Source of the DNA: Sphingorhabdus sp. EL138
GTDB taxonomy: Bacteria; Pseudomonadota; Alphaproteobacteria; Sphingomonadales; Sphingomonadaceae
Direction: 5' to 3'
DNA length: 64,000 nucleotides
Assembly: GCF_945862485.1 (NCBI RefSeq)
Contig: NZ_CAMAYF010000003.1
Coordinates: 1 to 64,000 of the forward strand
In this document: positions 1 through 64,000 of the stretch, in pieces
How positions within the stretch are numbered: the first letter of the stretch is position 1
Layout of the letters: each line of letters opens with the position of its first letter
Position numbers and translations under genes: made by a program
Notes under the pieces: generated by a model
What the model was told of the DNA's origin: nothing
Databases searched by the model: none
Seen by the model: only the letters and a program-made list of their open reading frames with translations

Positions 1-1
1 A

Positions 2-145
2 AGCTATGGCAAGGATCCGGCTTTCTATGATTTCTATCGCGCGATGCAGAGCTATCGTCAGACGTTCCAGAATGGTGAAGGTGCAAGCAATATCATCTTG
101 TCACCGCAAAACGCCTATCTGGAAAAATTCCGTAAAGGCATTTAA
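2..145 (+). CDS. hflC: HflC protease modulator, C-terminal end (5' cut by window edge)
   Basis: Only the last 47 codons are present, read in frame from base 2 to the TAA at 143-145. The peptide contains DPAFYDFYRAMQSYRQTF and ends NAYLEKFRKGI, the usual C-terminus of the SPFH/band-7 protein HflC. HflC forms a periplasm-facing complex with HflK that modulates the FtsH membrane protease. A DegP-type protease gene follows directly on the same strand, the usual alphaproteobacterial order (hflK-hflC-degP), which supports the call. The identification rests on a short tail plus context. Confidence 0.82.
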   Translation, partial: SYGKDPAFYDFYRAMQSYRQTFQNGEGASNIILSPQNAYLEKFRKGI

Positions 146-170
146 TCGACGGACAAATGCTGTTGACCAG

Positions 171-189
171 TTGAATGGTATCCATTCAA
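171..189. repeat. Perfect inverted repeat upstream of the DegP gene
   Basis: TTGAATGG and CCATTCAA form an 8-bp perfect palindrome around a TAT loop, about 84 bp before the protease start. No T-run follows, so it does not look like a terminator. It could be an operator or an mRNA hairpin; I cannot assign a binding protein. Confidence 0.45.
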
Positions 190-272
190 TCGGCGTTCAG
201 CTTTACCGGGTCAAAGATGAACAGATTTTCTGGGCCATGTGCCCAATTGAATAGACGAGAGGAATGAAATCC

Positions 273-1760
273 GTGCGTTACGCTTATGCAGTTACCACCG
301 CGCTTTTGATGGCTGGCGGAACAGTTGCTTTAGTCAACGGCAACCCTGTCACCGCGCAAACCGGACTATCGGTTTCGGAACAGGTTAACCTCGCCCCCGG
401 CGGTGCGCCTTCCAGCTTTGCGGATCTTGCCGCACAATTGCAGCCAGCGGTGGTCAATATCGCTACACGGCAAAAGGTGCAGGTAGCCACCAGCCTGAAC
501 CCGATGACGGGCGAACGCCGCCCTGTGACTCAGGAACAGGCCAGTGGCGGCTCAGGCTTTCTGATCTCGGCCGACGGCTACATCGTCACGAATAATCATG
601 TGGTGGCCGGTGGCCCGGCTGGCGACGCCGTTGACCGCGTGACCGTCACCCTTTTCGATGGTAAGGAATATGAGGCCGAAATCGTTGGCCGCGACCCATC
701 ATCGGATATTGCTTTGCTCAAGATCCGCGCTTCGGGCCTCCCTTTTGTGAAAATGGTAGAGCCGCAGAAAAGCCGTGTGGGTGATTGGGTTATCGCCATT
801 GGTAACCCCCTCGGCCTCGGCAATACAGTGACCGCAGGTATCATCTCGGCACTTCAACGTAATATCGGCGCTGGCGGCGCTTATGACCGCTTCATTCAAA
901 CCGACACAGCAATTAACCCCGGCAACTCCGGTGGCCCATTGTTCAACCTGAAGGGTGAGGTTGTCGGGATCAACAACCGTCTAATTTCACCAGTCGGCGC
1001 GAACATCGGTGTAGGTTTTGCCATTCCGGCTGAAGATGCCATTCCGGTTATTGAGTCCCTGAAAAAGGGTGTTCGGCCGGAACGTGGCTATCTTGGCATC
1101 AGCATCCAACCGGTTAGCGAACAGGCTGCAGACGCCCTTGGCCTTGAAAAGAATCGCGGGGAATTTGTCGCACGTATTGTTGCAGGTGAAGCAGCGGACA
1201 AGGCTGGACTGAAAGAAGGTGACATTGTCCTTCGCGTCAATGACCGCGAAGTGACGCCCGAAGAGACTTTGTCCTATATTGTCGCGAACATCAAACCCGG
1301 GACACGCATTCCCCTCGACATTTTGCGCGAAAGCAAGCCGATGAAGCTGACCGCTACGGTTGGCGCCCGCCCACCGGAAGAGAAGCTAGCCCAACGCAAC
1401 TTCAACCCGGAAGAGAATAAAGACTTCGACAAACAAACTGATACGCCTGATTCCAAGGTCATTCGTGATGCGCTTGGCCTCAGCGTCATTCCGTTGGATG
1501 CCGAAATTGCGCGGGCCTTGGGTATGACGGCCGATGTAAAGGGCGTGGTCATCGACGTTCCAGGCGCTGGCACAGGTGCGCAGGTCGGTTTGCGACGCGG
1601 CGATGTCATCGTGTCGGCGAATTATCGCGACTTGAACACAGCCGCTGGACTCGCAGGTGCCATTAAGGACGCTAAAGCCGCAGGTCGCGGCGCAATCCTG
1701 CTCGGCGTAAAACGGCGTGGTGCGGCGACTCAATATGTGGCTGTGCGTTTAGAAGATTAA
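273..1760 (+). CDS. Do/DegP-family periplasmic serine endopeptidase
   Basis: An envelope quality-control protease that degrades or refolds misfolded periplasmic proteins. I place the start at GTG 273 because the Shine-Dalgarno GAGAGGA (257-263) sits 9 bases upstream, whereas the in-frame ATG 264 is almost on top of it. The protein is then 495 residues, beginning with a Sec signal peptide (MRYAYAVTTALLMAGG). The trypsin-like domain carries the triad His109 (TNNHVV), Asp145 (SSDIALL) and Ser219 (NPGNSGGPL). Two PDZ domains follow (GYLGISIQPV; then SVIPLDAEIA onward with GVVIDVPGAG). The gene follows hflC, so both may serve membrane protein quality control. The exact paralogue (DegP, DegQ or MucD type) cannot be decided by eye. 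Confidence 0.93.
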   Translation: MRYAYAVTTALLMAGGTVALVNGNPVTAQTGLSVSEQVNLAPGGAPSSFADLAAQLQPAVVNIATRQKVQVATSLNPMTGERRPVTQEQASGGSGFLISADGYIVTNNHVVAGGPAGDAVDRVTVTLFDGKEYEAEIVGRDPSSDIALLKIRASGLPFVKMVEPQKSRVGDWVIAIGNPLGLGNTVTAGIISALQRNIGAGGAYDRFIQTDTAINPGNSGGPLFNLKGEVVGINNRLISPVGANIGVGFAIPAEDAIPVIESLKKGVRPERGYLGISIQPVSEQAADALGLEKNRGEFVARIVAGEAADKAGLKEGDIVLRVNDREVTPEETLSYIVANIKPGTRIPLDILRESKPMKLTATVGARPPEEKLAQRNFNPEENKDFDKQTDTPDSKVIRDALGLSVIPLDAEIARALGMTADVKGVVIDVPGAGTGAQVGLRRGDVIVSANYRDLNTAAGLAGAIKDAKAAGRGAILLGVKRRGAATQYVAVRLED

Positions 1761-1800
1761 AGTTTGTTGTCGGTCGCGCCGGGGTGGTGCTAGTTAAGCT

Positions 1801-3006
1801 ATGGACTTAATCAGCACCGACTGGCGCGCCGACGCCGAACATATCCTTCCCGACCTTATTGACCTACGCCGGGCTATTCATGCCGAGCCGGAGCTGGGCC
1901 TGCAAAATCCCAAGACTTTGGCAAAAATAAAGGCTGCGCTTGCTGGCCTTCCCCTGGAGTTCCGAGAGGGGCCATCGACCACTGGCCTGATTGCGACCCT
2001 CAAAGGCCCTGCCAATGGCCGCACGGTGTTGCTGCGCGGCGATATGGATGCGCTGCCGCTGCATGAAGATACGGGCCTTGCATATAGCTCGCTGACTGAA
2101 GGCGCGATGCATGCGTGCGGGCATGATACCCATGTCGCGATGCTGGTGGGTGCAGCCAAAATGCTATGTGCCAAACGCGACCAATTGGCGGGCACGGTGC
2201 AGTTCATGTTCCAGCCCGGCGAAGAAGGCCATCATGGCGCACGCTTTATGCTGGATGATGGCCTGATTGACCCCCTACCCGACGCTGCCTTTGCCTTGCA
2301 CATCATGCCTAACGCCCCGCGCGGGGTGTTTAGTGGGCGAAGTGGTCCGTTACTGGCATCCTCCGATGTCCTAACGATCACCGTCAAGGGCGCTGGCGGC
2401 CACGCCTCGATGCCGCATGACGCCATTGACCCTATCCCCGTCGCTTGCGAAATCGTTTCGGCAATCCAGACAATGGTGACACGCAAGATTTCGGTATTCA
2501 ATCCGGCGGTCATCACTATCGCCAAAATATCGGCAGGCACCACCAACAATATTATTCCCGAAACTGCGCATTTGCTAGGCACGATCCGTACATTGTCGCC
2601 GCAGTCGCGCGCGCGTGTGGCTGAAGAGCTGCACCGCCTCGCCCCCGGCATCGCCGCCGCCCATGGTTGCAGTGCCGAGGTTCATATCGAACAGGGCTTC
2701 CCCGTCACCGTCTGCGATGACCGCGCCGTTCAGTTCGGCAAGGCGGTTGTCGAGGATATGTTCGGCCCCGAAAGCTGGATTACGCTCGACACGCCCATCA
2801 TGGGCGCAGAGGACTTTGCCTATGTCCTCGAAAAAGTTCCCGGCGCGATGTTCTTCTTAGGCGCATCACACGAAGGCGACGACTGGCGCACTTGCTGTGG
2901 CCTACACTCCAACCGCATGGTCCTCGACGACAGCGTTATGGCGCGAGGTGCCGCCCTTCATGCCGCTATCGCCGAGCGGTATCTGGCCGACGGGTTTGCC
3001 GCCTAA
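1801..3006 (+). CDS. M20-family amidohydrolase (hippurate hydrolase-like)
   Basis: A 401-residue metal-dependent amidohydrolase that would cleave N-acyl amino acids or similar amides in the cytoplasm; no signal peptide is visible. The binuclear metal site is visible in MHACGHDTHVAM (Cys106, His108) and QPGEEGHHGA (Glu141/Glu142). The dimerisation domain follows (GGHASMPHDAIDP), with a later ligand region (LDTPIMGAEDFAYVLEKVPG). Length and order match the hippurate hydrolase/IAA-amino-acid hydrolase branch of M20. Its stop lies one base from the stop of the convergent dipeptidase gene. The substrate is not predictable from sequence alone. Confidence 0.9.
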   Translation: MDLISTDWRADAEHILPDLIDLRRAIHAEPELGLQNPKTLAKIKAALAGLPLEFREGPSTTGLIATLKGPANGRTVLLRGDMDALPLHEDTGLAYSSLTEGAMHACGHDTHVAMLVGAAKMLCAKRDQLAGTVQFMFQPGEEGHHGARFMLDDGLIDPLPDAAFALHIMPNAPRGVFSGRSGPLLASSDVLTITVKGAGGHASMPHDAIDPIPVACEIVSAIQTMVTRKISVFNPAVITIAKISAGTTNNIIPETAHLLGTIRTLSPQSRARVAEELHRLAPGIAAAHGCSAEVHIEQGFPVTVCDDRAVQFGKAVVEDMFGPESWITLDTPIMGAEDFAYVLEKVPGAMFFLGASHEGDDWRTCCGLHSNRMVLDDSVMARGAALHAAIAERYLADGFAA

Positions 3007-3007
3007 C

Positions 3008-4249
3008 CTATTTCCGCGCGGCCTTCTCCACTCCGCGCATTACGCGCAGCACATTACCTTGGGCGATTTTGGCTAGGTCCGCCTTCGCATAACCACGGCG
3101 GACGAGTTCGGCGAATAAGGCGGGATAGGTTGACACATTTTCCAGGCCAACTGGCAGTTCGTCCACGCCGCCAAAGTCACCGCCAATACCGATATGGTCA
3201 ACCCCTGCAACTTTGCGGATATGGTCGATATGATCGGCGACTTGCGCCAGCGTTGCCTTTGGTTGCGGGTTGGCAGCAATCCATGCGTCGACAGCGGCCT
3301 TTTCGCCAACGGGATTTCCAGAAAATTCAGTCTTCGCGCGACCGGCGATGGCCGAGCGTTCAAATTCCCATTGCCGCCGTTCGGCCGAGGTGAAGCCCGG
3401 AACAAAGGTCACCATAACGACACCGCCATTTTGCGGCAGGCGCTTCAGGACCGAATCGGGTACATTGCGGGGGTGCGGTGTGATGGCACGAGCGTTGCTA
3501 TGCGTAAACAAAACCGGTGCCGTACTCTTATCCAGCACGTCATGCATGGTTGCCTCTGACACATGGCTGATGTCCGCAATCATACCCAATTGGTTCATTT
3601 CGGTGAGCACTTCAAAACCAAAGGGCGACAATCCGTCATGCTTTGGCGCGTCGGTAGAACTGTCCGCCCAATCAGTGGTCAGACTGTGCGTGAGTGTCAT
3701 GTAACGCGCGCCTAGCGCATAAGTCTGCCGCAGGATGTCCAGCGAACTGCCAATAGAATGGCCACCCTCCATCCCAATAAGCGAAGCGATTTTGCCCTTT
3801 TTCATAGCCGCTTCAACCTCTGCCGCTGTTGCAGCATAGCTGAATGTTTCTGGATATCGCGCCATCATCTGCCGCACGACATCGATTTGCTGGATAGTGC
3901 GGGTTACGGCCTCATGCTTGGGCAATGCGGCATCGACATAAACCGACCAATATTGCCCGCCCAAATATCCAGCGCGCGCGGTTTTTATGTCAGTATGCGT
4001 TTTCGCGAGCACGTCTGCTGGCAACGCAGCTAGATCAAACTTTGAAAAATCGCGGTTAAACAATGCAGCAATTTGGTGCGGTGTGTCATTATGGCCGTCG
4101 ATGATAGGCGATTTGGCCAGCACTTCGCGCGCGGTTTGCTCCGGCGTCGCGGCGACGGCAGGCATCGCAATGGCCGCCAGCAGCGCTAAGGCAGGCAGTT
4201 GCAAGAATTTACGCGCGCGAAAAGCTGCGACTTGATTTCGAACGATCAT
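3008..4249 (-). CDS. M19 membrane dipeptidase (renal dipeptidase family)
   Basis: A zinc dipeptidase predicted to act in the periplasm. The start at 4249 is preferred over the longer frame because TGGAGGGT lies just upstream; it gives 413 residues opening with MIVRNQVAAF and a hydrophobic signal segment LPALALLAAIAMPAVAA. Zinc ligands of the family appear in IIDGHNDTPH (His53, Asp55), the bridging Glu in IGMEGGHSIG, and histidines in DISHVSEATM and LFTHSNARA. The late motif DHIGIGGDFGG is also typical of M19. The gene runs convergently to the amidohydrolase and is 66 bp downstream of nadB on the same strand. Confidence 0.9.
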   Translation of the reverse strand: MIVRNQVAAFRARKFLQLPALALLAAIAMPAVAATPEQTAREVLAKSPIIDGHNDTPHQIAALFNRDFSKFDLAALPADVLAKTHTDIKTARAGYLGGQYWSVYVDAALPKHEAVTRTIQQIDVVRQMMARYPETFSYAATAAEVEAAMKKGKIASLIGMEGGHSIGSSLDILRQTYALGARYMTLTHSLTTDWADSSTDAPKHDGLSPFGFEVLTEMNQLGMIADISHVSEATMHDVLDKSTAPVLFTHSNARAITPHPRNVPDSVLKRLPQNGGVVMVTFVPGFTSAERRQWEFERSAIAGRAKTEFSGNPVGEKAAVDAWIAANPQPKATLAQVADHIDHIRKVAGVDHIGIGGDFGGVDELPVGLENVSTYPALFAELVRRGYAKADLAKIAQGNVLRVMRGVEKAARK

Positions 4250-4315
4250 AATACCCTCCAAATAAACAGATACGATGCTGCCTGAGTTTGCCATCTTTAG
4301 GAAAGTGTTTTGTGG

Positions 4316-5890
4316 CTATGACATCAAAATCGTATCGCGCGCTTCGTCAGCCATTTCGGGAAAATCGAGTGTAAAATGCAGCCCCCGGCTCTCATGCCGC
4401 GCTAGCGCCGACCGGATAATCATCGCGGCAACCTCAACAAGGTTACGCAATTCAATCAGATCAGGGGTAACGCGGAAATGGCTGTAATAATCCTCAACCT
4501 CGCTACGCAATAAATCAATCCGGTGCTGCGCCCGCTCCAACCGTTTGGTCGTGCGCACAATACCTACAAAATTCCACATAAACTGCCGAATTTCGCGCCA
4601 GCATTGGGCAATCACAACCTCTTCGTCGCTGTCGGTCACCCGGCTTTCGTCCCACTGCCGAATTTTTGGCGGGGGCGGCAGGCTTTTCCAATTGGCCTCG
4701 ATATGGCGCGCACAAGCATCTCCAAAAACAAAACATTCCAGCAAGGAATTCGACGCTAGACGGTTTGCACCATGCAGGCCGCTTTGCGTCACTTCGCCTG
4801 CGGCATATAGGCCTGGCGCGTCGGTTCGGCCGTCCAGATCGACAATCACACCGCCGCAGGTATAATGCTGCGCTGGCACCACGGGGATTGGCTCGCGCGT
4901 GATGTCGATGCCAAGCCCAAGCAGCTTTTCGTAAATGTTCGGGAAATGCGCTTTGACAAATTCCGCGGGCCTGTGGCTGATGTCGAGATGGACATAATCC
5001 AGACCGTCGCGCTTGATTTCGGCGTCATTGGCGCGGGCGACAATGTCACGCGGCGCAAGCTCTGCGCGATCGTCATAATCAGGCATGTAACGATGCCCGG
5101 TTTTTGGATTTTTAAGGATCCCGCCCTCACCGCGCACAGCTTCGGTTATGAGGAAATTTTTGACCTCAAGATTGTAGAGGCATGTCGGGTGGAATTGCAT
5201 AAATTCCATGTTGGAAACGCGGCACCCCGCGCGCCACGCCATGGCAATGCCGTCGCCCGTCGCACCGCGCGGCGCTGTGGAATATAGATATGTCCGGCCA
5301 GCGCCGCCGCTCGCGAGAATGGTCGCGCGCGCAGTGAAGGTCTCGACTCGGCCCGTTTTACGGTTGAGCGCGTAAACGCCGTGAATGCGGCCTGAGGTCG
5401 AAAAGCGCTCCTGATGCCGCCCCAGAATTAGGTCGACCGCAACCATGTCCGGAACCAAACTGATATTCGGATGCGCTCTGGCCGCCGCTTCCAACGCTTG
5501 CTGCACAGCCCAACCAGTGGCGTCGTCAACATGGACGATACGCCGGTGGCTATGCCCGCCTTCGCGGGTCAGATGCCAGTCATTTCCTTCTAAATTGAAC
5601 GGCACACCAAGCTTTGCCAACCGTTCGATCGCGAGTGGCGCGTTTTCGACAACAAATTCCACCGTGGAGCGGTTATTCAGCCCCGCACCTGCGACCATCG
5701 TATCCTCGATATGGTTCGCAAAATTGTCACCGGGTTCCAGCACTGCGGCAATACCGCCTTGCGCCCAAGCCGTAGCGCCGTCGGAGATCGCTCCCTTTGC
5801 CAACACCACAACCTTGCGGGTAGCCGCCAGTTGCAACGCAGCCGTCAACCCCGCCGCGCCCGACCCAATGATCAGAACATCCGCTTCCAT
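4316..5890 (-). CDS. nadB: L-aspartate oxidase
   Basis: An FAD enzyme that oxidises L-aspartate to iminoaspartate, the first step of de novo NAD synthesis; NadA then makes quinolinate. The 524-residue protein starts with the dinucleotide fold DVLIIGSGAAGLTAAL, followed by the substrate/FAD region GATAWAQGGIAAVL, with QFHPTCLYN, LITEAVRGEGG and LYAAGEVTQSGLHGANRLASN typical of the succinate dehydrogenase/aspartate oxidase flavoprotein family. The C-terminal helical domain is complete. Its ATG directly abuts the TAA of the upstream ABC ATPase gene, so the two are almost surely cotranscribed. nadC and nadA lie elsewhere in this window. Confidence 0.95.
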   Translation of the reverse strand: MEADVLIIGSGAAGLTAALQLAATRKVVVLAKGAISDGATAWAQGGIAAVLEPGDNFANHIEDTMVAGAGLNNRSTVEFVVENAPLAIERLAKLGVPFNLEGNDWHLTREGGHSHRRIVHVDDATGWAVQQALEAAARAHPNISLVPDMVAVDLILGRHQERFSTSGRIHGVYALNRKTGRVETFTARATILASGGAGRTYLYSTAPRGATGDGIAMAWRAGCRVSNMEFMQFHPTCLYNLEVKNFLITEAVRGEGGILKNPKTGHRYMPDYDDRAELAPRDIVARANDAEIKRDGLDYVHLDISHRPAEFVKAHFPNIYEKLLGLGIDITREPIPVVPAQHYTCGGVIVDLDGRTDAPGLYAAGEVTQSGLHGANRLASNSLLECFVFGDACARHIEANWKSLPPPPKIRQWDESRVTDSDEEVVIAQCWREIRQFMWNFVGIVRTTKRLERAQHRIDLLRSEVEDYYSHFRVTPDLIELRNLVEVAAMIIRSALARHESRGLHFTLDFPEMADEARDTILMS

Positions 5891-6808
5891 TTATGCGGTG
5901 CTTGTCAGGCGGAGGAAGACATCTTCAAGGTCAGCCTCCTTGGTGGTTACGTCGATGATGCCCAATCCAAGGCCTTGAATGACAGAGAGCACTTCGCCTG
6001 CGTTCATGCGGTCTTTGTTGTAGGTAATCTCAACCGTGCGCTCGCCCACCAACTCGGCCTTTTCAAAGGCTGCATGCGTTGGCGCGCTGGTAACGTCTCG
6101 GTCCAGCGTCAATACCACCGCCTTCTCGCGCGCCATGCCGACCAGTTCGCGCGTCGGCTTGTTGGCAATCAACTGCCCATGGTTGATGATCGCAATCCGA
6201 TCGCACAATTGCTCGGCTTCTTCGAGATAATGGGTGGTGAGCACAACCGTTACGCCTTGGCGGTTCAGTTCCTGCACATAATCCCATAATTGCTGACGTA
6301 GCTCGATATCGACACCAGCTGTCGGTTCATCAAGCACGATAACGGGCGGTGCATGGACCATGGCTTTAGCCACCAGCAAGCGACGCTTCATCCCGCCCGA
6401 CAGGGTCCGCGCATAAGCATCGGCCTTGTCCTCCAACCTTACGGCCTTCAACAATTCCATCGTCCGCCGTTTCGACTTAGGCACGCCATAAAGACCCGCT
6501 TGCAACTCAAGCGCTTCTTTCGGTGTAAAGAACGGGTCGAACATAATTTCCTGTGGCACGATGCCAATGGACGCCTTGGCATTGCGCGGATGGGCGTCGA
6601 TGTCGAACCCCCAGATCGACGCGCTGCCCGATGTCTTCATCACCAGCCCGGCCAGGATGTTAATCAACGTGGATTTGCCCGCACCATTGGGCCCAAGAAG
6701 ACCGAAAATCGACCCTTGCGCGACGTCAAAACTGACATCGCTTAGCGCTTGTTTGCCCCCTGCATATTTTTTGGACAGGTTATGGATCGAGATAGCTTGT
6801 TCAGACAT
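5891..6808 (-). CDS. ABC transporter ATP-binding protein (ABC-2/drug-export type)
   Basis: A 305-residue ATPase for an ABC exporter. The start at 6808 (MSEQAISIHNLSKKY) fits the domain start; the longer frame adds an unlikely leader. Visible motifs are Walker A LLGPNGAGKSTL, signature LSGGMKRRLLVAK, Walker B VIVLDEPTAGVD and the switch His in LTTHYLEEAEQL. The C-terminal 80 residues form the extension of the CcmA/DrrA/YadG branch that partners ABC-2 permeases. No permease gene is adjacent: downstream is nadB with a zero-base gap and upstream is an unrelated divergent gene. The partner must be encoded elsewhere, and the substrate is unknown. Confidence 0.88.
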   Translation of the reverse strand: MSEQAISIHNLSKKYAGGKQALSDVSFDVAQGSIFGLLGPNGAGKSTLINILAGLVMKTSGSASIWGFDIDAHPRNAKASIGIVPQEIMFDPFFTPKEALELQAGLYGVPKSKRRTMELLKAVRLEDKADAYARTLSGGMKRRLLVAKAMVHAPPVIVLDEPTAGVDIELRQQLWDYVQELNRQGVTVVLTTHYLEEAEQLCDRIAIINHGQLIANKPTRELVGMAREKAVVLTLDRDVTSAPTHAAFEKAELVGERTVEITYNKDRMNAGEVLSVIQGLGLGIIDVTTKEADLEDVFLRLTSTA

Positions 6809-6946
6809 GTCCGTGCGATAGCGAACGCATGGTGTCAGCGCAATCATATGGAACCCATCGGTCGGAATTTCGTGACCGTGCGATTATCGTGACCTTACTG
6901 TTTCTCAGCCGTTGCAGCCCCGTTGCGGCTTTGCTAAGCGGCGCAC

Positions 6947-7141
6947 ATGAACAACAGCGCCCCTGAAACAATCCGAGTCCGCGAACCGCGTGTCGCTTGC
7001 GACGGCAGTGGAGATATTCCCGCCGCATTGGGCCATCCCCGCGTCTGGCTTCAAATTGATGAAAAAGGCTATGTCGATTGCGGCTATTGCGACCGGCATT
7101 TTGTGCTCATTGGCGGCCCGGCGGATAACATTCCAGGCTAA
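6947..7141 (+). CDS. Small zinc-finger protein (zf-CHCC, NDUFS6-like)
   Basis: A 64-residue protein with the zf-CHCC ligand set Cys18, His30, Cys45 and Cys48 (motifs VACDG, LGHPRVWL, YVDCGYCDRHFVL). This family covers the C-terminal part of the mitochondrial complex I subunit NDUFS6 and is encoded as a stand-alone small protein in many alphaproteobacteria. A structural zinc site is expected; a respiratory role is inferred from homology only. It is transcribed divergently from the ABC ATPase and convergently with the FNR-type regulator. Confidence 0.85.
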   Translation: MNNSAPETIRVREPRVACDGSGDIPAALGHPRVWLQIDEKGYVDCGYCDRHFVLIGGPADNIPG

Positions 7142-7170
7142 GCTAAGCCCAAGCGTTGCTAAACCGCCAT

Positions 7171-7872
7171 TCAGGCGGCAGCCGAAAGATACTGAAGCCG
7201 CGCACGGTCGCGTATGGAAACAGTCCTACGGTCCGGCAAATGGATAACGCCATCGGCCTTTAACTTAGAAAACTGACGGCTTACGGTTTCAATCGTTAGC
7301 CCCAGAACATCGCCAATTTGTCGGCGATCAAGCGGCAGTTCAAATGCGTCCAATGCCCCGTTGTCAACCGTGCAGCCTGTTTCGCCCAGACGAACAGACA
7401 TTTCGAGTAACAAAGTCGCGATCCGTTCCGTCGCGTTTTTCTTTCCGAGCAGCAGCATCCATGCGTGCGCACGATCCAGTTCATTCAACGTACGGCGCAG
7501 CAGCTTATGTTCCAGTTCAGGATGTTGTCGCGCGAAGCTGTCAAAGGTGGATCGCGGAAAAACACACAGTTCCGCATCGGTGAGCGCAGTTACGCTATAC
7601 GGGCTTTGCTGGCCAAAGGGCCGGCCAATAAAATCCGATGAAAAAACAATCCCGACAATCTGCTCGCGGCCATCGGACATGCTGATCGAAACCTTCAGCA
7701 CGCCTTCGATGACGTTGGCGACAACGACGGCGTCATCACCCTCCCAAAAAATAGTTTGCCCCTTAGATACTTTGTGCTTTCGGCCCAGCCGCCCCAGTAG
7801 CTCAAGCTCAGCTGTTTCGAGCCCAGCGCAAATTGCACGGTTCCTTACAATGCATTGAGAGCAATCTTTCAT
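7171..7872 (-). CDS. FNR/FnrN-type oxygen-sensing transcription regulator
   Basis: A Crp/Fnr-family regulator of 233 residues when started at MKDCSQC (7872); the upstream extension of the frame is not family-like. Cysteines at 4, 7 and 15 form the C-x2-C-x7-C cluster of alphaproteobacterial FnrN/FNR proteins, and Cys103 (DAELCVFPR) supplies the central fourth ligand, so an oxygen-labile [4Fe-4S] cluster is expected. The cNMP-binding-like barrel is followed by the helix-turn-helix DRRQIGDVLGLTIETVSRQF, whose E--SR pattern is that of proteins reading FNR boxes (TTGAT-N4-ATCAA). I found no FNR box in the adjacent spacers. It likely controls the switch to low-oxygen respiration. Confidence 0.9.
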   Translation of the reverse strand: MKDCSQCIVRNRAICAGLETAELELLGRLGRKHKVSKGQTIFWEGDDAVVVANVIEGVLKVSISMSDGREQIVGIVFSSDFIGRPFGQQSPYSVTALTDAELCVFPRSTFDSFARQHPELEHKLLRRTLNELDRAHAWMLLLGKKNATERIATLLLEMSVRLGETGCTVDNGALDAFELPLDRRQIGDVLGLTIETVSRQFSKLKADGVIHLPDRRTVSIRDRARLQYLSAAA

Positions 7873-7994
7873 ATACTTAGTGTAGCCGACGCAGCAAAGC
7901 ACGGCAACCGCACAAAGCGCGGCTGCATTACGCTGGTCGGTTGCTCTGATATGGAGTGGGTAGATCGCGCTGCTGTCAGGGCACACACGAAAGA

Positions 7995-8071
7995 TGGTAG
8001 CGAAGGAGGGACTTGAACCCCCGACCTATGGATTATGATTCCACCGCTCTAACCAGCTGAGCTACTTCGCC
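7995..8071 (-). tRNA. tRNA-Met (CAT), elongator type
   Basis: On the minus strand a 77-nt cloverleaf starts GGCGAAG and ends CTTCGCT-A-CCA, so CCA is encoded. The D arm (AGCTCAGCTGGTTAGAGC) and T arm (GGGGGTTCAAGTCCCTCC) are complete. The anticodon stem GTGGA/TCCAT encloses the loop ATCATAA, anticodon CAT. The sequence resembles the alphaproteobacterial elongator tRNA-Met rather than the initiator, which lacks the 1-72 pair, or tRNA-Ile2; that last choice is by similarity only. Confidence 0.95.
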
Positions 8072-8113
8072 ATCCAAGCGTGAATCCCCAGCATTTGCGG
8101 GGAAGCACGCGGC

Positions 8114-8142
8114 GCTATAAGCGCGGGGGTTATACGGGTCAA
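8114..8142 (-). promoter_or_regulatory. Sigma-70-type promoter of tRNA-Met
   Basis: On the minus strand TTGACC (8137-8142) and TATAGC (8114-8119) are separated by exactly 17 bases, a near-consensus housekeeping promoter. The predicted start is about 35 bases before the tRNA 5' end. Confidence 0.75.
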
Positions 8143-8148
8143 GCATTG

Positions 8149-8655
8149 TCAGCCGCGAAATGACCATCTTCCGATATGCTCCCAAGGTCCGCCGCGATAA
8201 TAATGCGCGGATAGGCCCGAAATGGCGAACGGGCGCGGGTGGAAGCTGTCCAATAATTGTCCATGGAGCACCTTGGCGACGGATGGCTTGACCTTGTTCT
8301 GGACCGTGATATGCAATTTGGGTGGTGCTTGATCTTGCGGGATTAAAAGCCCGCGAAACGCATCGGCTAGCTCGTCGCGCATAGCAAGCAATTCAGGGCT
8401 ATCGACACGGAACGCCACGGCTTTACCGAATAACATCACGTCACTGAGATAAGCCGCTGGCGCAGGATAATCCTTAACCAACGCCGCCATCCGCGATTTT
8501 ATCTCTGGCAAATGGCTTGGCGGCAAATGGTGGAACAAAGTGATATGCGCATCGACAAAATTCCGCTCTGGCGGATAATGTGCGCGGCGTAGGCCATTCG
8601 CCCAGGCTTGGTCGGTCTTGCCCATGTCGGCGGTGATGATGATCGGCGCGGTCAT
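8149..8655 (-). CDS. 2'-5' RNA ligase/LigT-family 2H phosphoesterase
   Basis: A 168-residue member of the 2H phosphoesterase superfamily, shown by two H-x-T signatures: AHITLFHHL near residue 35 and LHITVQNKV near residue 115. Members open 2',3'-cyclic phosphates or act on 2'-5' RNA linkages; the true substrate in bacteria is usually unknown. The start at 8655 (MTAPIIITADMG) matches the domain start, the longer frame adding only ten residues. It lies alone upstream of the tRNA-Met promoter on the same strand. Confidence 0.82.
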   Translation of the reverse strand: MTAPIIITADMGKTDQAWANGLRRAHYPPERNFVDAHITLFHHLPPSHLPEIKSRMAALVKDYPAPAAYLSDVMLFGKAVAFRVDSPELLAMRDELADAFRGLLIPQDQAPPKLHITVQNKVKPSVAKVLHGQLLDSFHPRPFAISGLSAHYYRGGPWEHIGRWSFRG

Positions 8656-8708
8656 GGGGTGACTGCTAGCACGTGTTCCTAACAATGAAACAGCACATTA
8701 GGAACACA

Positions 8709-8737
8709 CGTCACCCTGAACTAGTGTCAGGATGACC
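8709..8737. repeat. Short copy of the dispersed CACCCTGAACT repeat
   Basis: The arms GTCACCCTGA and TCAGGATGAC pair at nine of ten positions around a 7-base loop. The left arm matches the start of the longer inverted repeats at 42018 and 43259, but the second module is absent. It lies between the RNA-ligase-like gene and the terminator after rplI. Confidence 0.6.
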
Positions 8738-8751
8738 TGCAGTGGAGGCAC

Positions 8752-8788
8752 AAAAAAGCCGCCCTGTCTTGCAACAAGGCGGCTTTTT
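8752..8788 (-). terminator. Rho-independent terminator of the rpsF-rpsR-rplI operon
   Basis: On the minus strand AAAAAGCCGCC pairs with GGCGGCTTTTT around a short loop, ending in a run of T, 20 bases after the rplI stop codon. Confidence 0.9.
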
Positions 8789-8808
8789 GTATATAGCAGT
8801 CGAAAGCT

Positions 8809-9486
8809 TTACGCTTCGTCGCTTGCTTCCGCCGAAAGGCCAGCGGCTTCAGCAGCAGCCTTGGCAGCAGCTTGCTCTTCGCGGCGCTTTGCATTGGCAG
8901 CGGCTTCGGCAGCGTCGGCTGCGTCGGCTGCAACTTCGGCTTCAACCTGTGCTTCGATGGCTTCCGCAGCGATCTCAGCCTGTTCGTCTTCGAACATCTG
9001 GTCGAGAACGTTGACGCCGTCCTTCTGCAACTCGGCTTCGTCGTCCGAACGGGCCACATTGACCTGAACATTAACGGAAACTTCGGGGTGCAGAACAACC
9101 TTCACGCCAAATACACCAAGTGTTTTGATTGGGCGCTCAAGCACGATCATGCTCTTGGAAACCTTAGCGTCCTGGGCGACCAGACCGTCAACGATATCCT
9201 TGACCGAAACCGAACCGTAAAGCTGGCCAGTTTGTGAAGCTGCGCGGATCAGAACGATCTGCTTACCTTCAACACTGCCCGATGCCTTTTGCGCTTCGTC
9301 ACGGCGGCTTGCGTTATCGCTTTCAATTTTCGCGCGGTTGGCTTCAAAAACCTTGCGGTTAGCGTCGTTTGCACGGAGCGCTTTTTTGTTTGGTAGCAAG
9401 AAGTTACGGGCATAGCCGTCCTTCACGGTGACAACGTCACCAATTGCACCAAGCTTTTCAACGCGTTCGAGAAGTATGATATCCAT
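8809..9486 (-). CDS. rplI: 50S ribosomal protein L9 with long acidic C-terminal extension
   Basis: A 225-residue L9; the family is normally about 150. The N-terminal domain (MDIILLERVEKLGAIGDVV, GYARNFLLPNKKALRA), the connecting helix and the C-terminal domain up to about residue 155 are intact. The rest (EIAAEAIEAQVEAEVAADA onward) is a low-complexity Ala/Glu helix, a tail I associate with sphingomonads. L9 binds domain V of 23S rRNA at the base of the L1 stalk and affects frame maintenance. It is the last gene of rpsF-rpsR-rplI, 11 bases after rpsR. Confidence 0.97.
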   Translation of the reverse strand: MDIILLERVEKLGAIGDVVTVKDGYARNFLLPNKKALRANDANRKVFEANRAKIESDNASRRDEAQKASGSVEGKQIVLIRAASQTGQLYGSVSVKDIVDGLVAQDAKVSKSMIVLERPIKTLGVFGVKVVLHPEVSVNVQVNVARSDDEAELQKDGVNVLDQMFEDEQAEIAAEAIEAQVEAEVAADAADAAEAAANAKRREEQAAAKAAAEAAGLSAEASDEA

Positions 9487-9497
9487 GTTTCGGCTCC

Positions 9498-9722
9498 TTA
9501 CTTCACGATATACGGCAGAAGGCCGATGTGGCGGGCGCGCTTGATAGCTTGACCCAGCTCACGCTGCTTCTTGGCCGAAACGGCGGTGATGCGCGATGGG
9601 ACAATCTTGCCGCGCTCTGAAATGTAACCTTGCAACAGGCGTACATCTTTATAATCGATTTGCGGCGCATCCTTACCCTGAAATGGGCAGGACTTGCGGC
9701 GACGGAAAAACGGACGTGCCAT
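9498..9722 (-). CDS. rpsR: 30S ribosomal protein S18
   Basis: A 74-residue S18, a normal length, with the hallmark [20 protein letters not shown] and a C-terminus [12 protein letters not shown]. It pairs with S6 in the central domain of the 30S subunit. It sits between rpsF (3 bases) and rplI (11 bases) in the conserved operon. Confidence 0.98.
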
Positions 9723-9725
9723 GAT

Positions 9726-10157
9726 TTAAGCCTCCTGCTCTGCGCGTGGTGCGCGGTCTGGACGAGGGGCGCCGCGATCACGGTCGCCGCCACCAAAACC
9801 GCCACGCTCACCGCGCTCGCTGCGCTCTGGACGGTCGCTCTTGCGCATCATGACCGATGGGCCCTTTTCATGCGCGTCTACGCGGACGGTCATGTAACGG
9901 ATCACATCTTCGTTCATGCGTGTCTGACGCTCAAGCTCAGCGATCGTGTCGCCCGAAGCTTCAATGTCGAGCATTACGAAATGCGCTTTGCGGTTCTTTT
10001 GAATCTTGTAAGTCAAGGTACGAAGACCCCAGGTTTCGGTCTTTACGACCTTGCCTTTATTGTCTTCTACAATCTTGGTGGCGTTTTCAGCCAGCGCATC
10101 AACCTGGGCCTGTGAAAGGTCCTGACGCGCCAAAAATACATGCTCGTACAGCGGCAT
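9726..10157 (-). CDS. rpsF: 30S ribosomal protein S6
   Basis: A 143-residue S6 starting [14 protein letters not shown] at 10157, with AAGGAAA upstream; the longer frame is not S6-like. The ferredoxin-like domain spans about 100 residues ([28 protein letters not shown]). A charged Arg/Gly/Asp-rich tail follows ([18 protein letters not shown]), flexible as in other alphaproteobacterial S6 proteins. S6 dimerises with S18 on 16S rRNA. It is the first gene of its operon, with a 164-base leader separating it from the Mur ligase gene. Confidence 0.97.
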
Positions 10158-10255
10158 GGGCGTTTCCTTGTTCCTACCGATCGCTGACGCAGCACCATGC
10201 ATACGCCCCTCCGGCTTTCTTTGATTTCAGTCAGGCGGACCTGAGCGAAGTGGCG

Positions 10256-10284
10256 CGCTTAGGGGGGATTGGTGCGGAATGCAA
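10256..10284 (-). promoter_or_regulatory. Candidate promoter of the rpsF operon
   Basis: On the minus strand TTGCAT (10279-10284) and TAAGCG (10256-10261) lie 17 bases apart, leaving a leader of about 90 bases before rpsF. That leader could hold an S6:S18 autoregulatory site, known from many bacteria, but I could not fit the published motif by eye. Confidence 0.4.
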
Positions 10285-10321
10285 GCGATTCGCGGGATTG
10301 CGGAAAAGCGCTACCCGCCCC

Positions 10322-11716
10322 CTACAGCTTTAACCGCCATAAGATGTCGCCCGCAAACGCACTCAGCGTATCATCCCGTGCCCCCATGATGACAATCCTG
10401 TCACCGGACCGTGCCAATTCGACGATGCGGTTGCCGCAGTCTTCGCGGGTCGGTATATATTCGGCGTTGCGGCCAGCTTTGGCAACTGCGTCGGTGATGC
10501 TTTGGCTGCCGATGCTTTTGTCCACCGTGCCGCCGAAATAGACGGGATCGCACAGGATAAGATGGTCATCCTGGCCCAATTTATCCGCAAAGACGCCAGC
10601 CAGTTCAGCGCCCATCACGCGGATGGGGCCGTAGCCATGGGGTTGGAAGAAGGCGATGATGCGGCCAGGAAACGCCTTTAACGTCGCAAGTGTTGCGGCA
10701 ATCTTGTCCGGGTTGTGACCAAAATCGTCAATCACGGTGATGTCATTGGCCCTGCCAACAATGTCAAAACGACGGGCGAGGCCACAGAAACTTTCCACGC
10801 TGTGCACCGCTTGCGTGACGGAGACGCCAAGCGCGACGCTGGCGGCGATGGCGGAAAGGGCATTGGCGATATTGTGCCGACCGGGAACGATAAGGGTAAC
10901 GGGATAAGCCTCGCCCATAGCATGCAAGGTAAAGCGGCTGCCGAGCGGAAGGTCGGTGACATTAACAGCGCGAAAACTTGCTTCAGCTGAAAAGCCAAAG
11001 CTGATGGCGTCTTGCAATACCATTGGCGCGACCAATGCCGCAGTCTCCGCGTCATCGGCATTCCAAACACAGACTTTCGCCTTTTGGGCAAAGTCCCCGA
11101 ATAGCTGCCGCAGCTCTTGTAGGGTTTTGTGATCAAGACTGACATTGTTGAGCACCGCAACTTCGGGCGTGAAAAGGGCGATGGAGCCATCGCTTTCATC
11201 CACCTCGGAAACAAAGACACCCCCTTGTCCCACGCGCGCGCTTGCAAAGGGCGCATCATCGGCGACAAAGTTCTTCATCACCGCACCGTTCATGATCGTC
11301 GGATCAAGGCCAGCATCGGTCAATATCCAGCCGATCATACCCGTCACCGTCGATTTGCCGCTGGTTCCGCCAACCGCAACGCTGCGCGGGGCATTGTTGA
11401 ACAGGTCAGCGAGGAGTTCAGCGCGCGTCATGCGGGCGCAGCCAAGCGCGATAGCTTGGGCGATGTCCGGCACACTGTCCTCAATTGCGGCAGAAGCAAT
11501 CAGGATTTGGTCGCCGTTCATAAGGCCACTGCCGTCTTGCGGAAACAGTTCGATACCAAGGCTTTGCAGCCATGCAAATTTCGGTCCCAACCGGCCTTGG
11601 TCCAGCGCGCGGTCGGAACCGGCGACGTTTGCGCCTGCATCACGGACGATATTGGCCAAGGGCAACATGCCCGAACCACCAATGCCGCAAAAGAAATAGG
11701 ATTTGTTTTTGTGCAT
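10322..11716 (-). CDS. MurC/Mpl-like Mur ligase
   Basis: A 464-residue ATP-dependent Mur-family ligase with an N-terminal UDP-binding fold (FFCGIGGSGMLPLANIV), a central ATPase domain (VGGTSGKSTVTGMIG, SEVDESDGSIALFTPEV) and a C-terminal domain (DDFGHNPDKIAATL). Overall it resembles MurC and its paralogue Mpl, which re-attaches recycled tripeptide to UDP-MurNAc. The P-loop reads GTSGKST where MurC and Mpl usually have GTHGKTT. The cell-division cluster expected to hold the main murC is not here, and the divergent neighbour is an LD-carboxypeptidase that makes the tripeptide Mpl uses, so I favour a recycling ligase. The exact substrate is inferred. Confidence 0.75.
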   Translation of the reverse strand: MHKNKSYFFCGIGGSGMLPLANIVRDAGANVAGSDRALDQGRLGPKFAWLQSLGIELFPQDGSGLMNGDQILIASAAIEDSVPDIAQAIALGCARMTRAELLADLFNNAPRSVAVGGTSGKSTVTGMIGWILTDAGLDPTIMNGAVMKNFVADDAPFASARVGQGGVFVSEVDESDGSIALFTPEVAVLNNVSLDHKTLQELRQLFGDFAQKAKVCVWNADDAETAALVAPMVLQDAISFGFSAEASFRAVNVTDLPLGSRFTLHAMGEAYPVTLIVPGRHNIANALSAIAASVALGVSVTQAVHSVESFCGLARRFDIVGRANDITVIDDFGHNPDKIAATLATLKAFPGRIIAFFQPHGYGPIRVMGAELAGVFADKLGQDDHLILCDPVYFGGTVDKSIGSQSITDAVAKAGRNAEYIPTREDCGNRIVELARSGDRIVIMGARDDTLSAFAGDILWRLKL

Positions 11717-11829
11717 TATTGGCGGTTATGAGTTGGCGCGCGTTTTTGCAATAAGACGCTGAACGCTCTGTTTCAAAACCACGTCGCACCAGCGAAGGCT
11801 GATGTGACATACGAGGGAAAGAGTGAAAT

Positions 11830-12666
11830 ATGCGGATAGCTATCTGCGCGCCATCAACGCCATTTACGCGCGAAGACGCCGCGCGCGTTTCTGCGCTTGC
11901 CGGCACTGTCCACCCGACCGCTGAACTCGTCTTTCACGACCAATGTTTTGCCGAAGCTGGCCATTTCGCTGGACCCGACGATGTGCGCTGCGCCGCGTTT
12001 GTGGACGTTGCCAATGACCCAAGCTTTGACGCGGTCTGGTTCGTGCGCGGTGGTTATGGGGCTTGCCGGATAGCACAAGATGCCGTTGCCGCGCTAACGT
12101 CAGCAGCGGCGGATAAAATCTATATGGGATATAGCGACGCCGGCAATCTGCTCGGTGCTTTATACGCCGCAAAAATCGGCCGCGTATGCCATGGTCCAAT
12201 GCCAGCCGATATCCGGCGCGATGGCGGTGAGGCCGCGGTCCTGCGCGCACTCGACTGGATGCTGCATGAATCGCCGCAATCGCTTGAACCACATCTGCAG
12301 TCAGGCACAAAATACGCGGCGTTCAATCTGATGACCTTGGCGATGATGGTCGGCACGCCGTTAATGCCTGATCTGAAAGGCCATGTGTTGATGGTCGAGG
12401 AGGTCAGCGAGTATCTCTACAGCTACGATCGCGCCTTTTTCCACGTCACCAGCCATTTGCAATCTGCAGGGCTGGCCGGATTACGGCTTGGCCGCGTTAG
12501 TGATGCGCCCGAAAATGACCGCCCCTTTGGCGAAGACGCCGAAGAAATTGCCCGACGCTGGTGCGCAAAAATGGGGATCGAATATCTAGGCAGCGCGGAT
12601 ATTGGTCATGATGCGGACAACCGGATTGTGCCGTTCGGGCTTGCAACATGCAGCGCCGCGCCATAG
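11830..12666 (+). CDS. ldcA: LD-carboxypeptidase (S66 family, LdcA-like)
   Basis: A 278-residue S66 serine peptidase that removes the terminal D-Ala from murein tetrapeptides in the cytoplasm. The nucleophile Ser is in YMGYSDAGNLLGAL, the catalytic Glu in MVEEVSEYLYSYDR and the catalytic His in ADIGHDADNRIVPFG, all in the expected order. The substrate-binding RGGYGACRI motif is also family-typical. There is no signal peptide, which fits a recycling role. It is divergent from the MurC/Mpl-like ligase, 113 bp away, so a shared control region is likely. Confidence 0.88.
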   Translation: MRIAICAPSTPFTREDAARVSALAGTVHPTAELVFHDQCFAEAGHFAGPDDVRCAAFVDVANDPSFDAVWFVRGGYGACRIAQDAVAALTSAAADKIYMGYSDAGNLLGALYAAKIGRVCHGPMPADIRRDGGEAAVLRALDWMLHESPQSLEPHLQSGTKYAAFNLMTLAMMVGTPLMPDLKGHVLMVEEVSEYLYSYDRAFFHVTSHLQSAGLAGLRLGRVSDAPENDRPFGEDAEEIARRWCAKMGIEYLGSADIGHDADNRIVPFGLATCSAAP

Positions 12667-12702
12667 GCGATCTTGCACAAACACCGACCAACAGGAGCAG
12701 TT

Positions 12703-13641
12703 ATGCGCGCATTCATTTTCCCCGGGCAAGGCAGCCAAGCCGTTGGCATGGGCAAGGCACTCGCCGAAGCCAGCCCAATCGCGCGCGCGGTGTTTGAAGA
12801 GGTCGATGAAGCCTTGGGTCAACATTTGTTCCGCCTGATGTGCGAAGGCCCGGAAAGCGACCTAACACTGACCGAAAATGCGCAGCCTGCGATCATGGCC
12901 AATGCCATCGCCACCTTGCGCGTACTGGAAAAGGAAGGCGCCGTTCGCTTGTCGGAAAAATGCAATTTTGTCGCTGGGCATTCCTTGGGCGAATATACGG
13001 CTTTATGTGCCGCTGGCGCATTACCTTTGTCGGTAACGGCGGCATTGCTGAAGCTGCGTGGCCGTGCAATGCAGGCCGCGGTGCCTGTTGGCGTAGGCGC
13101 AATGGCCGCGTTGCTTGGCGCGGATATTGAAAAAGCGGAAAGCTTGGCCGCTGCTGCCGCGGAAGGCGAAACCTGCACCGTCGCCAATGACAATGACCCG
13201 TCACAAGTCGTGATTTCCGGCCATAAAGGCGCGATTGACCGCGCTATTGCGTTGGCGAAGGACCATGGTATCAAACGCGGCATATTGTTACCCGTATCCG
13301 CGCCATTTCACTGTCCGTTGATGCAACCTGCCGCCGACGAAATGCAAAGCGCGCTTGCAACGACCAATATCCAAGCGCCATTAGTACCCTTGTTCGCCAA
13401 CGTGACCGCTGCGCCTGTATCCGACCCTGCGACCATATCCGCCCAATTGGTGCAGCAGGTCACTGGCCGAGTCCGATGGCGCGAGTCGGCAATTGCCATG
13501 GCTGAGGCCGGCGTCACACATTTCGTGGAATTTGGGGGGAAGGTGCTGTCGCCCATGGTAAAGCGCAGTGCAGGCGAAGACATTAACGCATCAACCGTCA
13601 TCAGCATGGATGACATCGAAGCCTTGTTGAAAGATATCTAA
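12703..13641 (+). CDS. fabD: Malonyl-CoA:ACP transacylase
   Basis: FabD loads malonyl groups onto ACP for fatty acid synthesis. The start at 12703 has ACAGGAG upstream and opens with MRAFIFPGQGSQAVGMG; 312 residues is a normal length. The nucleophile Ser94 lies in GHSLGEYTAL and the catalytic His in PVSAPFHCPLM. FEFGGKVLSPMVKR-type sequence near the C-terminus is also typical. Its stop overlaps the start of the crotonase gene by one base (TAATG), starting a tightly packed fatty acid operon. Confidence 0.97.
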   Translation: MRAFIFPGQGSQAVGMGKALAEASPIARAVFEEVDEALGQHLFRLMCEGPESDLTLTENAQPAIMANAIATLRVLEKEGAVRLSEKCNFVAGHSLGEYTALCAAGALPLSVTAALLKLRGRAMQAAVPVGVGAMAALLGADIEKAESLAAAAAEGETCTVANDNDPSQVVISGHKGAIDRAIALAKDHGIKRGILLPVSAPFHCPLMQPAADEMQSALATTNIQAPLVPLFANVTAAPVSDPATISAQLVQQVTGRVRWRESAIAMAEAGVTHFVEFGGKVLSPMVKRSAGEDINASTVISMDDIEALLKDI

Positions 13642-14444
13642 TGACCGACCAAATTCTCCAGTCGCGCGAGGGCGGTATACTGACCATCACGCTGAATATG
13701 CCCGAAAAGCGTAATCCGATTTCCGATGTGTCTGTCGTCGAACAAATGTGCGATGCATTCATGACGGCGGATCAGGATATGTCGGTGCGCTGCGTCATTT
13801 TGACAGGCGCAGGGACGGTGTTTTCCTCCGGCGGTGATCTAAAACAAATGCGTCCGGATAGCGGTGGCTTGCGGGCAGGATTGCCTGCAGAAACACGCCG
13901 CAATTACAAATATGGGATCCAGCGTCTGCCTTTGATGTTTCAAGCACTTGAGGTTCCGGTCATCGCGGCGGTCAACGGTGCGGCCATTGGTGCAGGGCTT
14001 GACCTTACCACGATGTGCGACATTCGAATCGCCGCGTCTTCAGCCAAATTTGCCGAAAGCTTTGTGCGATTGGGCATTACGCCGGGTGATGGCGGCGCAT
14101 GGCTGTTGCCGCGCATCGTTGGTTTTTCAAAAGCGACCGAGTTGGCCCTGACCGGCGAAACTATTGACGCTGCCGAAGCATTACGTATCGGGCTGGTAAC
14201 GCAAGTGGTCGAGGATGCCGACCTTATGGCTGCCGCTCGCACGATTGCTGACAAAATCGCCGCAAATCCGCCACATGCCGTCCGCATGACCAAGCGCCTG
14301 TTGCGCGAAGGGCAAACAGCGGATCTCAAAAACATCCTTGAAATGTCCGCCGCGATGCAGAGCCTTGCGCATGCCACTGCGGACAATGATGAGGCCATAA
14401 CTGCGTTTCTGGAAAAGCGCGCCCCCGAATTTAAGGGAGAATGA
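13641..14444 (+). CDS. Crotonase (enoyl-CoA hydratase/isomerase) family protein
   Basis: A 267-residue crotonase-fold acyl-CoA enzyme. The oxyanion-hole motifs are FSSGGDLKQM and NGAAIGAGLDL. The two catalytic glutamates of classical enoyl-CoA hydratase are not conserved: by alignment to rat ECH the first is Asp (GAGLDLTTMCD) and the second is Phe (AKFAESFVRLG). It is therefore unlikely to be an ordinary hydratase and may be an isomerase, thioesterase or decarboxylase-like member. It lies between fabD and fabG, overlapping fabD by one base, with one base before the fabG ATG, so it is cotranscribed with fatty acid synthesis genes. Confidence 0.85.
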   Translation: MTDQILQSREGGILTITLNMPEKRNPISDVSVVEQMCDAFMTADQDMSVRCVILTGAGTVFSSGGDLKQMRPDSGGLRAGLPAETRRNYKYGIQRLPLMFQALEVPVIAAVNGAAIGAGLDLTTMCDIRIAASSAKFAESFVRLGITPGDGGAWLLPRIVGFSKATELALTGETIDAAEALRIGLVTQVVEDADLMAAARTIADKIAANPPHAVRMTKRLLREGQTADLKNILEMSAAMQSLAHATADNDEAITAFLEKRAPEFKGE

Positions 14445-14445
14445 A

Positions 14446-15183
14446 ATGTTTGATCTAACCGGCATGACCGCGCTCGTTACGGGCGCATCGGGCGGGATTG
14501 GTAGTGCCATTTGTCACGCGCTGGCGGCGCAAGGCGCGCGCCTTGCGGTATCCGGCTCCAACGAGGAAAAGCTGGAAGCATTTAGGGCATCCTTAGGCGG
14601 CGACCATGTTGCCGTTCCCTGCAATCTGGGCGACAAAGATAGCGTTGAGGCGTTGGTTCCCGAGGCGCTTGAGAAATTGGGCCAGATCGACATTCTGGTA
14701 AACAACGCCGGCGTTACGCGCGACAATTTGACGATGCGTATGAAGGATGAGGAATGGGATGACGTCATCCGTATCAACCTTGAGGCAACATTTCGCCTGA
14801 TGCGCGCAGCCACGAAACCCATGATGAAGGCGCGCTTTGGCCGTATCATTACCATCACCAGCGTCGTCGGCACCACGGGCAACCCCGGCCAAGCCAATTA
14901 CGCCGCTTCCAAAGGCGGCCTGACAGCAATGACCAAAGCAATCGCGCAGGAACTCGCTAGCCGCAATATGACAGCCAATTGCGTCGCACCCGGCTTCATC
15001 GCAACCGCGATGACCGAAAGCCTAGCTGACGCCCAAAAAGAAGCGTTGAATGCGCGTATTCCGATGGGCCGCATGGGCGAAGGCGCCGACATTGGTGCCG
15101 CCGTTGCCTATCTCGCCTCAAGAGAAGCTGGTTATGTTACGGGCCAAACAATCCATGTAAATGGCGGCATGGCGATGCTTTAG
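14446..15183 (+). CDS. fabG: 3-oxoacyl-ACP reductase
   Basis: A 245-residue short-chain dehydrogenase that reduces 3-oxoacyl-ACP with NADPH. It has the cofactor motif VTGASGGIGSAI, NNAGVTRD, the catalytic Ser region TITSVVGTTGNPGQANYAASKGG with the YxxxK pair, and the FabG ending GYVTGQTIHVNGGMAML. Context in the fabD-fabG-acpP-fabF order makes FabG clear among the many similar dehydrogenases. GGGAGA lies upstream of the ATG. Confidence 0.96.
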   Translation: MFDLTGMTALVTGASGGIGSAICHALAAQGARLAVSGSNEEKLEAFRASLGGDHVAVPCNLGDKDSVEALVPEALEKLGQIDILVNNAGVTRDNLTMRMKDEEWDDVIRINLEATFRLMRAATKPMMKARFGRIITITSVVGTTGNPGQANYAASKGGLTAMTKAIAQELASRNMTANCVAPGFIATAMTESLADAQKEALNARIPMGRMGEGADIGAAVAYLASREAGYVTGQTIHVNGGMAML

Positions 15184-15277
15184 TGGATAAGCATCGCTTG
15201 CCACTTGCCAGCGGCTATTCTGCACATTAGGGCGATAGCTGAAATTCATCCTCCCAACCAAATAAGGGGCACAAAAA

Positions 15278-15511
15278 ATGAGCGATACCGCAGAACGGGT
15301 CAAAAAGATCGTCGTTGAACATCTGGGCGTTGAAGCCGACAAGGTCACGGAAGCTGCAAGCTTCATTGATGATCTGGGTGCGGACAGCCTTGATATCGTT
15401 GAACTGGTTATGGCGTTTGAAGAAGAATTCAACGTTGAGATTCCTGACGATGCTGCTGAAAAAATTGCGACCGTCAAGGACGCAATCGATTTCATCAACA
15501 GCAACGGCTAA
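15278..15511 (+). CDS. acpP: Acyl carrier protein
   Basis: A 77-residue acidic four-helix protein carrying the phosphopantetheine attachment Ser37 in [16 protein letters not shown] is upstream of the ATG. It is preceded by 94 bp without a gene, enough for its own promoter, and is followed by a strong terminator, so it is probably made at higher level than its neighbours. Confidence 0.98.
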
Positions 15512-15549
15512 GCCGTAACGCGCGATGATGCGCGGTCAGATAAAAATTC

Positions 15550-15605
15550 AAACGGCTTTCCGACCAGCGTTAAGTGCGCTTCCGTCGGAAAGCCGTTTGC
15601 TTTTT
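15550..15605 (+). terminator. Strong intrinsic terminator after acpP
   Basis: AAACGGCTTTCCGAC (15550-15564) pairs perfectly over 15 bases with its complement at 15584-15598, followed by a T-run at 15601-15605. It separates acpP from fabF. Confidence 0.93.
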
Positions 15606-15657
15606 GGCCCCTGTTCGCAGTAATGGGCCGTAAAGATTAGATTTTGGAGATAACGCA

Positions 15658-16917
15658 ATGCGTCGTGTCGTGGTCACTGGATTAGGTCTGGTTACACCCT
15701 TGGGTGCAGATGTTGAAACCACTTGGTCCAACCTGATTGCCGGAAAATCTGGCGCGGGCATGATTACGCATTTCGACGCGAGCGACCAGAAATGCCTGAT
15801 CGCGTGCGAAGTGAAGGGCAAGGATCACCCTTGGGGATTTGACCCCGACAAACGCGTGGACCACAAAGTGCAGCGTCAGGTCGATCCATTCATCATATAC
15901 GGCATTGATGCCGCCGGCCAAGCATTGGAAGATGCTGGCCTCACCGAATTGACCGAAGAGCAAAAAGTGCGCGCCGGTTGCTCGATTGGGTCCGGGATCG
16001 GCGGCCTACCCGGCATTGAAAGCGAAGCATTGCTGCTGGCGGAAAAAGGTCCGGGCCGCGTGAGCCCGCATTTTGTGCACGGCCGCTTGATCAATTTGAT
16101 CTCGGGCCAAGTCAGCATCAAATATGGCCTCAAAGGCCCCAATCATGCTGTTGTCACCGCGTGCTCCACAGGCGCACACTCGATTGGCGATGCAGCACGC
16201 ATGATCCGCGACGATGATGCTGACATCATGGTGGCCGGTGGCGCAGAAGGTACTGTGAACCCGCTGGGTATTGCAGGTTTCGCGCAGGCGCGTGCGTTGA
16301 ATATGAGCTACAATGACCGCCCAGAAGCTGCAAGCCGCCCTTATGACAAGGACCGTGACGGTTTTGTGATGGGCGAAGGTGCAGGCGTTGTTGTGTTGGA
16401 AGAATATGAACATGCCAAGGCGCGCGGCGCGAAAATCTATGCCGAGGTCGTTGGCTATGGCTTGTCAGGTGATGCCTATCACGTCACCGCACCGCACCCC
16501 GAAGGTGACGGCGCGTTTCGTTCCATGCAGATGGCCCTGAAAAAGGCAGGCATGACGCCATCCGACATTGATTATATCAACGCACATGGCACATCGACCA
16601 TGGCCGATACGATTGAGCTGGGCGCGGTAAAGCGGTTATTTGGTGACGCCATGGCAAATGTGTCCATGAGCTCGACCAAGTCCGCCATCGGCCATTTGCT
16701 CGGTGGCGCTGGTGCAGTGGAGAGCATTTTCTGCATCCTTGCGCTGCGGGACCAAATTGTGCCGCCAACGCTCAATCTCGACAATCCAGATGAAGGCACC
16801 GAAGGCGTTGACCTTGTTCCACATGTCGCAAAGAAACGCGAAGTGAAGGCTGTTTTGAACAATAGTTTTGGCTTTGGCGGGACGAACGCCAGCCTCATCA
16901 TGAAATTGGCTGAATAA
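15658..16917 (+). CDS. fabF: 3-oxoacyl-ACP synthase II
   Basis: A 419-residue condensing enzyme that elongates acyl-ACP with malonyl-ACP. The Cys-His-His triad is visible: Cys169 in VVTACSTGAHS, His in NAHGTSTMADT, and His in SAIGHLLGGAGAV. The C-terminal NNSFGFGGTNASLIMK is typical. It starts 53 bases after the acpP terminator, so it needs its own promoter or read-through. Confidence 0.97.
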   Translation: MRRVVVTGLGLVTPLGADVETTWSNLIAGKSGAGMITHFDASDQKCLIACEVKGKDHPWGFDPDKRVDHKVQRQVDPFIIYGIDAAGQALEDAGLTELTEEQKVRAGCSIGSGIGGLPGIESEALLLAEKGPGRVSPHFVHGRLINLISGQVSIKYGLKGPNHAVVTACSTGAHSIGDAARMIRDDDADIMVAGGAEGTVNPLGIAGFAQARALNMSYNDRPEAASRPYDKDRDGFVMGEGAGVVVLEEYEHAKARGAKIYAEVVGYGLSGDAYHVTAPHPEGDGAFRSMQMALKKAGMTPSDIDYINAHGTSTMADTIELGAVKRLFGDAMANVSMSSTKSAIGHLLGGAGAVESIFCILALRDQIVPPTLNLDNPDEGTEGVDLVPHVAKKREVKAVLNNSFGFGGTNASLIMKLAE

Positions 16918-16954
16918 ACCAACGTGCTAGTATCATCGCATATCTCTCAACCTG

Positions 16955-16991
16955 TCATTCCAGCGCGTGCGGGAACTGACGGCGGGAATGA
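16955..16991. repeat. Short dispersed inverted repeat before mltG
   Basis: TCATTCC (16955-16961) is the exact complement of GGAATGA (16985-16991), enclosing GC-rich sequence. It resembles small intergenic repeats in proteobacteria and is unrelated in sequence to the CACCCTGAACTT repeat elsewhere in the window. Confidence 0.45.
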
Positions 16992-17003
16992 GAGGGGTTA
17001 ATT

Positions 17004-18002
17004 GTGGCGAAACGGTCTGGACAACAGGCAAGCCGCCGCATCGCCAAATGGGCAGTCGTTGCGGCAGCATTGCTGCTGGCATTAGTCGCCGGTAACTTCA
17101 TCCAAGGCTGGACAGCGCCCGGACCGCTAGAGCGTGAGACGACCGTCATTATCAAGCCAGGCTCAAGCATGATGTCGGCGGCACGGCAGCTTGAAAAAAG
17201 CGGCGTGGTTAAATCCGCCGACGCCTTTGTGAGCCGAGCAAAGATTTTTGGCGCGTCCGATACGATCAAAGCAGGCGAATTTGTTATTCCGTCAAAGGCC
17301 TCCAATTCCGACATATTGTCGATCCTGACAGATGGAAAAACCGTGCAACGCATGGTTACTATTCCCGAGGGCATGCCGTCGATCATGGTGTATGAACGGC
17401 TCATGGCCAATGACCAGCTTACCGGGCGTATTTCCATACCGGCCGAGGGATCGGTTTTGCCGGATAGCTACGCCTTTGACAAAAACGAACCGCGCGCTGC
17501 TGTCCTGAAACGCATGCAGGATGCCATGACAAAAACGATGGCCGAGCTGTGGCCAGAGCGCAGCGCGAACACGATGGTTAAAACACCGTTAGAGGCGCTG
17601 ACACTCGCATCCATTGTTGAAAAGGAAACGGCGCTTAAATCAGAATTGCGCATGGTATCCGGCGTGTATTCAAATCGCTTACGCACGGGCATGCGGCTGC
17701 AAGCCGACCCGACGATCATTTATCCCATCACAAAGGGTAAGTCGCTTGGCAGGCGCATTCGCAAATCCGAAATCCGGGATGTGAACGACTATAACACTTA
17801 CGCTATGGCTGGCCTGCCGAAAGGGCCCATCGCCAACCCGTCACGCGCCGCCATTGCCGCCGTGCTAAACCCGCAAAAGACCAGCGCATTTTATTTCGTC
17901 GCCGACGGAAAAGGCGGCCATATTTTTGCCGACACGTTGCAAGAACACAATGCCAATGTGGCAAAATGGTACGCCCTCCGCCGCCAGCGTGGGGAAATGT
18001 AG
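17004..18002 (+). CDS. mltG: Endolytic murein transglycosylase
   Basis: A 332-residue inner-membrane enzyme that cleaves nascent glycan strands and sets their length. It starts at GTG 17004 after AGAGGGG. A cytoplasmic stretch (MAKRSGQQASRRIAKW) is followed by one transmembrane helix (AVVAAALLLALVAGNF), a LysM-like region, then the YceG core with the catalytic Glu in LTLASIVEKETAL. Also family-typical are GMRLQADPTIIYP and YNTYAMAGLPKGPI. It follows fabF, the common alphaproteobacterial order. Confidence 0.95.
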   Translation: MAKRSGQQASRRIAKWAVVAAALLLALVAGNFIQGWTAPGPLERETTVIIKPGSSMMSAARQLEKSGVVKSADAFVSRAKIFGASDTIKAGEFVIPSKASNSDILSILTDGKTVQRMVTIPEGMPSIMVYERLMANDQLTGRISIPAEGSVLPDSYAFDKNEPRAAVLKRMQDAMTKTMAELWPERSANTMVKTPLEALTLASIVEKETALKSELRMVSGVYSNRLRTGMRLQADPTIIYPITKGKSLGRRIRKSEIRDVNDYNTYAMAGLPKGPIANPSRAAIAAVLNPQKTSAFYFVADGKGGHIFADTLQEHNANVAKWYALRRQRGEM

Positions 18003-18007
18003 TCTCT

Positions 18008-18025
18008 TTAGGGTCCTGACCCTAA
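18008..18025. terminator. Perfect palindrome between convergent mltG and alkylsulfatase genes
   Basis: TTAGGGTC and GACCCTAA form an 8-bp stem with a two-base loop and cover the alkylsulfatase stop codon. There is no T-run, so termination is only suggested by its place between convergent genes. Confidence 0.4.
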
Positions 18026-19968
18026 GGCTCCACAATATTGAAGGCACCCGGCATCGGGTCAAGCGCAGCCTGAAGCTTTTCAATTGCGGCCCTGTCACCT
18101 TCAATCTTCAATCCAGCGGCCTGCAACTGCGCCGCCGGCATTTTCAGGAATAATAAGGCCAGAAACAATTGGCGTGGACCAGTGACCGTCACCTTAGGTG
18201 CGGCGTGGACTTGACCCATTTCGCTGAACATCACCGAATTGCCAACCGTGACTTTCGCGGTTTCCTTTCGGTCAGAAATCACGAAATTCAGCGCCAGCGC
18301 GGCGTTACCAATGACATTGGGGTCTAACCGCGTCGAAACCGAATCCAACAACAAGCCCGTTGGTATCGCCGAAATCATATCGATGCTTTGCGCGTTAATG
18401 CCCGCCTTCATGCCGGCACGCAGTTCGCGCGCGCCTGTCAGGAACATGTTGCGCCAGATCGCGGATTCGGACTGATAGCCTTGCTGTTCATAGCTGTCGG
18501 CAAGCAAGGCCCGCCCTTCAACATTTTTGGGTTCGGCAAAGACGAGTTGGTTCAACAGGTCGGATGACCAGCGATAATCGCCTGCCTTCATTGCCTTTCG
18601 CGCTTCTGCCAGTACCTTCTTTGCGCCGCCCATCGCCGCGACCATCTTGGCCGCGCGGACCTCCGGCGAATGCGGGTTAAGATTGGCGGGGACGGCATCA
18701 TACCAACCCAGATAATATTGATAGATAGCCTTCGAATTATGGCTGTAAGTGCCGTAATAGCCTTTATTAAACCATTGGTCGCCAATCGTTGGTGGCGCCT
18801 TTAAAACTTCTGCGATCTCGGCTTGAGTCATGCCCTTGTTCATCATACGCACCGTTTGGTCGTGCAAATACCGATAATTGTCGCGCTGCCCCGCTAGCCA
18901 GCCCTTAACCTCTGACTGGCCAAAGCGCGGCCAGCAATGGCTGGAGGCGATAACATCGCTCCGCCCGCCATATAGGTTGACGGCTTCGTTTAGAAATACG
19001 GACCAACTCAATGCGTCACGCACTTTCGCCCCGCGCGGGGTCAGGATATTATGGAGACTGCACGTCGCAATTTCGGCGGACAGAAACGTACGCGCCGCTG
19101 GCAGATAGACGTTCATTTCGGCCGGTGCTTCCGTGTGTGGCACCATTTGGAACTCCAACATAACGCCATCAACTTCGCGCAATTCTCCCGTTTTGCGAAT
19201 GTCGATTGTGGGTGGAATCAGCGTTATGTCGCCTCCGCCAATGCCGTTGCCGATGCCACTGCCCATTTGCCCCTGCGGGCCGGGCGTCAGGTTACTACCA
19301 AATTGGAACGTCGCGCGCCTGCTCATCGCAGGACCAGCCATGACATTTTCAGACGCCGTCTCGGCCAGAAAATGCTCCGGTGCAATGACTGAAACCTTGC
19401 CTGCCTTTACGTCGGCCTCATTGATGATCCCGCGCACACCGCCAAAATGGTCGCCATGGCTGTGGCTATAGATAACAGCCGTGACCGGCCGTGTGCCCAG
19501 CTTTTCGTTCACAAGCTTCAGCGCCGCCGCCGCGGTATCCCGGCTGGTCAGCGGGTCGATGATGATCCAACCCGTTTGGCCTTTGATCACGGTCATGTTC
19601 GACACATCAAAGCCCCGCACTTGCCAGACATTGTCCGTCAACGCGTATAAACCATGTTTACGCAACAGGCCCATATGCCGCCACAGGCTTGGGTTCACCG
19701 TATCGGGGGATTGGCCGCCGGTCATCCAGTCATAAGCGCCAAGGTTCCAGACAGGCTTGCCATCTTTGTTGGTAATGACGGGGTCCGACAAAGTGCCGAT
19801 AAAACCCCTGTCGGCAAAATCGAGGTCACGGCCATCATCGGCGGGAAGCTGCGTCCCGACGCTGCGTTGCGCGGCGATGGTTGCATCGGAAGCTGGCTTT
19901 GCGTCTTGCGCAAATGCGCTTGTTGCCGATGCAGAGCTCAATAACGCTGCCAATAATATTTTATGCAT
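18022..19968 (-). CDS. SdsA-type alkyl sulfatase (metallo-beta-lactamase fold)
   Basis: A 648-residue secreted enzyme that hydrolyses linear alkyl sulfates such as dodecyl sulfate to alcohol and sulfate. The start at 19968 (MHKILLAALLSSASATSAFAQ) has GGGGAGGA upstream and gives a clean signal peptide. The binuclear zinc motif is in VIYSHSHGDHFGGVRG, with further ligands expected in EIATCSLHNILTPRGAK. The alkylsulfatase dimerisation domain covers roughly residues 370-510, and the C-terminal 120 residues are the SCP2-like lipid-binding domain. The domain set is complete. It may link to the sulfonate-sugar cluster 17 kb away as another organosulfur function, though that is only a thematic link. 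Confidence 0.9.
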   Translation of the reverse strand: MHKILLAALLSSASATSAFAQDAKPASDATIAAQRSVGTQLPADDGRDLDFADRGFIGTLSDPVITNKDGKPVWNLGAYDWMTGGQSPDTVNPSLWRHMGLLRKHGLYALTDNVWQVRGFDVSNMTVIKGQTGWIIIDPLTSRDTAAAALKLVNEKLGTRPVTAVIYSHSHGDHFGGVRGIINEADVKAGKVSVIAPEHFLAETASENVMAGPAMSRRATFQFGSNLTPGPQGQMGSGIGNGIGGGDITLIPPTIDIRKTGELREVDGVMLEFQMVPHTEAPAEMNVYLPAARTFLSAEIATCSLHNILTPRGAKVRDALSWSVFLNEAVNLYGGRSDVIASSHCWPRFGQSEVKGWLAGQRDNYRYLHDQTVRMMNKGMTQAEIAEVLKAPPTIGDQWFNKGYYGTYSHNSKAIYQYYLGWYDAVPANLNPHSPEVRAAKMVAAMGGAKKVLAEARKAMKAGDYRWSSDLLNQLVFAEPKNVEGRALLADSYEQQGYQSESAIWRNMFLTGARELRAGMKAGINAQSIDMISAIPTGLLLDSVSTRLDPNVIGNAALALNFVISDRKETAKVTVGNSVMFSEMGQVHAAPKVTVTGPRQLFLALLFLKMPAAQLQAAGLKIEGDRAAIEKLQAALDPMPGAFNIVEP

Positions 19969-20051
19969 CTTATCCTCCCCCAATATTTTGACTGGACGAT
20001 GCAACATTAGGCGCATTAGGTAAATCCGCTATTTAAGCGTCCCGCGGTTTG

Positions 20052-22229
20052 TTAGAGAAAACTATAAGGATCGACGTCGATCCCCACCCGCACACCGCGC
20101 GGAAATTGTAGGCTACCTAGCCATTCCCGAATGATATTCTGTACCTCGACCGAGCGCTGCGCATGCACCAAAAGGCGTTGCCGATAACGGCCACGCAACA
20201 TGGCGAGCGGCGCTGGTGCAGGGCCATAGACATGCATGCCATCCACCTGCGGCGCTGCTCCACCGACGGCGCGCGCCGCCTCAATGGCTTCGCGTTCATC
20301 CTCGGACGAAATAATGATTGCGGCGAAGCGCCCAAACGGTGGCGCACCAGCGGATTTGCGTTGCGCGGTCTCGGCGTCATAAAATGCATCCCGGTCACCC
20401 GCGACCAAGGCAGCGATCACGGGATGATTGGGATTACGTGTCTGGATGAAGACCTCGCCAGGCTTCTCACCGCGCCCTGCCCGACCAGCGGCCTGCGCAA
20501 TTTGCTGGAAGGTGCGTTCAGCGGCGCGCAAATCCCCACCCTCAAGCCCCAGATCGGCGTCAATTACCCCGACTAAAGTCAGTTCGGGAAAATGATAGCC
20601 CTTCGTTACCAATTGCGTGCCGATGATGATGTCTACCGCCTTGTTCTCGACACGTGACACGAACTCCGCCGCCTTTTCTGGCGACCATAAAGTGTCCGAT
20701 GTGGCAACGATGGTCCGCGCATTGGGCAGCAGGCGGTTTACCTCGTCGCTGATACGTTCAACGCCAGGACCGCAGGCAACCAGAGTATCGCTTTCACCGC
20801 ATTCGGGGCATTGCTCTGGCGGTGGCATGACATGGCCGCAATGGTGGCAGGCAAGCCGCCGCACGAGGCGGTGTTCGACCATCCAGCTTGTGCAGTTGGG
20901 GCATTGGAACCGGTGGCCACAGGTCCGGCACAAGGTCAAAGGCGCATAGCCGCGACGGTTGAGGAACAACAGGCTCTGTTCGCCACGTTCGGCGCGTTCT
21001 TCCAACGCCTTAAGCAATGTCGGGGCAATCCAATGCTGTGCGTCCGGCGCGTCGAGCGTCAAATCAATCGCCTTGATCTCTGGCATCTTGGCCGCGCCAA
21101 AGCGCGACGGAATTTCAAGGCCCTTATAGCGGCCAATGGCTACCATATGCCGCGATTCCAGTGCTGGCGTTGCCGATGCCAACACCACCGGGAATCCTTC
21201 AAAATGGCCCCGCATGACGGCAACGTCGCGGGCATGATAGCGAACGCCATCTTCCTGCTTGAAACTGGTCTCATGCGCTTCATCGACGATAATCAGGCGC
21301 AAATTGGCAAAGGGCAGGAAAAGCGCCGAGCGCGCTCCCACTAGTACCTTTGCGCTGCCATCGGCGACGGCGCGCCAGACACGGCGGCGCTGTGTGGATC
21401 GCAGGTTGCTGTGCCAGACCGCTGGCTCGACGCCAAAACGCGCCTCGAAGCGGGCAAGGAACGGCGCGGTCAGCGCGATTTCGGGGAGAAGCACCAAAAC
21501 CTGTTTACCCAGCCGTATTGCCTCAGCCACCGCCTCAAAATAGGTTTCGGTTTTGCCTGATCCCGTGACGCCATCCAGCACGAAGGTGTCAAAGCCGCTC
21601 GCGCGCACCGCATTGACCATGCTGTTTGCGGCCAATTGCTGCGCATCGTTCAATTTTGGCTTGGCAAATTCCGCAAGCGGTTCGGGCAGCGGCGTATCGA
21701 CGCTGATGGTCACGGGTTCAAACGCGCCTGCTTTAATCAGACCGCGAATGACGGCGTCACTCACGCCAGCTTCTGCCGCTAGCTCGCGCACAAGGCCTTG
21801 CGCGCCCTCCAAGGCGTCCAGCGCGGCAGCGCGTTGCGGTGTCAACCGCGCAGGCTCAAAACCTGTGCGGCGATATTCGACAATGGTTCCCGTCGCCGTG
21901 AACGCTGCCGAAGACGACAATACCATTCGCAAGACTGCCGCATGGCTCGTGAGATAATAATCCGCGACCCAGTTTATCAGGCGACGCAAGCCCAGCGTAA
22001 CCGGAGGACAATCGACAATTTCAAGCACCGCGCGCAATTTGCTGCCTTCTATCGCCTCTTCGCCAAAAACATCATCATCCCAGATGACGCCGGGCAATTT
22101 GCGCGGGCCAAGCGGCACCATCACGACGCTGCCCGGCCCTGCAATCATATCATCGGGCAGCCGGTAATCGAGCGGACCAATTGCTTGTGTCAACAAGACA
22201 ACACGGACGCGGTTAGTGGGCAAGCTCAT
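20052..22229 (-). CDS. priA: Primosomal replication-restart helicase PriA
   Basis: A 725-residue DEAH helicase that restarts stalled replication forks. The start at 22229 ([13 protein letters not shown]) fits the PriA N-terminal DNA-binding domain; the longer frame adds 44 unrelated residues. It has Walker A ([14 protein letters not shown]), DEAH box ([12 protein letters not shown]), the zinc-binding insertion with paired cysteines ([17 protein letters not shown] and [19 protein letters not shown]), and motifs V and VI ([26 protein letters not shown]). It is divergent from the transaldolase gene across 147 bp. Confidence 0.96.
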
Positions 22230-22376
22230 GAAGCGCGTATAGGCAATGATGCGGCGAACGTCACCATCTGGATGATGATCCCACACCATCGCAGATCTGT
22301 TTCCAATAGGTCTGTTGTTTTGGCCGATATTTTGCCAAGAGACATGAAACCGAATCTCCAATCAGGAAATAGTCCT

Positions 22377-23030
22377 ATGAAATTTTTTGCCGATACCGCT
22401 GACATTGCCGACATTAAGGATTTGGCAGCGACGGGTTTGCTCGACGGCGTGACCACCAACCCCTCGTTGATCGCCAAATCCGGCCGGGATTTTATTGAAG
22501 TCACGCGCGAAATCTGCGCCCTGACCGATGGCCCGGTATCGGCAGAAGTCGTTGCGCTAGATCATGCGACGATGATGAAGGAAGCCGAAATCCTGCGGAA
22601 GATTGCCGACAATGTCTGCATCAAGGTACCATTGACCATCGACGGACTGAAAACGTGCAAGGCACTTACCTCTGAAGGCACATTGGTCAATGTGACCTTA
22701 TGTTTCTCTGCCAATCAGGCGCTTTTGGCGGCAAAGGCTGGTGCGACATTCGTATCGCCCTTTGTTGGTCGCCATGACGACAATGGCTTTGACGGTATGC
22801 AGCTTATCAGCGACATTCGTTTGATCTACGACAATTACGCTTTTGACACCGAAATCCTCGTCGCGAGCGTCCGGCACGGTGTCCATGTTCTTGAAGCCGC
22901 GAAAATTGGTGCTGACGTGATGACTGCGCCGCCGTCGGTTATCAAAGGCCTGTTCAAACATATCCTGACGGACAAGGGCATTGAGGGCTTTTTGGCCGAT
23001 TGGGCCAAAACCGGTCAGGCGATTGGCTGA
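22377..23030 (+). CDS. tal: Fructose-6-phosphate aldolase-type transaldolase
   Basis: A 217-residue short transaldolase (TalC/MipB/FSA subfamily). The start at 22377 ([16 protein letters not shown]) matches the family; a longer frame reaching to 21798 is only antisense sequence over priA. The Schiff-base Lys lies in [13 protein letters not shown], with [37 protein letters not shown] and [12 protein letters not shown] all typical. It interconverts sugar phosphates in the pentose phosphate pathway. Whether it is a transaldolase or an aldolase cannot be read from these motifs. Confidence 0.93.
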
Positions 23031-23081
23031 TTTTTTCAGCAAAAAATAGCATTCCAGCTTCTGAGGCTATATCGCCATGTA

Positions 23082-23109
23082 TTGTGATACGGCCCGTATG
23101 GGCTATTGT
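23082..23109 (+). promoter_or_regulatory. Candidate folE promoter
   Basis: TTGTGA (23082-23087) and TATTGT (23104-23109) are 16 bases apart. The implied start, about 23116, lies just before the structured leader that begins at 23126. Confidence 0.35.
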
Positions 23110-23125
23110 CCGTATAGTTTTTAAA

Positions 23126-23180
23126 GGCAGGCCGAAATATCTTAAACGCTGAAGAGGTGGGCACATTGCCTGCCGGAGCC
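23126..23180 (+). promoter_or_regulatory. Probable THF-II (folE) riboswitch
   Basis: GGCAGGC (23126-23132) pairs with GCCTGCC (23168-23174), closing a 35-base loop that holds a second helix TCTT/AAGA around AAACGCTG. The 3' arm runs straight into the folE Shine-Dalgarno GGAG (23175-23178), five to ten bases before the ATG. The THF-II class (formerly folE motif) is known in alphaproteobacteria directly upstream of folE, short, and masking the ribosome site. Position, size and layout all fit. I could not check the conserved nucleotides against a covariance model. Confidence 0.6.
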
Positions 23181-23185
23181 TAAAG

Positions 23186-23821
23186 ATGAACAAGCCCGAA
23201 AAGGTATTTCCCATCGCACATATCCATTATGAAGACGAAATCGGTGAGAATGGCAAAATTGTCGTTCCTGATGACGTTCAAGACGCCATTCGCACACTCA
23301 TCCGCTGGTCAGGCGATAATCCTGAGCGCGAAGGCCTGCTCGATACGCCCGCGCGCGTGGGCCGCGCGTGGCGCGAATATTGCGCTGGCTATGGCGAAGA
23401 CCCCGCAGCGCATTTGTCGCGCACCTTTCAGGAAGTCGGCGGATATCATGAGCTCGTATTGCTTAAGGACATCCCCTTCCAGTCGCATTGTGAACATCAC
23501 ATGGCACCCATTATCGGCAAGGCGTCGATTGCGTATATGCCAACCGATAAGGTTGTGGGCATTTCGAAACTTGCGCGCGTTTTGCACGGCTTCGCCCAGC
23601 GCCTTCAGGTGCAGGAACGCCTGACGGCCGAAGTTGCGAACTGCATCTGGGAAAATTTGAAGCCAGAAGGCGTTGCGGTTGTCATTGAAGCGCAGCATGG
23701 TTGCATGACCGGGCGCGGGGTGAAGGTGCACGGCGTTGGCATGGTGACATCAAAGCTCATTGGCTGTTTCCTAGACGATCAATCGAGCCGCAGGGAAGTC
23801 ATGAGCCTGATGGGCTATTGA
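23186..23821 (+). CDS. folE: GTP cyclohydrolase I
   Basis: A 211-residue enzyme that converts GTP to dihydroneopterin triphosphate, the first step of folate synthesis. The zinc ligands are visible in FQSHCEHHMAPIIGKAS and EAQHGCMTGRGVK; also IAYMPTDKVVGISKLARV. The full core is present, with an ordinary N-terminal extension. It is expressed behind a structured leader that probably senses tetrahydrofolate, giving end-product control of the pathway. Confidence 0.97.
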   Translation: MNKPEKVFPIAHIHYEDEIGENGKIVVPDDVQDAIRTLIRWSGDNPEREGLLDTPARVGRAWREYCAGYGEDPAAHLSRTFQEVGGYHELVLLKDIPFQSHCEHHMAPIIGKASIAYMPTDKVVGISKLARVLHGFAQRLQVQERLTAEVANCIWENLKPEGVAVVIEAQHGCMTGRGVKVHGVGMVTSKLIGCFLDDQSSRREVMSLMGY

Positions 23822-23849
23822 CCCCTCGATAAAAGGTTTTCAGTTATTG

Positions 23850-23892
23850 TTGGCGATAGCGAACTTACCCATATTTGGGGCATAGTCGCCAA
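23850..23892 (+). promoter_or_regulatory. Nested inverted repeats just upstream of nadC
   Basis: TTGGCGA (23850-23856) is the exact complement of TCGCCAA (23886-23892), and inside it CCC-ATATTT-GGG can form a second hairpin. The element ends 3 to 27 bases before the two possible nadC start codons, so it could be an operator or a translation-controlling leader. It does not match the NAD-sensing RNAs I know. Confidence 0.4.
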
Positions 23893-23918
23893 TCATGTTC
23901 AGGCCGGATAACAGCAAT

Positions 23919-24767
23919 ATGCCTTTTCAGATTCCTTCATTCGATATCGACGCTTTCGTCCGTGCGACGCTGGCCGAAGATTTGGGTCCGACGGGCAGAG
24001 ATGTGACATCCGAAAGCGTCATTCCGGCCGATGTCCGTTTCGACGGGGTCATGGACAGCCGCGATGCCATAACCGTGGCTGGCCTGCCGATCGCAGTCGC
24101 ATTTTTCCAAGCGCTCGACCCTTTGATGGAGATAGATTTATTGGTCGAAGAGGGCGCACAAGTGCCTGCGGGCACCGACCTCATGCGCTTAAGGGGCCAT
24201 GCCCGCGCCATGCTCACCGCAGAACGCTCGGCGTTGAATACCGTGCAGCATCTTTCGGGGATTGCGACAATGACACGGCAATATGTCGATGCCATCGCTG
24301 GAACAGGTTGCACCCTTTTGGACACAAGAAAAACCATTCCCGGTCTCCGGCTGCTTGAAAAATACGCGACGCGCTTAGGTGGCGCTACGAACCATCGCAT
24401 GGGCCTTTGGGATGCAGCCATGATCAAGGACAATCATGTTGCCGTTGCAGGCGGTGTAGCGGAAGCCGTTGCCCGCGCGAAAAATGCTGGGGTTGAACGC
24501 ATCATTCTTGAGGTGGACAGCATCACCCAGATCGAGCCTGGTCTGGCGGCGGGAGCAAGCCATTTGCTGCTCGACAATATGGACGCGAATATGTTGCGGG
24601 AAGCGGTAAAGCTGATCGCTGGCCGTGTGCCGACCGAGGCATCGGGCGGGGTGACGTTGGAAACGATCCGCGCCAAGGCAGAGACCGGCGTTACCTATAT
24701 CTCGGTTGGCCGCCTCACCCAAAGCGCACCGGCGGCGGACATCGGGCTGGATTTTGCGCAGGCTTAG
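23919..24767 (+). CDS. nadC: Nicotinate-nucleotide diphosphorylase (carboxylating)
   Basis: NadC converts quinolinate and PRPP to nicotinate mononucleotide, completing de novo NAD ring synthesis after NadB and NadA. I start at 23919 (MPFQIPSFDIDAF), giving 282 residues; ATG 23895 would add eight. Core motifs are LLDTRKTIPGLRLLEKYA, GGATNHRMGLWDAAMIKDNH, ILEVDSITQ, LLLDNMD and EASGGVTLETIRAKAETGV. No strong Shine-Dalgarno precedes either start. The RNase T2 gene overlaps its last 14 bases. Confidence 0.95.
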   Translation: MPFQIPSFDIDAFVRATLAEDLGPTGRDVTSESVIPADVRFDGVMDSRDAITVAGLPIAVAFFQALDPLMEIDLLVEEGAQVPAGTDLMRLRGHARAMLTAERSALNTVQHLSGIATMTRQYVDAIAGTGCTLLDTRKTIPGLRLLEKYATRLGGATNHRMGLWDAAMIKDNHVAVAGGVAEAVARAKNAGVERIILEVDSITQIEPGLAAGASHLLLDNMDANMLREAVKLIAGRVPTEASGGVTLETIRAKAETGVTYISVGRLTQSAPAADIGLDFAQA

Positions 24768-25485
24768 GCTTTTTGCTTTTTTAGGCATCGTGGCAGCGTT
24801 CCAACCTGCACCGACCACGGCGCAAGCTTGGCAATGTCAACCACCACGATTTCTTCCACGTCCGGCCTTGGAATTGCCGCCGTCCGGCCAAATAAGGCGC
24901 ACGGCAATAGACGGCTATGTGTTGGCACTGAGTTGGAGCCCGGAATATTGCCGCGGGCGGACGCGCGACCCTGCTGCACGGTTCCAATGTTCAGGCGAAA
25001 TGGGCGACTTTGGCTTTATCCTGCATGGGCTGTGGCCTGAAACCAAAGGGGCCAACTACCCGCAATATTGCCGTGCGGTTGGCGTTCTGCCCCGGCGGAC
25101 AGTCACAGACAATATCTGTCTCAGCCCCGCTCCGCAATTGCTGCAGCATCAATGGGCAAAGCATGGCAGTTGCATGACTAATAGCCCTGACGCTTATTTC
25201 GGGGCAGGGCGTTTGCTGTTCCACGCGATTGAATTTCCCGACATGGCACGACTGTCCCGCGAACCCGAGCGCGGGACGCCGTTGACGGTGCAAGTGCTGG
25301 CTGAACGATTGGCCGATCTGAATGAAGGCCTGCCAGCCGACGCCATAGCAGTTAAGAGCAATGCCAAGGGCTGGCTTCAAGAAGTGCGCATCTGTCTTGG
25401 CAAGGATTTCAAACCTCGGCGGTGTCCGGCATTTACCCGCGGCGCCCCAACTACAGCGCAGATCAAAATTTGGCGCGGGCGTTAG
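24754..25485 (+). CDS. Secreted T2-family ribonuclease
   Basis: A 243-residue periplasmic or secreted endoribonuclease of the T2/RNase I family, which cleaves RNA without strict base specificity via 2',3'-cyclic phosphates. Both active-site blocks are present: FILHGLWPE and HQWAKHGSCM, each with its catalytic His. I choose TTG 24754 because it opens a clean signal peptide (MRRLRLFAFLGIVAAFQ, cut after TTAQA); the frame is open further upstream inside nadC. Cysteines typical of the family are distributed through the protein. It may scavenge RNA for phosphate or nucleosides. Confidence 0.88.
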   Translation: MRRLRLFAFLGIVAAFQPAPTTAQAWQCQPPRFLPRPALELPPSGQIRRTAIDGYVLALSWSPEYCRGRTRDPAARFQCSGEMGDFGFILHGLWPETKGANYPQYCRAVGVLPRRTVTDNICLSPAPQLLQHQWAKHGSCMTNSPDAYFGAGRLLFHAIEFPDMARLSREPERGTPLTVQVLAERLADLNEGLPADAIAVKSNAKGWLQEVRICLGKDFKPRRCPAFTRGAPTTAQIKIWRGR

Positions 25486-25487
25486 GC

Positions 25488-25910
25488 CTAACCCTCAATA
25501 ATCCGCGTTGCGGGATGATGTTTGTCGAGATGTTTTTTGATTATCCTTAGATTCCGGCTGTTGGAACGCCAGACAAGGTCAAAAGCATCGCCGACAAAAG
25601 GGATTGCGCCAATCGCGGTATCCACACCGATATTTGCGCTCATACGGATAAGCTGCCATTTGGACATGCCTAGATTGCGGCCTTCCCACACAATATAGGC
25701 GCCCATGGCCGCGGTCACCAAGTCACCCAAAACAGGGACAAAACCAATCACACTATCCAACCCAAATGGAATTTTCGTGCCCGGGATAATGAAGGCACGC
25801 TCCAATATCTTCTCAAGCGCTTCCACGCGCGCGCGCACGGCATGAGGGTCATTACCCATAGCTGGCAAATCCTTGGCAATACGCGCAAATTGTTCCTGCG
25901 AAATCGGCAC
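25488..25910 (-). CDS. DUF4112 family membrane-associated protein
   Basis: A 140-residue protein of unknown function. The GTG start at 25910 (MPISQEQFARIAKDL) is chosen because AAGGAG lies eight bases upstream; the longer frame overlaps the preceding gene. The family pattern is a pair of amphipathic or membrane-inserted segments with Gly/Pro motifs: KIPFGLDSVIGFVPVLGDLV and GVDTAIGAIPFVGDAFDLVW. The tail is basic (NSRNLRIIKKHLDKHH). It is the last gene of a four-gene minus-strand run starting with the penicillin-binding protein, 19 bp after the solute-binding protein gene. Confidence 0.8.
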   Translation of the reverse strand: MPISQEQFARIAKDLPAMGNDPHAVRARVEALEKILERAFIIPGTKIPFGLDSVIGFVPVLGDLVTAAMGAYIVWEGRNLGMSKWQLIRMSANIGVDTAIGAIPFVGDAFDLVWRSNSRNLRIIKKHLDKHHPATRIIEG

Positions 25911-25929
25911 TGCAGTTACTCCTTTGCGC

Positions 25930-27384
25930 CTATGTCGGGTCACGCCCAAGATATTGCAACAGGTGCCAGCCACGGCCATTAGCGAAATGCCCCAATAGGC
26001 CGGGCCGGACGACTGACCAACGCAAAGGATTTGCAATGGGAATAAAGGCAACGCTGGTCTGCAATTCGGCCTCTGCCTCACCCAATAACTGCGCGCGAAC
26101 CGCGCTATCGGTCGTGCGGCGGGCTTCGGCCACAATCTGGTCCGCCCGCGCACTACAGATAGTGGCAAACTTGCATGACAGCTGATCCAGATACCAGATA
26201 GGACTGGATTGCTGCGCGGTTCGGTCAACGAGCAACAAGTCATGCGGTCGGTCCACCGTCACACGCTCAATATCAATGCCGACTGTTGCAAGATCCGCCC
26301 GCAAGCGCGCAAAGAATATCCGGCTGCCATAACCACGCGGCAAAGCCACGCGTAATGGCCGAAGGGCGCCATTGGCATTTTCCCATTTGGCAACAGTATC
26401 CCGCGCCATAGTTCTGCGTTCTTCCACGGACGGCGTTGACCATATTGGCCGCTTTATGCTCGCACGATTTGGTAAGCTTTCAGGAACCAATGTGACCGTT
26501 TCCTGCCACGCCACAATGTCGAACGCCGTCAGCAATTTGGGGCGATCAATAGCCATGGCGATTGCCGTTCGATTGGCTATGTCGGACAAAAATGGACCGT
26601 CCTTGACCACCTGCAGACCGAATAAACCCGGAACCGCGTCAAATTGGATTTGATCAGCCCGAATGTTGGCCGCATCGAGCAACGGGAAGCTTTCAAAACG
26701 CCCACCTTCGACAAAGTCGCTTTGTCCCAATGCATAACGGGCAATCACCGTGGATGCGTCACCACGCCGCAATGTTACCATCGCATTGCCCAAGACCTGT
26801 CCGCCTTCGTCATCGGTTTCATTGCGCCGCAACTGCATGACCTGTCCAAATTTCTTGGCCTGCATCGGACCCGATCCGGCGCCTTTGCTGAGCAACCCGA
26901 ATTCGGGCAAGGCCAGCAATTCCAGCAGATAGGGCATTGGGGCCTTCAGCCTAATTTCTACCACCTTACCCGTCATGGCGACGACACGGTCAATAACACC
27001 CAGTTCGGCACCAAGGCGTCCCTTACGCAATTCCCGGATGCGGGCAGTCAGAAGACGTGCAACCTCCCTCGATTCGACCTCACGCCCGTCATTCCACCGT
27101 CCTTTATTGAGGCGGAAGATATAACTCATGCCGTCTTCGGTCACGATCCAGCGATTGGCGAGGCCGGGCGCGACCCGTCCTTTTTCATCGAACGTCACCA
27201 ACCCCTGCGCCGTTGCAGCGCGCAGATAGGCCGACGCCAACGGTAGCGGCGTTGCGGATATTTTTAGAGGCCTAGGGCGATTTTCAATCACATCAACCCG
27301 GACGCGTTCATTGTCGACGCCTTCAAAGCATCCGGCAAGTGTTGCGGACAATAGCAACAACAAAATCGACAGCGAACGGATCAT
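25930..27384 (-). CDS. Solute-binding lipoprotein (peptide/SBP_bac_5 family)
   Basis: A 484-residue extracytoplasmic binding protein of the family that captures oligopeptides or nickel for ABC importers. The start at 27384 gives a lipoprotein signal peptide, MIRSLSILLLLLSATLAGC, with lipobox LAGC. A typical family stretch is TEDGMSYIFRLNKGRWNDG near residue 90, and the bilobal body continues to the end. No permease or ATPase gene accompanies it. It follows the trypsin-like protease by 42 bp in the same operon, so it may have an envelope role with the protease and the penicillin-binding protein rather than in classic import. Confidence 0.82.
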   Translation of the reverse strand: MIRSLSILLLLLSATLAGCFEGVDNERVRVDVIENRPRPLKISATPLPLASAYLRAATAQGLVTFDEKGRVAPGLANRWIVTEDGMSYIFRLNKGRWNDGREVESREVARLLTARIRELRKGRLGAELGVIDRVVAMTGKVVEIRLKAPMPYLLELLALPEFGLLSKGAGSGPMQAKKFGQVMQLRRNETDDEGGQVLGNAMVTLRRGDASTVIARYALGQSDFVEGGRFESFPLLDAANIRADQIQFDAVPGLFGLQVVKDGPFLSDIANRTAIAMAIDRPKLLTAFDIVAWQETVTLVPESLPNRASIKRPIWSTPSVEERRTMARDTVAKWENANGALRPLRVALPRGYGSRIFFARLRADLATVGIDIERVTVDRPHDLLLVDRTAQQSSPIWYLDQLSCKFATICSARADQIVAEARRTTDSAVRAQLLGEAEAELQTSVAFIPIANPLRWSVVRPGLLGHFANGRGWHLLQYLGRDPT

Positions 27385-27426
27385 GTCGCCACCATAAGCC
27401 CTAAGTCCTGACGCACAATCCAAGAT

Positions 27427-28974
27427 TCAACGGTCAGAGCATGTGAACAGCAATATCTCGTTCGGCGTGGTCGGTAATTGCGCCGATATGGTCTTGTTCA
27501 TATTTTCAATGTTGGTCAGTTGCTCTGGGTCGGCAGTGCAAGTTTTTACGTCATAGAGTTGCCGTGCCGCACGGGCGGATTGCATGGCATCATTGCCCGG
27601 CAAGAAACGTTCAATACGGTAGATATCGGTTTCTGGAGCGTAGCTGATAACCGAAATTTGCGCGTCATTATTGGGCACAAAGCTGCGCACCCAACGGCCA
27701 CCGCTTTCGACATATTGTGTTCGTCCGTTTATGCATCCATCGGACTGCCACGTAAATTCGACGTCCGCGGTGTCGGACATAGTGACACGGCTGCGTTGGG
27801 GCTGCAACACGCAAATCTTCGCCAGCGGTTCGGCAGAAACGGCACTATTTTGGGAAACGCCATCGTCTGGCATATCAGCGGTCAATGCAGCCCGGACACG
27901 ATCGTCGACTTCGTCAAACGATGGACGAGCTGCAAAAATTCCTACCGCCATGACAAAAAGCACGGCGCCGGCGGCAACGGCGGACTTAAATCTATCCCGC
28001 TGCTCCCGTTCGGAAAACTGCCATGCAGCGCCGCCTGCGACGGCGCTTAAAACCAGCAACAGCCCAGCGAGTGCGAGATGGTTTTCCCGTTCACCGATAA
28101 CGGCATGTTCGGCATCGCTGCGTACCTTGCCTTCACGGCTGCGGCGCAGTTCTAAGGCAACGCGCGCCTCTTGTTCTATCTTGGCGCGTGTGGATGCCTC
28201 AAGCTCCGCCTCGGCGCGCGTTAACTCAGCGACCGACCGGCAATCCCCCCGCACAGAGCGGAACGTGACCCCGCGATTGGCAAGAAATGCCGACAATTCG
28301 CGCGCAGATATCGCGAAGTAAAATTCCGCACCGCCATCCGTAGGGACGGACCCGAAACTATTGATGCCCAGCACGCGTCCGCAGGCATCAACAATGGGCC
28401 CGCCGCTATTACCCGGGGCAATAGGCGCTGTATGCAAAAGCGATTCTACGGACTTGGACGTTCGTCCAGAAGAGACCGTTCCCCGCGTTTTTACGGGTTG
28501 CTGCGGACGGAGCACATCGGCTTCGCTCTGTTCCAAGGCGACATCCACGCTCGCGGGATAACCAATGGCAAATACGTCTGCGCCATCTTCCGGCGTTCCT
28601 GCAAAAATGCTCGCAGGCACGAGCGCGCCAGACGTCAATTGCAATAAGGCGAGGTCTTTACCCGGCAGGCTGGCCGAAACTCTTGCACGATAGCTTTGCG
28701 TGCCATCGGAGGGTACGATGACGATCTGCACACTGTCATCACCGCTGGCCATTTCAACAACATGGGCATTGGTAACGATTTTGTCGCGCGCAACAGCCAC
28801 GCCAGAGCCGATGCTCACGATGCTCTGCTGTCCTTCGGTGGAACTATATACGATGACTCGCACGACGCTACGGGCGGCGGCGCTGATGTCACTTGCATCG
28901 GCAAGCGCAGGTGCAGCGAATGACGGAGACAGTATCAAGCACAGCGCCGCAAAATATCGCATGAGTTTAGTCAT
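27427..28974 (-). CDS. Trypsin-like serine protease with two C-terminal transmembrane segments
   Basis: A 515-residue S1C-like protease with an N-terminal signal segment (MRYFAALCLILSPSFAAPALA). The triad is complete: His in KIVTNAHVVEM, Asp in GKDLALLQL, Ser in APIAPGNSGGPIV. Unlike DegP it has no PDZ domain. After a coiled, charged helix (EAELEASTRAKIEQEARVA) there are two hydrophobic segments (LALAGLLLVLSAVAGGAAW and AVAAGAVLFVMAVGIFAA) and a 150-residue C-terminal domain I do not recognise. The start at 28974 is one choice; 28989 is five codons longer. It lies just downstream of the penicillin-binding protein gene. Confidence 0.85.
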   Translation of the reverse strand: MTKLMRYFAALCLILSPSFAAPALADASDISAAARSVVRVIVYSSTEGQQSIVSIGSGVAVARDKIVTNAHVVEMASGDDSVQIVIVPSDGTQSYRARVSASLPGKDLALLQLTSGALVPASIFAGTPEDGADVFAIGYPASVDVALEQSEADVLRPQQPVKTRGTVSSGRTSKSVESLLHTAPIAPGNSGGPIVDACGRVLGINSFGSVPTDGGAEFYFAISARELSAFLANRGVTFRSVRGDCRSVAELTRAEAELEASTRAKIEQEARVALELRRSREGKVRSDAEHAVIGERENHLALAGLLLVLSAVAGGAAWQFSEREQRDRFKSAVAAGAVLFVMAVGIFAARPSFDEVDDRVRAALTADMPDDGVSQNSAVSAEPLAKICVLQPQRSRVTMSDTADVEFTWQSDGCINGRTQYVESGGRWVRSFVPNNDAQISVISYAPETDIYRIERFLPGNDAMQSARAARQLYDVKTCTADPEQLTNIENMNKTISAQLPTTPNEILLFTCSDR

Positions 28975-28992
28975 GACAGAAAAGAACACGCA

Positions 28993-31098
28993 TCAACGTG
29001 GTTCCGGCGCGGGACGTTCCGCGCTGGGCGTAGGCTGAATATTGGCGCCATCGCGATCAAGTGTAATTTCAAACGGAACGCCATTCACGTCTGTGTTCAC
29101 GGTCACGCCCTGCCCCTGATCGACGCGTATTTCTGAATTGCCTATGTCGACTGGCAATTCTTGCAACTCCAGAAGATCAAGCGGTTCAATCGGACCTTCC
29201 GGATCGGGCGTCTCAACGGTTTTTGGTCTGTTCACCGGCGCTGCATTGCGGATAGACTGGGACATGAAATCCCGCCAAATCCGCGCTGGCAAGCCGCCGC
29301 CGTTAATACCCCTTAGCGGGCTGTTGTCGTCATTGCCGATCCATACCCCGACGACGAGATTGCCCGCGAAGCCGACAAATAAGGCATCGCGATTATCCTG
29401 ACTGGTACCGGTTTTTCCATAGGCCGGAATCGAAAGCCGCGCGGCCCGTCCTGTGCCTTGCTTCACCGATGCCCCCAATAAATCCAGCAACATCCGGTGC
29501 ATACGTCCACTGAAAGAACGCGGTCCGGAGAACAACCACTCAATCCAGCCTTGCTCTTCTTGTTTGAAGGCGTGTGGTTCAACGGGCCATTGGTTGCCCG
29601 CCACACCCGCATAGGCCGCCGTCAATTCTAACAAAGTGACGCCTGAACTTCCGAGCGCTAGGCTCGGGTCCAAAGTGAGCGGACTGCGGATGCCAAGGTC
29701 TTTCGCAGCTTGCTCCACCTCTTTGCCGTCTACTTTTTGGTAAAGCCGCACAGCAGCGACGTTGCTCGATTGGGCAAAGGCTTGCTCCAATGTGATGTCG
29801 CCCCGGTAGCGCAATCCAGAGTTTTTCGGTCGATAACTGCCTTCATTAATGGGGGTATCGGCAATCATCGACTGCGGCGTCATGCCCGAACGAAGGGCCG
29901 CCAGATACACAAAAAGTTTGAATGTCGATCCGGGCTGCCTTTTGGCTTGCGTAGCCCGGTTAAAGGCGGATTGCTTATAGCTTTTGCCCCCAACCATGGC
30001 GACGACCTCACCATTTGGGCGCATCGCCACCAGCGCGATTTGCGCGCTACCAACGCCCGCGCGGGCGACAACCTTGCGGGCAATATTCTGCAAACGCGCG
30101 TCTAGTGTTGTGGTTATCCGCACGTCGGAATATCCGCTTTCGGTCAGCAGCCGCGCCTGCGGAATGGCCCAGTCGGCAAAATATGTACCCGTCGGCAATG
30201 TCTCGCGGACACGCACGTCCAACCGTGCGACGGGGGTGGCATCGGCTTTGGCCTGTGTAATGGCCTGATTGGCCACCATCGCCCTGAGAACAAGCTTGGC
30301 GCGCTTTGCGGCACGTTCGGGGTTCTTAGTCGGGGCCAGGCGTGACGGCGCTTGCACAAGGCCCGCCAGCATGACCGATTGACTCAGCGTTAAACGCTCC
30401 GGCTGTCGATAAAAATAATGCAGCGATGCGGCGCGCAGGCCGTAGACATTGTCACCAAAATAGACATTCGACAGATAACGTCCGAGTATTTCGTCCTTCG
30501 TCAGGCGCCCTTCAAGCCAGAAGGCAATGAGCATTTCACGCGCCTTGCGGGTGAGGCTACGTTCGGGCGTCAGAAAGGTGAATTTGGCAAGCTGCTGCGT
30601 AATAGTGCTGCCGCCTTGGGTAATCCCGCTGCCAAAAACGTTTGACCATGCTGCGCGCGCGAGGCCGCGCGGATCAATGCCCCAATGCGAATAAAAACGC
30701 CGATCCTCGATCGACAAAAAAGCCTGCACTACATGCGGGGGCAATTCAGTAACGTCGACAGGTCGATCAACGATTGCGCCGTTGCGCGCGATAGGTGTGC
30801 CGTCGGAGGCAAGCAATGTAATCCGCGGCGGCGCAATCGGCTGAAGCGATTTTGATAATGGTGCAGTGATCGCTAGCCAAAGCAAGAGGAGCACGAACAT
30901 CGCAATCAGGCCTGCGACCGTTCGTCGGAACCACCACCAGCGCGTCTTGCCTAAAAACAGGCGCTTAGCCGGCACAGGAGCAGCATCATTCCATGGCTGC
31001 GGATCGTCGGGAAATTGCTGCGCATAATTATCATCGAAAGCAGCAAGCCGACCATCGATATCCGTATTTTTATTTGAAGAAGATCGCCGGAAAAGCAT
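28993..31098 (-). CDS. Bifunctional class A penicillin-binding protein (PBP1A family)
   Basis: A 701-residue peptidoglycan synthase. A cytoplasmic N-terminus of about 60 residues leads to one membrane helix (AGLIAMFVLLLLWLAITAPL). The glycosyltransferase domain shows its catalytic Glu in FLSIEDRRFYSHWG and GGSTITQQLAKFTFLTPERS. The transpeptidase domain has the SxxK serine in QPGSTFKLFVY, the SxN motif in AQSSNVAAVRL and KTG in AYGKTGTSQDN. A Pro/Glu-rich tail ends the protein. It heads an operon with a protease, a solute-binding lipoprotein and a DUF4112 protein. Confidence 0.95.
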   Translation of the reverse strand: MLFRRSSSNKNTDIDGRLAAFDDNYAQQFPDDPQPWNDAAPVPAKRLFLGKTRWWWFRRTVAGLIAMFVLLLLWLAITAPLSKSLQPIAPPRITLLASDGTPIARNGAIVDRPVDVTELPPHVVQAFLSIEDRRFYSHWGIDPRGLARAAWSNVFGSGITQGGSTITQQLAKFTFLTPERSLTRKAREMLIAFWLEGRLTKDEILGRYLSNVYFGDNVYGLRAASLHYFYRQPERLTLSQSVMLAGLVQAPSRLAPTKNPERAAKRAKLVLRAMVANQAITQAKADATPVARLDVRVRETLPTGTYFADWAIPQARLLTESGYSDVRITTTLDARLQNIARKVVARAGVGSAQIALVAMRPNGEVVAMVGGKSYKQSAFNRATQAKRQPGSTFKLFVYLAALRSGMTPQSMIADTPINEGSYRPKNSGLRYRGDITLEQAFAQSSNVAAVRLYQKVDGKEVEQAAKDLGIRSPLTLDPSLALGSSGVTLLELTAAYAGVAGNQWPVEPHAFKQEEQGWIEWLFSGPRSFSGRMHRMLLDLLGASVKQGTGRAARLSIPAYGKTGTSQDNRDALFVGFAGNLVVGVWIGNDDNSPLRGINGGGLPARIWRDFMSQSIRNAAPVNRPKTVETPDPEGPIEPLDLLELQELPVDIGNSEIRVDQGQGVTVNTDVNGVPFEITLDRDGANIQPTPSAERPAPEPR

Positions 31099-31110
31099 CG
31101 CGTGGCTGTA

Positions 31111-31124
31111 TTATATCGATATAA
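31111..31124. promoter_or_regulatory. 14-bp perfect palindrome upstream of the PBP gene
   Basis: TTATATCGATATAA is fully self-complementary and ends 12 bases before the penicillin-binding protein start codon. It could be a regulator site in the leader, or chance in AT-rich spacer sequence. No T-run is present. Confidence 0.35.
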
Positions 31125-31168
31125 CGGTGAAGGCGAGTAGATATTTGATGCACCACGCCATCATCCCA

Positions 31169-32161
31169 TCACGCCCGACCGAGATCGCCCTTGCCGACGG
31201 TTCCGCTCGCCATCTCTAACATCCGGTCGAGGCTTTTCTTTGCGCCCAATCGAACTGTTTCATCAAGTTCGATCTGCGGGGTCAAATCACGCAGCGCGAG
31301 ATATAGTTTCTCCATCGTATTGAGTGCCATATAAGGGCAGATATTGCAGGCGCAGTTACCATCTGCACCCGGTGCGCCGATAAACGTCTTGCTTGGTTCC
31401 GCCTTTTCCATCTGGTGTATGATGTGCGGCTCCGTGGCGACGATCAAGGTATCCCCCTCCAACGTCTGCGCATATTGCAAGATACCGCTGGTGCTGCCGA
31501 CATAATCCGCATGATCGATGATATGCGGCGGGCATTCGGGGTGGGCCGCAACAGGAACGCCCGGATATTGCGCCTTTAGCTTCAAAAGTTCGGTTTCCGA
31601 AAATGCCTCATGCACAATGCATACACCAGGCCACAACAGCATCTCGCGGTTGAACTTGCGGGCAAGATAGCCGCCCAAATGCCGGTCTGGACCAAAAATA
31701 ATTTTCTGCTCTGGCGGAATTTGGCTCAGAATTGTTTCAGCACTGCTGCTGGTGACGATGATGTCCGAAAGCGCCTTCACTTCCGCCGAGCAGTTGATGT
31801 AGGTCAGCGCGATATGATCAGGATGGGCCGCACGAAACGCCTTGAATTTACCCGGCGGGCACGCATCTTCCAATGAACAGCCAGCGGCCATGTCCGGTAA
31901 AATGACGGTTTTCTGCGGACTTAAAATCTTTGCGGTTTCCGCCATGAATTTTACGCCGCAAAAGGCGATGACGTCTGCATCAGTCTCTGCCGCACGCTTG
32001 CTCAACTCAAGGCTATCGCCCACGAAGTCCGCCAAGTCCTGAATCTCGGGCTTTTGATAATAATGCGCGAGAATGACGGCATTTCGTTCTTTTTTCAGCC
32101 GGTTGATTTCTGCGAGTAGATCAAGGCCTTGCAAATTTTCGCGGAGCGTTGGGGCGTTCAT
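31169..32161 (-). CDS. nadA: Quinolinate synthase
   Basis: A 330-residue [4Fe-4S] enzyme that condenses iminoaspartate (from NadB) with dihydroxyacetone phosphate to quinolinate. Characteristic stretches are NAVILAHYYQKPEIQDLADF, FCGVKFMAETAKIL, DMAAGCSLEDACPP, YINCSAEVKAL, HPECPPHIIDHADYVGSTSG and NCACNICPYMALNTME; the last includes one cluster cysteine. The length and domain set are complete. It is a single gene here, separate from nadB and nadC. Confidence 0.96.
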   Translation of the reverse strand: MNAPTLRENLQGLDLLAEINRLKKERNAVILAHYYQKPEIQDLADFVGDSLELSKRAAETDADVIAFCGVKFMAETAKILSPQKTVILPDMAAGCSLEDACPPGKFKAFRAAHPDHIALTYINCSAEVKALSDIIVTSSSAETILSQIPPEQKIIFGPDRHLGGYLARKFNREMLLWPGVCIVHEAFSETELLKLKAQYPGVPVAAHPECPPHIIDHADYVGSTSGILQYAQTLEGDTLIVATEPHIIHQMEKAEPSKTFIGAPGADGNCACNICPYMALNTMEKLYLALRDLTPQIELDETVRLGAKKSLDRMLEMASGTVGKGDLGRA

Positions 32162-32298
32162 GCGGTACTACCTTTGCCATGCCGAACCTATTCCGGCAGC
32201 TGAATTGATCGCCTATGTGGTCGATTTGGGTTCGCGAAACAAGGCTAACTTCAGGCTCTTATCGGTTTTTACGCATATTGGGAACAGCCACTATGCCT

Positions 32299-33231
32299 TC
32301 ACGTTTCTGTGACAAGATGCCAACCATCACCTTGTACTGCGACACGCCCCTGATTTTGCAAATCGACAAGATGTGCAAGAACCGAGCGCCCAGCAGCGCC
32401 AAACAGGCGTGGGTCTAAACCCTTATACATCGCGGCCACCATGTTGGGAATGTGCCCCTCACCGCCCTCAAGCAAAGTCACAATCTGGCGTTCGCGTTGC
32501 CGGCGATGGCCAATCATTCCCCGCACAAGCTGGCGCGGGTTGTTTACCGCCGGGCCATGCGCCGGATAATAGACGCGGTCGTCGCGTTCATATAATTTCT
32601 GCAAGCTCGCCATATAATCGCTCATATCGCCGTCAGGTGGGCTGACAACGCTGGTCGACCATTTCATCACATGGTCGCCCGTGAACAACGCCCCGCTTTC
32701 CCGCAAAGCGAAGCAGAGATGGTTGCTGGTGTGCCCCGGCGTCGCCACGGCCTCTAGCGTCCACCCATCGCCTGAAATGGTTTCTGCGTCCTTAAGGATG
32801 CGATCCGGCTGGTAATCAGGGTCAAAGGCACTGTCGGCGCGCGGACCATCATCGCGCAGCACCAATGGCGCGCAGCCAATGATCGGCGCGCCCGTGGCGA
32901 CTTTCAAGGGCGCAGCGGCTGGCGAATGGTCGCGATGGGTATGTGTGCACAGGATCGCGGTGACTTTTGCGTCGCCCACTGCGCTCAAAATCGCCTCCAC
33001 ATGGCCCTCGCCATGAATGTCTGCGGGGTCACCAACGCTTTGACCACTCCCAACGGGGCCAGGGTCGATGATAGCAACGTCCGTCTTATTGCCGACAATC
33101 CAGGTCTGCGTGCCCGTATAGGTATAAGGCGAGGCATTAGGCGCCAGAACGCGCCGCACAAGTGGCTCATGCTGCTCAATTTCGCCGGCTTTGATGGTGT
33201 CGGGCCATTTCATTCCGGCGATATGGCGCAT
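32299..33231 (-). CDS. MBL-fold metallo-hydrolase with C-terminal winged helix (LACTB2-like)
   Basis: A 310-residue metallo-beta-lactamase-fold hydrolase. The zinc motif HxHxDH is in LCTHTHRDHSPAAAP, with further ligands in TPGHTSNHLCF and FTGDHVMKW. The C-terminal region (GMIGHRRQRERQIVTLL onward) is the winged-helix extension seen in LACTB2-type proteins, whose animal member is an endoribonuclease; bacterial members are mostly of unknown substrate. The ATG at 33231 is chosen; TTG 33240 is a three-codon alternative. It lies between nadA and an M56 gene remnant. Confidence 0.85.
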   Translation of the reverse strand: MRHIAGMKWPDTIKAGEIEQHEPLVRRVLAPNASPYTYTGTQTWIVGNKTDVAIIDPGPVGSGQSVGDPADIHGEGHVEAILSAVGDAKVTAILCTHTHRDHSPAAAPLKVATGAPIIGCAPLVLRDDGPRADSAFDPDYQPDRILKDAETISGDGWTLEAVATPGHTSNHLCFALRESGALFTGDHVMKWSTSVVSPPDGDMSDYMASLQKLYERDDRVYYPAHGPAVNNPRQLVRGMIGHRRQRERQIVTLLEGGEGHIPNMVAAMYKGLDPRLFGAAGRSVLAHLVDLQNQGRVAVQGDGWHLVTET

Positions 33232-33248
33232 ATCAGACAAAAGAGAAA

Positions 33249-33272
33249 GGGGCGGCCCGTAAAAACCGCCCC
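33249..33272 (-). terminator. Intrinsic terminator after the M56 fragment
   Basis: GGGGCGG (33249-33255) pairs with CCGCCCC (33266-33272); on the minus strand the stem is followed by the T-rich TTTCTCTTTTG. It lies 66 bp past the M56-fragment stop codon. Confidence 0.6.
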
Positions 33273-33337
33273 ATTAGAGTTCTGACCCTAGAACCGAAAA
33301 GCGCAGCCAGAGGTTCTGTGATAGTTTGCCAGTCAAT

Positions 33338-34282
33338 TTACTTGTCGGTTTGCGCCTCGAGCTGGCGGATCTCTTGATCCAGCTTTTCGATCACATCTTT
33401 GCGCACGGCTTTGGGAATATCTTTTTCCGAAGCAATCTCACTACGTGCCTCGCGCAAGCCTTTTATCGCTTCAATTCGGGCAATCTTTGCTTGCCCCTTG
33501 CCGCACATTACAAGGCGGACGCGCGCCTTTTTCGTACCATCCGAACCTTCGACATCGGCAGTGACGGGTTGCTCGGCGGCAGTGCAGTTTTCGGTCATTT
33601 CTTGAATGTCGATCTCAGGTATATCGGCGGCGGCTTTTATGATGATCCGCTTGGGTTCCAATATCCCGCGCGCGCCTTCGGCCATAGCCGCATCGGCCGC
33701 TTTGCCAGACGCTTCAGCCTCGCCGACCATTTTTTCGACTTCCTCCTCCGTCAGCTTCTTGTCGGTCCGGAAGATGAAGATTTTACCGTCACGTTCGACC
33801 TTGGTGACATCTTTGTTATCGCCGTCATGGCCGACGATATCGACCTCTTTCCCGTCGCGCTTTATCTTGATGATCCGGACATCGCGCTTGACCGCTTCGG
33901 CCTTGCTATCGGCAGCAGTTGCATCCTGTGCAACCACGGCGGGCACAACTGTTGCTGTAAGCGGCAGGACAATAGCAGCGGCGGCCATAACACCGATTTT
34001 CCCAAACAAGCGCCGTTTCGTGCTGGCATTTTTCATATTCAGTCTCCTCAATCGTTCGATGATAGTTTTTGGTGAATTCAGTGCGGTCGCAAAGATCGGC
34101 ACGCCGCCAAACGCTGTCCGCGCCAATGCCCGTCCATAAATGACGCGTTCCTCGGCACCTTTCACCGCTAAGACACGCGCATCGCACGCCACTTCTTGGT
34201 CAACGCGAAAGACGTTCCAACTCAACCACGCGACCGGGTTGAACCCAAAAAGGCACAATAGAGAGGGAGATGCGGACTTCAT
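33338..34282 (-). pseudogene. M56/BlaR1-like metallopeptidase gene, 5'-truncated
   Basis: The 314-residue frame starts in the middle of an M56 (BlaR1/MecR1) membrane peptidase: the segment FGFNPVAWLSWNVFRVDQ followed by EVACDARVLAVKG normally comes directly after the zinc motif HExxH. The first membrane helices and HExxH are missing. One more helix (IGVMAAAAIVLPLTATVV) and a 190-residue charged periplasmic part follow. Just upstream, out of frame, ATG at 34297 reads M-A-R-D-N then stops; adding one base would join it to the frame as RDNLMKSA, resembling M56 proteins. Beyond it lies the terminator of the neighbouring receptor gene, so the 5' end appears deleted and possibly frameshifted. The usual MecI/BlaI partner is absent. 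Confidence 0.65.
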
Positions 34283-34324
34283 CAATTATCTCGCGCCATC
34301 CAATTTCTCCTCCCCAAAAAATCG

Positions 34325-34363
34325 AAAAAAGGCCGAAACCCATTGTGGATTCCAGCCTTTTTT
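34325..34363 (-). terminator. Intrinsic terminator after the TonB-dependent receptor gene
   Basis: AAAAAAGGC (34325-34333) pairs with GCCTTTTTT (34355-34363); on the minus strand the stem ends in a T-run. It lies 21 bases past the receptor stop codon. Confidence 0.85.
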
Positions 34364-34383
34364 TGAGCCTAAAGGGCTTTTTG

Positions 34384-36777
34384 TTATTTCGCGCCGAAAT
34401 TGATTTTCGCTGTTACGCCAAAATAACGATCTGCCTCGCGGGGGATGATGTAGCGATATGCACCACCGGGACCACCCGATACGATCGAAGATGCAAAACT
34501 CTTGTCGAACAGGTTCTTAACCTGAAACGCAAGTCGCCAGCCATCATTCGGATCAACCAAAGCTGCGGACAAATCGACAATCGCGTAGCCATCTACGGTC
34601 GAACCAAGGCGCACAGCCGGGTTCGCACTTGCTTCGTAAATTTGGTCGGACTGCATTGCGATTTGGCTTCCCAATTCGATATTCGCAAAACCTGAAGTTT
34701 CAATGTCATATTGCGCGCCAAGCGACATTTTCCACTTTGGAGCATTCGCTAGAGGCGTACCCTTGGCGACCAATTGTGATGCATCGGCACCTGGTGGCAA
34801 ACGGAAATTCTCAACCTGTGCCTTGTTGTATGCAACGCCGCCCGAAAGGCTGAAGTTCCGCAATGGCGATGCAACAAAATCAACCTCGAAACCCTTTGTT
34901 GAAACCGAGCCAGCATTTGTAAGGCGCGTGGTACGCACACCGGCCACGAAATCGGGGCTGTTTGCCTGATAGTTGTTATACTTGGCATAATATGCCGCGA
35001 GGTTAACAATCAGATCACCGTCAAGAAGCGTATTTTTCAATCCCACTTCATACGCGTTGACCGTTTCCGGTGCGATAACACCGGCGCCCGGCGTCGTTAG
35101 GTTGTAGAATATATTGTAGGCTGGACCTTTATAGCCACGGGTATAGCTTGCATAAGCCATATTGTTTTGCGTGAGGTCAGCCTGCACGGCTGCCTTGCCC
35201 GAAACGTTATTGTTGCTGGTGCTGGTGGTGAAGGGAACACCGTTTGACGCGCCGGCCACAAAGCCTGTTGCCGGGGCTGTTGCCACGAGACCTTTATTAT
35301 ATACGCCCGCGTCAAAACTTGGTTGTACGCCTGGGCCCGCCAAGGATGTACGGCGAATATGGTTCACGTCCAATTCGTCATGTGTGTAGCGCAGACCACC
35401 AATGAAGCGCAGACTTTCGGACAGGTTCAACGTCGCCTGTCCAAATACCGACATATTTTTGAATGTCGAACCAAAGTCAGCCGTTCCGGCAGGAGTTGTG
35501 ATCGTCGACGCCCCCGCAGCCGTTGAACAAGGTGTGAGGCCCGGCACCACCGCAGCAAGCGTTGATGCTGAACATGTGATCACATTGCGCGTGAATGTCC
35601 GGTCCGATTCCGCCTTCGAATAATATGCTCCGATGACATATTCGAGGAACTGCCCGGTTGGTGAAGCAATTCGAATTTCCTGAGTTAAGGTATTCGATGT
35701 TTGCGGGCCATTATCATGTAATTGGTTCAAACCAACATAGGGCCGATCGAGCCAGTCGCCGTCGCGGATTTCAGTGTTATCCCAGCCACGATAGCTGGTA
35801 ATTGAAGTCACGCTATGCTCGCCCAGTTCCATGTCTGCTTGCAGCGCAATGCCCCAGCTTTCTTCCTTCGTCGCAGTGACGAGGTTCTGCCGAATGTTGC
35901 GTGAGTCCGAACGATCAAAGCCAGTTCCAACCAGCGCCAGAGCGGCCGCGTTGGTTGGCGTGTTGCCAATAATTTCGGCACAGCAATCGTCATCGGCTTT
36001 ACGGTAATCGGCGCGCAGCGTCAGCATTACTTTTTCGCTAACGTCGGCTTCAATCGCGCCGCGAACACTATAATGTTCATAGCCATTGACCTTTTTACCC
36101 GTGGTCAAATTGTTAATGTTGCCGTCATAGCTTCCGTAAAATCCGGTGAAGCGCGAACGCACATTGGCGCTTAGCGACAAGTTAACCGTCGCACGACCGC
36201 GATATTCGGATTTCGTGAAAAATGAACCTTCGACCGTCGCGCCATATTCAGCCGTCGGACGCTTCGTCACGATGCTTACTACACCAGCGGATGCGTTCTT
36301 TCCGAACAATGTGCCCTGTGGTCCGCGCAAAACTTCGATACGCTCAACGTCGAACAAATCCGTGAAGCCTTCACCAGCACGGCTCAAGACCACACCATCG
36401 AGAACAGCAGCGACCGATGGCTCAGCAGCAATCGAGAAGTTGATGGTGCCAACGCCGCGCAGGAACAATGCCTGGTTCAGTGACGTACCCGCCTTGCGGA
36501 AGTTCAAACTTGGAACGAGATACTGGGCATTTTCAAGGGTGATGCCGCCATTATTGGCGACAGCCTCTCCGCCAACAACGGAGACAGCAAGCGGAATATC
36601 CTGCAAACGCTCTTCACGCTTTTGCGCGGTTACGATGATTTCTGCATTGGCAGAATCATCTTCTGCTGGAGCGGTCTGCGCCATTACGGGCAGGCTTACC
36701 CCTGCCATGATAGCAGCGCTTGCGAACAATGAAGCGCGGATGAAAGACGATTTCTTAAATTCAGAACTGAACATCAT
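34384..36777 (-). CDS. TonB-dependent outer-membrane receptor (candidate sulfoquinovose/sulfolipid-glycoside uptake)
   Basis: A 797-residue outer-membrane active transporter. The start at 36777 has GGGAGG five bases upstream; the open frame runs further but only antisense to the next gene. A signal peptide (SLFASAAIMAGVSLPVMAQ) precedes a TonB box (AEIIVTAQKREERLQDIP), the plug domain (YLVPSLNF, FDVERIEVLRGPQGTLFGKN, GVVSIVTKRP) and a 22-strand barrel to the C-terminal AKINFGAK. TonB receptors of this size import siderophores, cobalamin or glycans. The substrate is inferred from context: it is divergent from the sulfoquinovosidase operon and shares its control region. Confidence 0.93.
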   Translation of the reverse strand: MMFSSEFKKSSFIRASLFASAAIMAGVSLPVMAQTAPAEDDSANAEIIVTAQKREERLQDIPLAVSVVGGEAVANNGGITLENAQYLVPSLNFRKAGTSLNQALFLRGVGTINFSIAAEPSVAAVLDGVVLSRAGEGFTDLFDVERIEVLRGPQGTLFGKNASAGVVSIVTKRPTAEYGATVEGSFFTKSEYRGRATVNLSLSANVRSRFTGFYGSYDGNINNLTTGKKVNGYEHYSVRGAIEADVSEKVMLTLRADYRKADDDCCAEIIGNTPTNAAALALVGTGFDRSDSRNIRQNLVTATKEESWGIALQADMELGEHSVTSITSYRGWDNTEIRDGDWLDRPYVGLNQLHDNGPQTSNTLTQEIRIASPTGQFLEYVIGAYYSKAESDRTFTRNVITCSASTLAAVVPGLTPCSTAAGASTITTPAGTADFGSTFKNMSVFGQATLNLSESLRFIGGLRYTHDELDVNHIRRTSLAGPGVQPSFDAGVYNKGLVATAPATGFVAGASNGVPFTTSTSNNNVSGKAAVQADLTQNNMAYASYTRGYKGPAYNIFYNLTTPGAGVIAPETVNAYEVGLKNTLLDGDLIVNLAAYYAKYNNYQANSPDFVAGVRTTRLTNAGSVSTKGFEVDFVASPLRNFSLSGGVAYNKAQVENFRLPPGADASQLVAKGTPLANAPKWKMSLGAQYDIETSGFANIELGSQIAMQSDQIYEASANPAVRLGSTVDGYAIVDLSAALVDPNDGWRLAFQVKNLFDKSFASSIVSGGPGGAYRYIIPREADRYFGVTAKINFGAK

Positions 36778-36810
36778 ATGTACCTCCCTAAAAATGGCCA
36801 TCCGCTTCTC

Positions 36811-36839
36811 AACTAAATCACTTGAGTTTGCGCAAGCAA
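36811..36839 (-). promoter_or_regulatory. Candidate receptor promoter with overlapping LacI-type operator
   Basis: On the minus strand TTGCTT (36834-36839) and TTAGTT (36811-36816) lie 17 bases apart, giving a leader of about 25 bases. The perfect palindrome TTGCGCAA (36828-36835), with the central CG typical of LacI-family operators, overlaps the -35 box and spacer. The LacI gene in the divergent operon is the obvious candidate ligand. Both sites are short and unproven. Confidence 0.35.
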
Positions 36840-37009
36840 TAAAAGCTATGTGAGGATATACCTTAGCAATGGCTGGGTTGTTACCAGATTGACTCAATAT
36901 GTCTAGCGGTGTCATATGGCGACGATTTTTAAGTCCGAACTGTTGCAATGTTGTCATAGTAGCAGGTTCGAAACGGCGAGAGGGACGGAAGTTGCCATTT
37001 TCAGTCATC

Positions 37010-39004
37010 ATGCAATCAGACGGCTTTGACCTGCTGCGCGATAACAACTGCATGCTGTCACATCGCGCGGGCGCTCCAGTTATCAGCATTGGCGTTGGAT
37101 CACCGGACCTTGAAATGGTTCGCGGCAATTTTCGCATCGACGACATCGTTGAAACACGATTGAAGCTGGATTGCTCCTCCCAAGTCGACGGCTGTATCCG
37201 GCTTTGGAACGCAAAACGACCCGACATTGTCGCAACGCTGGAGTTTGAGGAAAAGGCGCAGCGATCCATCCTCAAATTTCGCTGCAACGATCCCGCCTTC
37301 AACCGGCTTTGGATAGATATGCAATGCGCAACCACCGAAGCCCTTTGGGGCGGCGGGGAGCAAATGTCCTATTTACGGCTGAACGGGCGTCGCTTTCCGT
37401 TCTGGACGTCGGAGCCTGGGGTAGGCCGCGATAAATCGACCGCCCTTACCCAGACCATGGATGCGAATGGCCTGGCGGGCGGTGATTATTGGACGACCAA
37501 TTACCCGCAACCGACATGGGTAAGCAGTGCGCGTTATGCCGTGCACCTCGAAACGGCAGCTTATGCCGTACTCGATCTTACGGAAGCAAGCCGGGTTGGC
37601 GTCGAATGCTGGTCGGCCAATGTCGATTTAGAGCTTTTCGATGCGCCATCGCTGCCCAATCTGGTGACCAAATTGTCCAACCGTTTCGGGCGTCAACCGC
37701 CCTTGCCCGACTGGGCGATTTCTGGGGCAATTGTCGGCCTTAAGGACGGCGTGGACACATTTGACCGCTTCGAGACCATAGCTGCCTCTGGCGCGTCCAT
37801 TACGGGGCTGTGGTGCGAGGATTGGGTGGGCATCCGCCAAACCAGTTTTGGCAAACGCTTGTTCTGGGACTGGAAATGGAACGCCGCACGCTATCCCGAC
37901 CTGCCTGCACAGATCGCGTCGCTGGCCAAACGGGGCATTCGCTTTTTGGGCTATGTGAACCCCTATCTGGCGGTGGACGGCGCTCTCTATTTAGAAGCAT
38001 TGGCCAATAATTATCTCGCATTGCGGCAGTACAGTGACGACGCCTATGCGGTCGACTTCGGCGAATTTGACGCTGGCGTTGTCGATTTCACCAATCCTGA
38101 CGCCGCCAATTGGTTTGCCGACCGTATCATTGGCCAGGAAATGCTCGATTTCGGATTGTCAGGTTGGATGGCCGACTTTGGCGAATATCTGCCAACCGAT
38201 GTGCGGCTGTTCGACGGATCAGACCCGATGGAGGCGCATAATCGCTGGCCCGTTTTATGGGCGAAGGTCAACGCCGATGCGATAGCGTCACGCGGCAAAA
38301 CGCACGACGCGACCTTCTTCATGCGTGCGGGCTTTTCCGGCGTTCAGGCACATTGCCCCTTATTATGGGCGGGCGACCAAAGTGTTGATTTCACCCGCCA
38401 TGACGGCATCAATACGGTGATAACGGCCGCTTTGTCGTCGGGCATGTTGGGCAACGCCTATCATCATAGCGACTTGGGCGGCTATACGAGCCTGCACGGC
38501 GTGGTGCGGACGGCAGAACTTATGCACCGCTGGATCGACCTTGCCGCCTTTGCACCCGTCATGCGCAGCCATGAGGGCAACCGTCCCGCGGATAATCTAC
38601 AACTGGACAGCAGCCCCGAAATCCTGAACCATTTTGCACGGATGAGCCAAGTCCATGCGCAGCTTGCGCCTTATGTCCGCGCATTGTGTGACGAAGCATT
38701 GGCTAAGGGCCTGCCGCTGCAACGGCCACTATTCCTGCATTATGATGACCCTGCATATTTCGACATTCAGGACCAATATCTTTATGGCGCTGACATGATC
38801 GTCGCACCGGTTGTTGAACAAGGTCAGGACAGCCGTCCGGTGGCAATACCCGATGGCGATTGGGTCCATCTCTGGTCCGGCACGGCCTATGGCAAAGGCA
38901 CGCATGAGATCGCTGCACCGCATGGTCAGCCAGCCGTCTTCACCCGCACCGACAGCGCATATGCGGACCTGTTCGCGGCCATCCGCACGGCGTTTTCTGC
39001 ATGA
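37010..39004 (+). CDS. Glycoside hydrolase family 31 sulfoquinovosidase
   Basis: A 664-residue alpha-glycosidase of the YihQ/SmoI type, releasing sulfoquinovose from sulfolipid glycosides. The nucleophile Asp389 is in GWMADFGEYLPTD and the acid/base Asp456 in LLWAGDQSVDF. The sulfonate-recognition set of the Agrobacterium-type enzyme is complete: Lys245 (VGLKDG), Glu270 (WCEDWVG), Arg283 and Trp286 (FGKRLFWDWKW), Tyr492 (HHSDLGGYTS). Other GH31 glucosidases and xylosidases lack it. The start is ATG 37010; TTG 36992, with AGGGACGG upstream, would add six residues. There is no signal peptide, so it acts in the cytoplasm unless the start is wrong. It is the first of four genes overlapping by ATGA. 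Confidence 0.9.
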   Translation: MQSDGFDLLRDNNCMLSHRAGAPVISIGVGSPDLEMVRGNFRIDDIVETRLKLDCSSQVDGCIRLWNAKRPDIVATLEFEEKAQRSILKFRCNDPAFNRLWIDMQCATTEALWGGGEQMSYLRLNGRRFPFWTSEPGVGRDKSTALTQTMDANGLAGGDYWTTNYPQPTWVSSARYAVHLETAAYAVLDLTEASRVGVECWSANVDLELFDAPSLPNLVTKLSNRFGRQPPLPDWAISGAIVGLKDGVDTFDRFETIAASGASITGLWCEDWVGIRQTSFGKRLFWDWKWNAARYPDLPAQIASLAKRGIRFLGYVNPYLAVDGALYLEALANNYLALRQYSDDAYAVDFGEFDAGVVDFTNPDAANWFADRIIGQEMLDFGLSGWMADFGEYLPTDVRLFDGSDPMEAHNRWPVLWAKVNADAIASRGKTHDATFFMRAGFSGVQAHCPLLWAGDQSVDFTRHDGINTVITAALSSGMLGNAYHHSDLGGYTSLHGVVRTAELMHRWIDLAAFAPVMRSHEGNRPADNLQLDSSPEILNHFARMSQVHAQLAPYVRALCDEALAKGLPLQRPLFLHYDDPAYFDIQDQYLYGADMIVAPVVEQGQDSRPVAIPDGDWVHLWSGTAYGKGTHEIAAPHGQPAVFTRTDSAYADLFAAIRTAFSA

Positions 39005-40032
39005 ACCCTCGCGCCAACATACGCGATGTCGCAAAGCTGGCTGGCGTAGCGGTCAAAACCGTTAGCCGCGTGCTGAACGACCATCCTTATGTGAGCGCGG
39101 CGACTAAGGCCAAAGTGGACGCCGCCATGTCCGAGCTTGGCTTTAGCCCCAGCATCGCAGCACGCATTCTTGCTGGCACCAAATCCGGGCAGATTGCCCT
39201 CATCTACGACAATCATAGCCCTTATTATATGCACCAGATCATGCAGGGATGCTGGGACCGATGCCATCAAGAAGGCATGCGCTTGATTGCGCAGCCGGTG
39301 GATGTCGCCGACCCAGACGTCGGCGAACAGGTTCTGGGCATGGTCCGGCAAACACATGTTGACGGCGCAATACTCTCCTCCCCCGTAACCGATTGCGTGC
39401 CGGTGCTGAATGCGCTTGAAGCGCTCAACATTCCCTTTGTCCGCATCTCACCGGGCACTAACCATGCGTTGACCAGTTCCGTCTTCATGGATGATATGCA
39501 GGCCGCTGACGACATGACGACGAAGCTCATCAACATCGGCCATCGGCGGATTGGCTTTATCAAGGGCCACCCAAATCATAAGGCGAGTAGTGAACGACAA
39601 GCGGGTTACGAACGTGCACTGGGACGCGTCGGCATCTCGGTTGATTCTGACCTAATTGCCGAGGGACGGTTTGATTTCGAAAGCGGCGTATCGGCCACGG
39701 AACAGTTTCTGTCGCTCAAGCTTCCACCCACCGCGATTTTCGCATCGAACGACGACATGGCATCGGGCGTGCTTGCGGTCGCGCATCGGCGCGGCATTCA
39801 AATCCCCGAGCAGCTTTCGGTTGCTGGCTTTGACGATACGACACTGGCGCGTGTTGTCTGGCCGCCCTTAACCACGGTGCGCCAACCCGTTCGAGACCTT
39901 GCCTCCACCGCCGCTGACCTTTTATTTGGCGAAGGCGGAATTGAGCATCGTCGTCTGCCCCACGAACTTATCAGCCGCGAATCCGTGGCCCCACCTTATT
40001 TTCCTGCACCAAAAAAGAGCAAAAAATCATGA
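39001..40032 (+). CDS. LacI-family transcriptional regulator of the sulfoquinovose operon
   Basis: A 343-residue sugar-responsive repressor. The N-terminal helix-turn-helix (NIRDVAKLAGVAVKTVSRVL) and hinge are followed by a periplasmic-binding-protein-like effector domain (QIALIYDNHSPYYMHQIMQG, IGHRRIGFIKGH, PTAIFASNDDMASGV, LSVAGFDDTTLARVVWPPLT). Its ATG overlaps the glycosidase stop, and its stop overlaps the reductase start, so it is inside the operon it probably controls. Sulfoquinovose or a derivative is the likely inducer; this is inferred from context only. Confidence 0.93.
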   Translation: MNPRANIRDVAKLAGVAVKTVSRVLNDHPYVSAATKAKVDAAMSELGFSPSIAARILAGTKSGQIALIYDNHSPYYMHQIMQGCWDRCHQEGMRLIAQPVDVADPDVGEQVLGMVRQTHVDGAILSSPVTDCVPVLNALEALNIPFVRISPGTNHALTSSVFMDDMQAADDMTTKLINIGHRRIGFIKGHPNHKASSERQAGYERALGRVGISVDSDLIAEGRFDFESGVSATEQFLSLKLPPTAIFASNDDMASGVLAVAHRRGIQIPEQLSVAGFDDTTLARVVWPPLTTVRQPVRDLASTAADLLFGEGGIEHRRLPHELISRESVAPPYFPAPKKSKKS

Positions 40033-40931
40033 CCCTTCCTTCCCCGTCACGCACGCGTCCATTGGGCAAAAGTGGCATAGAAATCTCTTCCCTCGCATGG
40101 GGCATGTGGCGCTTTGCTGGACTTGATTTGTCTGCAGCGCGCGCCGCGATTGATGCCGCATTTGATGCTGGTATTACTTTGTTTGACACCGCCGACATTT
40201 ACGGTTTTGGCGAGCAGGGTTTTGGCAAGGCCGAAGAACTGCTGGGCCAAATATTTGCACAAGCCCCTGAATATCGGGACCGCATGATACTGGCGACAAA
40301 GGGTGGCATCACCCCGCCAACGCCTTATGACAGCAGCGCGGAATATCTAACCAAAGCCATTGATGACAGTCTGACCCGATTGCGCACGGACCGTATCGAC
40401 CTATGGCAAATTCACCGCCCCGATGTGCTGACCCACCCGCAGGAAATCGCCCGCACCATCGAAAACGCGCATAAGTCAGGCAAAATTCGCGCATTCGGCG
40501 TGTCCAACTTTACGCAAGCGCAGATTACAACGCTGGCGCAATTTAGCACGGTTCCCATTGTCTCAACACAACCCGAACTGTCCCCCTTGCGGATCGACAC
40601 CATCGAAAATGGCGAGTTGGATCAAGCGATAGCGATGGACCTTGCGGTCCTAGCGTGGTCGCCTTTGGGCGGCGGGCGCATTGGGGACCCACAAAATGCG
40701 CGTGAACAAAATGTCGCTGCAGCCCTTTCGGCGGTTGCAGCCGCGCACGGCGTTTCGCGCACAGCAGCGGCCTATAGCTGGATCATGGCGCACCCCGCCC
40801 GCCCCATCCCGATTGTCGGTTCACAAAACCCGGCGCGGATTGCCGAAGCCGCCGACGCTTTCAAAATTCAATGGACCCGCGCGGATTGGTACAGCGTCCT
40901 TGTCGCCGCACGTGGAGTGCCGCTGCCATGA
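40029..40931 (+). CDS. Aldo/keto reductase (SmoB-like, candidate 6-oxo-glucose reductase)
   Basis: A 300-residue aldo/keto reductase. The catalytic tetrad is visible: Asp53 (LFDTADIYG), Tyr58, Lys91 (ILATKGG) and His129 (LWQIHRPD); the cofactor region appears in VGSQNPARIAEA. In the sulfo-SMO pathway of Agrobacterium, SmoB reduces 6-oxo-glucose, the product of sulfoquinovose desulfonation, to glucose. Position between the sulfoquinovosidase, the LacI regulator and the SsuD-like monooxygenase suggests the same job. By sequence alone it could be any aldo/keto reductase. It overlaps both neighbours by ATGA. Confidence 0.88.
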   Translation: MTLPSPSRTRPLGKSGIEISSLAWGMWRFAGLDLSAARAAIDAAFDAGITLFDTADIYGFGEQGFGKAEELLGQIFAQAPEYRDRMILATKGGITPPTPYDSSAEYLTKAIDDSLTRLRTDRIDLWQIHRPDVLTHPQEIARTIENAHKSGKIRAFGVSNFTQAQITTLAQFSTVPIVSTQPELSPLRIDTIENGELDQAIAMDLAVLAWSPLGGGRIGDPQNAREQNVAAALSAVAAAHGVSRTAAAYSWIMAHPARPIPIVGSQNPARIAEAADAFKIQWTRADWYSVLVAARGVPLP

Positions 40932-41998
40932 ACACGCCTGTCGAAGTGAGCTGGTTCTCCGCGTTGTGCGATGACGACTATGAATTTCTGGGCGTGCCTG
41001 ACGCCAATTTGGCCTCCAGCTGGGAACATTGCCGCAATATCGTTTTGGCTGCCGAAAAAGGCGGGTTTGACAATATCTTGCTGCCATCGGGCTATACCCT
41101 TGGCCTCGATACAACCGCCTTTGCAAGCGCGATTGCGGCGCTAACCACGCGGATCAAATTGCTGATGGCTGTGCGTATCGGCGAAAGCTGGCCTCCCCAG
41201 CTTGCACGGCAAATCGCAACGCTGGACCAGATTTCGGGCGGGCGGTTGAATGTCAACATCATCTCGTCGGATTTGCCCGGCGACAAGATGGATTCCGAGC
41301 CCCGCTATCGCCGCACCGTTGAGGCGATGCACATCTTGAAGACGTTGCTGAACGGCGAACATCTGTCGATCGATGGGGAGCATTACAAGATCGACATCGA
41401 CCCGCCGCGCATAAAAACGGTCAGCGGTAAATGCCCCCCGCTTTATTTTGGTGGCCTCTCGCCAGCCGCAAAGGATGCCGCTGCCGAAGGTTGCGACGTC
41501 TATCTCATGTGGCCCGAAACGGTGCAGGGTGCCAAGGACTTGGTAGAAGACATGACCGCCCGCGCCGCCAAGTTCGGCCGCACGCTGAAATATGGTTTCC
41601 GCGCCCATGTCATCGTCCGCGAAACCGAGGCAGAGGCCCGCGCGTATGCCAACCATTTGCTGTCCAAGCTTGATGCCGATCAGGGCGAGGCTATCCGCAA
41701 CAAATCGCTCGACACGCAGACCTTCGGCGTCGCGCATCAGGCCGAATTGCGGGCGCAAGCTGCGGCAAATGATGGATATCTGGAAGATAATCTGTGGACC
41801 GGCATTGGCCGCGCCCGTTCAGGTTGCGGCGCGGCCATCGTCGGAGATCCGGACCAAGTGCTTGCCAAGATTAACGCCTATCGCGACATAGGTATCGAGG
41901 CGTTCATATTGTCGGGCTATCCGCACATCAACGAATGCGACATGTTTGCGCGTTATGTGTTGCCGAAGCTGGAACATGGGCGGTTGGCGGTAGATTAA
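40928..41998 (+). CDS. SsuD-like FMNH2-dependent monooxygenase (SmoC-like, candidate sulfoquinovose desulfonase)
   Basis: A 356-residue luciferase-like monooxygenase of the alkanesulfonate branch. Residues matching the SsuD active site are Arg225 and His227 (GFRAHVIVRET), Arg297 (GRARSGCGAAIVG) and Tyr331 (SGYPHINEC); the stretch YFGGLSPAAKDAAAEGCDVY with LMWPE is also SsuD-like. Such enzymes use reduced flavin and O2 to cut C-S bonds and release sulfite. In the sulfo-SMO pathway SmoC converts sulfoquinovose to 6-oxo-glucose. A flavin reductase is needed, and none is in this window. It is the last gene of the operon, facing prfA across an inverted repeat. Confidence 0.9.
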   Translation: MNTPVEVSWFSALCDDDYEFLGVPDANLASSWEHCRNIVLAAEKGGFDNILLPSGYTLGLDTTAFASAIAALTTRIKLLMAVRIGESWPPQLARQIATLDQISGGRLNVNIISSDLPGDKMDSEPRYRRTVEAMHILKTLLNGEHLSIDGEHYKIDIDPPRIKTVSGKCPPLYFGGLSPAAKDAAAEGCDVYLMWPETVQGAKDLVEDMTARAAKFGRTLKYGFRAHVIVRETEAEARAYANHLLSKLDADQGEAIRNKSLDTQTFGVAHQAELRAQAAANDGYLEDNLWTGIGRARSGCGAAIVGDPDQVLAKINAYRDIGIEAFILSGYPHINECDMFARYVLPKLEHGRLAVD

Positions 41999-42017
41999 CC
42001 CCCCCTGATTTCTTGAG

Positions 42018-42110
42018 CCGTCACCCTGAACTTGTTTCAGCATCCATCGTGCAGCACTAAGCCATGTTTCCGGCTGATAAATGGACCTTGAAACAAGTTC
42101 AGGGTGACGG
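42018..42110. repeat. Long inverted repeat between the monooxygenase and prfA (copy 1)
   Basis: The 22-base arms 42018-42039 and 42089-42110 are exact complements; the core is CACCCTGAACTTGTTTCA. They enclose 49 bases holding GCATCCATCG and AAATGGACC modules. It lies between convergent genes and could terminate transcription in both directions. A second copy lies on the other side of prfA. Confidence 0.85.
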
Positions 42111-42123
42111 GAAAATCGAACAG

Positions 42124-43200
42124 TTAATCCCCCAACCCCGCCATACGCTCGGCCTGATCCTCGGCAATCAACGCGTCAACCAGTTCGCCCAAGCCACCGC
42201 CCTCCAATATCTCGGGCAGCTTATGCAGCGTCAGGTTGATCCGGTGGTCGGTCACGCGGCCTTGGGGAAAGTTATAGGTGCGGATGCGTTCGGAACGATC
42301 GCCGGAGCCAACCATGGCCTTGCGGGCTTCGGCTTCGGCGCCCTGGGCCTCCTCACGCTCTTTTTCATACATGCGGGCGCGCAGGACCTGCATCGCCTGC
42401 TCCTTGTTCTTGTGCTGGCTACGCCCGTCCTGACACGTCACCACAATACCCGTGGGCAAGTGGGTGATGCGCACGGCGGAGTCCGTGGTGTTAACATGCT
42501 GTCCACCTGCACCCGACGCACGGTACACGTCGATTTTCAGGTCGCGGGCCTCGATCTGTATATCCACTTCCGTCGGCTCCGGCAGAACCGCCACCGTTGC
42601 CGCGCTGGTGTGGATCCGCCCACCGCTTTCGGTCACCGGCACGCGCTGCACGCGGTGGACGCCGCTTTCATATTTCAGCTTGGCAAACACGCCCGTGCCT
42701 TTAATCGCAACGACCACTTCTTTATAGCCGCCCACGTCGGAGGCGCTGACCGAAATTGGTTCAATCTTCCAACCCTGCCCCGCGGCGTAACGTTCATACA
42801 TGCGATAGAGATCGCCCGCGAACAAAGCGGCTTCGTCGCCGCCCGTGCCCGCCCGAATTTCCAGCATCGCTGGTCTGTCATCCGCAGAATCGCGCGGCAG
42901 CAACGAAATCGCGAGCGACGTTTCCGCGTCCGATAGCTGCTGCGTGACAACATCGAGCTCCTCGACCGCCATGGCATGCAAATCAGGGTCGGAAGTATCT
43001 TGCGCCATAGCGCCAAGCGTTTCGATTTCTGCACGCAAGCGCCGGACTTCGGCGGCAGCCTTGGCCACAGGCTCGAGCTCGGCATATTCGCGGGAGGCAG
43101 CGACAAAAGCGTCGCCCTCCAGCTGCCCCGAAGCCATCCGCGCCTCAAGCTCGGAAAAGCGCGATTCAATTTGCGCGATGCGGTGCGGGGAAATTTTCAA
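42124..43200 (-). CDS. prfA: Peptide chain release factor 1
   Basis: RF1 reads UAA and UAG stop codons and triggers peptide release. The start is taken at TTG 43200 ([15 protein letters not shown]) because GGGGA lies about six bases upstream; GTG 43215 is the alternative. The 358-residue product has the stop-codon recognition tripeptide in [15 protein letters not shown] (PVT) and the GGQ motif in [13 protein letters not shown]. The downstream prmC partner is not seen here. Both flanks carry the same inverted repeat, so it may be isolated transcriptionally from hisS. Confidence 0.96.
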
Positions 43201-43258
43201 TTTGCGTCCCCACACACACCGTCGCTCCAGCGGAGCATAATCGCGACGTTTCCCTCCA

Positions 43259-43349
43259 CGTCATGCTGAACTTGTTTCAGCATCCACCGTGAAGCCGATA
43301 CCGAAGGGCAGAGAGGCGAAATGGACCCTGAAACAAGTTCAAGGTGACG
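43259..43349. repeat. Long inverted repeat between prfA and hisS (copy 2)
   Basis: The arms 43259-43280 and 43328-43349 pair at 19 of 22 positions, the core being CTGAACTTGTTTCAG. Internal modules GCATCCACCG and AAATGGACC match copy 1 at 42018, in the same orientation. Confidence 0.82.
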
Positions 43350-43372
43350 GTGGACATCTACGGTAGGACGGC

Positions 43373-44641
43373 TCATTCGCCGTCGCCACTGGCAGCCTGA
43401 TAACCGTCAGGGACATGCGCCAGAGCTTTGGTAATCAGATCTCTCAATGCGTATGGAGACCCCTGAACATGCGTGATGTGCAATTGCTGGCCAGGCCGAA
43501 TGAACAGTAGACCGTCTACGTTGGCTTTCCGAGCAGATTCGATTTGCCGCTTTGGATTGGTTTTGAATGAGCGGAAAACGGGTACGCCCTCCCGGCGCAG
43601 TTTATTGGCTACGCGCTGGGCTTCCTCGTCTAGCTCTGGTGCATCGGCGACGACTGCAAAAGTCATTTCACGACCTGTTGGCGCATCTAATAACATCGCC
43701 AACCGTTCAATCCCCGCGGCCCAGCCGACCGCTGGCGTCGCAGGGCCACCGAGATTCTCGATCAAGCCGTCATAACGTCCGCCGCCAAGCACAGTGCCTT
43801 GCGCACCCAACCGGTCGGTCACAAATTCAAATGCGGTATGGCGGTAATAATCAAGGCCGCGCACCAACGCCGCATTGCGGGTCCACGCAACGCCCGCGGC
43901 ATCAAGGCCTGCGGTGACAGCGCCGAAGAAATCCTGCGCTTCGCCCGATAGATAATCGTCGATAACAGGCGCCGCATCGGCCACGGGGCGGTCCTTGGGG
44001 TCTTTACTGTCCAAGATACGCAGCGGATTTTTCTCCAGCCGCGATAGGCTGTCTTCGGACAACATGCCCTTATGCTCATTGAAATAGCCAACCAACGCCG
44101 CGCGCCATGCATCGCGGCTCGGCGTGTCACCCAGCGTGTTTAACTGCAACGTCACGCCTTCATGGATGCCCAATTCTTTAAGCAACTGGTCCGCCATGAC
44201 CAGCAATTCGACATCTGCCGCAGGCTCCGCTGCACCAATGATTTCGGCGTCAATTTGGTGAAACTGGCGATAGCGACCCTTTTGCGGGCGTTCATAGCGG
44301 AACAATGGCCCATGCACCGACAGCTTCATCGGCGCAAATTGCTGCCAGCCGTTGGTGAGGTAAGCGCGCGCGATGCCAGCGGTGAATTCGGGCCGCAGCG
44401 TTATGGAATCACCGCCGCGGTCTTCAAAACTGTACATTTCCTTCGAGACGACATCGGTTGCCTCACCCAGGCTGCGCGAAAAAACCGCTGTAGGCTCAAT
44501 GACTGGCAGTTGCAGGCCCTTGAAACCATACAGCCTGCGCACACGTTCAAAGGTCGCAACCACATGCGCAAAGCGCTCCTCGGTCTCACCGAACATGTCT
44601 TGCGTGCCGCGCACGGCTTGGGGTGTCTGTATCTTTGCCAT
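43373..44641 (-). CDS. hisS: Histidyl-tRNA synthetase
   Basis: A 422-residue class II aminoacyl-tRNA synthetase. Motif 2 is seen in [20 protein letters not shown] and motif 3 in [16 protein letters not shown]; the histidine-specific [16 protein letters not shown] and [13 protein letters not shown] are also present. The anticodon-binding domain follows ([18 protein letters not shown]). It is followed by prfA on the same strand, a frequent alphaproteobacterial order, with a repeat in between. Confidence 0.96.
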
Positions 44642-44720
44642 AATGAAGCGCCCTAGCGGCTAATTGCTTTGAGTGGAATAGGGCTGGATGCAACGCCGCG
44701 CTTTCTCCAAATCTGCGCCA

Positions 44721-44906
44721 ATGAACTCACGCACATTGTTCCGCACACGCCGAGCAGAAGATTACAACACGCCGGTTCGGTTGCAAGTAGAGTGCAAGAA
44801 GCGTTTTACACAAATAGACATCGCCTATTCGCATGGTTTACGCTATCCGCACTGCGAAGTCACAGGCCAAGGCAAGACCGCGATGGATTGTCTGCTCAGC
44901 CCATGA
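44721..44906 (+). CDS. Small hypothetical ORF in the hisS-ppa spacer
   Basis: The 300-bp divergent spacer between hisS and ppa holds a 61-codon frame (MNSRTLFRTRRAEDYNTPVR onward) containing three cysteines (Cys24, Cys43 and Cys55). I recognise no family, there is no clear ribosome site, and third-position base use is not strongly coding. It may be chance. Otherwise this spacer shows nothing clear beyond the expected divergent promoters. Confidence 0.2.
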   Translation: MNSRTLFRTRRAEDYNTPVRLQVECKKRFTQIDIAYSHGLRYPHCEVTGQGKTAMDCLLSP

Positions 44907-44941
44907 CAGACCAACGAATATCAAACTGAAAGCATTCTCCC

Positions 44942-45478
44942 ATGCGTATTGACCTCATCCCTGCGGGCGACAATGTACCCGAAAACCTCAACGTCCTGAT
45001 CGAAGTCCCCATTGGCGGTGAGCCCGTGAAATATGAATTCGACAAGGCATCGGGCGCCTTATTCGTTGACCGCTTCCTGCATACGCCGATGCGCTATCCA
45101 GCCAATTATGGCTTTGTTCCGCACACCTTGGGCGAAGATGGCGATCCCTTGGACGCTTTGGTCGTCGCCCGCTCCCCCATCATCGCCGGCGCGGTTGTCA
45201 AATGCCGTCCGATTGGCGTGCTCATGATGGAAGACGATAAGGGCGGCGACGAAAAATTGCTATGCGTTCCGGTGAACGAAACCTTCCCTTATTATTCCGA
45301 CGTCGTGACCTATAAGGACATGCCCCCTATTGTCCTGCAACAGATCGAGCATTTTTTCACCCATTATAAAGATCTGGAGCCCGGAAAATGGGCCAAGCTG
45401 AATGGTTGGGGTGATGAAACGGACGCAAAACGCATTATTATTGAAGGCGTTGAACGTGCGAAGGAAAAAGGTATATGA
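44942..45478 (+). CDS. ppa: Inorganic pyrophosphatase
   Basis: A 178-residue family I soluble pyrophosphatase that hydrolyses pyrophosphate and drives biosynthesis. The metal-site signature EDGDPLDALVVARSP is clear, along with VEVPIGGEPVKYEFDK-like sequence near residue 25 and RPIGVLMMEDDKGGDEK. Length is normal. Its stop overlaps the ATG of a small lipoprotein gene. Confidence 0.97.
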   Translation: MRIDLIPAGDNVPENLNVLIEVPIGGEPVKYEFDKASGALFVDRFLHTPMRYPANYGFVPHTLGEDGDPLDALVVARSPIIAGAVVKCRPIGVLMMEDDKGGDEKLLCVPVNETFPYYSDVVTYKDMPPIVLQQIEHFFTHYKDLEPGKWAKLNGWGDETDAKRIIIEGVERAKEKGI

Positions 45479-45786
45479 AACGGATTGCGCTGGTCGGCAT
45501 GATATCCTTCGCGCTTTCGGCTTGCGCCACCCCCGAAACCCGCGTCCGCACGGCATTGATGGATGCGGGGCTTTCGCAACCCATTGCCGGGTGCATGGCC
45601 GACCGGATGGTTGACCGCCTTTCGCTGATCCAACTGAACAAGCTGAAGGGCCTTAAGAAACTGCGCGGGCAAGATATGCGCAAGATAACCGTCGAGGAAT
45701 TTCTGCGGCGCACCCGTGCATTGCAAGACCCGGAAATAGTGGGCGTTACAACATCCTCCGGATTAATCTGCGCGGTGAAGACATAA
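45475..45786 (+). CDS. Small putative lipoprotein
   Basis: A 103-residue protein with a lipoprotein signal peptide, MKRIALVGMISFALSAC, lipobox LSAC. The mature part is short and helical with two further cysteines (AGCMADRM and GLICAVKT), which could form a disulfide. It resembles small hypothetical sphingomonad proteins, with no known function. It overlaps ppa by four bases (ATGA) and is translationally coupled to it. Confidence 0.7.
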   Translation: MKRIALVGMISFALSACATPETRVRTALMDAGLSQPIAGCMADRMVDRLSLIQLNKLKGLKKLRGQDMRKITVEEFLRRTRALQDPEIVGVTTSSGLICAVKT

Positions 45787-45801
45787 GCTTCACCGCACGT
45801 T

Positions 45802-47676
45802 TTAGCTGAAGGCCTTCAGCAAAACAGACAGCCAGGTTTTTTCCGCCGCGACAGGAGCAGGCGGCGCGAAGTCGCCGCATTCCAGACATTTCGCCTGCAC
45901 GCCTTTTACGCCTGTCAACAACTCGAGATCCGCCGCAACGCGCTGCATGAAAAGGCTTTGCTGCCATGCGGCATGCGCAAATATATCCATCGGTGCGTTC
46001 GATTGCGCCTTTTTCGGCATCAACCCCTGAAGCAGCGTATCGGCAAAGCTGGTGGGCGGTTCAATATACACCGCGTGCCAACCATCCGGTTTTAACCCCG
46101 CCTGCTTTGCTGCCTCCGCCAAAGCATCATTCATATTGCCTGACCGGTCGACCAAACCAAGCTGACGCGCGGTGCCGCCAGCCCACACGCGCCCTTGTGC
46201 AACGGCATCCACTTGCTCAGGCGTCTTTTTGCGCGCTGTCGCAACCCGCGTTAGAAACTGACGATAGCCATTTTCAATCGCGCTTTGTGCCACGCGGTCA
46301 AATTCGGGGCTGAAACCGTTCAGGACATCGGGCTCGCCGGACAATGGCGTCGTCTTGACCCCATCGGCATTCACACCGATTTTCGCAAGGCCCGCCTCGG
46401 CACTTGGGATAACACCGAAGATACCGATGGAACCCGTGATCGTCGAAGGGTCAGCAAATATCACATCGGCGGGTAATGAAACCCAATAGCCACCGCTGGC
46501 CGCCAGATTGGCCATGGACACAATAACCGGAATATCCTTGGCCTTAGCCGCGGCAATCGCGAGGCGGATTTTTTCCGATGCGGTTACGGATCCACCAGGC
46601 GAATCCACGCGCACAACAAGTGCCTTCAAATCCTTGGTATCGAGTGCCTCATAAATCAGCGCGCTGATAGTATCGCCAGCCGCTGAGCCTGGGCCGCCCT
46701 CACCATCAACGATGGTTCCCGCAACCGTCACAACGCCAATCTGCTCTCCTGCCGATGGCGGGCCGTAACTGGCCAGCAACGCATCCATAGGCGTGTGCGC
46801 AAAGCCACCGGTCGTCATCTTTTCATCCGCGCCCACTTTGCTGGCGATGAACTTTCCAAAGGCAATTTTGTCACCCAGTTTATCGACCAATTTTGTCGAT
46901 AGCGCCAACTGGCCAAGGTCGCCTTTTGCGCCCTCAACCGCATCAGCGGGATTGGTCAGCAATTGATCCAATTGCGCCTGCGGGCGGGCCTTGGCGACGT
47001 CAGCTTTCCATTGGCCCCACACCTCATCATACACACCCTTGATCGCCATTTTTGATTCAGGCGACTGGTCAGACCGCATAAAGGGTTCGACGGCACTTTT
47101 GAACGTGCCCACGCGGTAGATATTGGCCTTTACCCCCAATTGGTCGAGCAATCCTTTAAAATAAGGCTGCGATCCCCCTGGACCTACTAATAATGCACCG
47201 CCCAACGGATCCATCCAGATCTGCGTAGCGTGGGCAGCCAGTTGATAGCTGTCATCGGTGTAAGCGGTTGCAAAGGCATAAACGGGTTTGCCCGCCTTTT
47301 TAACGGCATCAATGCTATCTCCAATTGCGGTAAGGCTCGCTTGCCCGCCGCCCATGAAGCGCTCCATGTCCAATACAACGACTTTTACCCGCTTATCGCT
47401 TTGGGCAAGCTTCAACGCGCGAATGATATCACGTTGACGGATTTCGCCGACAGGGGACGCCGACGAGGTCAGCGCCATCAGCGGGTCGATTTCGGCCGGC
47501 TGTTCGGCCACCACGCCATCCAGCTTGAGCAGCAACGCACCATCGCGGACCATCGCCGGGTTTGGATTTGCATTCAGCAGCGCGAAAATGGCTACAAAGA
47601 AAAGCGCCAGAAACAGCAGCACAAACAGGTCTTTGACACCGACCAAAATTTTCCAGCTCACGCGCATAAACTGCAT
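45802..47676 (-). CDS. sppA: Signal peptide peptidase SppA, 67-kDa type
   Basis: A 624-residue S49 membrane protease that degrades cleaved signal peptides. The N-terminal membrane anchor (DLFVLLFLALFFVAIFALL) leads to two tandem S49 domains. The catalytic Lys is in GTFKSAVEPFMR of the first domain and the nucleophile Ser in ANLAASGGYWVS of the second, the same split as in E. coli SppA. A promoter-like sequence lies just upstream. Confidence 0.93.
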   Translation of the reverse strand: MQFMRVSWKILVGVKDLFVLLFLALFFVAIFALLNANPNPAMVRDGALLLKLDGVVAEQPAEIDPLMALTSSASPVGEIRQRDIIRALKLAQSDKRVKVVVLDMERFMGGGQASLTAIGDSIDAVKKAGKPVYAFATAYTDDSYQLAAHATQIWMDPLGGALLVGPGGSQPYFKGLLDQLGVKANIYRVGTFKSAVEPFMRSDQSPESKMAIKGVYDEVWGQWKADVAKARPQAQLDQLLTNPADAVEGAKGDLGQLALSTKLVDKLGDKIAFGKFIASKVGADEKMTTGGFAHTPMDALLASYGPPSAGEQIGVVTVAGTIVDGEGGPGSAAGDTISALIYEALDTKDLKALVVRVDSPGGSVTASEKIRLAIAAAKAKDIPVIVSMANLAASGGYWVSLPADVIFADPSTITGSIGIFGVIPSAEAGLAKIGVNADGVKTTPLSGEPDVLNGFSPEFDRVAQSAIENGYRQFLTRVATARKKTPEQVDAVAQGRVWAGGTARQLGLVDRSGNMNDALAEAAKQAGLKPDGWHAVYIEPPTSFADTLLQGLMPKKAQSNAPMDIFAHAAWQQSLFMQRVAADLELLTGVKGVQAKCLECGDFAPPAPVAAEKTWLSVLLKAFS

Positions 47677-47705
47677 TTCTCAAATTCCTTAAAAGTCTTA
47701 CAAAG

Positions 47706-47734
47706 AATGTAATCATTTCAGCAGGAAATGCCAA
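47706..47734 (-). promoter_or_regulatory. Sigma-70-type promoter of sppA
   Basis: On the minus strand TTGGCA (47729-47734) and TACATT (47706-47711) are 17 bases apart. It gives a leader of about 20 bases before the sppA ATG. Confidence 0.55.
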
Positions 47735-47789
47735 CAATGTTCGACAAAAAACATCGGTATGGCAAAAAGTGGATGCGTATGGACAACAG

Positions 47790-47966
47790 AAAAAGGGCCA
47801 CTGGAGCGAACCAGCGGCCCTTAAACATGGGTCAGCGGTCGGACACCCGCTGCCGGAAGTTGCTTTCATGCCGTGAGCGGCATCGCTGATTTGCTCAGCG
47901 GCCGATCTCCCGAACGGAATTGTCCGACCTCTTAACTGAACCATGAGACATCGGATCACCTCCTTT
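47790..47966 (-). ncRNA. Candidate structured small RNA or micro-ORF mRNA
   Basis: The 436-bp spacer between sppA and the next gene holds a self-contained minus-strand unit. It begins with a full-length Shine-Dalgarno (complement of 47954-47966) and ends in an intrinsic terminator (stem 47793-47822, GGGCC-A-CTGG with CCAG-C-GGCCC, then a T-run). In between, GGTCGGACA (from 47929) and TGTCCGACC (to 47837) are nine-base complements that close the molecule, with smaller hairpins inside. It matches no RNA family I know. It may be a regulatory RNA, a micro-protein gene or both. Confidence 0.4.
47895..47951 (-). CDS. 18-codon micro-ORF with perfect Shine-Dalgarno
   Basis: AAAGGAGGTGATCC, complementary to the whole 16S anti-Shine-Dalgarno tail, precedes an ATG by the ideal distance. 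The frame reads MSHGSVKRSDNSVREIGR and stops. A second ATG seven bases on (47944) opens another frame that runs through the terminator and is less likely. Conservation would decide whether this is translated. Confidence 0.35.
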   Translation of the reverse strand: MSHGSVKRSDNSVREIGR

Positions 47967-48112
47967 CGTTGAATGGAATTTGCTTGCATCAAACATTTAT
48001 CTGCCCTCCGCAATTCGCAAGGTGAATCAAACGGCGAGCACAAACAAGTCTTGTAATAAATTTTTTTTCTGCCAAAAGTCGTCATTCTGCGCTGCAATAA
48101 ATCGCGCCGTGA

Positions 48113-48640
48113 TTATCCCCGGCAATCTTCAATTATGCGCGTGATTTCGGCCCATGATGGCAGGATGACGGGTTGCTGCCCTTCCATTTCAACCAACACG
48201 CGGCCCCGACTAAAGGCCATGGCATCTAAGATGGGATCAGTGGTTGCGATGTCGGCCACCAGATAGGCCGGATTTGCATCACGTGCCATTGCTGCCAAGG
48301 TTTTTGTCATGGATGAGGTGCGGATAATCATAGGCCCACCCAGTGCAGCTGCTTCACGCGATATTGTGACGCGGCGGTTCTCTGCATCGCAGCGAAAGTT
48401 GATGGTCGGGTTACGTCCCGGCGCCCCAAACTGCGCAACCGAAGTGCGGCCATCGCGGCGGTAAGTCCAATTGCCAGGCGTAAAGGGCCAGTCATTCCAA
48501 TCACCCGTCAATCGCGGCGGTGGCGGCGCAGCAGCCACAGGCGGCGGCGCTGCCAGTATCTTTGGCGCGGGTGGGATCGGCGGCGCAACGCACGCAGCGA
48601 GGCCCAAAACGGCGAAGAAGGTCAGGTAACGCGTTTGCAT
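48113..48640 (-). CDS. Hypothetical proline-rich lipoprotein
   Basis: A 175-residue exported protein with lipobox LAAC at residue 17 (MQTRYLTFFAVLGLAAC). A Pro/Ala-rich spacer (PPIPPAPKILAAPPPVAA) leads to a compact domain starting DWNDWPFTPGNWTYRRDGRTS, with one cysteine pair possible (NFRCDAENR and EDCRG at the end). I recognise no named family; such proteins are common in sphingomonads. It starts 50 bp from the divergent tlyA gene. Confidence 0.7.
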   Translation of the reverse strand: MQTRYLTFFAVLGLAACVAPPIPPAPKILAAPPPVAAAPPPPRLTGDWNDWPFTPGNWTYRRDGRTSVAQFGAPGRNPTINFRCDAENRRVTISREAAALGGPMIIRTSSMTKTLAAMARDANPAYLVADIATTDPILDAMAFSRGRVLVEMEGQQPVILPSWAEITRIIEDCRG

Positions 48641-48689
48641 AGCTTTGTCTTATGGCCAAATCGTCCACGCTGCGCTAGCGCGTTGCGGC

Positions 48690-49430
48690 ATGGCGACCAA
48701 AAAAATACGATTAGATCAAATCATCCTTGATCGCGGCCTTGCCGAAAGCAAAACCCGCGCCCAGGCGCTGGTTATGGCGGGCGTTGTCTTTATTGGCGAT
48801 GTTAAGGCGCAAAAGCCCGGACAGCAAATCGCCGAAGATGCCGAGATCAGCGTGCGGGGCAGCGACCATCCTTGGGTATCGCGCGGCGGCATTAAACTTG
48901 CACATGCGCTTGAGGCGTTCGCTATTAATGTCACCAACAATATTGCCATCGATGTGGGGTCCTCGACGGGCGGCTTTACAGATGTGCTACTAACCCATGG
49001 CGCAACACGCGTATACGCCGTCGATAGCGGCACAAACCAGCTAGCGTGGAAGCTACGCCAAGACCCGCGCGTCATTGTTCATGAACAAACAAGCGCGCGC
49101 ATCTTGACCGACGCCCACATACATGAGCCGGTCGACCTTATCGTGTGTGACGCGAGCTTCATTGGCTTGGCCAAGGTGCTTGAGCGGCCCTTATCCTTCG
49201 CCAAGAGCAAGGCGCAGCTCATCGCGCTCATTAAGCCGCAATTTGAAGCAGGCCGCGAAGAAGTAGGCAAAGGCGGTGTTGTCCGGGACGCAGACGTGCA
49301 CACACGCGTCTGTGACGAAGTAAGAGCATGGCTCGTCAGCCAAAATTGGGCCGTGCTCGGCCTAACCACCAGTCCGATTACCGGGCCGCAAGGCAATGTC
49401 GAATTTCTAATATGGGCGCAAAACGCTTAG
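48690..49430 (+). CDS. tlyA: TlyA-family rRNA (cytidine-2'-O)-methyltransferase
   Basis: A 246-residue protein with an N-terminal S4 RNA-binding domain (IRLDQIILDRGLAESKTRAQ) and a C-terminal FtsJ-like methyltransferase (AIDVGSSTGGFTDVLL, VDLIVCDASFIGLAKVL, LIALIKPQFEAGREEVGKGG). TlyA proteins methylate ribose of cytidines in 16S and/or 23S rRNA; some members are also called hemolysins without good basis. The start at 48690 (MATKKIRLDQ) fits the S4 domain. Confidence 0.92.
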   Translation: MATKKIRLDQIILDRGLAESKTRAQALVMAGVVFIGDVKAQKPGQQIAEDAEISVRGSDHPWVSRGGIKLAHALEAFAINVTNNIAIDVGSSTGGFTDVLLTHGATRVYAVDSGTNQLAWKLRQDPRVIVHEQTSARILTDAHIHEPVDLIVCDASFIGLAKVLERPLSFAKSKAQLIALIKPQFEAGREEVGKGGVVRDADVHTRVCDEVRAWLVSQNWAVLGLTTSPITGPQGNVEFLIWAQNA

Positions 49431-49457
49431 CCCCCATATCCCCGTCACAACGCCTCT

Positions 49458-51269
49458 TTAATCCTTGTACATGCCATTAACGCGCACCGCGTAACGCTCA
49501 CGAATGACATGACGCCGAATTTTCATGCTGGGTGTCATCTCGCCATTCTCGATGGAAAAGGGTTCATCCGCAAATTCGAACTGCCGCACTTTTTCGGTGA
49601 CCGATACATCCGCATTGACGCGATCCACAGCCGCACGCACAGCGGCGCGGAATTGTGGATTGGCTTGCAGGTCGGCAAAGTCATATTTCATGTCTTGCGC
49701 CTGCGCCCATTCCAACGCCCATTCGGGATCTGGCACGATGAGGCCAACGACATATGGCCTTTTGTCGCCTGATACCATCGCCTGCAATATCTCGGGCTGC
49801 AACGTGAGCATGCCCTCAATCTTTTGCGGCGCGATATTGTCGCCCTTGTCGTTGACGATCAGGTCTTTCTTGCGGTCGGTAATGGCAATGCGGCCAGCGT
49901 CATCAATATGGCCGATGTCGCCCGTGTGCAGCCAACCATCAATGAGAACGCGATCGGTTTCGGCCTGATTGCGCCAATATCCCTTCATCACCAAAGGTCC
50001 GCGCACCAATATCTCGCCATCTTCGGCGATTTTGACCTCCGTGTTTTTCAACGGCGGACCAACCGTGTCCATTTTGATACCTGCGCTGGGCCGGTTGCAA
50101 CTGATGACAGGGCCGGACTCGGTCTGGCCATAGCCTTGCAGCAGCGTAATCCCCAAGGATTGGAAGAACACCCCGATATCAGGGTTCAGCGGTGCGCCAC
50201 CGGACACCATTGCCTTCATCCGGCCGCCAAAACGCGCCTGGATTTTTGGCTTAATCGTGCGCGATAAAATCAACCGCATCGGCGCATCGACGAGACGCTT
50301 GCGCCCAGAATAATCGCGTTCTCCGATGGTCAGCGCCTTATCGAGCAGATAATTGGGCAGCTTGCCCTGCTTTTCGACAGTCTTGATCATCCGTTGGCGT
50401 AGCACTTCAAAAAGACGCGGGACCACCACCATGACCGTTGGTCGCGTTTCTTCAATGTTAGAGGCCAGTTTCTCTAGCCCTTCGGCATAATAAATTTGCG
50501 CACCCACGCCGATCGGCAGGAATTGCCCACCGCTATGTTCATAGGCATGCGACAAAGGCAGGAACGACAAGAAAACTTCTTCCTCGTCCAGGCCAAAATC
50601 TTCCCGCAGGACGGCCGCTGCGCCGTCGGCGTTATGCAAAATCGCCCCATGATGCTGCATCACGCCGCGGGGTGCCCCGCCAGTGCCGCTGGTGTAGATA
50701 ATACACGCCAAATCATCGCGCGTAACACTCGCCATTGCCGCTTCACTGGCGCGCACGTCTGAATCCGTGCCTTTGACCATGTCGGCCCAGTGATGCATCG
50801 ATAACTGGCCCTTTTGCATCGCTGGCTGGGGGTCAATCGCAATGATGAATTCCGCCTGCGATGACCGCAGAGCCGCTGGCGTCAATGTCTTGGCAAGCTT
50901 GGCCGTGGATACGATGACGGCGCGCGCGTCGCTATTGTCCAAGATATGCTGATGATCTCGTTCGGTGTTGGTGACATAGGTCGGCACGGTCACGCAACCT
51001 GCTGCCATGATACCCAAATCGGCGATGCACCATTCGGGCCGGTTTTCCGACACCAGCATGACCCGGTCGCCCTTTTGCAGCCCCAGTTGACGCAGCGATT
51101 TTGCAAAGCCCGCCACTTGCCGCGCAGCATCCGACCAGCTGATTGAATGCCAATCCCCGTCATGCTTTGCCCATAAAAATGGCGCGTTGCCGCGGTGACG
51201 CGCACGCGCGAAAAACATGGTTACAAGATTGGGGAAGCTGTCAAAGTCGTCAAACTGTTCAGCAGCCAT
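49458..51269 (-). CDS. Long-chain acyl-CoA synthetase (AMP-forming)
   Basis: A 603-residue adenylate-forming ligase of the FAA1/long-chain type, activating fatty acids to acyl-CoA. The start at 51269 (MAAEQFDDFDSFPNLV) has AGGAGAG upstream; the longer frame adds 55 unlikely residues. Motifs are the P-loop-like IIYTSGTGGAPRGVMQHHGA, LPLSHAYEHSGGQF, GYGQTESGPVISCNRP and the hinge region WLHTGDIGHIDDAGRIAITDRKKD. No other beta-oxidation genes are adjacent. Confidence 0.92.
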   Translation of the reverse strand: MAAEQFDDFDSFPNLVTMFFARARHRGNAPFLWAKHDGDWHSISWSDAARQVAGFAKSLRQLGLQKGDRVMLVSENRPEWCIADLGIMAAGCVTVPTYVTNTERDHQHILDNSDARAVIVSTAKLAKTLTPAALRSSQAEFIIAIDPQPAMQKGQLSMHHWADMVKGTDSDVRASEAAMASVTRDDLACIIYTSGTGGAPRGVMQHHGAILHNADGAAAVLREDFGLDEEEVFLSFLPLSHAYEHSGGQFLPIGVGAQIYYAEGLEKLASNIEETRPTVMVVVPRLFEVLRQRMIKTVEKQGKLPNYLLDKALTIGERDYSGRKRLVDAPMRLILSRTIKPKIQARFGGRMKAMVSGGAPLNPDIGVFFQSLGITLLQGYGQTESGPVISCNRPSAGIKMDTVGPPLKNTEVKIAEDGEILVRGPLVMKGYWRNQAETDRVLIDGWLHTGDIGHIDDAGRIAITDRKKDLIVNDKGDNIAPQKIEGMLTLQPEILQAMVSGDKRPYVVGLIVPDPEWALEWAQAQDMKYDFADLQANPQFRAAVRAAVDRVNADVSVTEKVRQFEFADEPFSIENGEMTPSMKIRRHVIRERYAVRVNGMYKD

Positions 51270-51363
51270 ATATGCTCTCCTGCACGTTTCCAGCCATGTG
51301 TTAACCTGTTTTGTTATCCTATTTGCGGTAGCGCCACTCGCAATTTGGTGCAATGCGCGTCTT

Positions 51364-53109
51364 TTATCCGACGCTGGGCAACGGCACTTCCGCGGCGGCG
51401 GGGGGCCGGATAATCGTAACCTGACCCTTTGCATCTATGGTCGCCGATGTCCCTTCGCTCCGTGGATCTGCGGCACCTGTCCAAGCGCCGTTGAGATATT
51501 GCGCGCCATTCACCTTCGACCCGAGGTCAGACACAATAGCCTTCTGCCCGAATGCAGAAATCTGCTCCGCCATTGCGGCGAGTGGCGTGTCTTGTTCCAA
51601 TGCCAACTGGCCACCTGCAAAATAAATATTTGGCAACGCTATCGCTTGATCAAGCGGCAAGCCGAAATCAATCACGCCAATCAGCGTTTTGGTCACATGC
51701 ATGATGATCCGCTTACCACCGGCCGAACCCAGCGTCAGTACCGCCCTACCATTGCGGTCAAAAACCATCGTCGGCGACATGGAGGACAAAGGTCGCTTTC
51801 CGCCGGCCACCCGATTTGCCACAGGCGCACCGTCCTTTTCAGGGGCGAAGGTAAAGTCCGTGAGTTCATTGTTTAAAAAGAATCCGCCTGCGACGAGCTG
51901 GCTGCCAAAAGGACCTTCAATTGTGGACGTCATATTGGCGATGTTGCCGTTTGCGTCGACCGCCGTGAAATGCGTCGTGCCCGCAACTTCGCTCGAAATC
52001 GCGGCTGTGCGCGGCGCGGCACCGGGTGGTTTACCGGCGGGATAGTCGCTACGCGCTTTTTCCGGATCAATCAGCGCTGAGCGCTCCTGTATATATTCGG
52101 GGTTCAAAAGCCCAGCGACCGGCACATCGACAAAAGCATCATCCGCCAGATATTTTTCGCGGTCCGCATAAGCCAACTGCATCGCTTGGCCAATTAGGTA
52201 CCAGCTTTTGGGGCTGTCCTTGCCCGTTGCAGCCAAATCAAAACGCTGTAACGTGCCCAAAATCTGAAGCACGGTGGTTGCGCCCGACGAAGGCGGCGCC
52301 ATGCCGCACACGACATAGACTCGGTAGGGCGCGCATACCGCCTGCTGCTCTTTGGCACGATATTGCGCGAGATCGGTCATCGTCATGTCACCAGGGCTGA
52401 GCTTGCTGGTGGTCACAGCCTGTACAATCTGGCTTGCGACGGTCCCTGTATAAAAAGCGTCAGGCCCTTTTTTTGCCAGCAGCTTCAACGTGGCCGCAAG
52501 TTTGGGATTTTTGAGCGTTGTGCCTGCCTTTACTGGCTTGCCATCGCGCCAATATATCGCCCGCGCTTCATCGAAATTCGGCCATAGCCTTTCTATACCC
52601 TGCAACCGTGATTCAAGCGTTTTGTTTACAATGAAGCCTTTGTCCGAAAGGCGGATCGCAGGCTTAAACACGGTCGCCCATGGTAACTTGCCCCATTTTT
52701 GGTGGGCTTGCGCCATCAGCTGTATATTGCCCGGCACACCGACCGAATGCCCACCTTGAAACGCCGCGAGAAAGCCGAGTGGTTTGCCATCGGGTCCAAC
52801 AAAACGGTCCGCCTTCGCCGCCGCGGGCGCAGTTTCGCGTCCATTTATTGTGGTCAACACGCCCTTCGCGCTATCTTGATACAGCAAGAATCCACCACCG
52901 CCGATACCGCTCGATTGCGGTTCGACCACCGTGAGGGCAAGCATCATCGCCATCGCCGCATCAGCGGCCGAGCCGCCTTGGCGCAGCATTTCAATCCCTG
53001 CTTCAGTGACACGAGGATCCGCAGAAGACGTTACGCCGACATTTTCGGCAGATGCCGCTTGGGTGAAAAGGAGGGCGGACGCGGTAAACGCGAGCAATGA
53101 TTTTTTCAT
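51364..53109 (-). CDS. ggt: Gamma-glutamyltransferase
   Basis: A 581-residue periplasmic N-terminal-nucleophile enzyme that cleaves gamma-glutamyl bonds of glutathione. A signal peptide (LLAFTASALLFTQAASA) precedes the large subunit. The autoprocessing and nucleophile Thr is in VAGTTHFTAVDANGNIA, and the small subunit continues with MTSTIEGPFGSQLV, LSSMSPTMVFDRNGRAVLTL and GSAGGKRI. Length and order match the family. It lies 94 bp from the upstream ligase gene's start, on the same strand. Confidence 0.94.
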   Translation of the reverse strand: MKKSLLAFTASALLFTQAASAENVGVTSSADPRVTEAGIEMLRQGGSAADAAMAMMLALTVVEPQSSGIGGGGFLLYQDSAKGVLTTINGRETAPAAAKADRFVGPDGKPLGFLAAFQGGHSVGVPGNIQLMAQAHQKWGKLPWATVFKPAIRLSDKGFIVNKTLESRLQGIERLWPNFDEARAIYWRDGKPVKAGTTLKNPKLAATLKLLAKKGPDAFYTGTVASQIVQAVTTSKLSPGDMTMTDLAQYRAKEQQAVCAPYRVYVVCGMAPPSSGATTVLQILGTLQRFDLAATGKDSPKSWYLIGQAMQLAYADREKYLADDAFVDVPVAGLLNPEYIQERSALIDPEKARSDYPAGKPPGAAPRTAAISSEVAGTTHFTAVDANGNIANMTSTIEGPFGSQLVAGGFFLNNELTDFTFAPEKDGAPVANRVAGGKRPLSSMSPTMVFDRNGRAVLTLGSAGGKRIIMHVTKTLIGVIDFGLPLDQAIALPNIYFAGGQLALEQDTPLAAMAEQISAFGQKAIVSDLGSKVNGAQYLNGAWTGAADPRSEGTSATIDAKGQVTIIRPPAAAEVPLPSVG

Positions 53110-53153
53110 GCACGCAACTTAGCCGCCTTGGGAGGATAAAGCCAAGCGCAGAT

Positions 53154-54191
53154 TTAACCGTCGACGCCAATCGCCTTGGCTATGTTGGTAAAGCCATCGG
53201 CCTGCAAAAGGCGCGCAAGCTGCTTGTTGATCCTGCGCGCGAGTCCTGGCCCTTGATATACCAAAGCGCTATAAATTTGCACCAAAGACGCCCCAGCGCG
53301 GATGCGGGCATAGGCGTCCTGTGCCGACGCAATGCCGCCCACGCCAATCAGCGGCATCAGCCTACCGCTTGCCTTGCGGAAGTCGATTATGCGCTGCTGC
53401 GCCATATCGCGCAAAGGAGCCCCGGATAAACCGCCTGCTTCTACCGCATGCCGTGATACCAACTCGGGGCGCGATATCGTCGTGTTCGACACAATCAACG
53501 CTGCAATGCCCCGTGCCATGGCAACGCCGACAATATCATCAATGTCCGCAGGCTGCAGATCAGGGGCAACTTTCAAGAATACAGGCGTGTCCCGCGTCCG
53601 CGCCGCCATGACCTGCGCGAGCAAATCGTCCAGCGCGGCCTTGTCCTGCAAGGCGCGAAGGCCCGGCGTATTGGGCGAGCTAATGTTGACGGTCAAATAA
53701 TCGGCCAGCGCCTCCATATTGCGCACGCCAATGACATAATCCGCCACACGGTCGGCGCTGTCCTTATTGGCCCCAATGTTGATACCAATTGGGCCAGTGC
53801 GTGCCTGTTCAGGAATATTCTGCAGCAGCGCACTGGCCGCCTGCTGCCCTGCATTGTTAAAGCCCATGCGGTTGATGACAGCCTCGTCCTCAACCAAGCG
53901 AAACAGCCGCGGCTTGGGATTGCCTTCTTGCGGCAACGGGGTCAGCGTCCCCACCTCGGTAAAGCCAAAACCCAATTTTAGGATTTCGACCGGAACCTCG
54001 GCATTTTTGTCATAGCCAGGTGCAAGGCCGACAGGGTTAGCAAAGTGCAAACCCGCAAATGTCTGGGCAAGGATAGGACTATCCGAACCAAGCGGCGGAA
54101 TCGGCATGAACGTTAGCGCGGTCAGCGACAGATTATGTGCGGTCTCGGCATCAGCCTTGAACAAAAGGGGGCGTGCGAACTGGTACAACAT
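53154..54191 (-). CDS. pyrD: Dihydroorotate dehydrogenase (quinone), class 2
   Basis: A 345-residue inner-membrane flavoenzyme that oxidises dihydroorotate with ubiquinone in pyrimidine synthesis. The class 2 N-terminal membrane-association helix region (MLYQFARPLLFKADAETAHN) is present. FMN and substrate motifs are NPVGLAPGYDKNAEVP, NRMGFNNAGQ, VNISSPNTPGLRALQ, FLKVAPDL, NTTISRP and LIGVGGIASAQDAYARIRAG. The stop lies 44 bp from the start of ggt on the same strand. Confidence 0.96.
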   Translation of the reverse strand: MLYQFARPLLFKADAETAHNLSLTALTFMPIPPLGSDSPILAQTFAGLHFANPVGLAPGYDKNAEVPVEILKLGFGFTEVGTLTPLPQEGNPKPRLFRLVEDEAVINRMGFNNAGQQAASALLQNIPEQARTGPIGINIGANKDSADRVADYVIGVRNMEALADYLTVNISSPNTPGLRALQDKAALDDLLAQVMAARTRDTPVFLKVAPDLQPADIDDIVGVAMARGIAALIVSNTTISRPELVSRHAVEAGGLSGAPLRDMAQQRIIDFRKASGRLMPLIGVGGIASAQDAYARIRAGASLVQIYSALVYQGPGLARRINKQLARLLQADGFTNIAKAIGVDG

Positions 54192-54236
54192 GACTGGGTC
54201 TATTCACGACTATCACGCTAGGTGCAACGACGATAG

Positions 54237-54401
54237 TCATGCCTTGGGGCGGATTTTCTCCGGTAAAGGCGTTGCCGCATTGTCTTCGGCTGCGGCAACT
54301 GGCGGCTTTGCCTTGCGTCGACGCAAATTGGCCCGCAGGGCTTCGCGCAGCCGCTCTGCCTTGATCCGCTCTTTATCCTCTGCATCTTTTGCCAATGCCA
54401 T
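54237..54401 (-). CDS. Small basic hypothetical protein
   Basis: A 54-residue charged helical protein, starting MALAKDAEDKERIKAERL and continuing with Arg/Lys-rich sequence and a loose tail (PLPEKIRPKA). Several sphingomonads have similar small proteins; no function is known to me. AGGAG is only two bases from this ATG, so the in-frame TTG at 54395 (MAKDAED) may be the true start. It lies just before pyrD on the same strand. Confidence 0.5.
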   Translation of the reverse strand: MALAKDAEDKERIKAERLREALRANLRRRKAKPPVAAAEDNAATPLPEKIRPKA

Positions 54402-54464
54402 TCTCCTGTGCGTGCTATCGCCCTGTCCGCGCGATGCCAAATGGCAAGGCGGCGCGCAAGCCGC

Positions 54465-54493
54465 TTGACATTAAGCCCCAGCCTTCGCATAGG
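54465..54493 (+). promoter_or_regulatory. Sigma-70-type promoter of tRNA-Thr
   Basis: TTGACA (54465-54470) and CATAGG (54488-54493) are 17 bases apart, with the predicted start about ten bases before the tRNA. Confidence 0.75.
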
Positions 54494-54510
54494 GCCGCAC
54501 CTTCGGTATT

Positions 54511-54585
54511 GCTGCTGTAGCTCAGTGGTAGAGCGCGTCATTGGTAATGACGAGGTCGGGAGTTCAATCCTCCCCAGCAGCACCA
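54511..54585 (+). tRNA. tRNA-Thr (GGT)
   Basis: A 75-nt cloverleaf with acceptor GCTGCTG pairing CAGCAGC, discriminator A and encoded CCA. The anticodon stem CGTCA/TGACG encloses TTGGTAA, anticodon GGT, which reads ACC and ACT threonine codons. The T arm (GGGAGTTCAATCCTCCC) and D arm (AGCTCAGTGGTAGAGC) are normal. Confidence 0.96.
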
Positions 54586-54672
54586 GAATGTCTTCCATAT
54601 ACCGGACAATTTCCGATCATTGGCTTCCGGTGATAATTACCCGGCAATGTCTGTCACTTGGTATCGCCTATT

Positions 54673-56286
54673 TTACCGCTGACTTGGCACGCCATTGACG
54701 ATGGATTCATCCACGCTCAGGTCGCGGGCGATTTCGCGGGCGGTCATTTTGGCGGACATCATTACGGACGGCGTGCCACCGCCGGGCTGCGTCCCTTGAC
54801 CGACCAGATAGAGATTGTGCACATCTTCCGATTTATTATGCGGACGGAAGAAAGCGGTTTGGATTAGGACAGGTTCGACGCCAAACCCATTGCCCAGATA
54901 AGACCCCAAGGTTTCCGCAAAATAATCGGGCGTGATGAAGCTCATATGTTTCAACCGCGCGGCAAGATCGGGGATATAGCCGCGCTCTTCCAAGAAGGTC
55001 AGCACCCGCGCGCTGAGCTTTGGCCCTTCGACATCCCAGTCGATGCCGCTGGCGTTATTGGGCACGGGGATAAGCGTATAGGCCGCATGATGCCCCGCAG
55101 GTGCCAAGCTTGGGTCTGTCAGCGTCGGAATATGCAGATATTGCGAGAAGTCCGGGCTCATCACCTTTTTCTCGAAAATCTCATCCAGCAACGCTTCGTA
55201 GCGCGGGCCCAATATGATGTTATGATGGCGCAAATCTGGGTCATTGTCGCGGCATTCATAGCCGAAATAAATCACCATGAGCGACATGGATTGCTTACGG
55301 AATTTCACCAAAGCATCACGGTTAATGCGCCGATGCGCCTTATCGACCAGCTTAAGATAAGTGGTGGCATAATCGGCATTCGACACCACAACATCGGCAA
55401 TTATCGCCTCACCGCTTGCCAGCTCGACGCCTTTGGCAACGCCATCTTCCACTAATATGCGCTGCACGGGTGCATTCAGCCGCAACCGGCCGGCCATATC
55501 TTCATATTTTTTGACTAAACCAGCCACCAAAGCGCCCGTGCCGCCCTTGGCATAATGAATGCCCCAGGTTTTTTCGACAAAATGGATCATCGCATAAATT
55601 GCCGGCACCTTCATGGGGTTGCCGCCAACAAGTAAGGGTTCAAAACTGAACACCTGACGCATTTTGTCGGATTTGAAATATTTGCTGACCATGCCGAACA
55701 GCGACCGCACCGCGCCAAGCTTCAGCAAATCGGGCACCACGCGTAGCATCGAGCCAAGGCTGCCGAAATAAGTATAGCCCAATGTCAAAAAGCCGCGTTT
55801 AAAAATCGCGCGGGCTTGTTCGTGAAAGGCTTCATATCCTGCAAGATCCTCCGGCGCCAAGCGCTGGATCTGCGTCCGCGTGCTGACAGGATCACCGTCA
55901 TAATCAAAATATGTGCCGTCGTCAAAATAGATGCGGTAGAACGGAAGAATTGGCACTATCTCGACATATTTGCTGGTATTCGGCCCGCCCGAAATGCCTT
56001 CACGCACGCGGTTATCTTCGTCCAAAACATGGGCTGGAAAGTCGGGCTCTCCCAGCATGGCATGGTCTTGCTGCAGGCTAAACAATTCCTCGATGAAATG
56101 CGGTACGGTCAAAACCGTTGGCCCCATATCAAAGACAAAGCCATCGGCCTTGCGGACATAAGCGCGGCCGCCAGGGGCGTCCAACGCCTCCAATATCTCG
56201 GTGTCAAAGCCAAGGCTTTGTAACCGCATGGCGCATGCTATGCCGCCAATACCTGCACCAATGACAACTGCTTTACGTCGCAACAT
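54673..56286 (-). CDS. CrtI-family phytoene desaturase-like FAD oxidoreductase
   Basis: A 537-residue FAD enzyme of the carotenoid desaturase family. The N-terminal dinucleotide fold is [20 protein letters not shown] with [20 protein letters not shown]; the C-terminal signature is [20 protein letters not shown]. In carotenogenesis CrtI introduces double bonds into phytoene to make lycopene, and sphingomonads are yellow carotenoid producers. No crtB, crtY or crtZ gene is adjacent, so it may be phytoene desaturase at a solitary locus or a relative acting on another carotenoid or isoprenoid. Confidence 0.82.
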
Positions 56287-56369
56287 TCCGGATTACCCCT
56301 AATTGCCTCGCTGCTACTGCCTAAAGCGCCGCGCAACAACCTAGATGTTATCCTAGGTTATGCGGGGGG

Positions 56370-57643
56370 CTATGGCATATCCGCCAAGGTCAATAACATC
56401 AGCAATCCTGTCGACATGCCCTTGACGCTTTGCGCTTTTTCGACGTCAATCCATTCGTCGAGCGCGTGCGCGCGGCCGCCACTGCCGCCCGATCCGATGG
56501 TTATGGCAGGCACGCTTAAGCTCATGGGCAAATTGGAATCGGTCGAAGACGCGGACAATTGCGGCGTCATACCTTTGGCGCGAATGGCCGCCGCCGCAAT
56601 TTGCGTAATCGCGGCACTTTGCGCCGTCATCCCCGCTGGCCGGTCACCAATCAGCTTCGTTTCCGCGACAATCTTACCCTCTCTAACCGCGCGGGCATTG
56701 TTTTCAGCATTTACGCTGTCCTGCACGATCGACAAAAACCGTTGCTCGATTTTGGTCAGCTCCGCCGGACTTTCGGACCGGAAATCAAATTCCATAAACA
56801 CTTCATTGGGAATGGAGTTTACCGACGTGCCGCCACCTGTGACCGACGCCGCATAGGTGGTTTTCGGGGAAGCCGGCACGGGTATTTTATATAATTCAGT
56901 AACCGTCTGGCCCATCGCCACCATGGGGTTCACCAGACCAAAGGCGCCATAGCTATGGCCGCCCGGCCCCTTATAGCTAACCCGGTACCGCCGCGATCCC
57001 ACGCCGCCATTGACCACGCGTTCGGGGTCAGTGCCGTCCATCGACACAAAGGCTTTCACCCGATCTTTATATTTGCCCTTGGTGAGCAGATAACGCACAC
57101 CGCGCAAGTCGCCCGGCCCCTCTTCGCCCACATTGCCGACAAACAATATATCGGTCCGCGGACGGACATTCTTGTCCTTCATCGCCCGTGCATAGGCCAA
57201 AAGGACGGCAAGGCTTCGTGTGTCATCGCCAATGCCCGGCGCATATAATCGGGTGCCGTCCCGGCGCACCTTCAACGGCGTGCCTTCGGGAAAGACCGTA
57301 TCAAGATGCGCCGCAAGGACGAGCACTGGCCCACCTGCTGGGCCCGACCCGCGATATAGGCCCATCGCATTACCCTCGGTATCTATTTCAAAATCTGACG
57401 CCCTGCCGCGAGCAACATGTCGTGATAGGCCTTGGCCCGCTCAGCCTCTTTGAACGGCGGCGCGGGAATTTCGACGAGGGTGATAATCTCATCCACGATA
57501 CGGTCATGTTCGGAATCAAGCTGCTGCACCAAAGCATTATAACGTGCGCTTTGCGCCACCTTCTGCACCACATCATCGCCTTTCGCAGGCGTCATCGTTG
57601 CGCCTAAAGAAGCGATTATCAGCAAACCGGCGGTCAATGGCAT
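56370..57643 (-). pseudogene. M20-family peptidase disrupted by a frameshift
   Basis: Two frames together form one exported M20 zinc peptidase. The first (from ATG 57643, with AAGG upstream) has a signal peptide (MPLTAGLLIIASLGATMTPA) and ends with AYHDMLLAAGRQILK and a TAG at 57383-57385. The second, in another frame, continues SDFEIDTEGNAMGLYRGSG and then carries the metal sites AAHLDTVFPEG, GIGDDTRSLA and GNVGEEGPGDL, the dimerisation domain (GPGGHSYGAFG) and the C-terminal AHALDEWIDVEKAQ. A single missing base around 57395-57400 explains the break. Either the gene is inactivated, the assembly has an error, or ribosomes shift. If whole it would be about 420 residues. Confidence 0.8.
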
Positions 57644-57853
57644 ATGGGGCATCCTTATCGTTTATGGCATATCCCAACACCTTGGCCGCGGTGTCGCAAT
57701 TTGTCCATCATGGCGCGTGTGGAAATGTGTAAGATAGCCGTTCAGCAAAAATGCCGTCGCACCAGCGCAGGCTGTTGAGGTGGGAATACTATATACCGCT
57801 CCCCTCCCCTTACCCCCTTGACGCCGCACGGGGTTTCCCGCCATGCGCTGCCC

Positions 57854-58870
57854 ATGCGTTTCTTTTCCGACAATGCCGCCCCGGTGCATCCCGCTGTCAT
57901 GCAAGCCATGGCCGATGCCAACCATATCGACACCGCTTATGACGGGGACCAATATAGCGCGCGGTTGGATGCGGCGTTTTCCGAACTTTTTGGCCGCGAT
58001 GCCGCGGTTCTGTGGGTAGCGACGGGCACCAGCGCCAACTGCCTTGCGCTTGCCTCCATGGTGCAACCGCATCAGGGCGTTATTTGCCATAGTGAGGCAC
58101 ATATTGAGGTAGATGAATGCGGCGCGCCGGGTTTCTACACCGCTGGCGCGAAATTGATGTTGGTCGAAGGCGACGGGGCGAAGATAACGCCCGCGACCGT
58201 CTCCTCCACGCTCGACGCCATTCGCAAGGATGTGCATCAGGTGCAGGCCGCCGCGGTGTCGATCACCAACGCCACCGAATATGGCATGGTCTACACCCCA
58301 GCCGAGGTCGCGGCTTTGGGGGCCTTGTGCCGCGAACGCGGGCTTGGCCTGCATATGGACGGCGCGCGATTTGCCAATGCGGTGGCGCATCTGGGCTGCA
58401 CGCCCGCCGATGTCACGGTGAACGCAGGCGTCGATATTTTAAGCTTCGGCTTTGTCAAAAATGGCGGCATGGGCGCGGAGGCCTTGGTCTATTTTGATCC
58501 CGCTCTGGCTGATGCTGCGCGCTATCGCCGCAAACGGGCGGGGCATTTGCAGTCGAAGGGCCGGTTCCTTGCCGTGCAATTGCTCGCCATGCTGAAGGAT
58601 GATCTATGGCTGCACAATGCGCGGTCCGCCAATGCGGCAGCGATGGTCATTGCGCAGGCCGCGGGTGAACGCTTGTTATACCCTGTGCAAGCCAATGAGC
58701 TGTTCCTGCGCCTCACGCCCGCCGAAGCGGCGGCGTTACGGGCGCAGGGTTTTGACTTTTACGATTGGGGCGTGATCGACGATGTCTGGGGTGCGGCGCG
58801 GTTGGTAACCAGTTGGCAACATACAGAAACCGATGTGGCCCCATTGGCCCGCGCGATAGAGGCCTTATGA
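57854..58870 (+). CDS. Low-specificity threonine aldolase-type PLP enzyme
   Basis: A 338-residue fold-type I PLP enzyme of the beta-eliminating lyase/threonine aldolase family, which splits threonine to glycine and acetaldehyde. The start at 57854 (MRFFSDNAAPVHPAVM) fits the family. Visible are LWVATGTSANCLAL, ICHSEAHIEVDECGAPGF, LHMDGARFANAVAHLG and the PLP lysine in SFGFVKNGGMGAEALVYFD. Its stop overlaps the start of the EamA transporter gene, hinting that product or substrate export is linked. Confidence 0.88.
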   Translation: MRFFSDNAAPVHPAVMQAMADANHIDTAYDGDQYSARLDAAFSELFGRDAAVLWVATGTSANCLALASMVQPHQGVICHSEAHIEVDECGAPGFYTAGAKLMLVEGDGAKITPATVSSTLDAIRKDVHQVQAAAVSITNATEYGMVYTPAEVAALGALCRERGLGLHMDGARFANAVAHLGCTPADVTVNAGVDILSFGFVKNGGMGAEALVYFDPALADAARYRRKRAGHLQSKGRFLAVQLLAMLKDDLWLHNARSANAAAMVIAQAAGERLLYPVQANELFLRLTPAEAAALRAQGFDFYDWGVIDDVWGAARLVTSWQHTETDVAPLARAIEAL

Positions 58871-59799
58871 GCATGTCCGAAACGCAGCGCACCGAGGAAC
58901 CCGGTTTTCTGACGCCACGGGTATGGATACCCTTCATGGTGACATCATTGATCTGGGGTTCGACTTGGCTGGTGATCCGCGACCAATTGGGCACTGTGCC
59001 CGCAACATGGTCGGTGACCTATCGTTTCATCGTGGCGGCAATCGGCACGTTCATCCTCGCGCTGGTGATGCGGCAATCGCTGAAAATTGACCGGTCGATG
59101 GTCGGTTGGACGATGTTGCTTGGCCTGCTGCAATTCGGGTTGAACTTTAACTTTGTCTATACGGCTGAACATTATGTGACGTCCGGTCTTGTCGCGGTGG
59201 TGTTCGCTTTGTTGATTGTGCCCAATGCATTGTTGGCCAAATATTGGTTGGGGCGGCCCATAAGCGGGGCGTTCAAATGGGGCTCTGTCATTGCCAGCCT
59301 TGGGGTGGGGCTATTGATGTTGCAGGAATATCGCGCTGCGCCAATGGGCGGGGCAGATGTCCTGCTTGGGCTAACTTTGGTCTTATGTGCGGTGACGACG
59401 GCGTCTGTGTCTAACGTGCTGCAAGTCACACCAAAGATCGCGCGTTTTCCAACGATCACGATATTGGCATGGTCGATGTTTTGGGGCAGCATTGGCAATA
59501 GCATTTTTGCTTTCATCACGGCGGGTCCGCCTGTGATTGACATGCGCCCGGGCTATATCGGCGGTGTCCTATATCTCAGCATCATTGGAACGGTTGTCAC
59601 CTTCCCGCTCTATTTCCGCCTGATCCGTGACATTGGCCCTGGCAAGGCGGCCTATACGGGCGTGATCATTCCCGTGGTCGCGATGATCCTGTCGACGATA
59701 TTCGAAGGCTATGTCTGGTCAATGCTGGCGCTAGCGGGCGGCGGGTTGGCTATGCTGGGCTTGGTCGTCGCCATGCAGGCACCTAAGCCCAGCCGGTAA
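58867..59799 (+). CDS. EamA/DMT-family transporter
   Basis: A 310-residue inner-membrane protein with about ten transmembrane helices in two EamA repeats (first FMVTSLIWGSTWLVIRDQLG; second VLYLSIIGTVVTFPLYFRLI). EamA proteins export amino acids and metabolites. The ATG overlaps the aldolase stop (ATGA), so the pair is translationally coupled; an amino acid is a reasonable guess for cargo. Its 3' end overlaps the convergent epimerase-like gene by 91 bp. Confidence 0.87.
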   Translation: MSMSETQRTEEPGFLTPRVWIPFMVTSLIWGSTWLVIRDQLGTVPATWSVTYRFIVAAIGTFILALVMRQSLKIDRSMVGWTMLLGLLQFGLNFNFVYTAEHYVTSGLVAVVFALLIVPNALLAKYWLGRPISGAFKWGSVIASLGVGLLMLQEYRAAPMGGADVLLGLTLVLCAVTTASVSNVLQVTPKIARFPTITILAWSMFWGSIGNSIFAFITAGPPVIDMRPGYIGGVLYLSIIGTVVTFPLYFRLIRDIGPGKAAYTGVIIPVVAMILSTIFEGYVWSMLALAGGGLAMLGLVVAMQAPKPSR

Positions 59800-60569
59800 T
59801 TGGCATATCGCAGCGTCCAGTTGAGCAGCCGTTTCGCCTTATCATTCGCGACGCGGCGGTTTTCGGCATAAAATCCGCGCGCCATAAGCGATAGGCCAGC
59901 CTCCGCAATGGATTGCAATGGCGGCCAATCGCGGTGCAGCAGGTCGCACGCATATGTGATGACATCATTTTGCGGCGCGGGCATGTCATCAGCGATATTG
60001 TAAACGCCCGCCCGACCATCAAAGGCGGCAATGACCGCACCGACAATGTCATCAACATGCACGCGGCTGAAAATCTGATCCGGCATATCGATGCGGTGCG
60101 CCTTGCCCTCCACTACCCGCTCCAGCGCCGATCTGCCCGGGCCGTAAATGCCGGGTAAACGGAAAACATGCACATCGTCGCGCAAGGCTTGCCACGCAAG
60201 GTCAGCTTCGGCCCGTGCGGTGCGTCGCCCGCTGCCCACGGCTGCGCTTTCATCAACCCATGCACCGCCGGTATCACCATAGACTCCGGTGGAGGAAAGA
60301 TAGCCAATCCATGTGGGCCTGCGCGCCGCAATCGCCGCGCCATATTTTTGTAGCACCGGATCGCCGCCCTCGGCCATGGGTGGCACGCTCGACAATAAAT
60401 GCGTTGCGGTCTCCAGCGCCGTCAGGACCGCCGCTTGATCGTCAAAGGCAATGGCTTCACCATCGCTCATCCGCCTTGTGCCCGTCACCAGCCAACCATC
60501 GGCGCGCAAAGTGTCGGCAAGGCGGGTGGCGGTGTAGCCCATTCCAAATATAAGCATATGTCGCTGCAT
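59709..60569 (-). CDS. NAD-dependent epimerase/dehydratase-like protein (YeeZ-like)
   Basis: A 286-residue Rossmann-fold protein. It begins MQRHMLIFGMGYTATRLADT, a G-x-G-x-x-A pattern, and includes YLSSTGVYGDTGGAWVDE, with the Tyr of extended short-chain dehydrogenases but no clear YxxxK Lys, and FRLPGIYGPGRSALERV. This is the E. coli YeeZ type, whose role is unknown. The start may be ATG 60569 or 60557; no strong ribosome site marks either. Its 3' end overlaps the EamA gene, tail to tail. Confidence 0.82.
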   Translation of the reverse strand: MQRHMLIFGMGYTATRLADTLRADGWLVTGTRRMSDGEAIAFDDQAAVLTALETATHLLSSVPPMAEGGDPVLQKYGAAIAARRPTWIGYLSSTGVYGDTGGAWVDESAAVGSGRRTARAEADLAWQALRDDVHVFRLPGIYGPGRSALERVVEGKAHRIDMPDQIFSRVHVDDIVGAVIAAFDGRAGVYNIADDMPAPQNDVITYACDLLHRDWPPLQSIAEAGLSLMARGFYAENRRVANDKAKRLLNWTLRYANYRLGLGACMATTKPSIANPPPASASIDQT

Positions 60570-60638
60570 ATATTCTGGTTCGCAATCTAATGGCTTGCCG
60601 TCAAGCGCGGCAGTTGCGAATAGAGGCGAAGGGAGGAC

Positions 60639-61412
60639 ATGCAAGGCATGGCAGTTGAGGTAATCCAATCAGGCGTGCTGGGCAACGTCGCCCATGGTTT
60701 CCTCGGACGAAAGGGCGGCGTGTCGACGGGGATCTATGCCGGCCTAAACGTCGGGCTGGGCTCTGAAGATGCGCGGGAATCCGTCATTGCAAATCGGCTA
60801 CTCGGCGTGCAGTCGGTTCTGCCTGGTGCGATGCTTGCCCGCGTCCATCAGTTTCATTCTGCCGATGTTGTGCAGGTCGACAATGCCATTTCGCAAGATG
60901 ACCCACCACACGGCGACGCTATGGTGACCGACCAACCCAATGTGCTTTTGGGTATTGTGACCGCCGATTGCGTGCCTGTCCTGTTTGCCGATGTTGAGGC
61001 AGGCGTGATCGGCGCGGCCCATGCAGGTTGGAAAGGCGCGATAAGTGGCGTGCTGGAAAACACCATCGCCTTTATGGAAAAATTGGGCGCGCAGGCGGGT
61101 CGCATAAGCTGCGCCATTGGCCCCTGCATTGCACAGAAAAGCTATGAAGTAGATGAAGGCTTTTTCCGCAATTTCATGGAACACGCCGCGTCCAACGAAC
61201 GCTTCTTCGCCGATGGCAAAGCCGGCCATTATCAATTTGATATCGAAGGCTATGTCGCGGCACGATTGGCGGCGGCGGGTATCCGGACGGTCGAATGTCT
61301 GGGCGAAGACACCTATAGCCAGCCGGATCGTTTCTTCAGCTACCGGCGCAGTTGCCATTTGGGCGAACCCGGATATGGCCGCCAACTCTCGCTGATTGGC
61401 CTGCGCCCATGA
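60639..61412 (+). CDS. pgeF: Laccase-domain protein PgeF (YfiH family)
   Basis: A 257-residue Cu-oxidase_4 protein. Metal-site motifs are RVHQFHSADVVQVD, VTADCVPVLFADV, GAAHAGWKGAISG and AIGPCIAQKSYEVD. Members were called polyphenol oxidases, but YfiH/PgeF edits peptidoglycan precursors containing L-Ser in E. coli and the human relative LACC1 acts on purine nucleosides. GGGAGGA lies before two in-frame ATGs (60639 and 60648); spacing favours 60648 slightly. The stop overlaps the downstream transporter start (ATGA). Confidence 0.9.
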   Translation: MQGMAVEVIQSGVLGNVAHGFLGRKGGVSTGIYAGLNVGLGSEDARESVIANRLLGVQSVLPGAMLARVHQFHSADVVQVDNAISQDDPPHGDAMVTDQPNVLLGIVTADCVPVLFADVEAGVIGAAHAGWKGAISGVLENTIAFMEKLGAQAGRISCAIGPCIAQKSYEVDEGFFRNFMEHAASNERFFADGKAGHYQFDIEGYVAARLAAAGIRTVECLGEDTYSQPDRFFSYRRSCHLGEPGYGRQLSLIGLRP

Positions 61413-62818
61413 CGGCAGAAAAAATAGGCTTTTGGGGCGGACTAATTGTCTTCGCCGTCATGCTGTTTTTGCCCGCACCTGCGGGGATGGAACCCTCCGC
61501 ATGGCATGTTTCCGCGCTCACCATCTTGATGGCAACATGGTGGATGACGCAAGCCTTGCCGCTGACGGTCACCGCATTTCTGCCGTTTTTAGCGCTGCCG
61601 TTAATGAACATTATGACCGCGCCGGATGTCGCGAAGGAATATTATTCGCCTATCCTGTTCCTTATTCTTGGCGGCGCGTTTTTGGCGCTCACCATTGAAC
61701 GTACGGGCATGCACCGCCGCGTCGCCCTCGCCATATTGGGAAAATCTGGACATAGCGTCACGGGCCTCATGATCGCGTTCATGGGTTCAACCGCATTGCT
61801 CAGCATGGTGATGTCCAACACCTCCATCGCGCTGATCATGGTGCCGATCGCGATCGCGGTGCTGGCAGCTGGCGGAACCAAGCCCGGAGAAACCGACGGA
61901 ATAGCAGGCGCGCTTATCATGGGCGTAGCCTTTGCCGCGTCGATTGGCGGGCTTGGGACGCTTGTCGGGTCGCCAACCAACGCGATTGCAGCGGCGCTCG
62001 TGGAAAAGCAATTGGGTATCCAGATCAGCTTTTTGACATGGATGCTCTATGGCCTGCCCGTCGTGATTATCGGCGTGCCTTTATGCGCGTTCATCCTGAT
62101 GCGCGTGCAGAATGTCACTGCTGGTAGTTTCGACGTGGATGCCGCGCGCGCGTCAATTGGCAAGGCACAGCCCATGTCCGTGGCGGAAAAACGGCTCATT
62201 CCAATATTTCTCTTGGTCATCGGCTTATGGATTGGGCAACCTGTGTTGGAACCGCTATTGCCCAAGGGCGGGATAACCGATGGCAGCATTGCAATTGCGG
62301 GGTCGTTTTTATTATTCCTGATACCCGATGGTACAGGGCGTCCCTTGCTGACATGGCAGGAGGCAGACAGAGCCCCGTGGGGCGTCATCATGATGTTTGG
62401 GGGTGGTCTGGCGCTCGCGGCTGGTATCACACAGTCCGGGCTCGCTGCGTGGCTTGGAGAGGCGCTGGAGCCATTATCGGTGGTGCATCCCGTCATCATT
62501 GCGCTAGCGCTGACCGCTTTGGTCATTTTGATCACCGAATTTGCTAGCAATGTCGCGACTGCCAGTGGTGTGCTGCCTGTGGTGGCTGGCCTTGTGGCCG
62601 CAACGGGCGCTGACCCATGGTTGATGGCGATGGCGGCATCCATGGCGGCAAGCTGGGGCTTTATGATGCCGTCAGGCACAGGACCGAATGCCATTGCATG
62701 GGCCAGCGGGCATATTGCCTTGCCCAAAATGGTAAAGGCCGGATTTTTTCTCGACCTTGCGGGCATTCCTCTGATTGTGGGGGCGGTCTGGCTCGTGGGT
62801 GCGCTAGCGGTGCTATAG
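61409..62818 (+). CDS. SLC13/DASS-family anion:sodium symporter
   Basis: A 469-residue membrane transporter for dicarboxylates or sulfate, with 11 or so helices in two inverted halves. Each half shows the family SN motif in a hairpin tip: VMSNTSIALIMVPIAIAV and EFASNVATASGVLPVV. LILGGAFLALTIERTGMHRR is also typical. It begins inside the pgeF stop (ATGA). Whether it carries C4-dicarboxylates or sulfate is not decided by sequence; sulfate or sulfite would fit organosulfur use, but that is speculation. Confidence 0.88.
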   Translation: MTAEKIGFWGGLIVFAVMLFLPAPAGMEPSAWHVSALTILMATWWMTQALPLTVTAFLPFLALPLMNIMTAPDVAKEYYSPILFLILGGAFLALTIERTGMHRRVALAILGKSGHSVTGLMIAFMGSTALLSMVMSNTSIALIMVPIAIAVLAAGGTKPGETDGIAGALIMGVAFAASIGGLGTLVGSPTNAIAAALVEKQLGIQISFLTWMLYGLPVVIIGVPLCAFILMRVQNVTAGSFDVDAARASIGKAQPMSVAEKRLIPIFLLVIGLWIGQPVLEPLLPKGGITDGSIAIAGSFLLFLIPDGTGRPLLTWQEADRAPWGVIMMFGGGLALAAGITQSGLAAWLGEALEPLSVVHPVIIALALTALVILITEFASNVATASGVLPVVAGLVAATGADPWLMAMAASMAASWGFMMPSGTGPNAIAWASGHIALPKMVKAGFFLDLAGIPLIVGAVWLVGALAVL

Positions 62819-62825
62819 CTTAGGA

Positions 62826-63527
62826 TCAGGTTTTCGCGACGCGCCAGTCGAGTATCGGCCAGCCCTTGGCCCCCGCCAATCGCGCAAGCGGGCCATGCGG
62901 GTTGGTGGCGAAGGGCTCGTCGGCATAACCAAGCAATGGCGCGTCGGATACATGGTCCGAATAAGCCCGGATGTGGCAAGTGGCGCGGTCAAAGCCGTGT
63001 CGTTCCATCCACCGCTTCACTAGCTCCAGCTTTGCCGCGTCATAGCAATTATGCCCGTCAATCCGCGCCAGTACATGGCCGCTGCTGTCGGTCGATAGGT
63101 CTGTTGCAATGACATCATCAAAGCCCAGCCTTTTGGCAATCGCCTCCACATATAAACGATAAGAGGCAGTTGCCATGACATGACGATAACCCGCCGCTTT
63201 CTCCTCGGCCACGCGTGCTAGCAATTGCGGATAGACGTTTTTGCCAACAACCAGATCCGCATGGCTTTCCACATATTTGGCAAAATGCGTCTTTGGTACG
63301 CGTCTGCCGATCAGCAGAATTTGTGAAAACTGCTTCAGCCGCGCCCGGTCCCAGATCTTCAGCGCATATAGGGCCAAACCAACTGGCAAAAATGGTGCAA
63401 GCAACAATCGCCACGGTGCCTTGTTAAACGCCATATGCAGAAGAAACCCATTATAGGTGGCACGTCGTGTAACGGTCTTGTCCATATCATATATGGCCAG
63501 CAGGGTCGGTTTGGGCTTAGTCATCAT
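62826..63527 (-). CDS. HAD-superfamily subclass IB hydrolase
   Basis: A 233-residue phosphatase-like protein with HAD motif I AIYDMDKTVTRRATY, motif II MATASYRLYVEA and motif III-IV region KLELVKRWM with AYSDHVSDAPLL. This is the SerB/CicA-like branch that removes phosphate from phosphoserine or phospholipid head groups. An internal hydrophobic segment (LLLAPFLPVGLALYALKIW) could associate with the membrane. It is divergent from the MlaE-type permease gene, so a phospholipid role is possible but not shown. Confidence 0.85.
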   Translation of the reverse strand: MMTKPKPTLLAIYDMDKTVTRRATYNGFLLHMAFNKAPWRLLLAPFLPVGLALYALKIWDRARLKQFSQILLIGRRVPKTHFAKYVESHADLVVGKNVYPQLLARVAEEKAAGYRHVMATASYRLYVEAIAKRLGFDDVIATDLSTDSSGHVLARIDGHNCYDAAKLELVKRWMERHGFDRATCHIRAYSDHVSDAPLLGYADEPFATNPHGPLARLAGAKGWPILDWRVAKT

Positions 63528-63596
63528 AACCTTAAAGGCATAACTTTACCTAAGAAGTCTACAGGCTTGTGATAGTCCCCATAATAGGCCAATTAT

Positions 63597-64000
63597 ATGG
63601 CCATGGCTAACTCTGCCGAATTCACTGTTGAAGATCTCCCCAGCGGGCAAGTTCTCCGGCTGTCCGGTACCTTCGCCATTGGATCAATTGGTGATGTAGA
63701 CCGCAGTTTGCGGGAGATTAGCGCTTCTGTCTCTGAAATCGACATTTCCGGCATCACGCATATGGACACCGTCGGTGCTTGGCTCGTCCACCGCACAGCT
63801 AAGGAACATAATGCAAAGATTACCGGTAGCGCACATGACGCAAGTCGCTTGATTGATGCCGTTAGCGGTGTGGATCAAGCCGAAGCTATCCCCAAACCAC
63901 CTATTTCGTCGCTGTATCACTTTTTGGCCGAAGTTGGCGGCGGTGTTGTCGTCGGTATAACAACTTTTTTGCAATTCCTTGGCTTTGTCGGACAAGTGGT
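63597..64000 (+). CDS. MlaE-family lipid ABC permease with N-terminal STAS domain (3' cut by window edge)
   Basis: The first 134 codons are present. The N-terminal STAS-like domain (FTVEDLPSGQVLRLSGTF, EIDISGITHMDTVGAWLVHR) is followed by the MlaE permease start (FLAEVGGGVVVGITTFLQFL). Such proteins form the permease of the Mla system, which moves phospholipids between the membranes. The ATP-binding and MCE-domain partner genes would be expected just beyond the right edge. ATG 63603 is an alternative start two codons in. Confidence 0.82.
   Translation, partial: MAMANSAEFTVEDLPSGQVLRLSGTFAIGSIGDVDRSLREISASVSEIDISGITHMDTVGAWLVHRTAKEHNAKITGSAHDASRLIDAVSGVDQAEAIPKPPISSLYHFLAEVGGGVVVGITTFLQFLGFVGQV

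Follow-up and report, generated by a model that had tools for sequence, protein, structure and literature searches.

Sulfoquinovose (SQ) ranks with the most abundant of all organosulfur compounds (PMC12890257), and Novosphingobium dominated the assimilation of its carbon in a mangrove sample (PMC13372026). The closest described counterparts of the locus presented here are the sulfo-SMO (ASMO) systems of Agrobacterium (smo genes) and Novosphingobium aromaticivorans (squD/squF), which have in common with it a sulfoquinovosidase (SQase), a flavin-dependent SQ monooxygenase and an aldo/keto reductase (AKR). The pathway has been characterised in N. aromaticivorans, whose cluster has no flavin reductase, as here, and Agrobacterium imports sulfoquinovosyl glycerol (SQGro) through an ABC system (available parts of PMC9594981; for N. 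aromaticivorans also PMC12890257), whereas our locus has a TonB receptor, a LacI-type regulator, a motif repeated at a second locus and, probably, an unlinked MFS transporter. Another described variant uses the NAD-dependent SQases of family GH188 (PMC10755693, available parts): of the 126 SmoC loci left after deduplication, 22 have a Gfo/Idh protein in place of the SQase (one such relative, when tested, scored 391 bits against 8qc2, a GH188 structure), while the present locus encodes a GH31 enzyme. In its overall make-up the system also resembles CUT loci such as the sux sucrose locus of Xanthomonas (TonB receptor, MFS transporter, enzyme and LacI/GalR-type repressor), for which multipartite forms have already been proposed (PMC1790865, available parts), but it differs from sux in a substrate that would be a sulfonated sugar, in two loci carrying one motif, and in two alternative receptor classes. 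Within the literature searched, in the portions available, the passage of SQ through the outer membrane of such bacteria was not addressed, and we found no description of the outer-membrane receptor, the likely inner-membrane transporter or the motif at both loci; the pathway itself is already known in Sphingomonadales.

The window (the whole 64,000-nucleotide stretch of DNA that was analysed) quite likely holds, judging from sequence, one half of a two-locus SQ utilisation regulon in a Sphingorhabdus-type sphingomonad. All five genes listed for 34384-41998 by the first-pass annotation were found, with the receptor divergent from the GH31-LacI-AKR-LLM operon (Table 1), and the ATGA overlaps claimed for the three operon junctions are genuine (LacI start 39001, GH31 end 39004; AKR start 40029, LacI end 40032; LLM ATG 40928, AKR end 40931). 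Two starts were revised: the receptor frame, listed from 37335, more likely begins at its ATG preceded by GGGAGG (797 aa), and GH31 more likely begins at ATG 37010 (664 aa) than at 36899, which leaves a gap of 232 bp between the divergent genes. A promoter scan returned one match vs. 0.7 expected.

Table 1. Features of the window locus and of the putative second-locus transporter.
Feature	Position	Strand	Basis or proposed role
TonB-dependent receptor, class T0	34384..36777	-	PF00593 and PF07715; start revised to ATG 36777
Conserved motif TATGACACCGCTAGACATA	36898..36916	-	Proposed operator for the LacI regulator
GH31 sulfoquinovosidase, SmoI/YihQ type	37010..39004	+	Structure scores and matching active-site residues
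LacI-family regulator	39001..40032	+	PF00356 and PF13377; proposed SQ-responsive repressor
SmoB/SquF-like aldo/keto reductase	40029..40931	+	PF00248; proposed 6-oxo-glucose to glucose
SmoC/SquD flavin-dependent sulfoquinovose monooxygenase (LLM)	40928..41998	+	Closer to SmoC structures than to SsuD
MFS transporter, second locus	G000:C7:19412-20659		With YeiH-type exporter and GlpD genes

Against solved structures, the GH31 protein scored 825 bits to 5ohy, which we take to be the Agrobacterium SQase, and 607 bits to YihQ (5aed). An alignment with 5aed places its R283, W286, Y492, D389 and D456 on YihQ R301, W304, Y508, D405 and D472, presumably the sulfonate-binding Arg/Trp/Tyr and the catalytic Asp pair, with roles as in YihQ. 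No signal peptide was seen by eye, and the enzyme is therefore probably cytoplasmic. An alpha-xylosidase or general alpha-glucosidase was rejected, since YicI and other GH31 proteins beyond the YihQ-like group gave at most 139 bits. Two YihQ-like entries, 8r56 (706 bits) and 6pnr (659 bits), bear PDB names that specify only a general GH31 enzyme or an alpha-glucosidase.

The monooxygenase reached 374 bits to 7olf and 367 bits to 7oh2, both of which we assume to be SmoC, vs. 220 bits to 7jv3 and 196 bits to SsuD (1m41). Its assignment as an SsuD alkanesulfonate monooxygenase was rejected, as its score of 262.7 bits lies below the SsuD equivalog cut-off of 518.2. The PDB titles of 7olf and 7oh2 read methanesulfonate sulfonatase and alkanesulfonate monooxygenase. 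The AKR appears SmoB-like mainly through context and a narrow best match: it is co-located with SmoC in 118 of 126 deduplicated loci, and its best solved relatives are 7bbz and 7bby (161 and 160 bits), which we take to be SmoB, with 4r9o only ~7 bits behind (153). The first-pass labels of sulfoquinovosidase-type GH31 and SmoC-type monooxygenase are thus borne out by the structure scores and, for GH31, by the YihQ residue match, while that of SmoB holds on context and best match but with a small lead over 4r9o. These SQase and SmoC identities, together with SmoB as assigned above, support the oxygenolytic SQ pathway that the annotation had proposed.

The same gene content bears on what the pathway is for. 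Under sulfate limitation the operon might desulfonate SQ chiefly to obtain sulfur, like Ssu, with carbon use secondary. Such a role would suit a monooxygenase related to SsuD, and sulfite is produced in both scenarios; we nevertheless consider it quite unlikely, as the operon's LacI-type sugar regulator, SQase and AKR suggest carbon use with sulfur as waste, and so do the genes for GlpD/GlpK and for a putative exporter or molybdoenzyme in related clusters.

FMNH2 for the monooxygenase may be supplied from elsewhere in the genome: there is no flavin reductase in the cluster and no PF03358 match in the genome, and the sole PF01613 protein is an alpha/beta-hydrolase-flavin reductase fusion on another contig (C9) with a degenerate motif upstream, whose link to the pathway is tentative. 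A 3043-bp contig of the same bin (C55) carries SmoB-SmoC-prfA, 89% identical to genome G181 and 83-85% to the window; it was discarded as a second SmoC copy. Given the 2.75% contamination listed for the bin, we take it for a stray contig from a related strain, though this figure does not prove it.

Across 396 genomes of Sphingomonadales, SQase matches occurred in 66 and SmoC in 87, so that the cluster is no accident of a single genome. The first-pass annotation had called the arrangement unusual and suggested looking for the same gene order in other Sphingomonadales. Among 141 sources, made up of the window and 140 loci chosen for an SQase or SmoC match and drawn from partly overlapping sets, the exact five-gene order was present in 79 (71 distinct by SmoC sequence). 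It is a common form in this order of bacteria, and the pathway had already been characterised in N. aromaticivorans, which does not support calling the arrangement unusual.

The annotation's link between the TonB receptor and the SQ pathway is supported. At E ≤ 1e-180, the T0 receptor was detected in 36 and the related T1 class in 40 of the 396 genomes, every one SmoC-positive (the sole genome on both lists reflects a cross-hit on a single T1 gene); as raw counts, uncorrected for shared ancestry, T0 or T1 occurred in 75 of 87 SmoC-positive genomes and in 0 of 309 others at these thresholds, the remaining 12 SmoC-positive genomes having neither class at threshold. Receptor classes may thus serve as marker genes tightly linked to SmoC. 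Among solved structures, those nearest to the receptor in sequence and in fold are for the most part siderophore receptors, and a fold search with its model (mean pLDDT 71.7, pTM 0.76) returned only TonB receptors among the 50 matches listed. These matches would fit a receptor whose substrate is another compound, either an iron chelate or an unrelated glycan, and which lies next to the operon by chance, SQ entering via porins. To our knowledge, few solved proteobacterial sugar TonB receptors are available to match, and the restriction of T0 and T1 to SmoC-positive genomes, together with a conserved motif at ≤3 mismatches in 76 of 79 distinct (deduplicated) divergent receptor|SQase gaps, makes this very unlikely. 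In-frame stops counted in related receptors were dismissed: at the eight loci checked (six with such counts, two lacking them), the aligned frame was free of stops.

This 19-bp motif, TATGACACCGCnnGACATA, can be read as a near-palindrome and also as a direct repeat of TGACA, and its occurrences at the window locus and at a second, unlinked locus are the genome's sole two sites at ≤2 mismatches. Over the 141 sources (undeduplicated), 118 sites at ≤3 mismatches were found in 88, vs. 0, 0 and 1 in three shuffles. All five GH31-positive congeners carry it at 0 mismatches in both loci, with no further site at ≤2 mismatches save one in G279, and three other congeners have none at ≤2. At ≤3 mismatches, and in contrast to the window, all 22 GH188-type loci lack it, as do 30 of the 40 remaining loci in which the five genes do not stand in the exact order (undeduplicated). 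Of 126 deduplicated loci, 105 have a LacI gene close to SmoC, and TATGACACCGCnnGACATA is probably the operator of this regulator, binding being inferred from proximity. Many loci without the motif nevertheless carry a LacI (undeduplicated).

The first-pass annotation had placed the TonB receptor in the role of an ABC importer, a category error, since such a receptor serves the outer membrane only. The inner-membrane step is probably taken by the MFS transporter at the second locus, where the motif falls within the opening codons of the YeiH-like ORF as called. Proteins of this locus are 81% (MFS), 65% (YeiH-like) and 65% (GlpD) identical to members of families from the SQ clusters of other sphingomonads. 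After deduplication, 0 of 20 Sphingorhabdus-type loci have an MFS gene at a distance of up to 9 kb from SmoC, vs. 84 of the 106 others; the 20 were hand-picked from prfA-linked loci, with L108 (prfA-linked, no MFS) counted among the 106. Undeduplicated, none of 23 prfA-containing loci has one, although in 11 of these the sequence on one side of SmoC is shorter than 9 kb and, as neighbourhoods came from a home-made codon-score gene caller, absences may reflect missed genes and contig ends. Might the second locus serve another sugar or glycerol compound and merely share ancestry with SQ-cluster genes? MFS and YeiH-like proteins belong to broad families, and G180 retains the YeiH-like/GlpD pair without the motif, but the exact motif at both loci in all five GH31-positive congeners and the physical presence of the homologues within SQ clusters elsewhere render this unlikely. 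The kinds of part that make up a CUT locus are all present in this genome: a TonB receptor, a putative transporter for the inner membrane, enzymes and a regulator of the sugar type. As the transporter is unlinked, this is a multipartite case. The motif defines a testable regulon, pointing to transporter genes beyond the catabolic cluster that surveys of co-located genes only would miss.

In the reading that we favour, repression by LacI at TATGACACCGCnnGACATA would be lifted at both loci once SQ or SQGro appears. The TonB receptor would pull SQGro and/or SQ through the outer membrane and the MFS protein would carry the substrate through the inner one, after which, in the cytoplasm, GH31 would liberate SQ together with glycerol, SmoC would use FMNH2 and O2 to yield sulfite and 6-oxo-glucose, and SmoB would reduce the latter to glucose. 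Glycerol would be handled by a GlpK-like FGGY kinase, encoded unlinked on contig C5, and then by the second-locus GlpD, and sulfite would be exported by the YeiH-type exporter and/or oxidised. A PF00174 protein is found in exactly 5 of 8 congeners, but a sulfite oxidase role is unproven as it is only ~28-29% identical to the SQ-cluster molybdoenzyme (three loci compared).

The T0 and T1 receptors are 39-41% identical; a culturable relative, Sphingorhabdus wooponensis, carries one of class T1. Comparing 103 of 119 receptor-bearing loci (duplicates, short or missing SmoC, and the T2/T3 classes, five loci, were dropped), receptor class switches 12 times on the SmoC tree, with seven switches forced by well-supported branches. 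An evenly balanced proposal is that sphingomonads possess two dedicated, mutually exclusive SQ TonB receptor classes, repeatedly swapped as cassettes at the same cluster position, with the segment edge at the operator in some pairs, and that the driver is the form of the substrate (SQ vs. SQGro or SQ lipids) or phage or bacteriocin pressure on surface receptors. In four of the six pairs compared, the exchanged segment ends ≤1 bp from the motif, an edge that would allow the receptor to be swapped with regulation and catabolism untouched.

All five genes of the cluster, and the ATGA overlaps at the three junctions joining its GH31, LacI, AKR and LLM genes, were found as the first-pass annotation had read them, with the TonB receptor divergent. 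The receptor probably starts at ATG 36777, behind GGGAGG, and GH31 at ATG 37010, both corrected from the first calls. An M56/BlaR1-like gene flanks the cluster on one side and a gene reading by eye as prfA on the other. The proposed sulfoquinovosidase (SQase) type held for GH31: among solved structures it scored 825 bits against 5ohy, which we take to be the Agrobacterium SQase (PDB name YihQ), 706 against 8r56, 659 against 6pnr and 607 against E. coli YihQ (5aed), vs. at most 139 for the remaining GH31. It also passed NCBIfam equivalog PRK10426 (named alpha-glucosidase, presumably the YihQ model) at 863 vs. a cut-off of 553 bits. Aligned with 5aed, the presumably functional YihQ residues R301, W304, Y508, D405 and D472 correspond to R283, W286, Y492, D389 and D456, and Q288 to E270. 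The LLM protein is likewise of the proposed SmoC type, with 374 and 367 bits to 7olf and 7oh2 (both assumed to be SmoC) vs. 220 to 7jv3 and 196 to SsuD 1m41; SsuD itself was rejected on its equivalog cut-off (263 vs. 518 bits). For the AKR, the suggested SmoB identity agreed with the best solved matches (7bbz, 161 bits; 7bby, 160; both taken to be SmoB), but 4r9o (153) and YdhF (150) follow so closely that the name comes mostly from context.

Coordinates of the features discussed (C7, C9 and C46 are contigs of the window's assembly, G000; L032 and L040 are fetched loci)
Feature	Location	Strand	Remark
SQ cluster, five genes	window 34384-41998	receptor minus; GH31, LacI, AKR, LLM plus	
M56/BlaR1-like peptidase gene	window 33338-34285	minus	adjoins receptor 3' side, cluster flank
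Motif TATGACACCGCTAGACATA	window 36898-36916	minus	receptor/GH31 gap, compared with second locus
Motif TATGACACCGCAAGACATA	G000:C7:20754-20772		second locus, same comparison
MFS gene	G000 C7:19508-20629	minus (as read in L203)	38% to SQ-cluster MFS query
YeiH-like gene	G000 C7:20869-21762	plus (as read in L203)	PF03601; beside MFS
Alpha/beta-hydrolase-flavin reductase fusion	G000 C9, L032:1489-2724	minus	sole PF01613 match in G000
PF00174 molybdopterin protein	G000:C46:4146-4565		
DHBP synthase gene (example)	L040:14196-14795		PF00926, riboflavin synthesis

The assembly (2.18 Mb, 55 contigs; completeness 96.6%, contamination 2.75%) has Sphingorhabdus as its closest named relatives by SmoC among the matches listed (97% identity to S. 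wooponensis and isolate WA123a). One 3043-bp contig (C55, locus L248) carries another SmoB-SmoC-prfA end that matches the window at 83-85% and congener G181 at 89% identity; it is probably a stray contig from a related strain.

The cluster is real and functionally coherent, and its pathway is known. PMC9594981 credits Liu (2021) with finding sulfo-ASMO and characterising its enzymes in Novosphingobium aromaticivorans, whose cluster misses SsuE, and Sharma (2022) with studying it in Agrobacterium, which uses an ABC transporter for sulfoquinovosyl glycerol; PMC12890257 and PMC13372026 name Novosphingobium too, so neither enzymes nor host group are new. The interest lies in uptake and regulatory architecture, and in receptor exchange. 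The literature searched, partly in extract and with subscription papers mostly outside its scope, yielded no description of sulfoquinovose (SQ) uptake by a TonB receptor. The arrangement in the window fits the CUT loci of PMC1790865, for which multipartite systems had been put forward before.

Across 396 Sphingomonadales genomes, SQase was present in 66 (E ≤ 1e-100) and SmoC in 87 (E ≤ 1e-120), and a SmoC pattern scan of genome contigs gave at least 583 relatives from 595 pattern stretches listed, the best 80 being kept. The same gene order that the first pass had suggested seeking elsewhere, receptor divergent from SQase-LacI-SmoB-SmoC, occurred in 79 of 141 sources (the window and 140 fetched loci). 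Frequent extra genes in relatives encode MFS, a YeiH-like exporter (PF03601), GlpD, GlpK, FMN reductase (PF03358), DHBP synthase (PF00926) and molybdopterin oxidoreductase (PF00174). After deduplication by SmoC (126 loci), none of 20 hand-picked, prfA-linked Sphingorhabdus-type loci had an MFS within 9 kb of SmoC, vs. 84 of the other 106. Five genomes (G293, G285, G126, G182 and G308) have a GH31 SQase without SmoC at these thresholds and may use another SQ pathway; gene calling placed no Smo genes around the SQase in the two loci viewed (L065 of G293, L081 of G285).

Eight congeners (five GH31-positive, three GH31-negative) were searched with an SQ-cluster MFS and with PF03601. In the window's genome, this located a second, unlinked locus (L203) with the layout MFS(-), YeiH-like(+), GlpD(+), whose best matches to SQ-cluster family members reach 81, 65 and 65%, and which recurs in the four other GH31-positive congeners. 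The idea of a TonB receptor in place of an ABC importer therefore fell: the receptor belongs to the outer membrane, and the inner-membrane step is most likely the work of an MFS. The MFS of G279 is of the G000 type, and G083, G131 and G181 have a different one that shares 39-40% identity with the G000 protein and 77% with an SQ-cluster MFS. Two subtypes occupy one site (L203-L207) among the congeners, independently of receptor class. The PF00174 protein on C46, found in exactly the five GH31-positive of the eight congeners, is only about 28% identical to its SQ-cluster counterpart and is possibly a sulfite oxidase.

Both loci share a motif, by inference a putative LacI operator. Its window form, at up to 3 mismatches, gave 118 sites in 88 of 141 sources (three mononucleotide shuffles: 0, 0 and 1), and lay in 76 of 79 distinct divergent receptor/SQase gaps, the other three being at 5, 5 and 8 mismatches. 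At the same limit of 3 mismatches it marked 78 of 79 exact-order sources vs. 0 of 22 GH188-type and 10 of 40 others, so the motif characterises this arrangement and not SmoC clusters at large. Gaps between MFS and YeiH-like, GlpD or SsuE genes held it at up to 4 mismatches in 27 of 34 cases and lacked it in 7. In whole genomes (IUPAC pattern), each GH31-positive congener has the two sites at 0 mismatches and G279 one more at 2, and the three GH31-negative congeners have no site at up to 2. Sites at 3 mismatches numbered 16 among the GH31-positive genomes and 10 among the GH31-negative ones (reversed-pattern control: 2 and 7); part of the 16 may thus be genuine, but none is strong. A two-locus SQ utilisation regulon would, from sequence, be the best explanation and a quite probable one, our confidence being slightly tempered by the small SmoB margin and the motif's absence from GH188-type loci.

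Receptors of 119 loci fell into T0 (59, window included), T1 (55) and other (5), T1 receptors of related loci being 39-41% identical to that of the window. GH31 accompanied 37 T0 and 52 T1 loci and GH188 20 T0 loci, with 2 and 3, respectively, lacking an SQase-type assignment; the genome G180 combines a T1 receptor with a GH188-type enzyme. At E ≤ 1e-180, T0 occurred in 36 and T1 in 40 of 396 genomes, all within the 87 SmoC-positive ones (Fisher p ~1e-68, ignoring shared ancestry); only G130 was in both lists, via one gene (45% to T0, 68% to T1), which leaves 75 genomes with one class each. At that threshold neither class was found in 12 SmoC-positive genomes or in the five GH31-positive, SmoC-negative ones. 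SmoC-positive genomes with GH31 divided into 19 T0, 39 T1 and 3 neither, those without into 16, 1 and 9. Mapped onto a quick tree of SmoC from 103 loci, receptor class needs 12 changes (7 forced by well-supported branches), vs. a shuffled mean of 33.9.

Six T0/T1 locus pairs were aligned for segment boundaries. Four of them (window-L033, window-L034, L035-L034, L113-L034) show aligned flanks (~74-95% by block; ~93% in long blocks for the last two pairs) around a receptor that fails to align, with homology picking up again no more than 1 bp from the motif. These four rest on two T1 loci with 95% identical receptors (L033, L034), and thus may represent one or two events. For L105 vs. L110 and L104, homology continues ~126 bp beyond the motif, so the edge of the exchanged segment is not fixed. 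The M56/BlaR1-like gene sits close to its distal edge.

As for flavin supply, PF03358 had no match in G000, and the C9 fusion protein is a possible FMNH2 source for SmoC, as a lead only. A degenerate motif begins 36 bp before the fusion start codon in all five GH31-positive congeners; it is the extra 2-mismatch site in G279 and weaker in the other four, beyond 3 mismatches in G000. Of the 126 loci left after deduplication, 17 have a DHBP synthase gene no further than 9 kb from SmoC, usually next to one for an FMN reductase; it perhaps serves SmoC's flavin supply.
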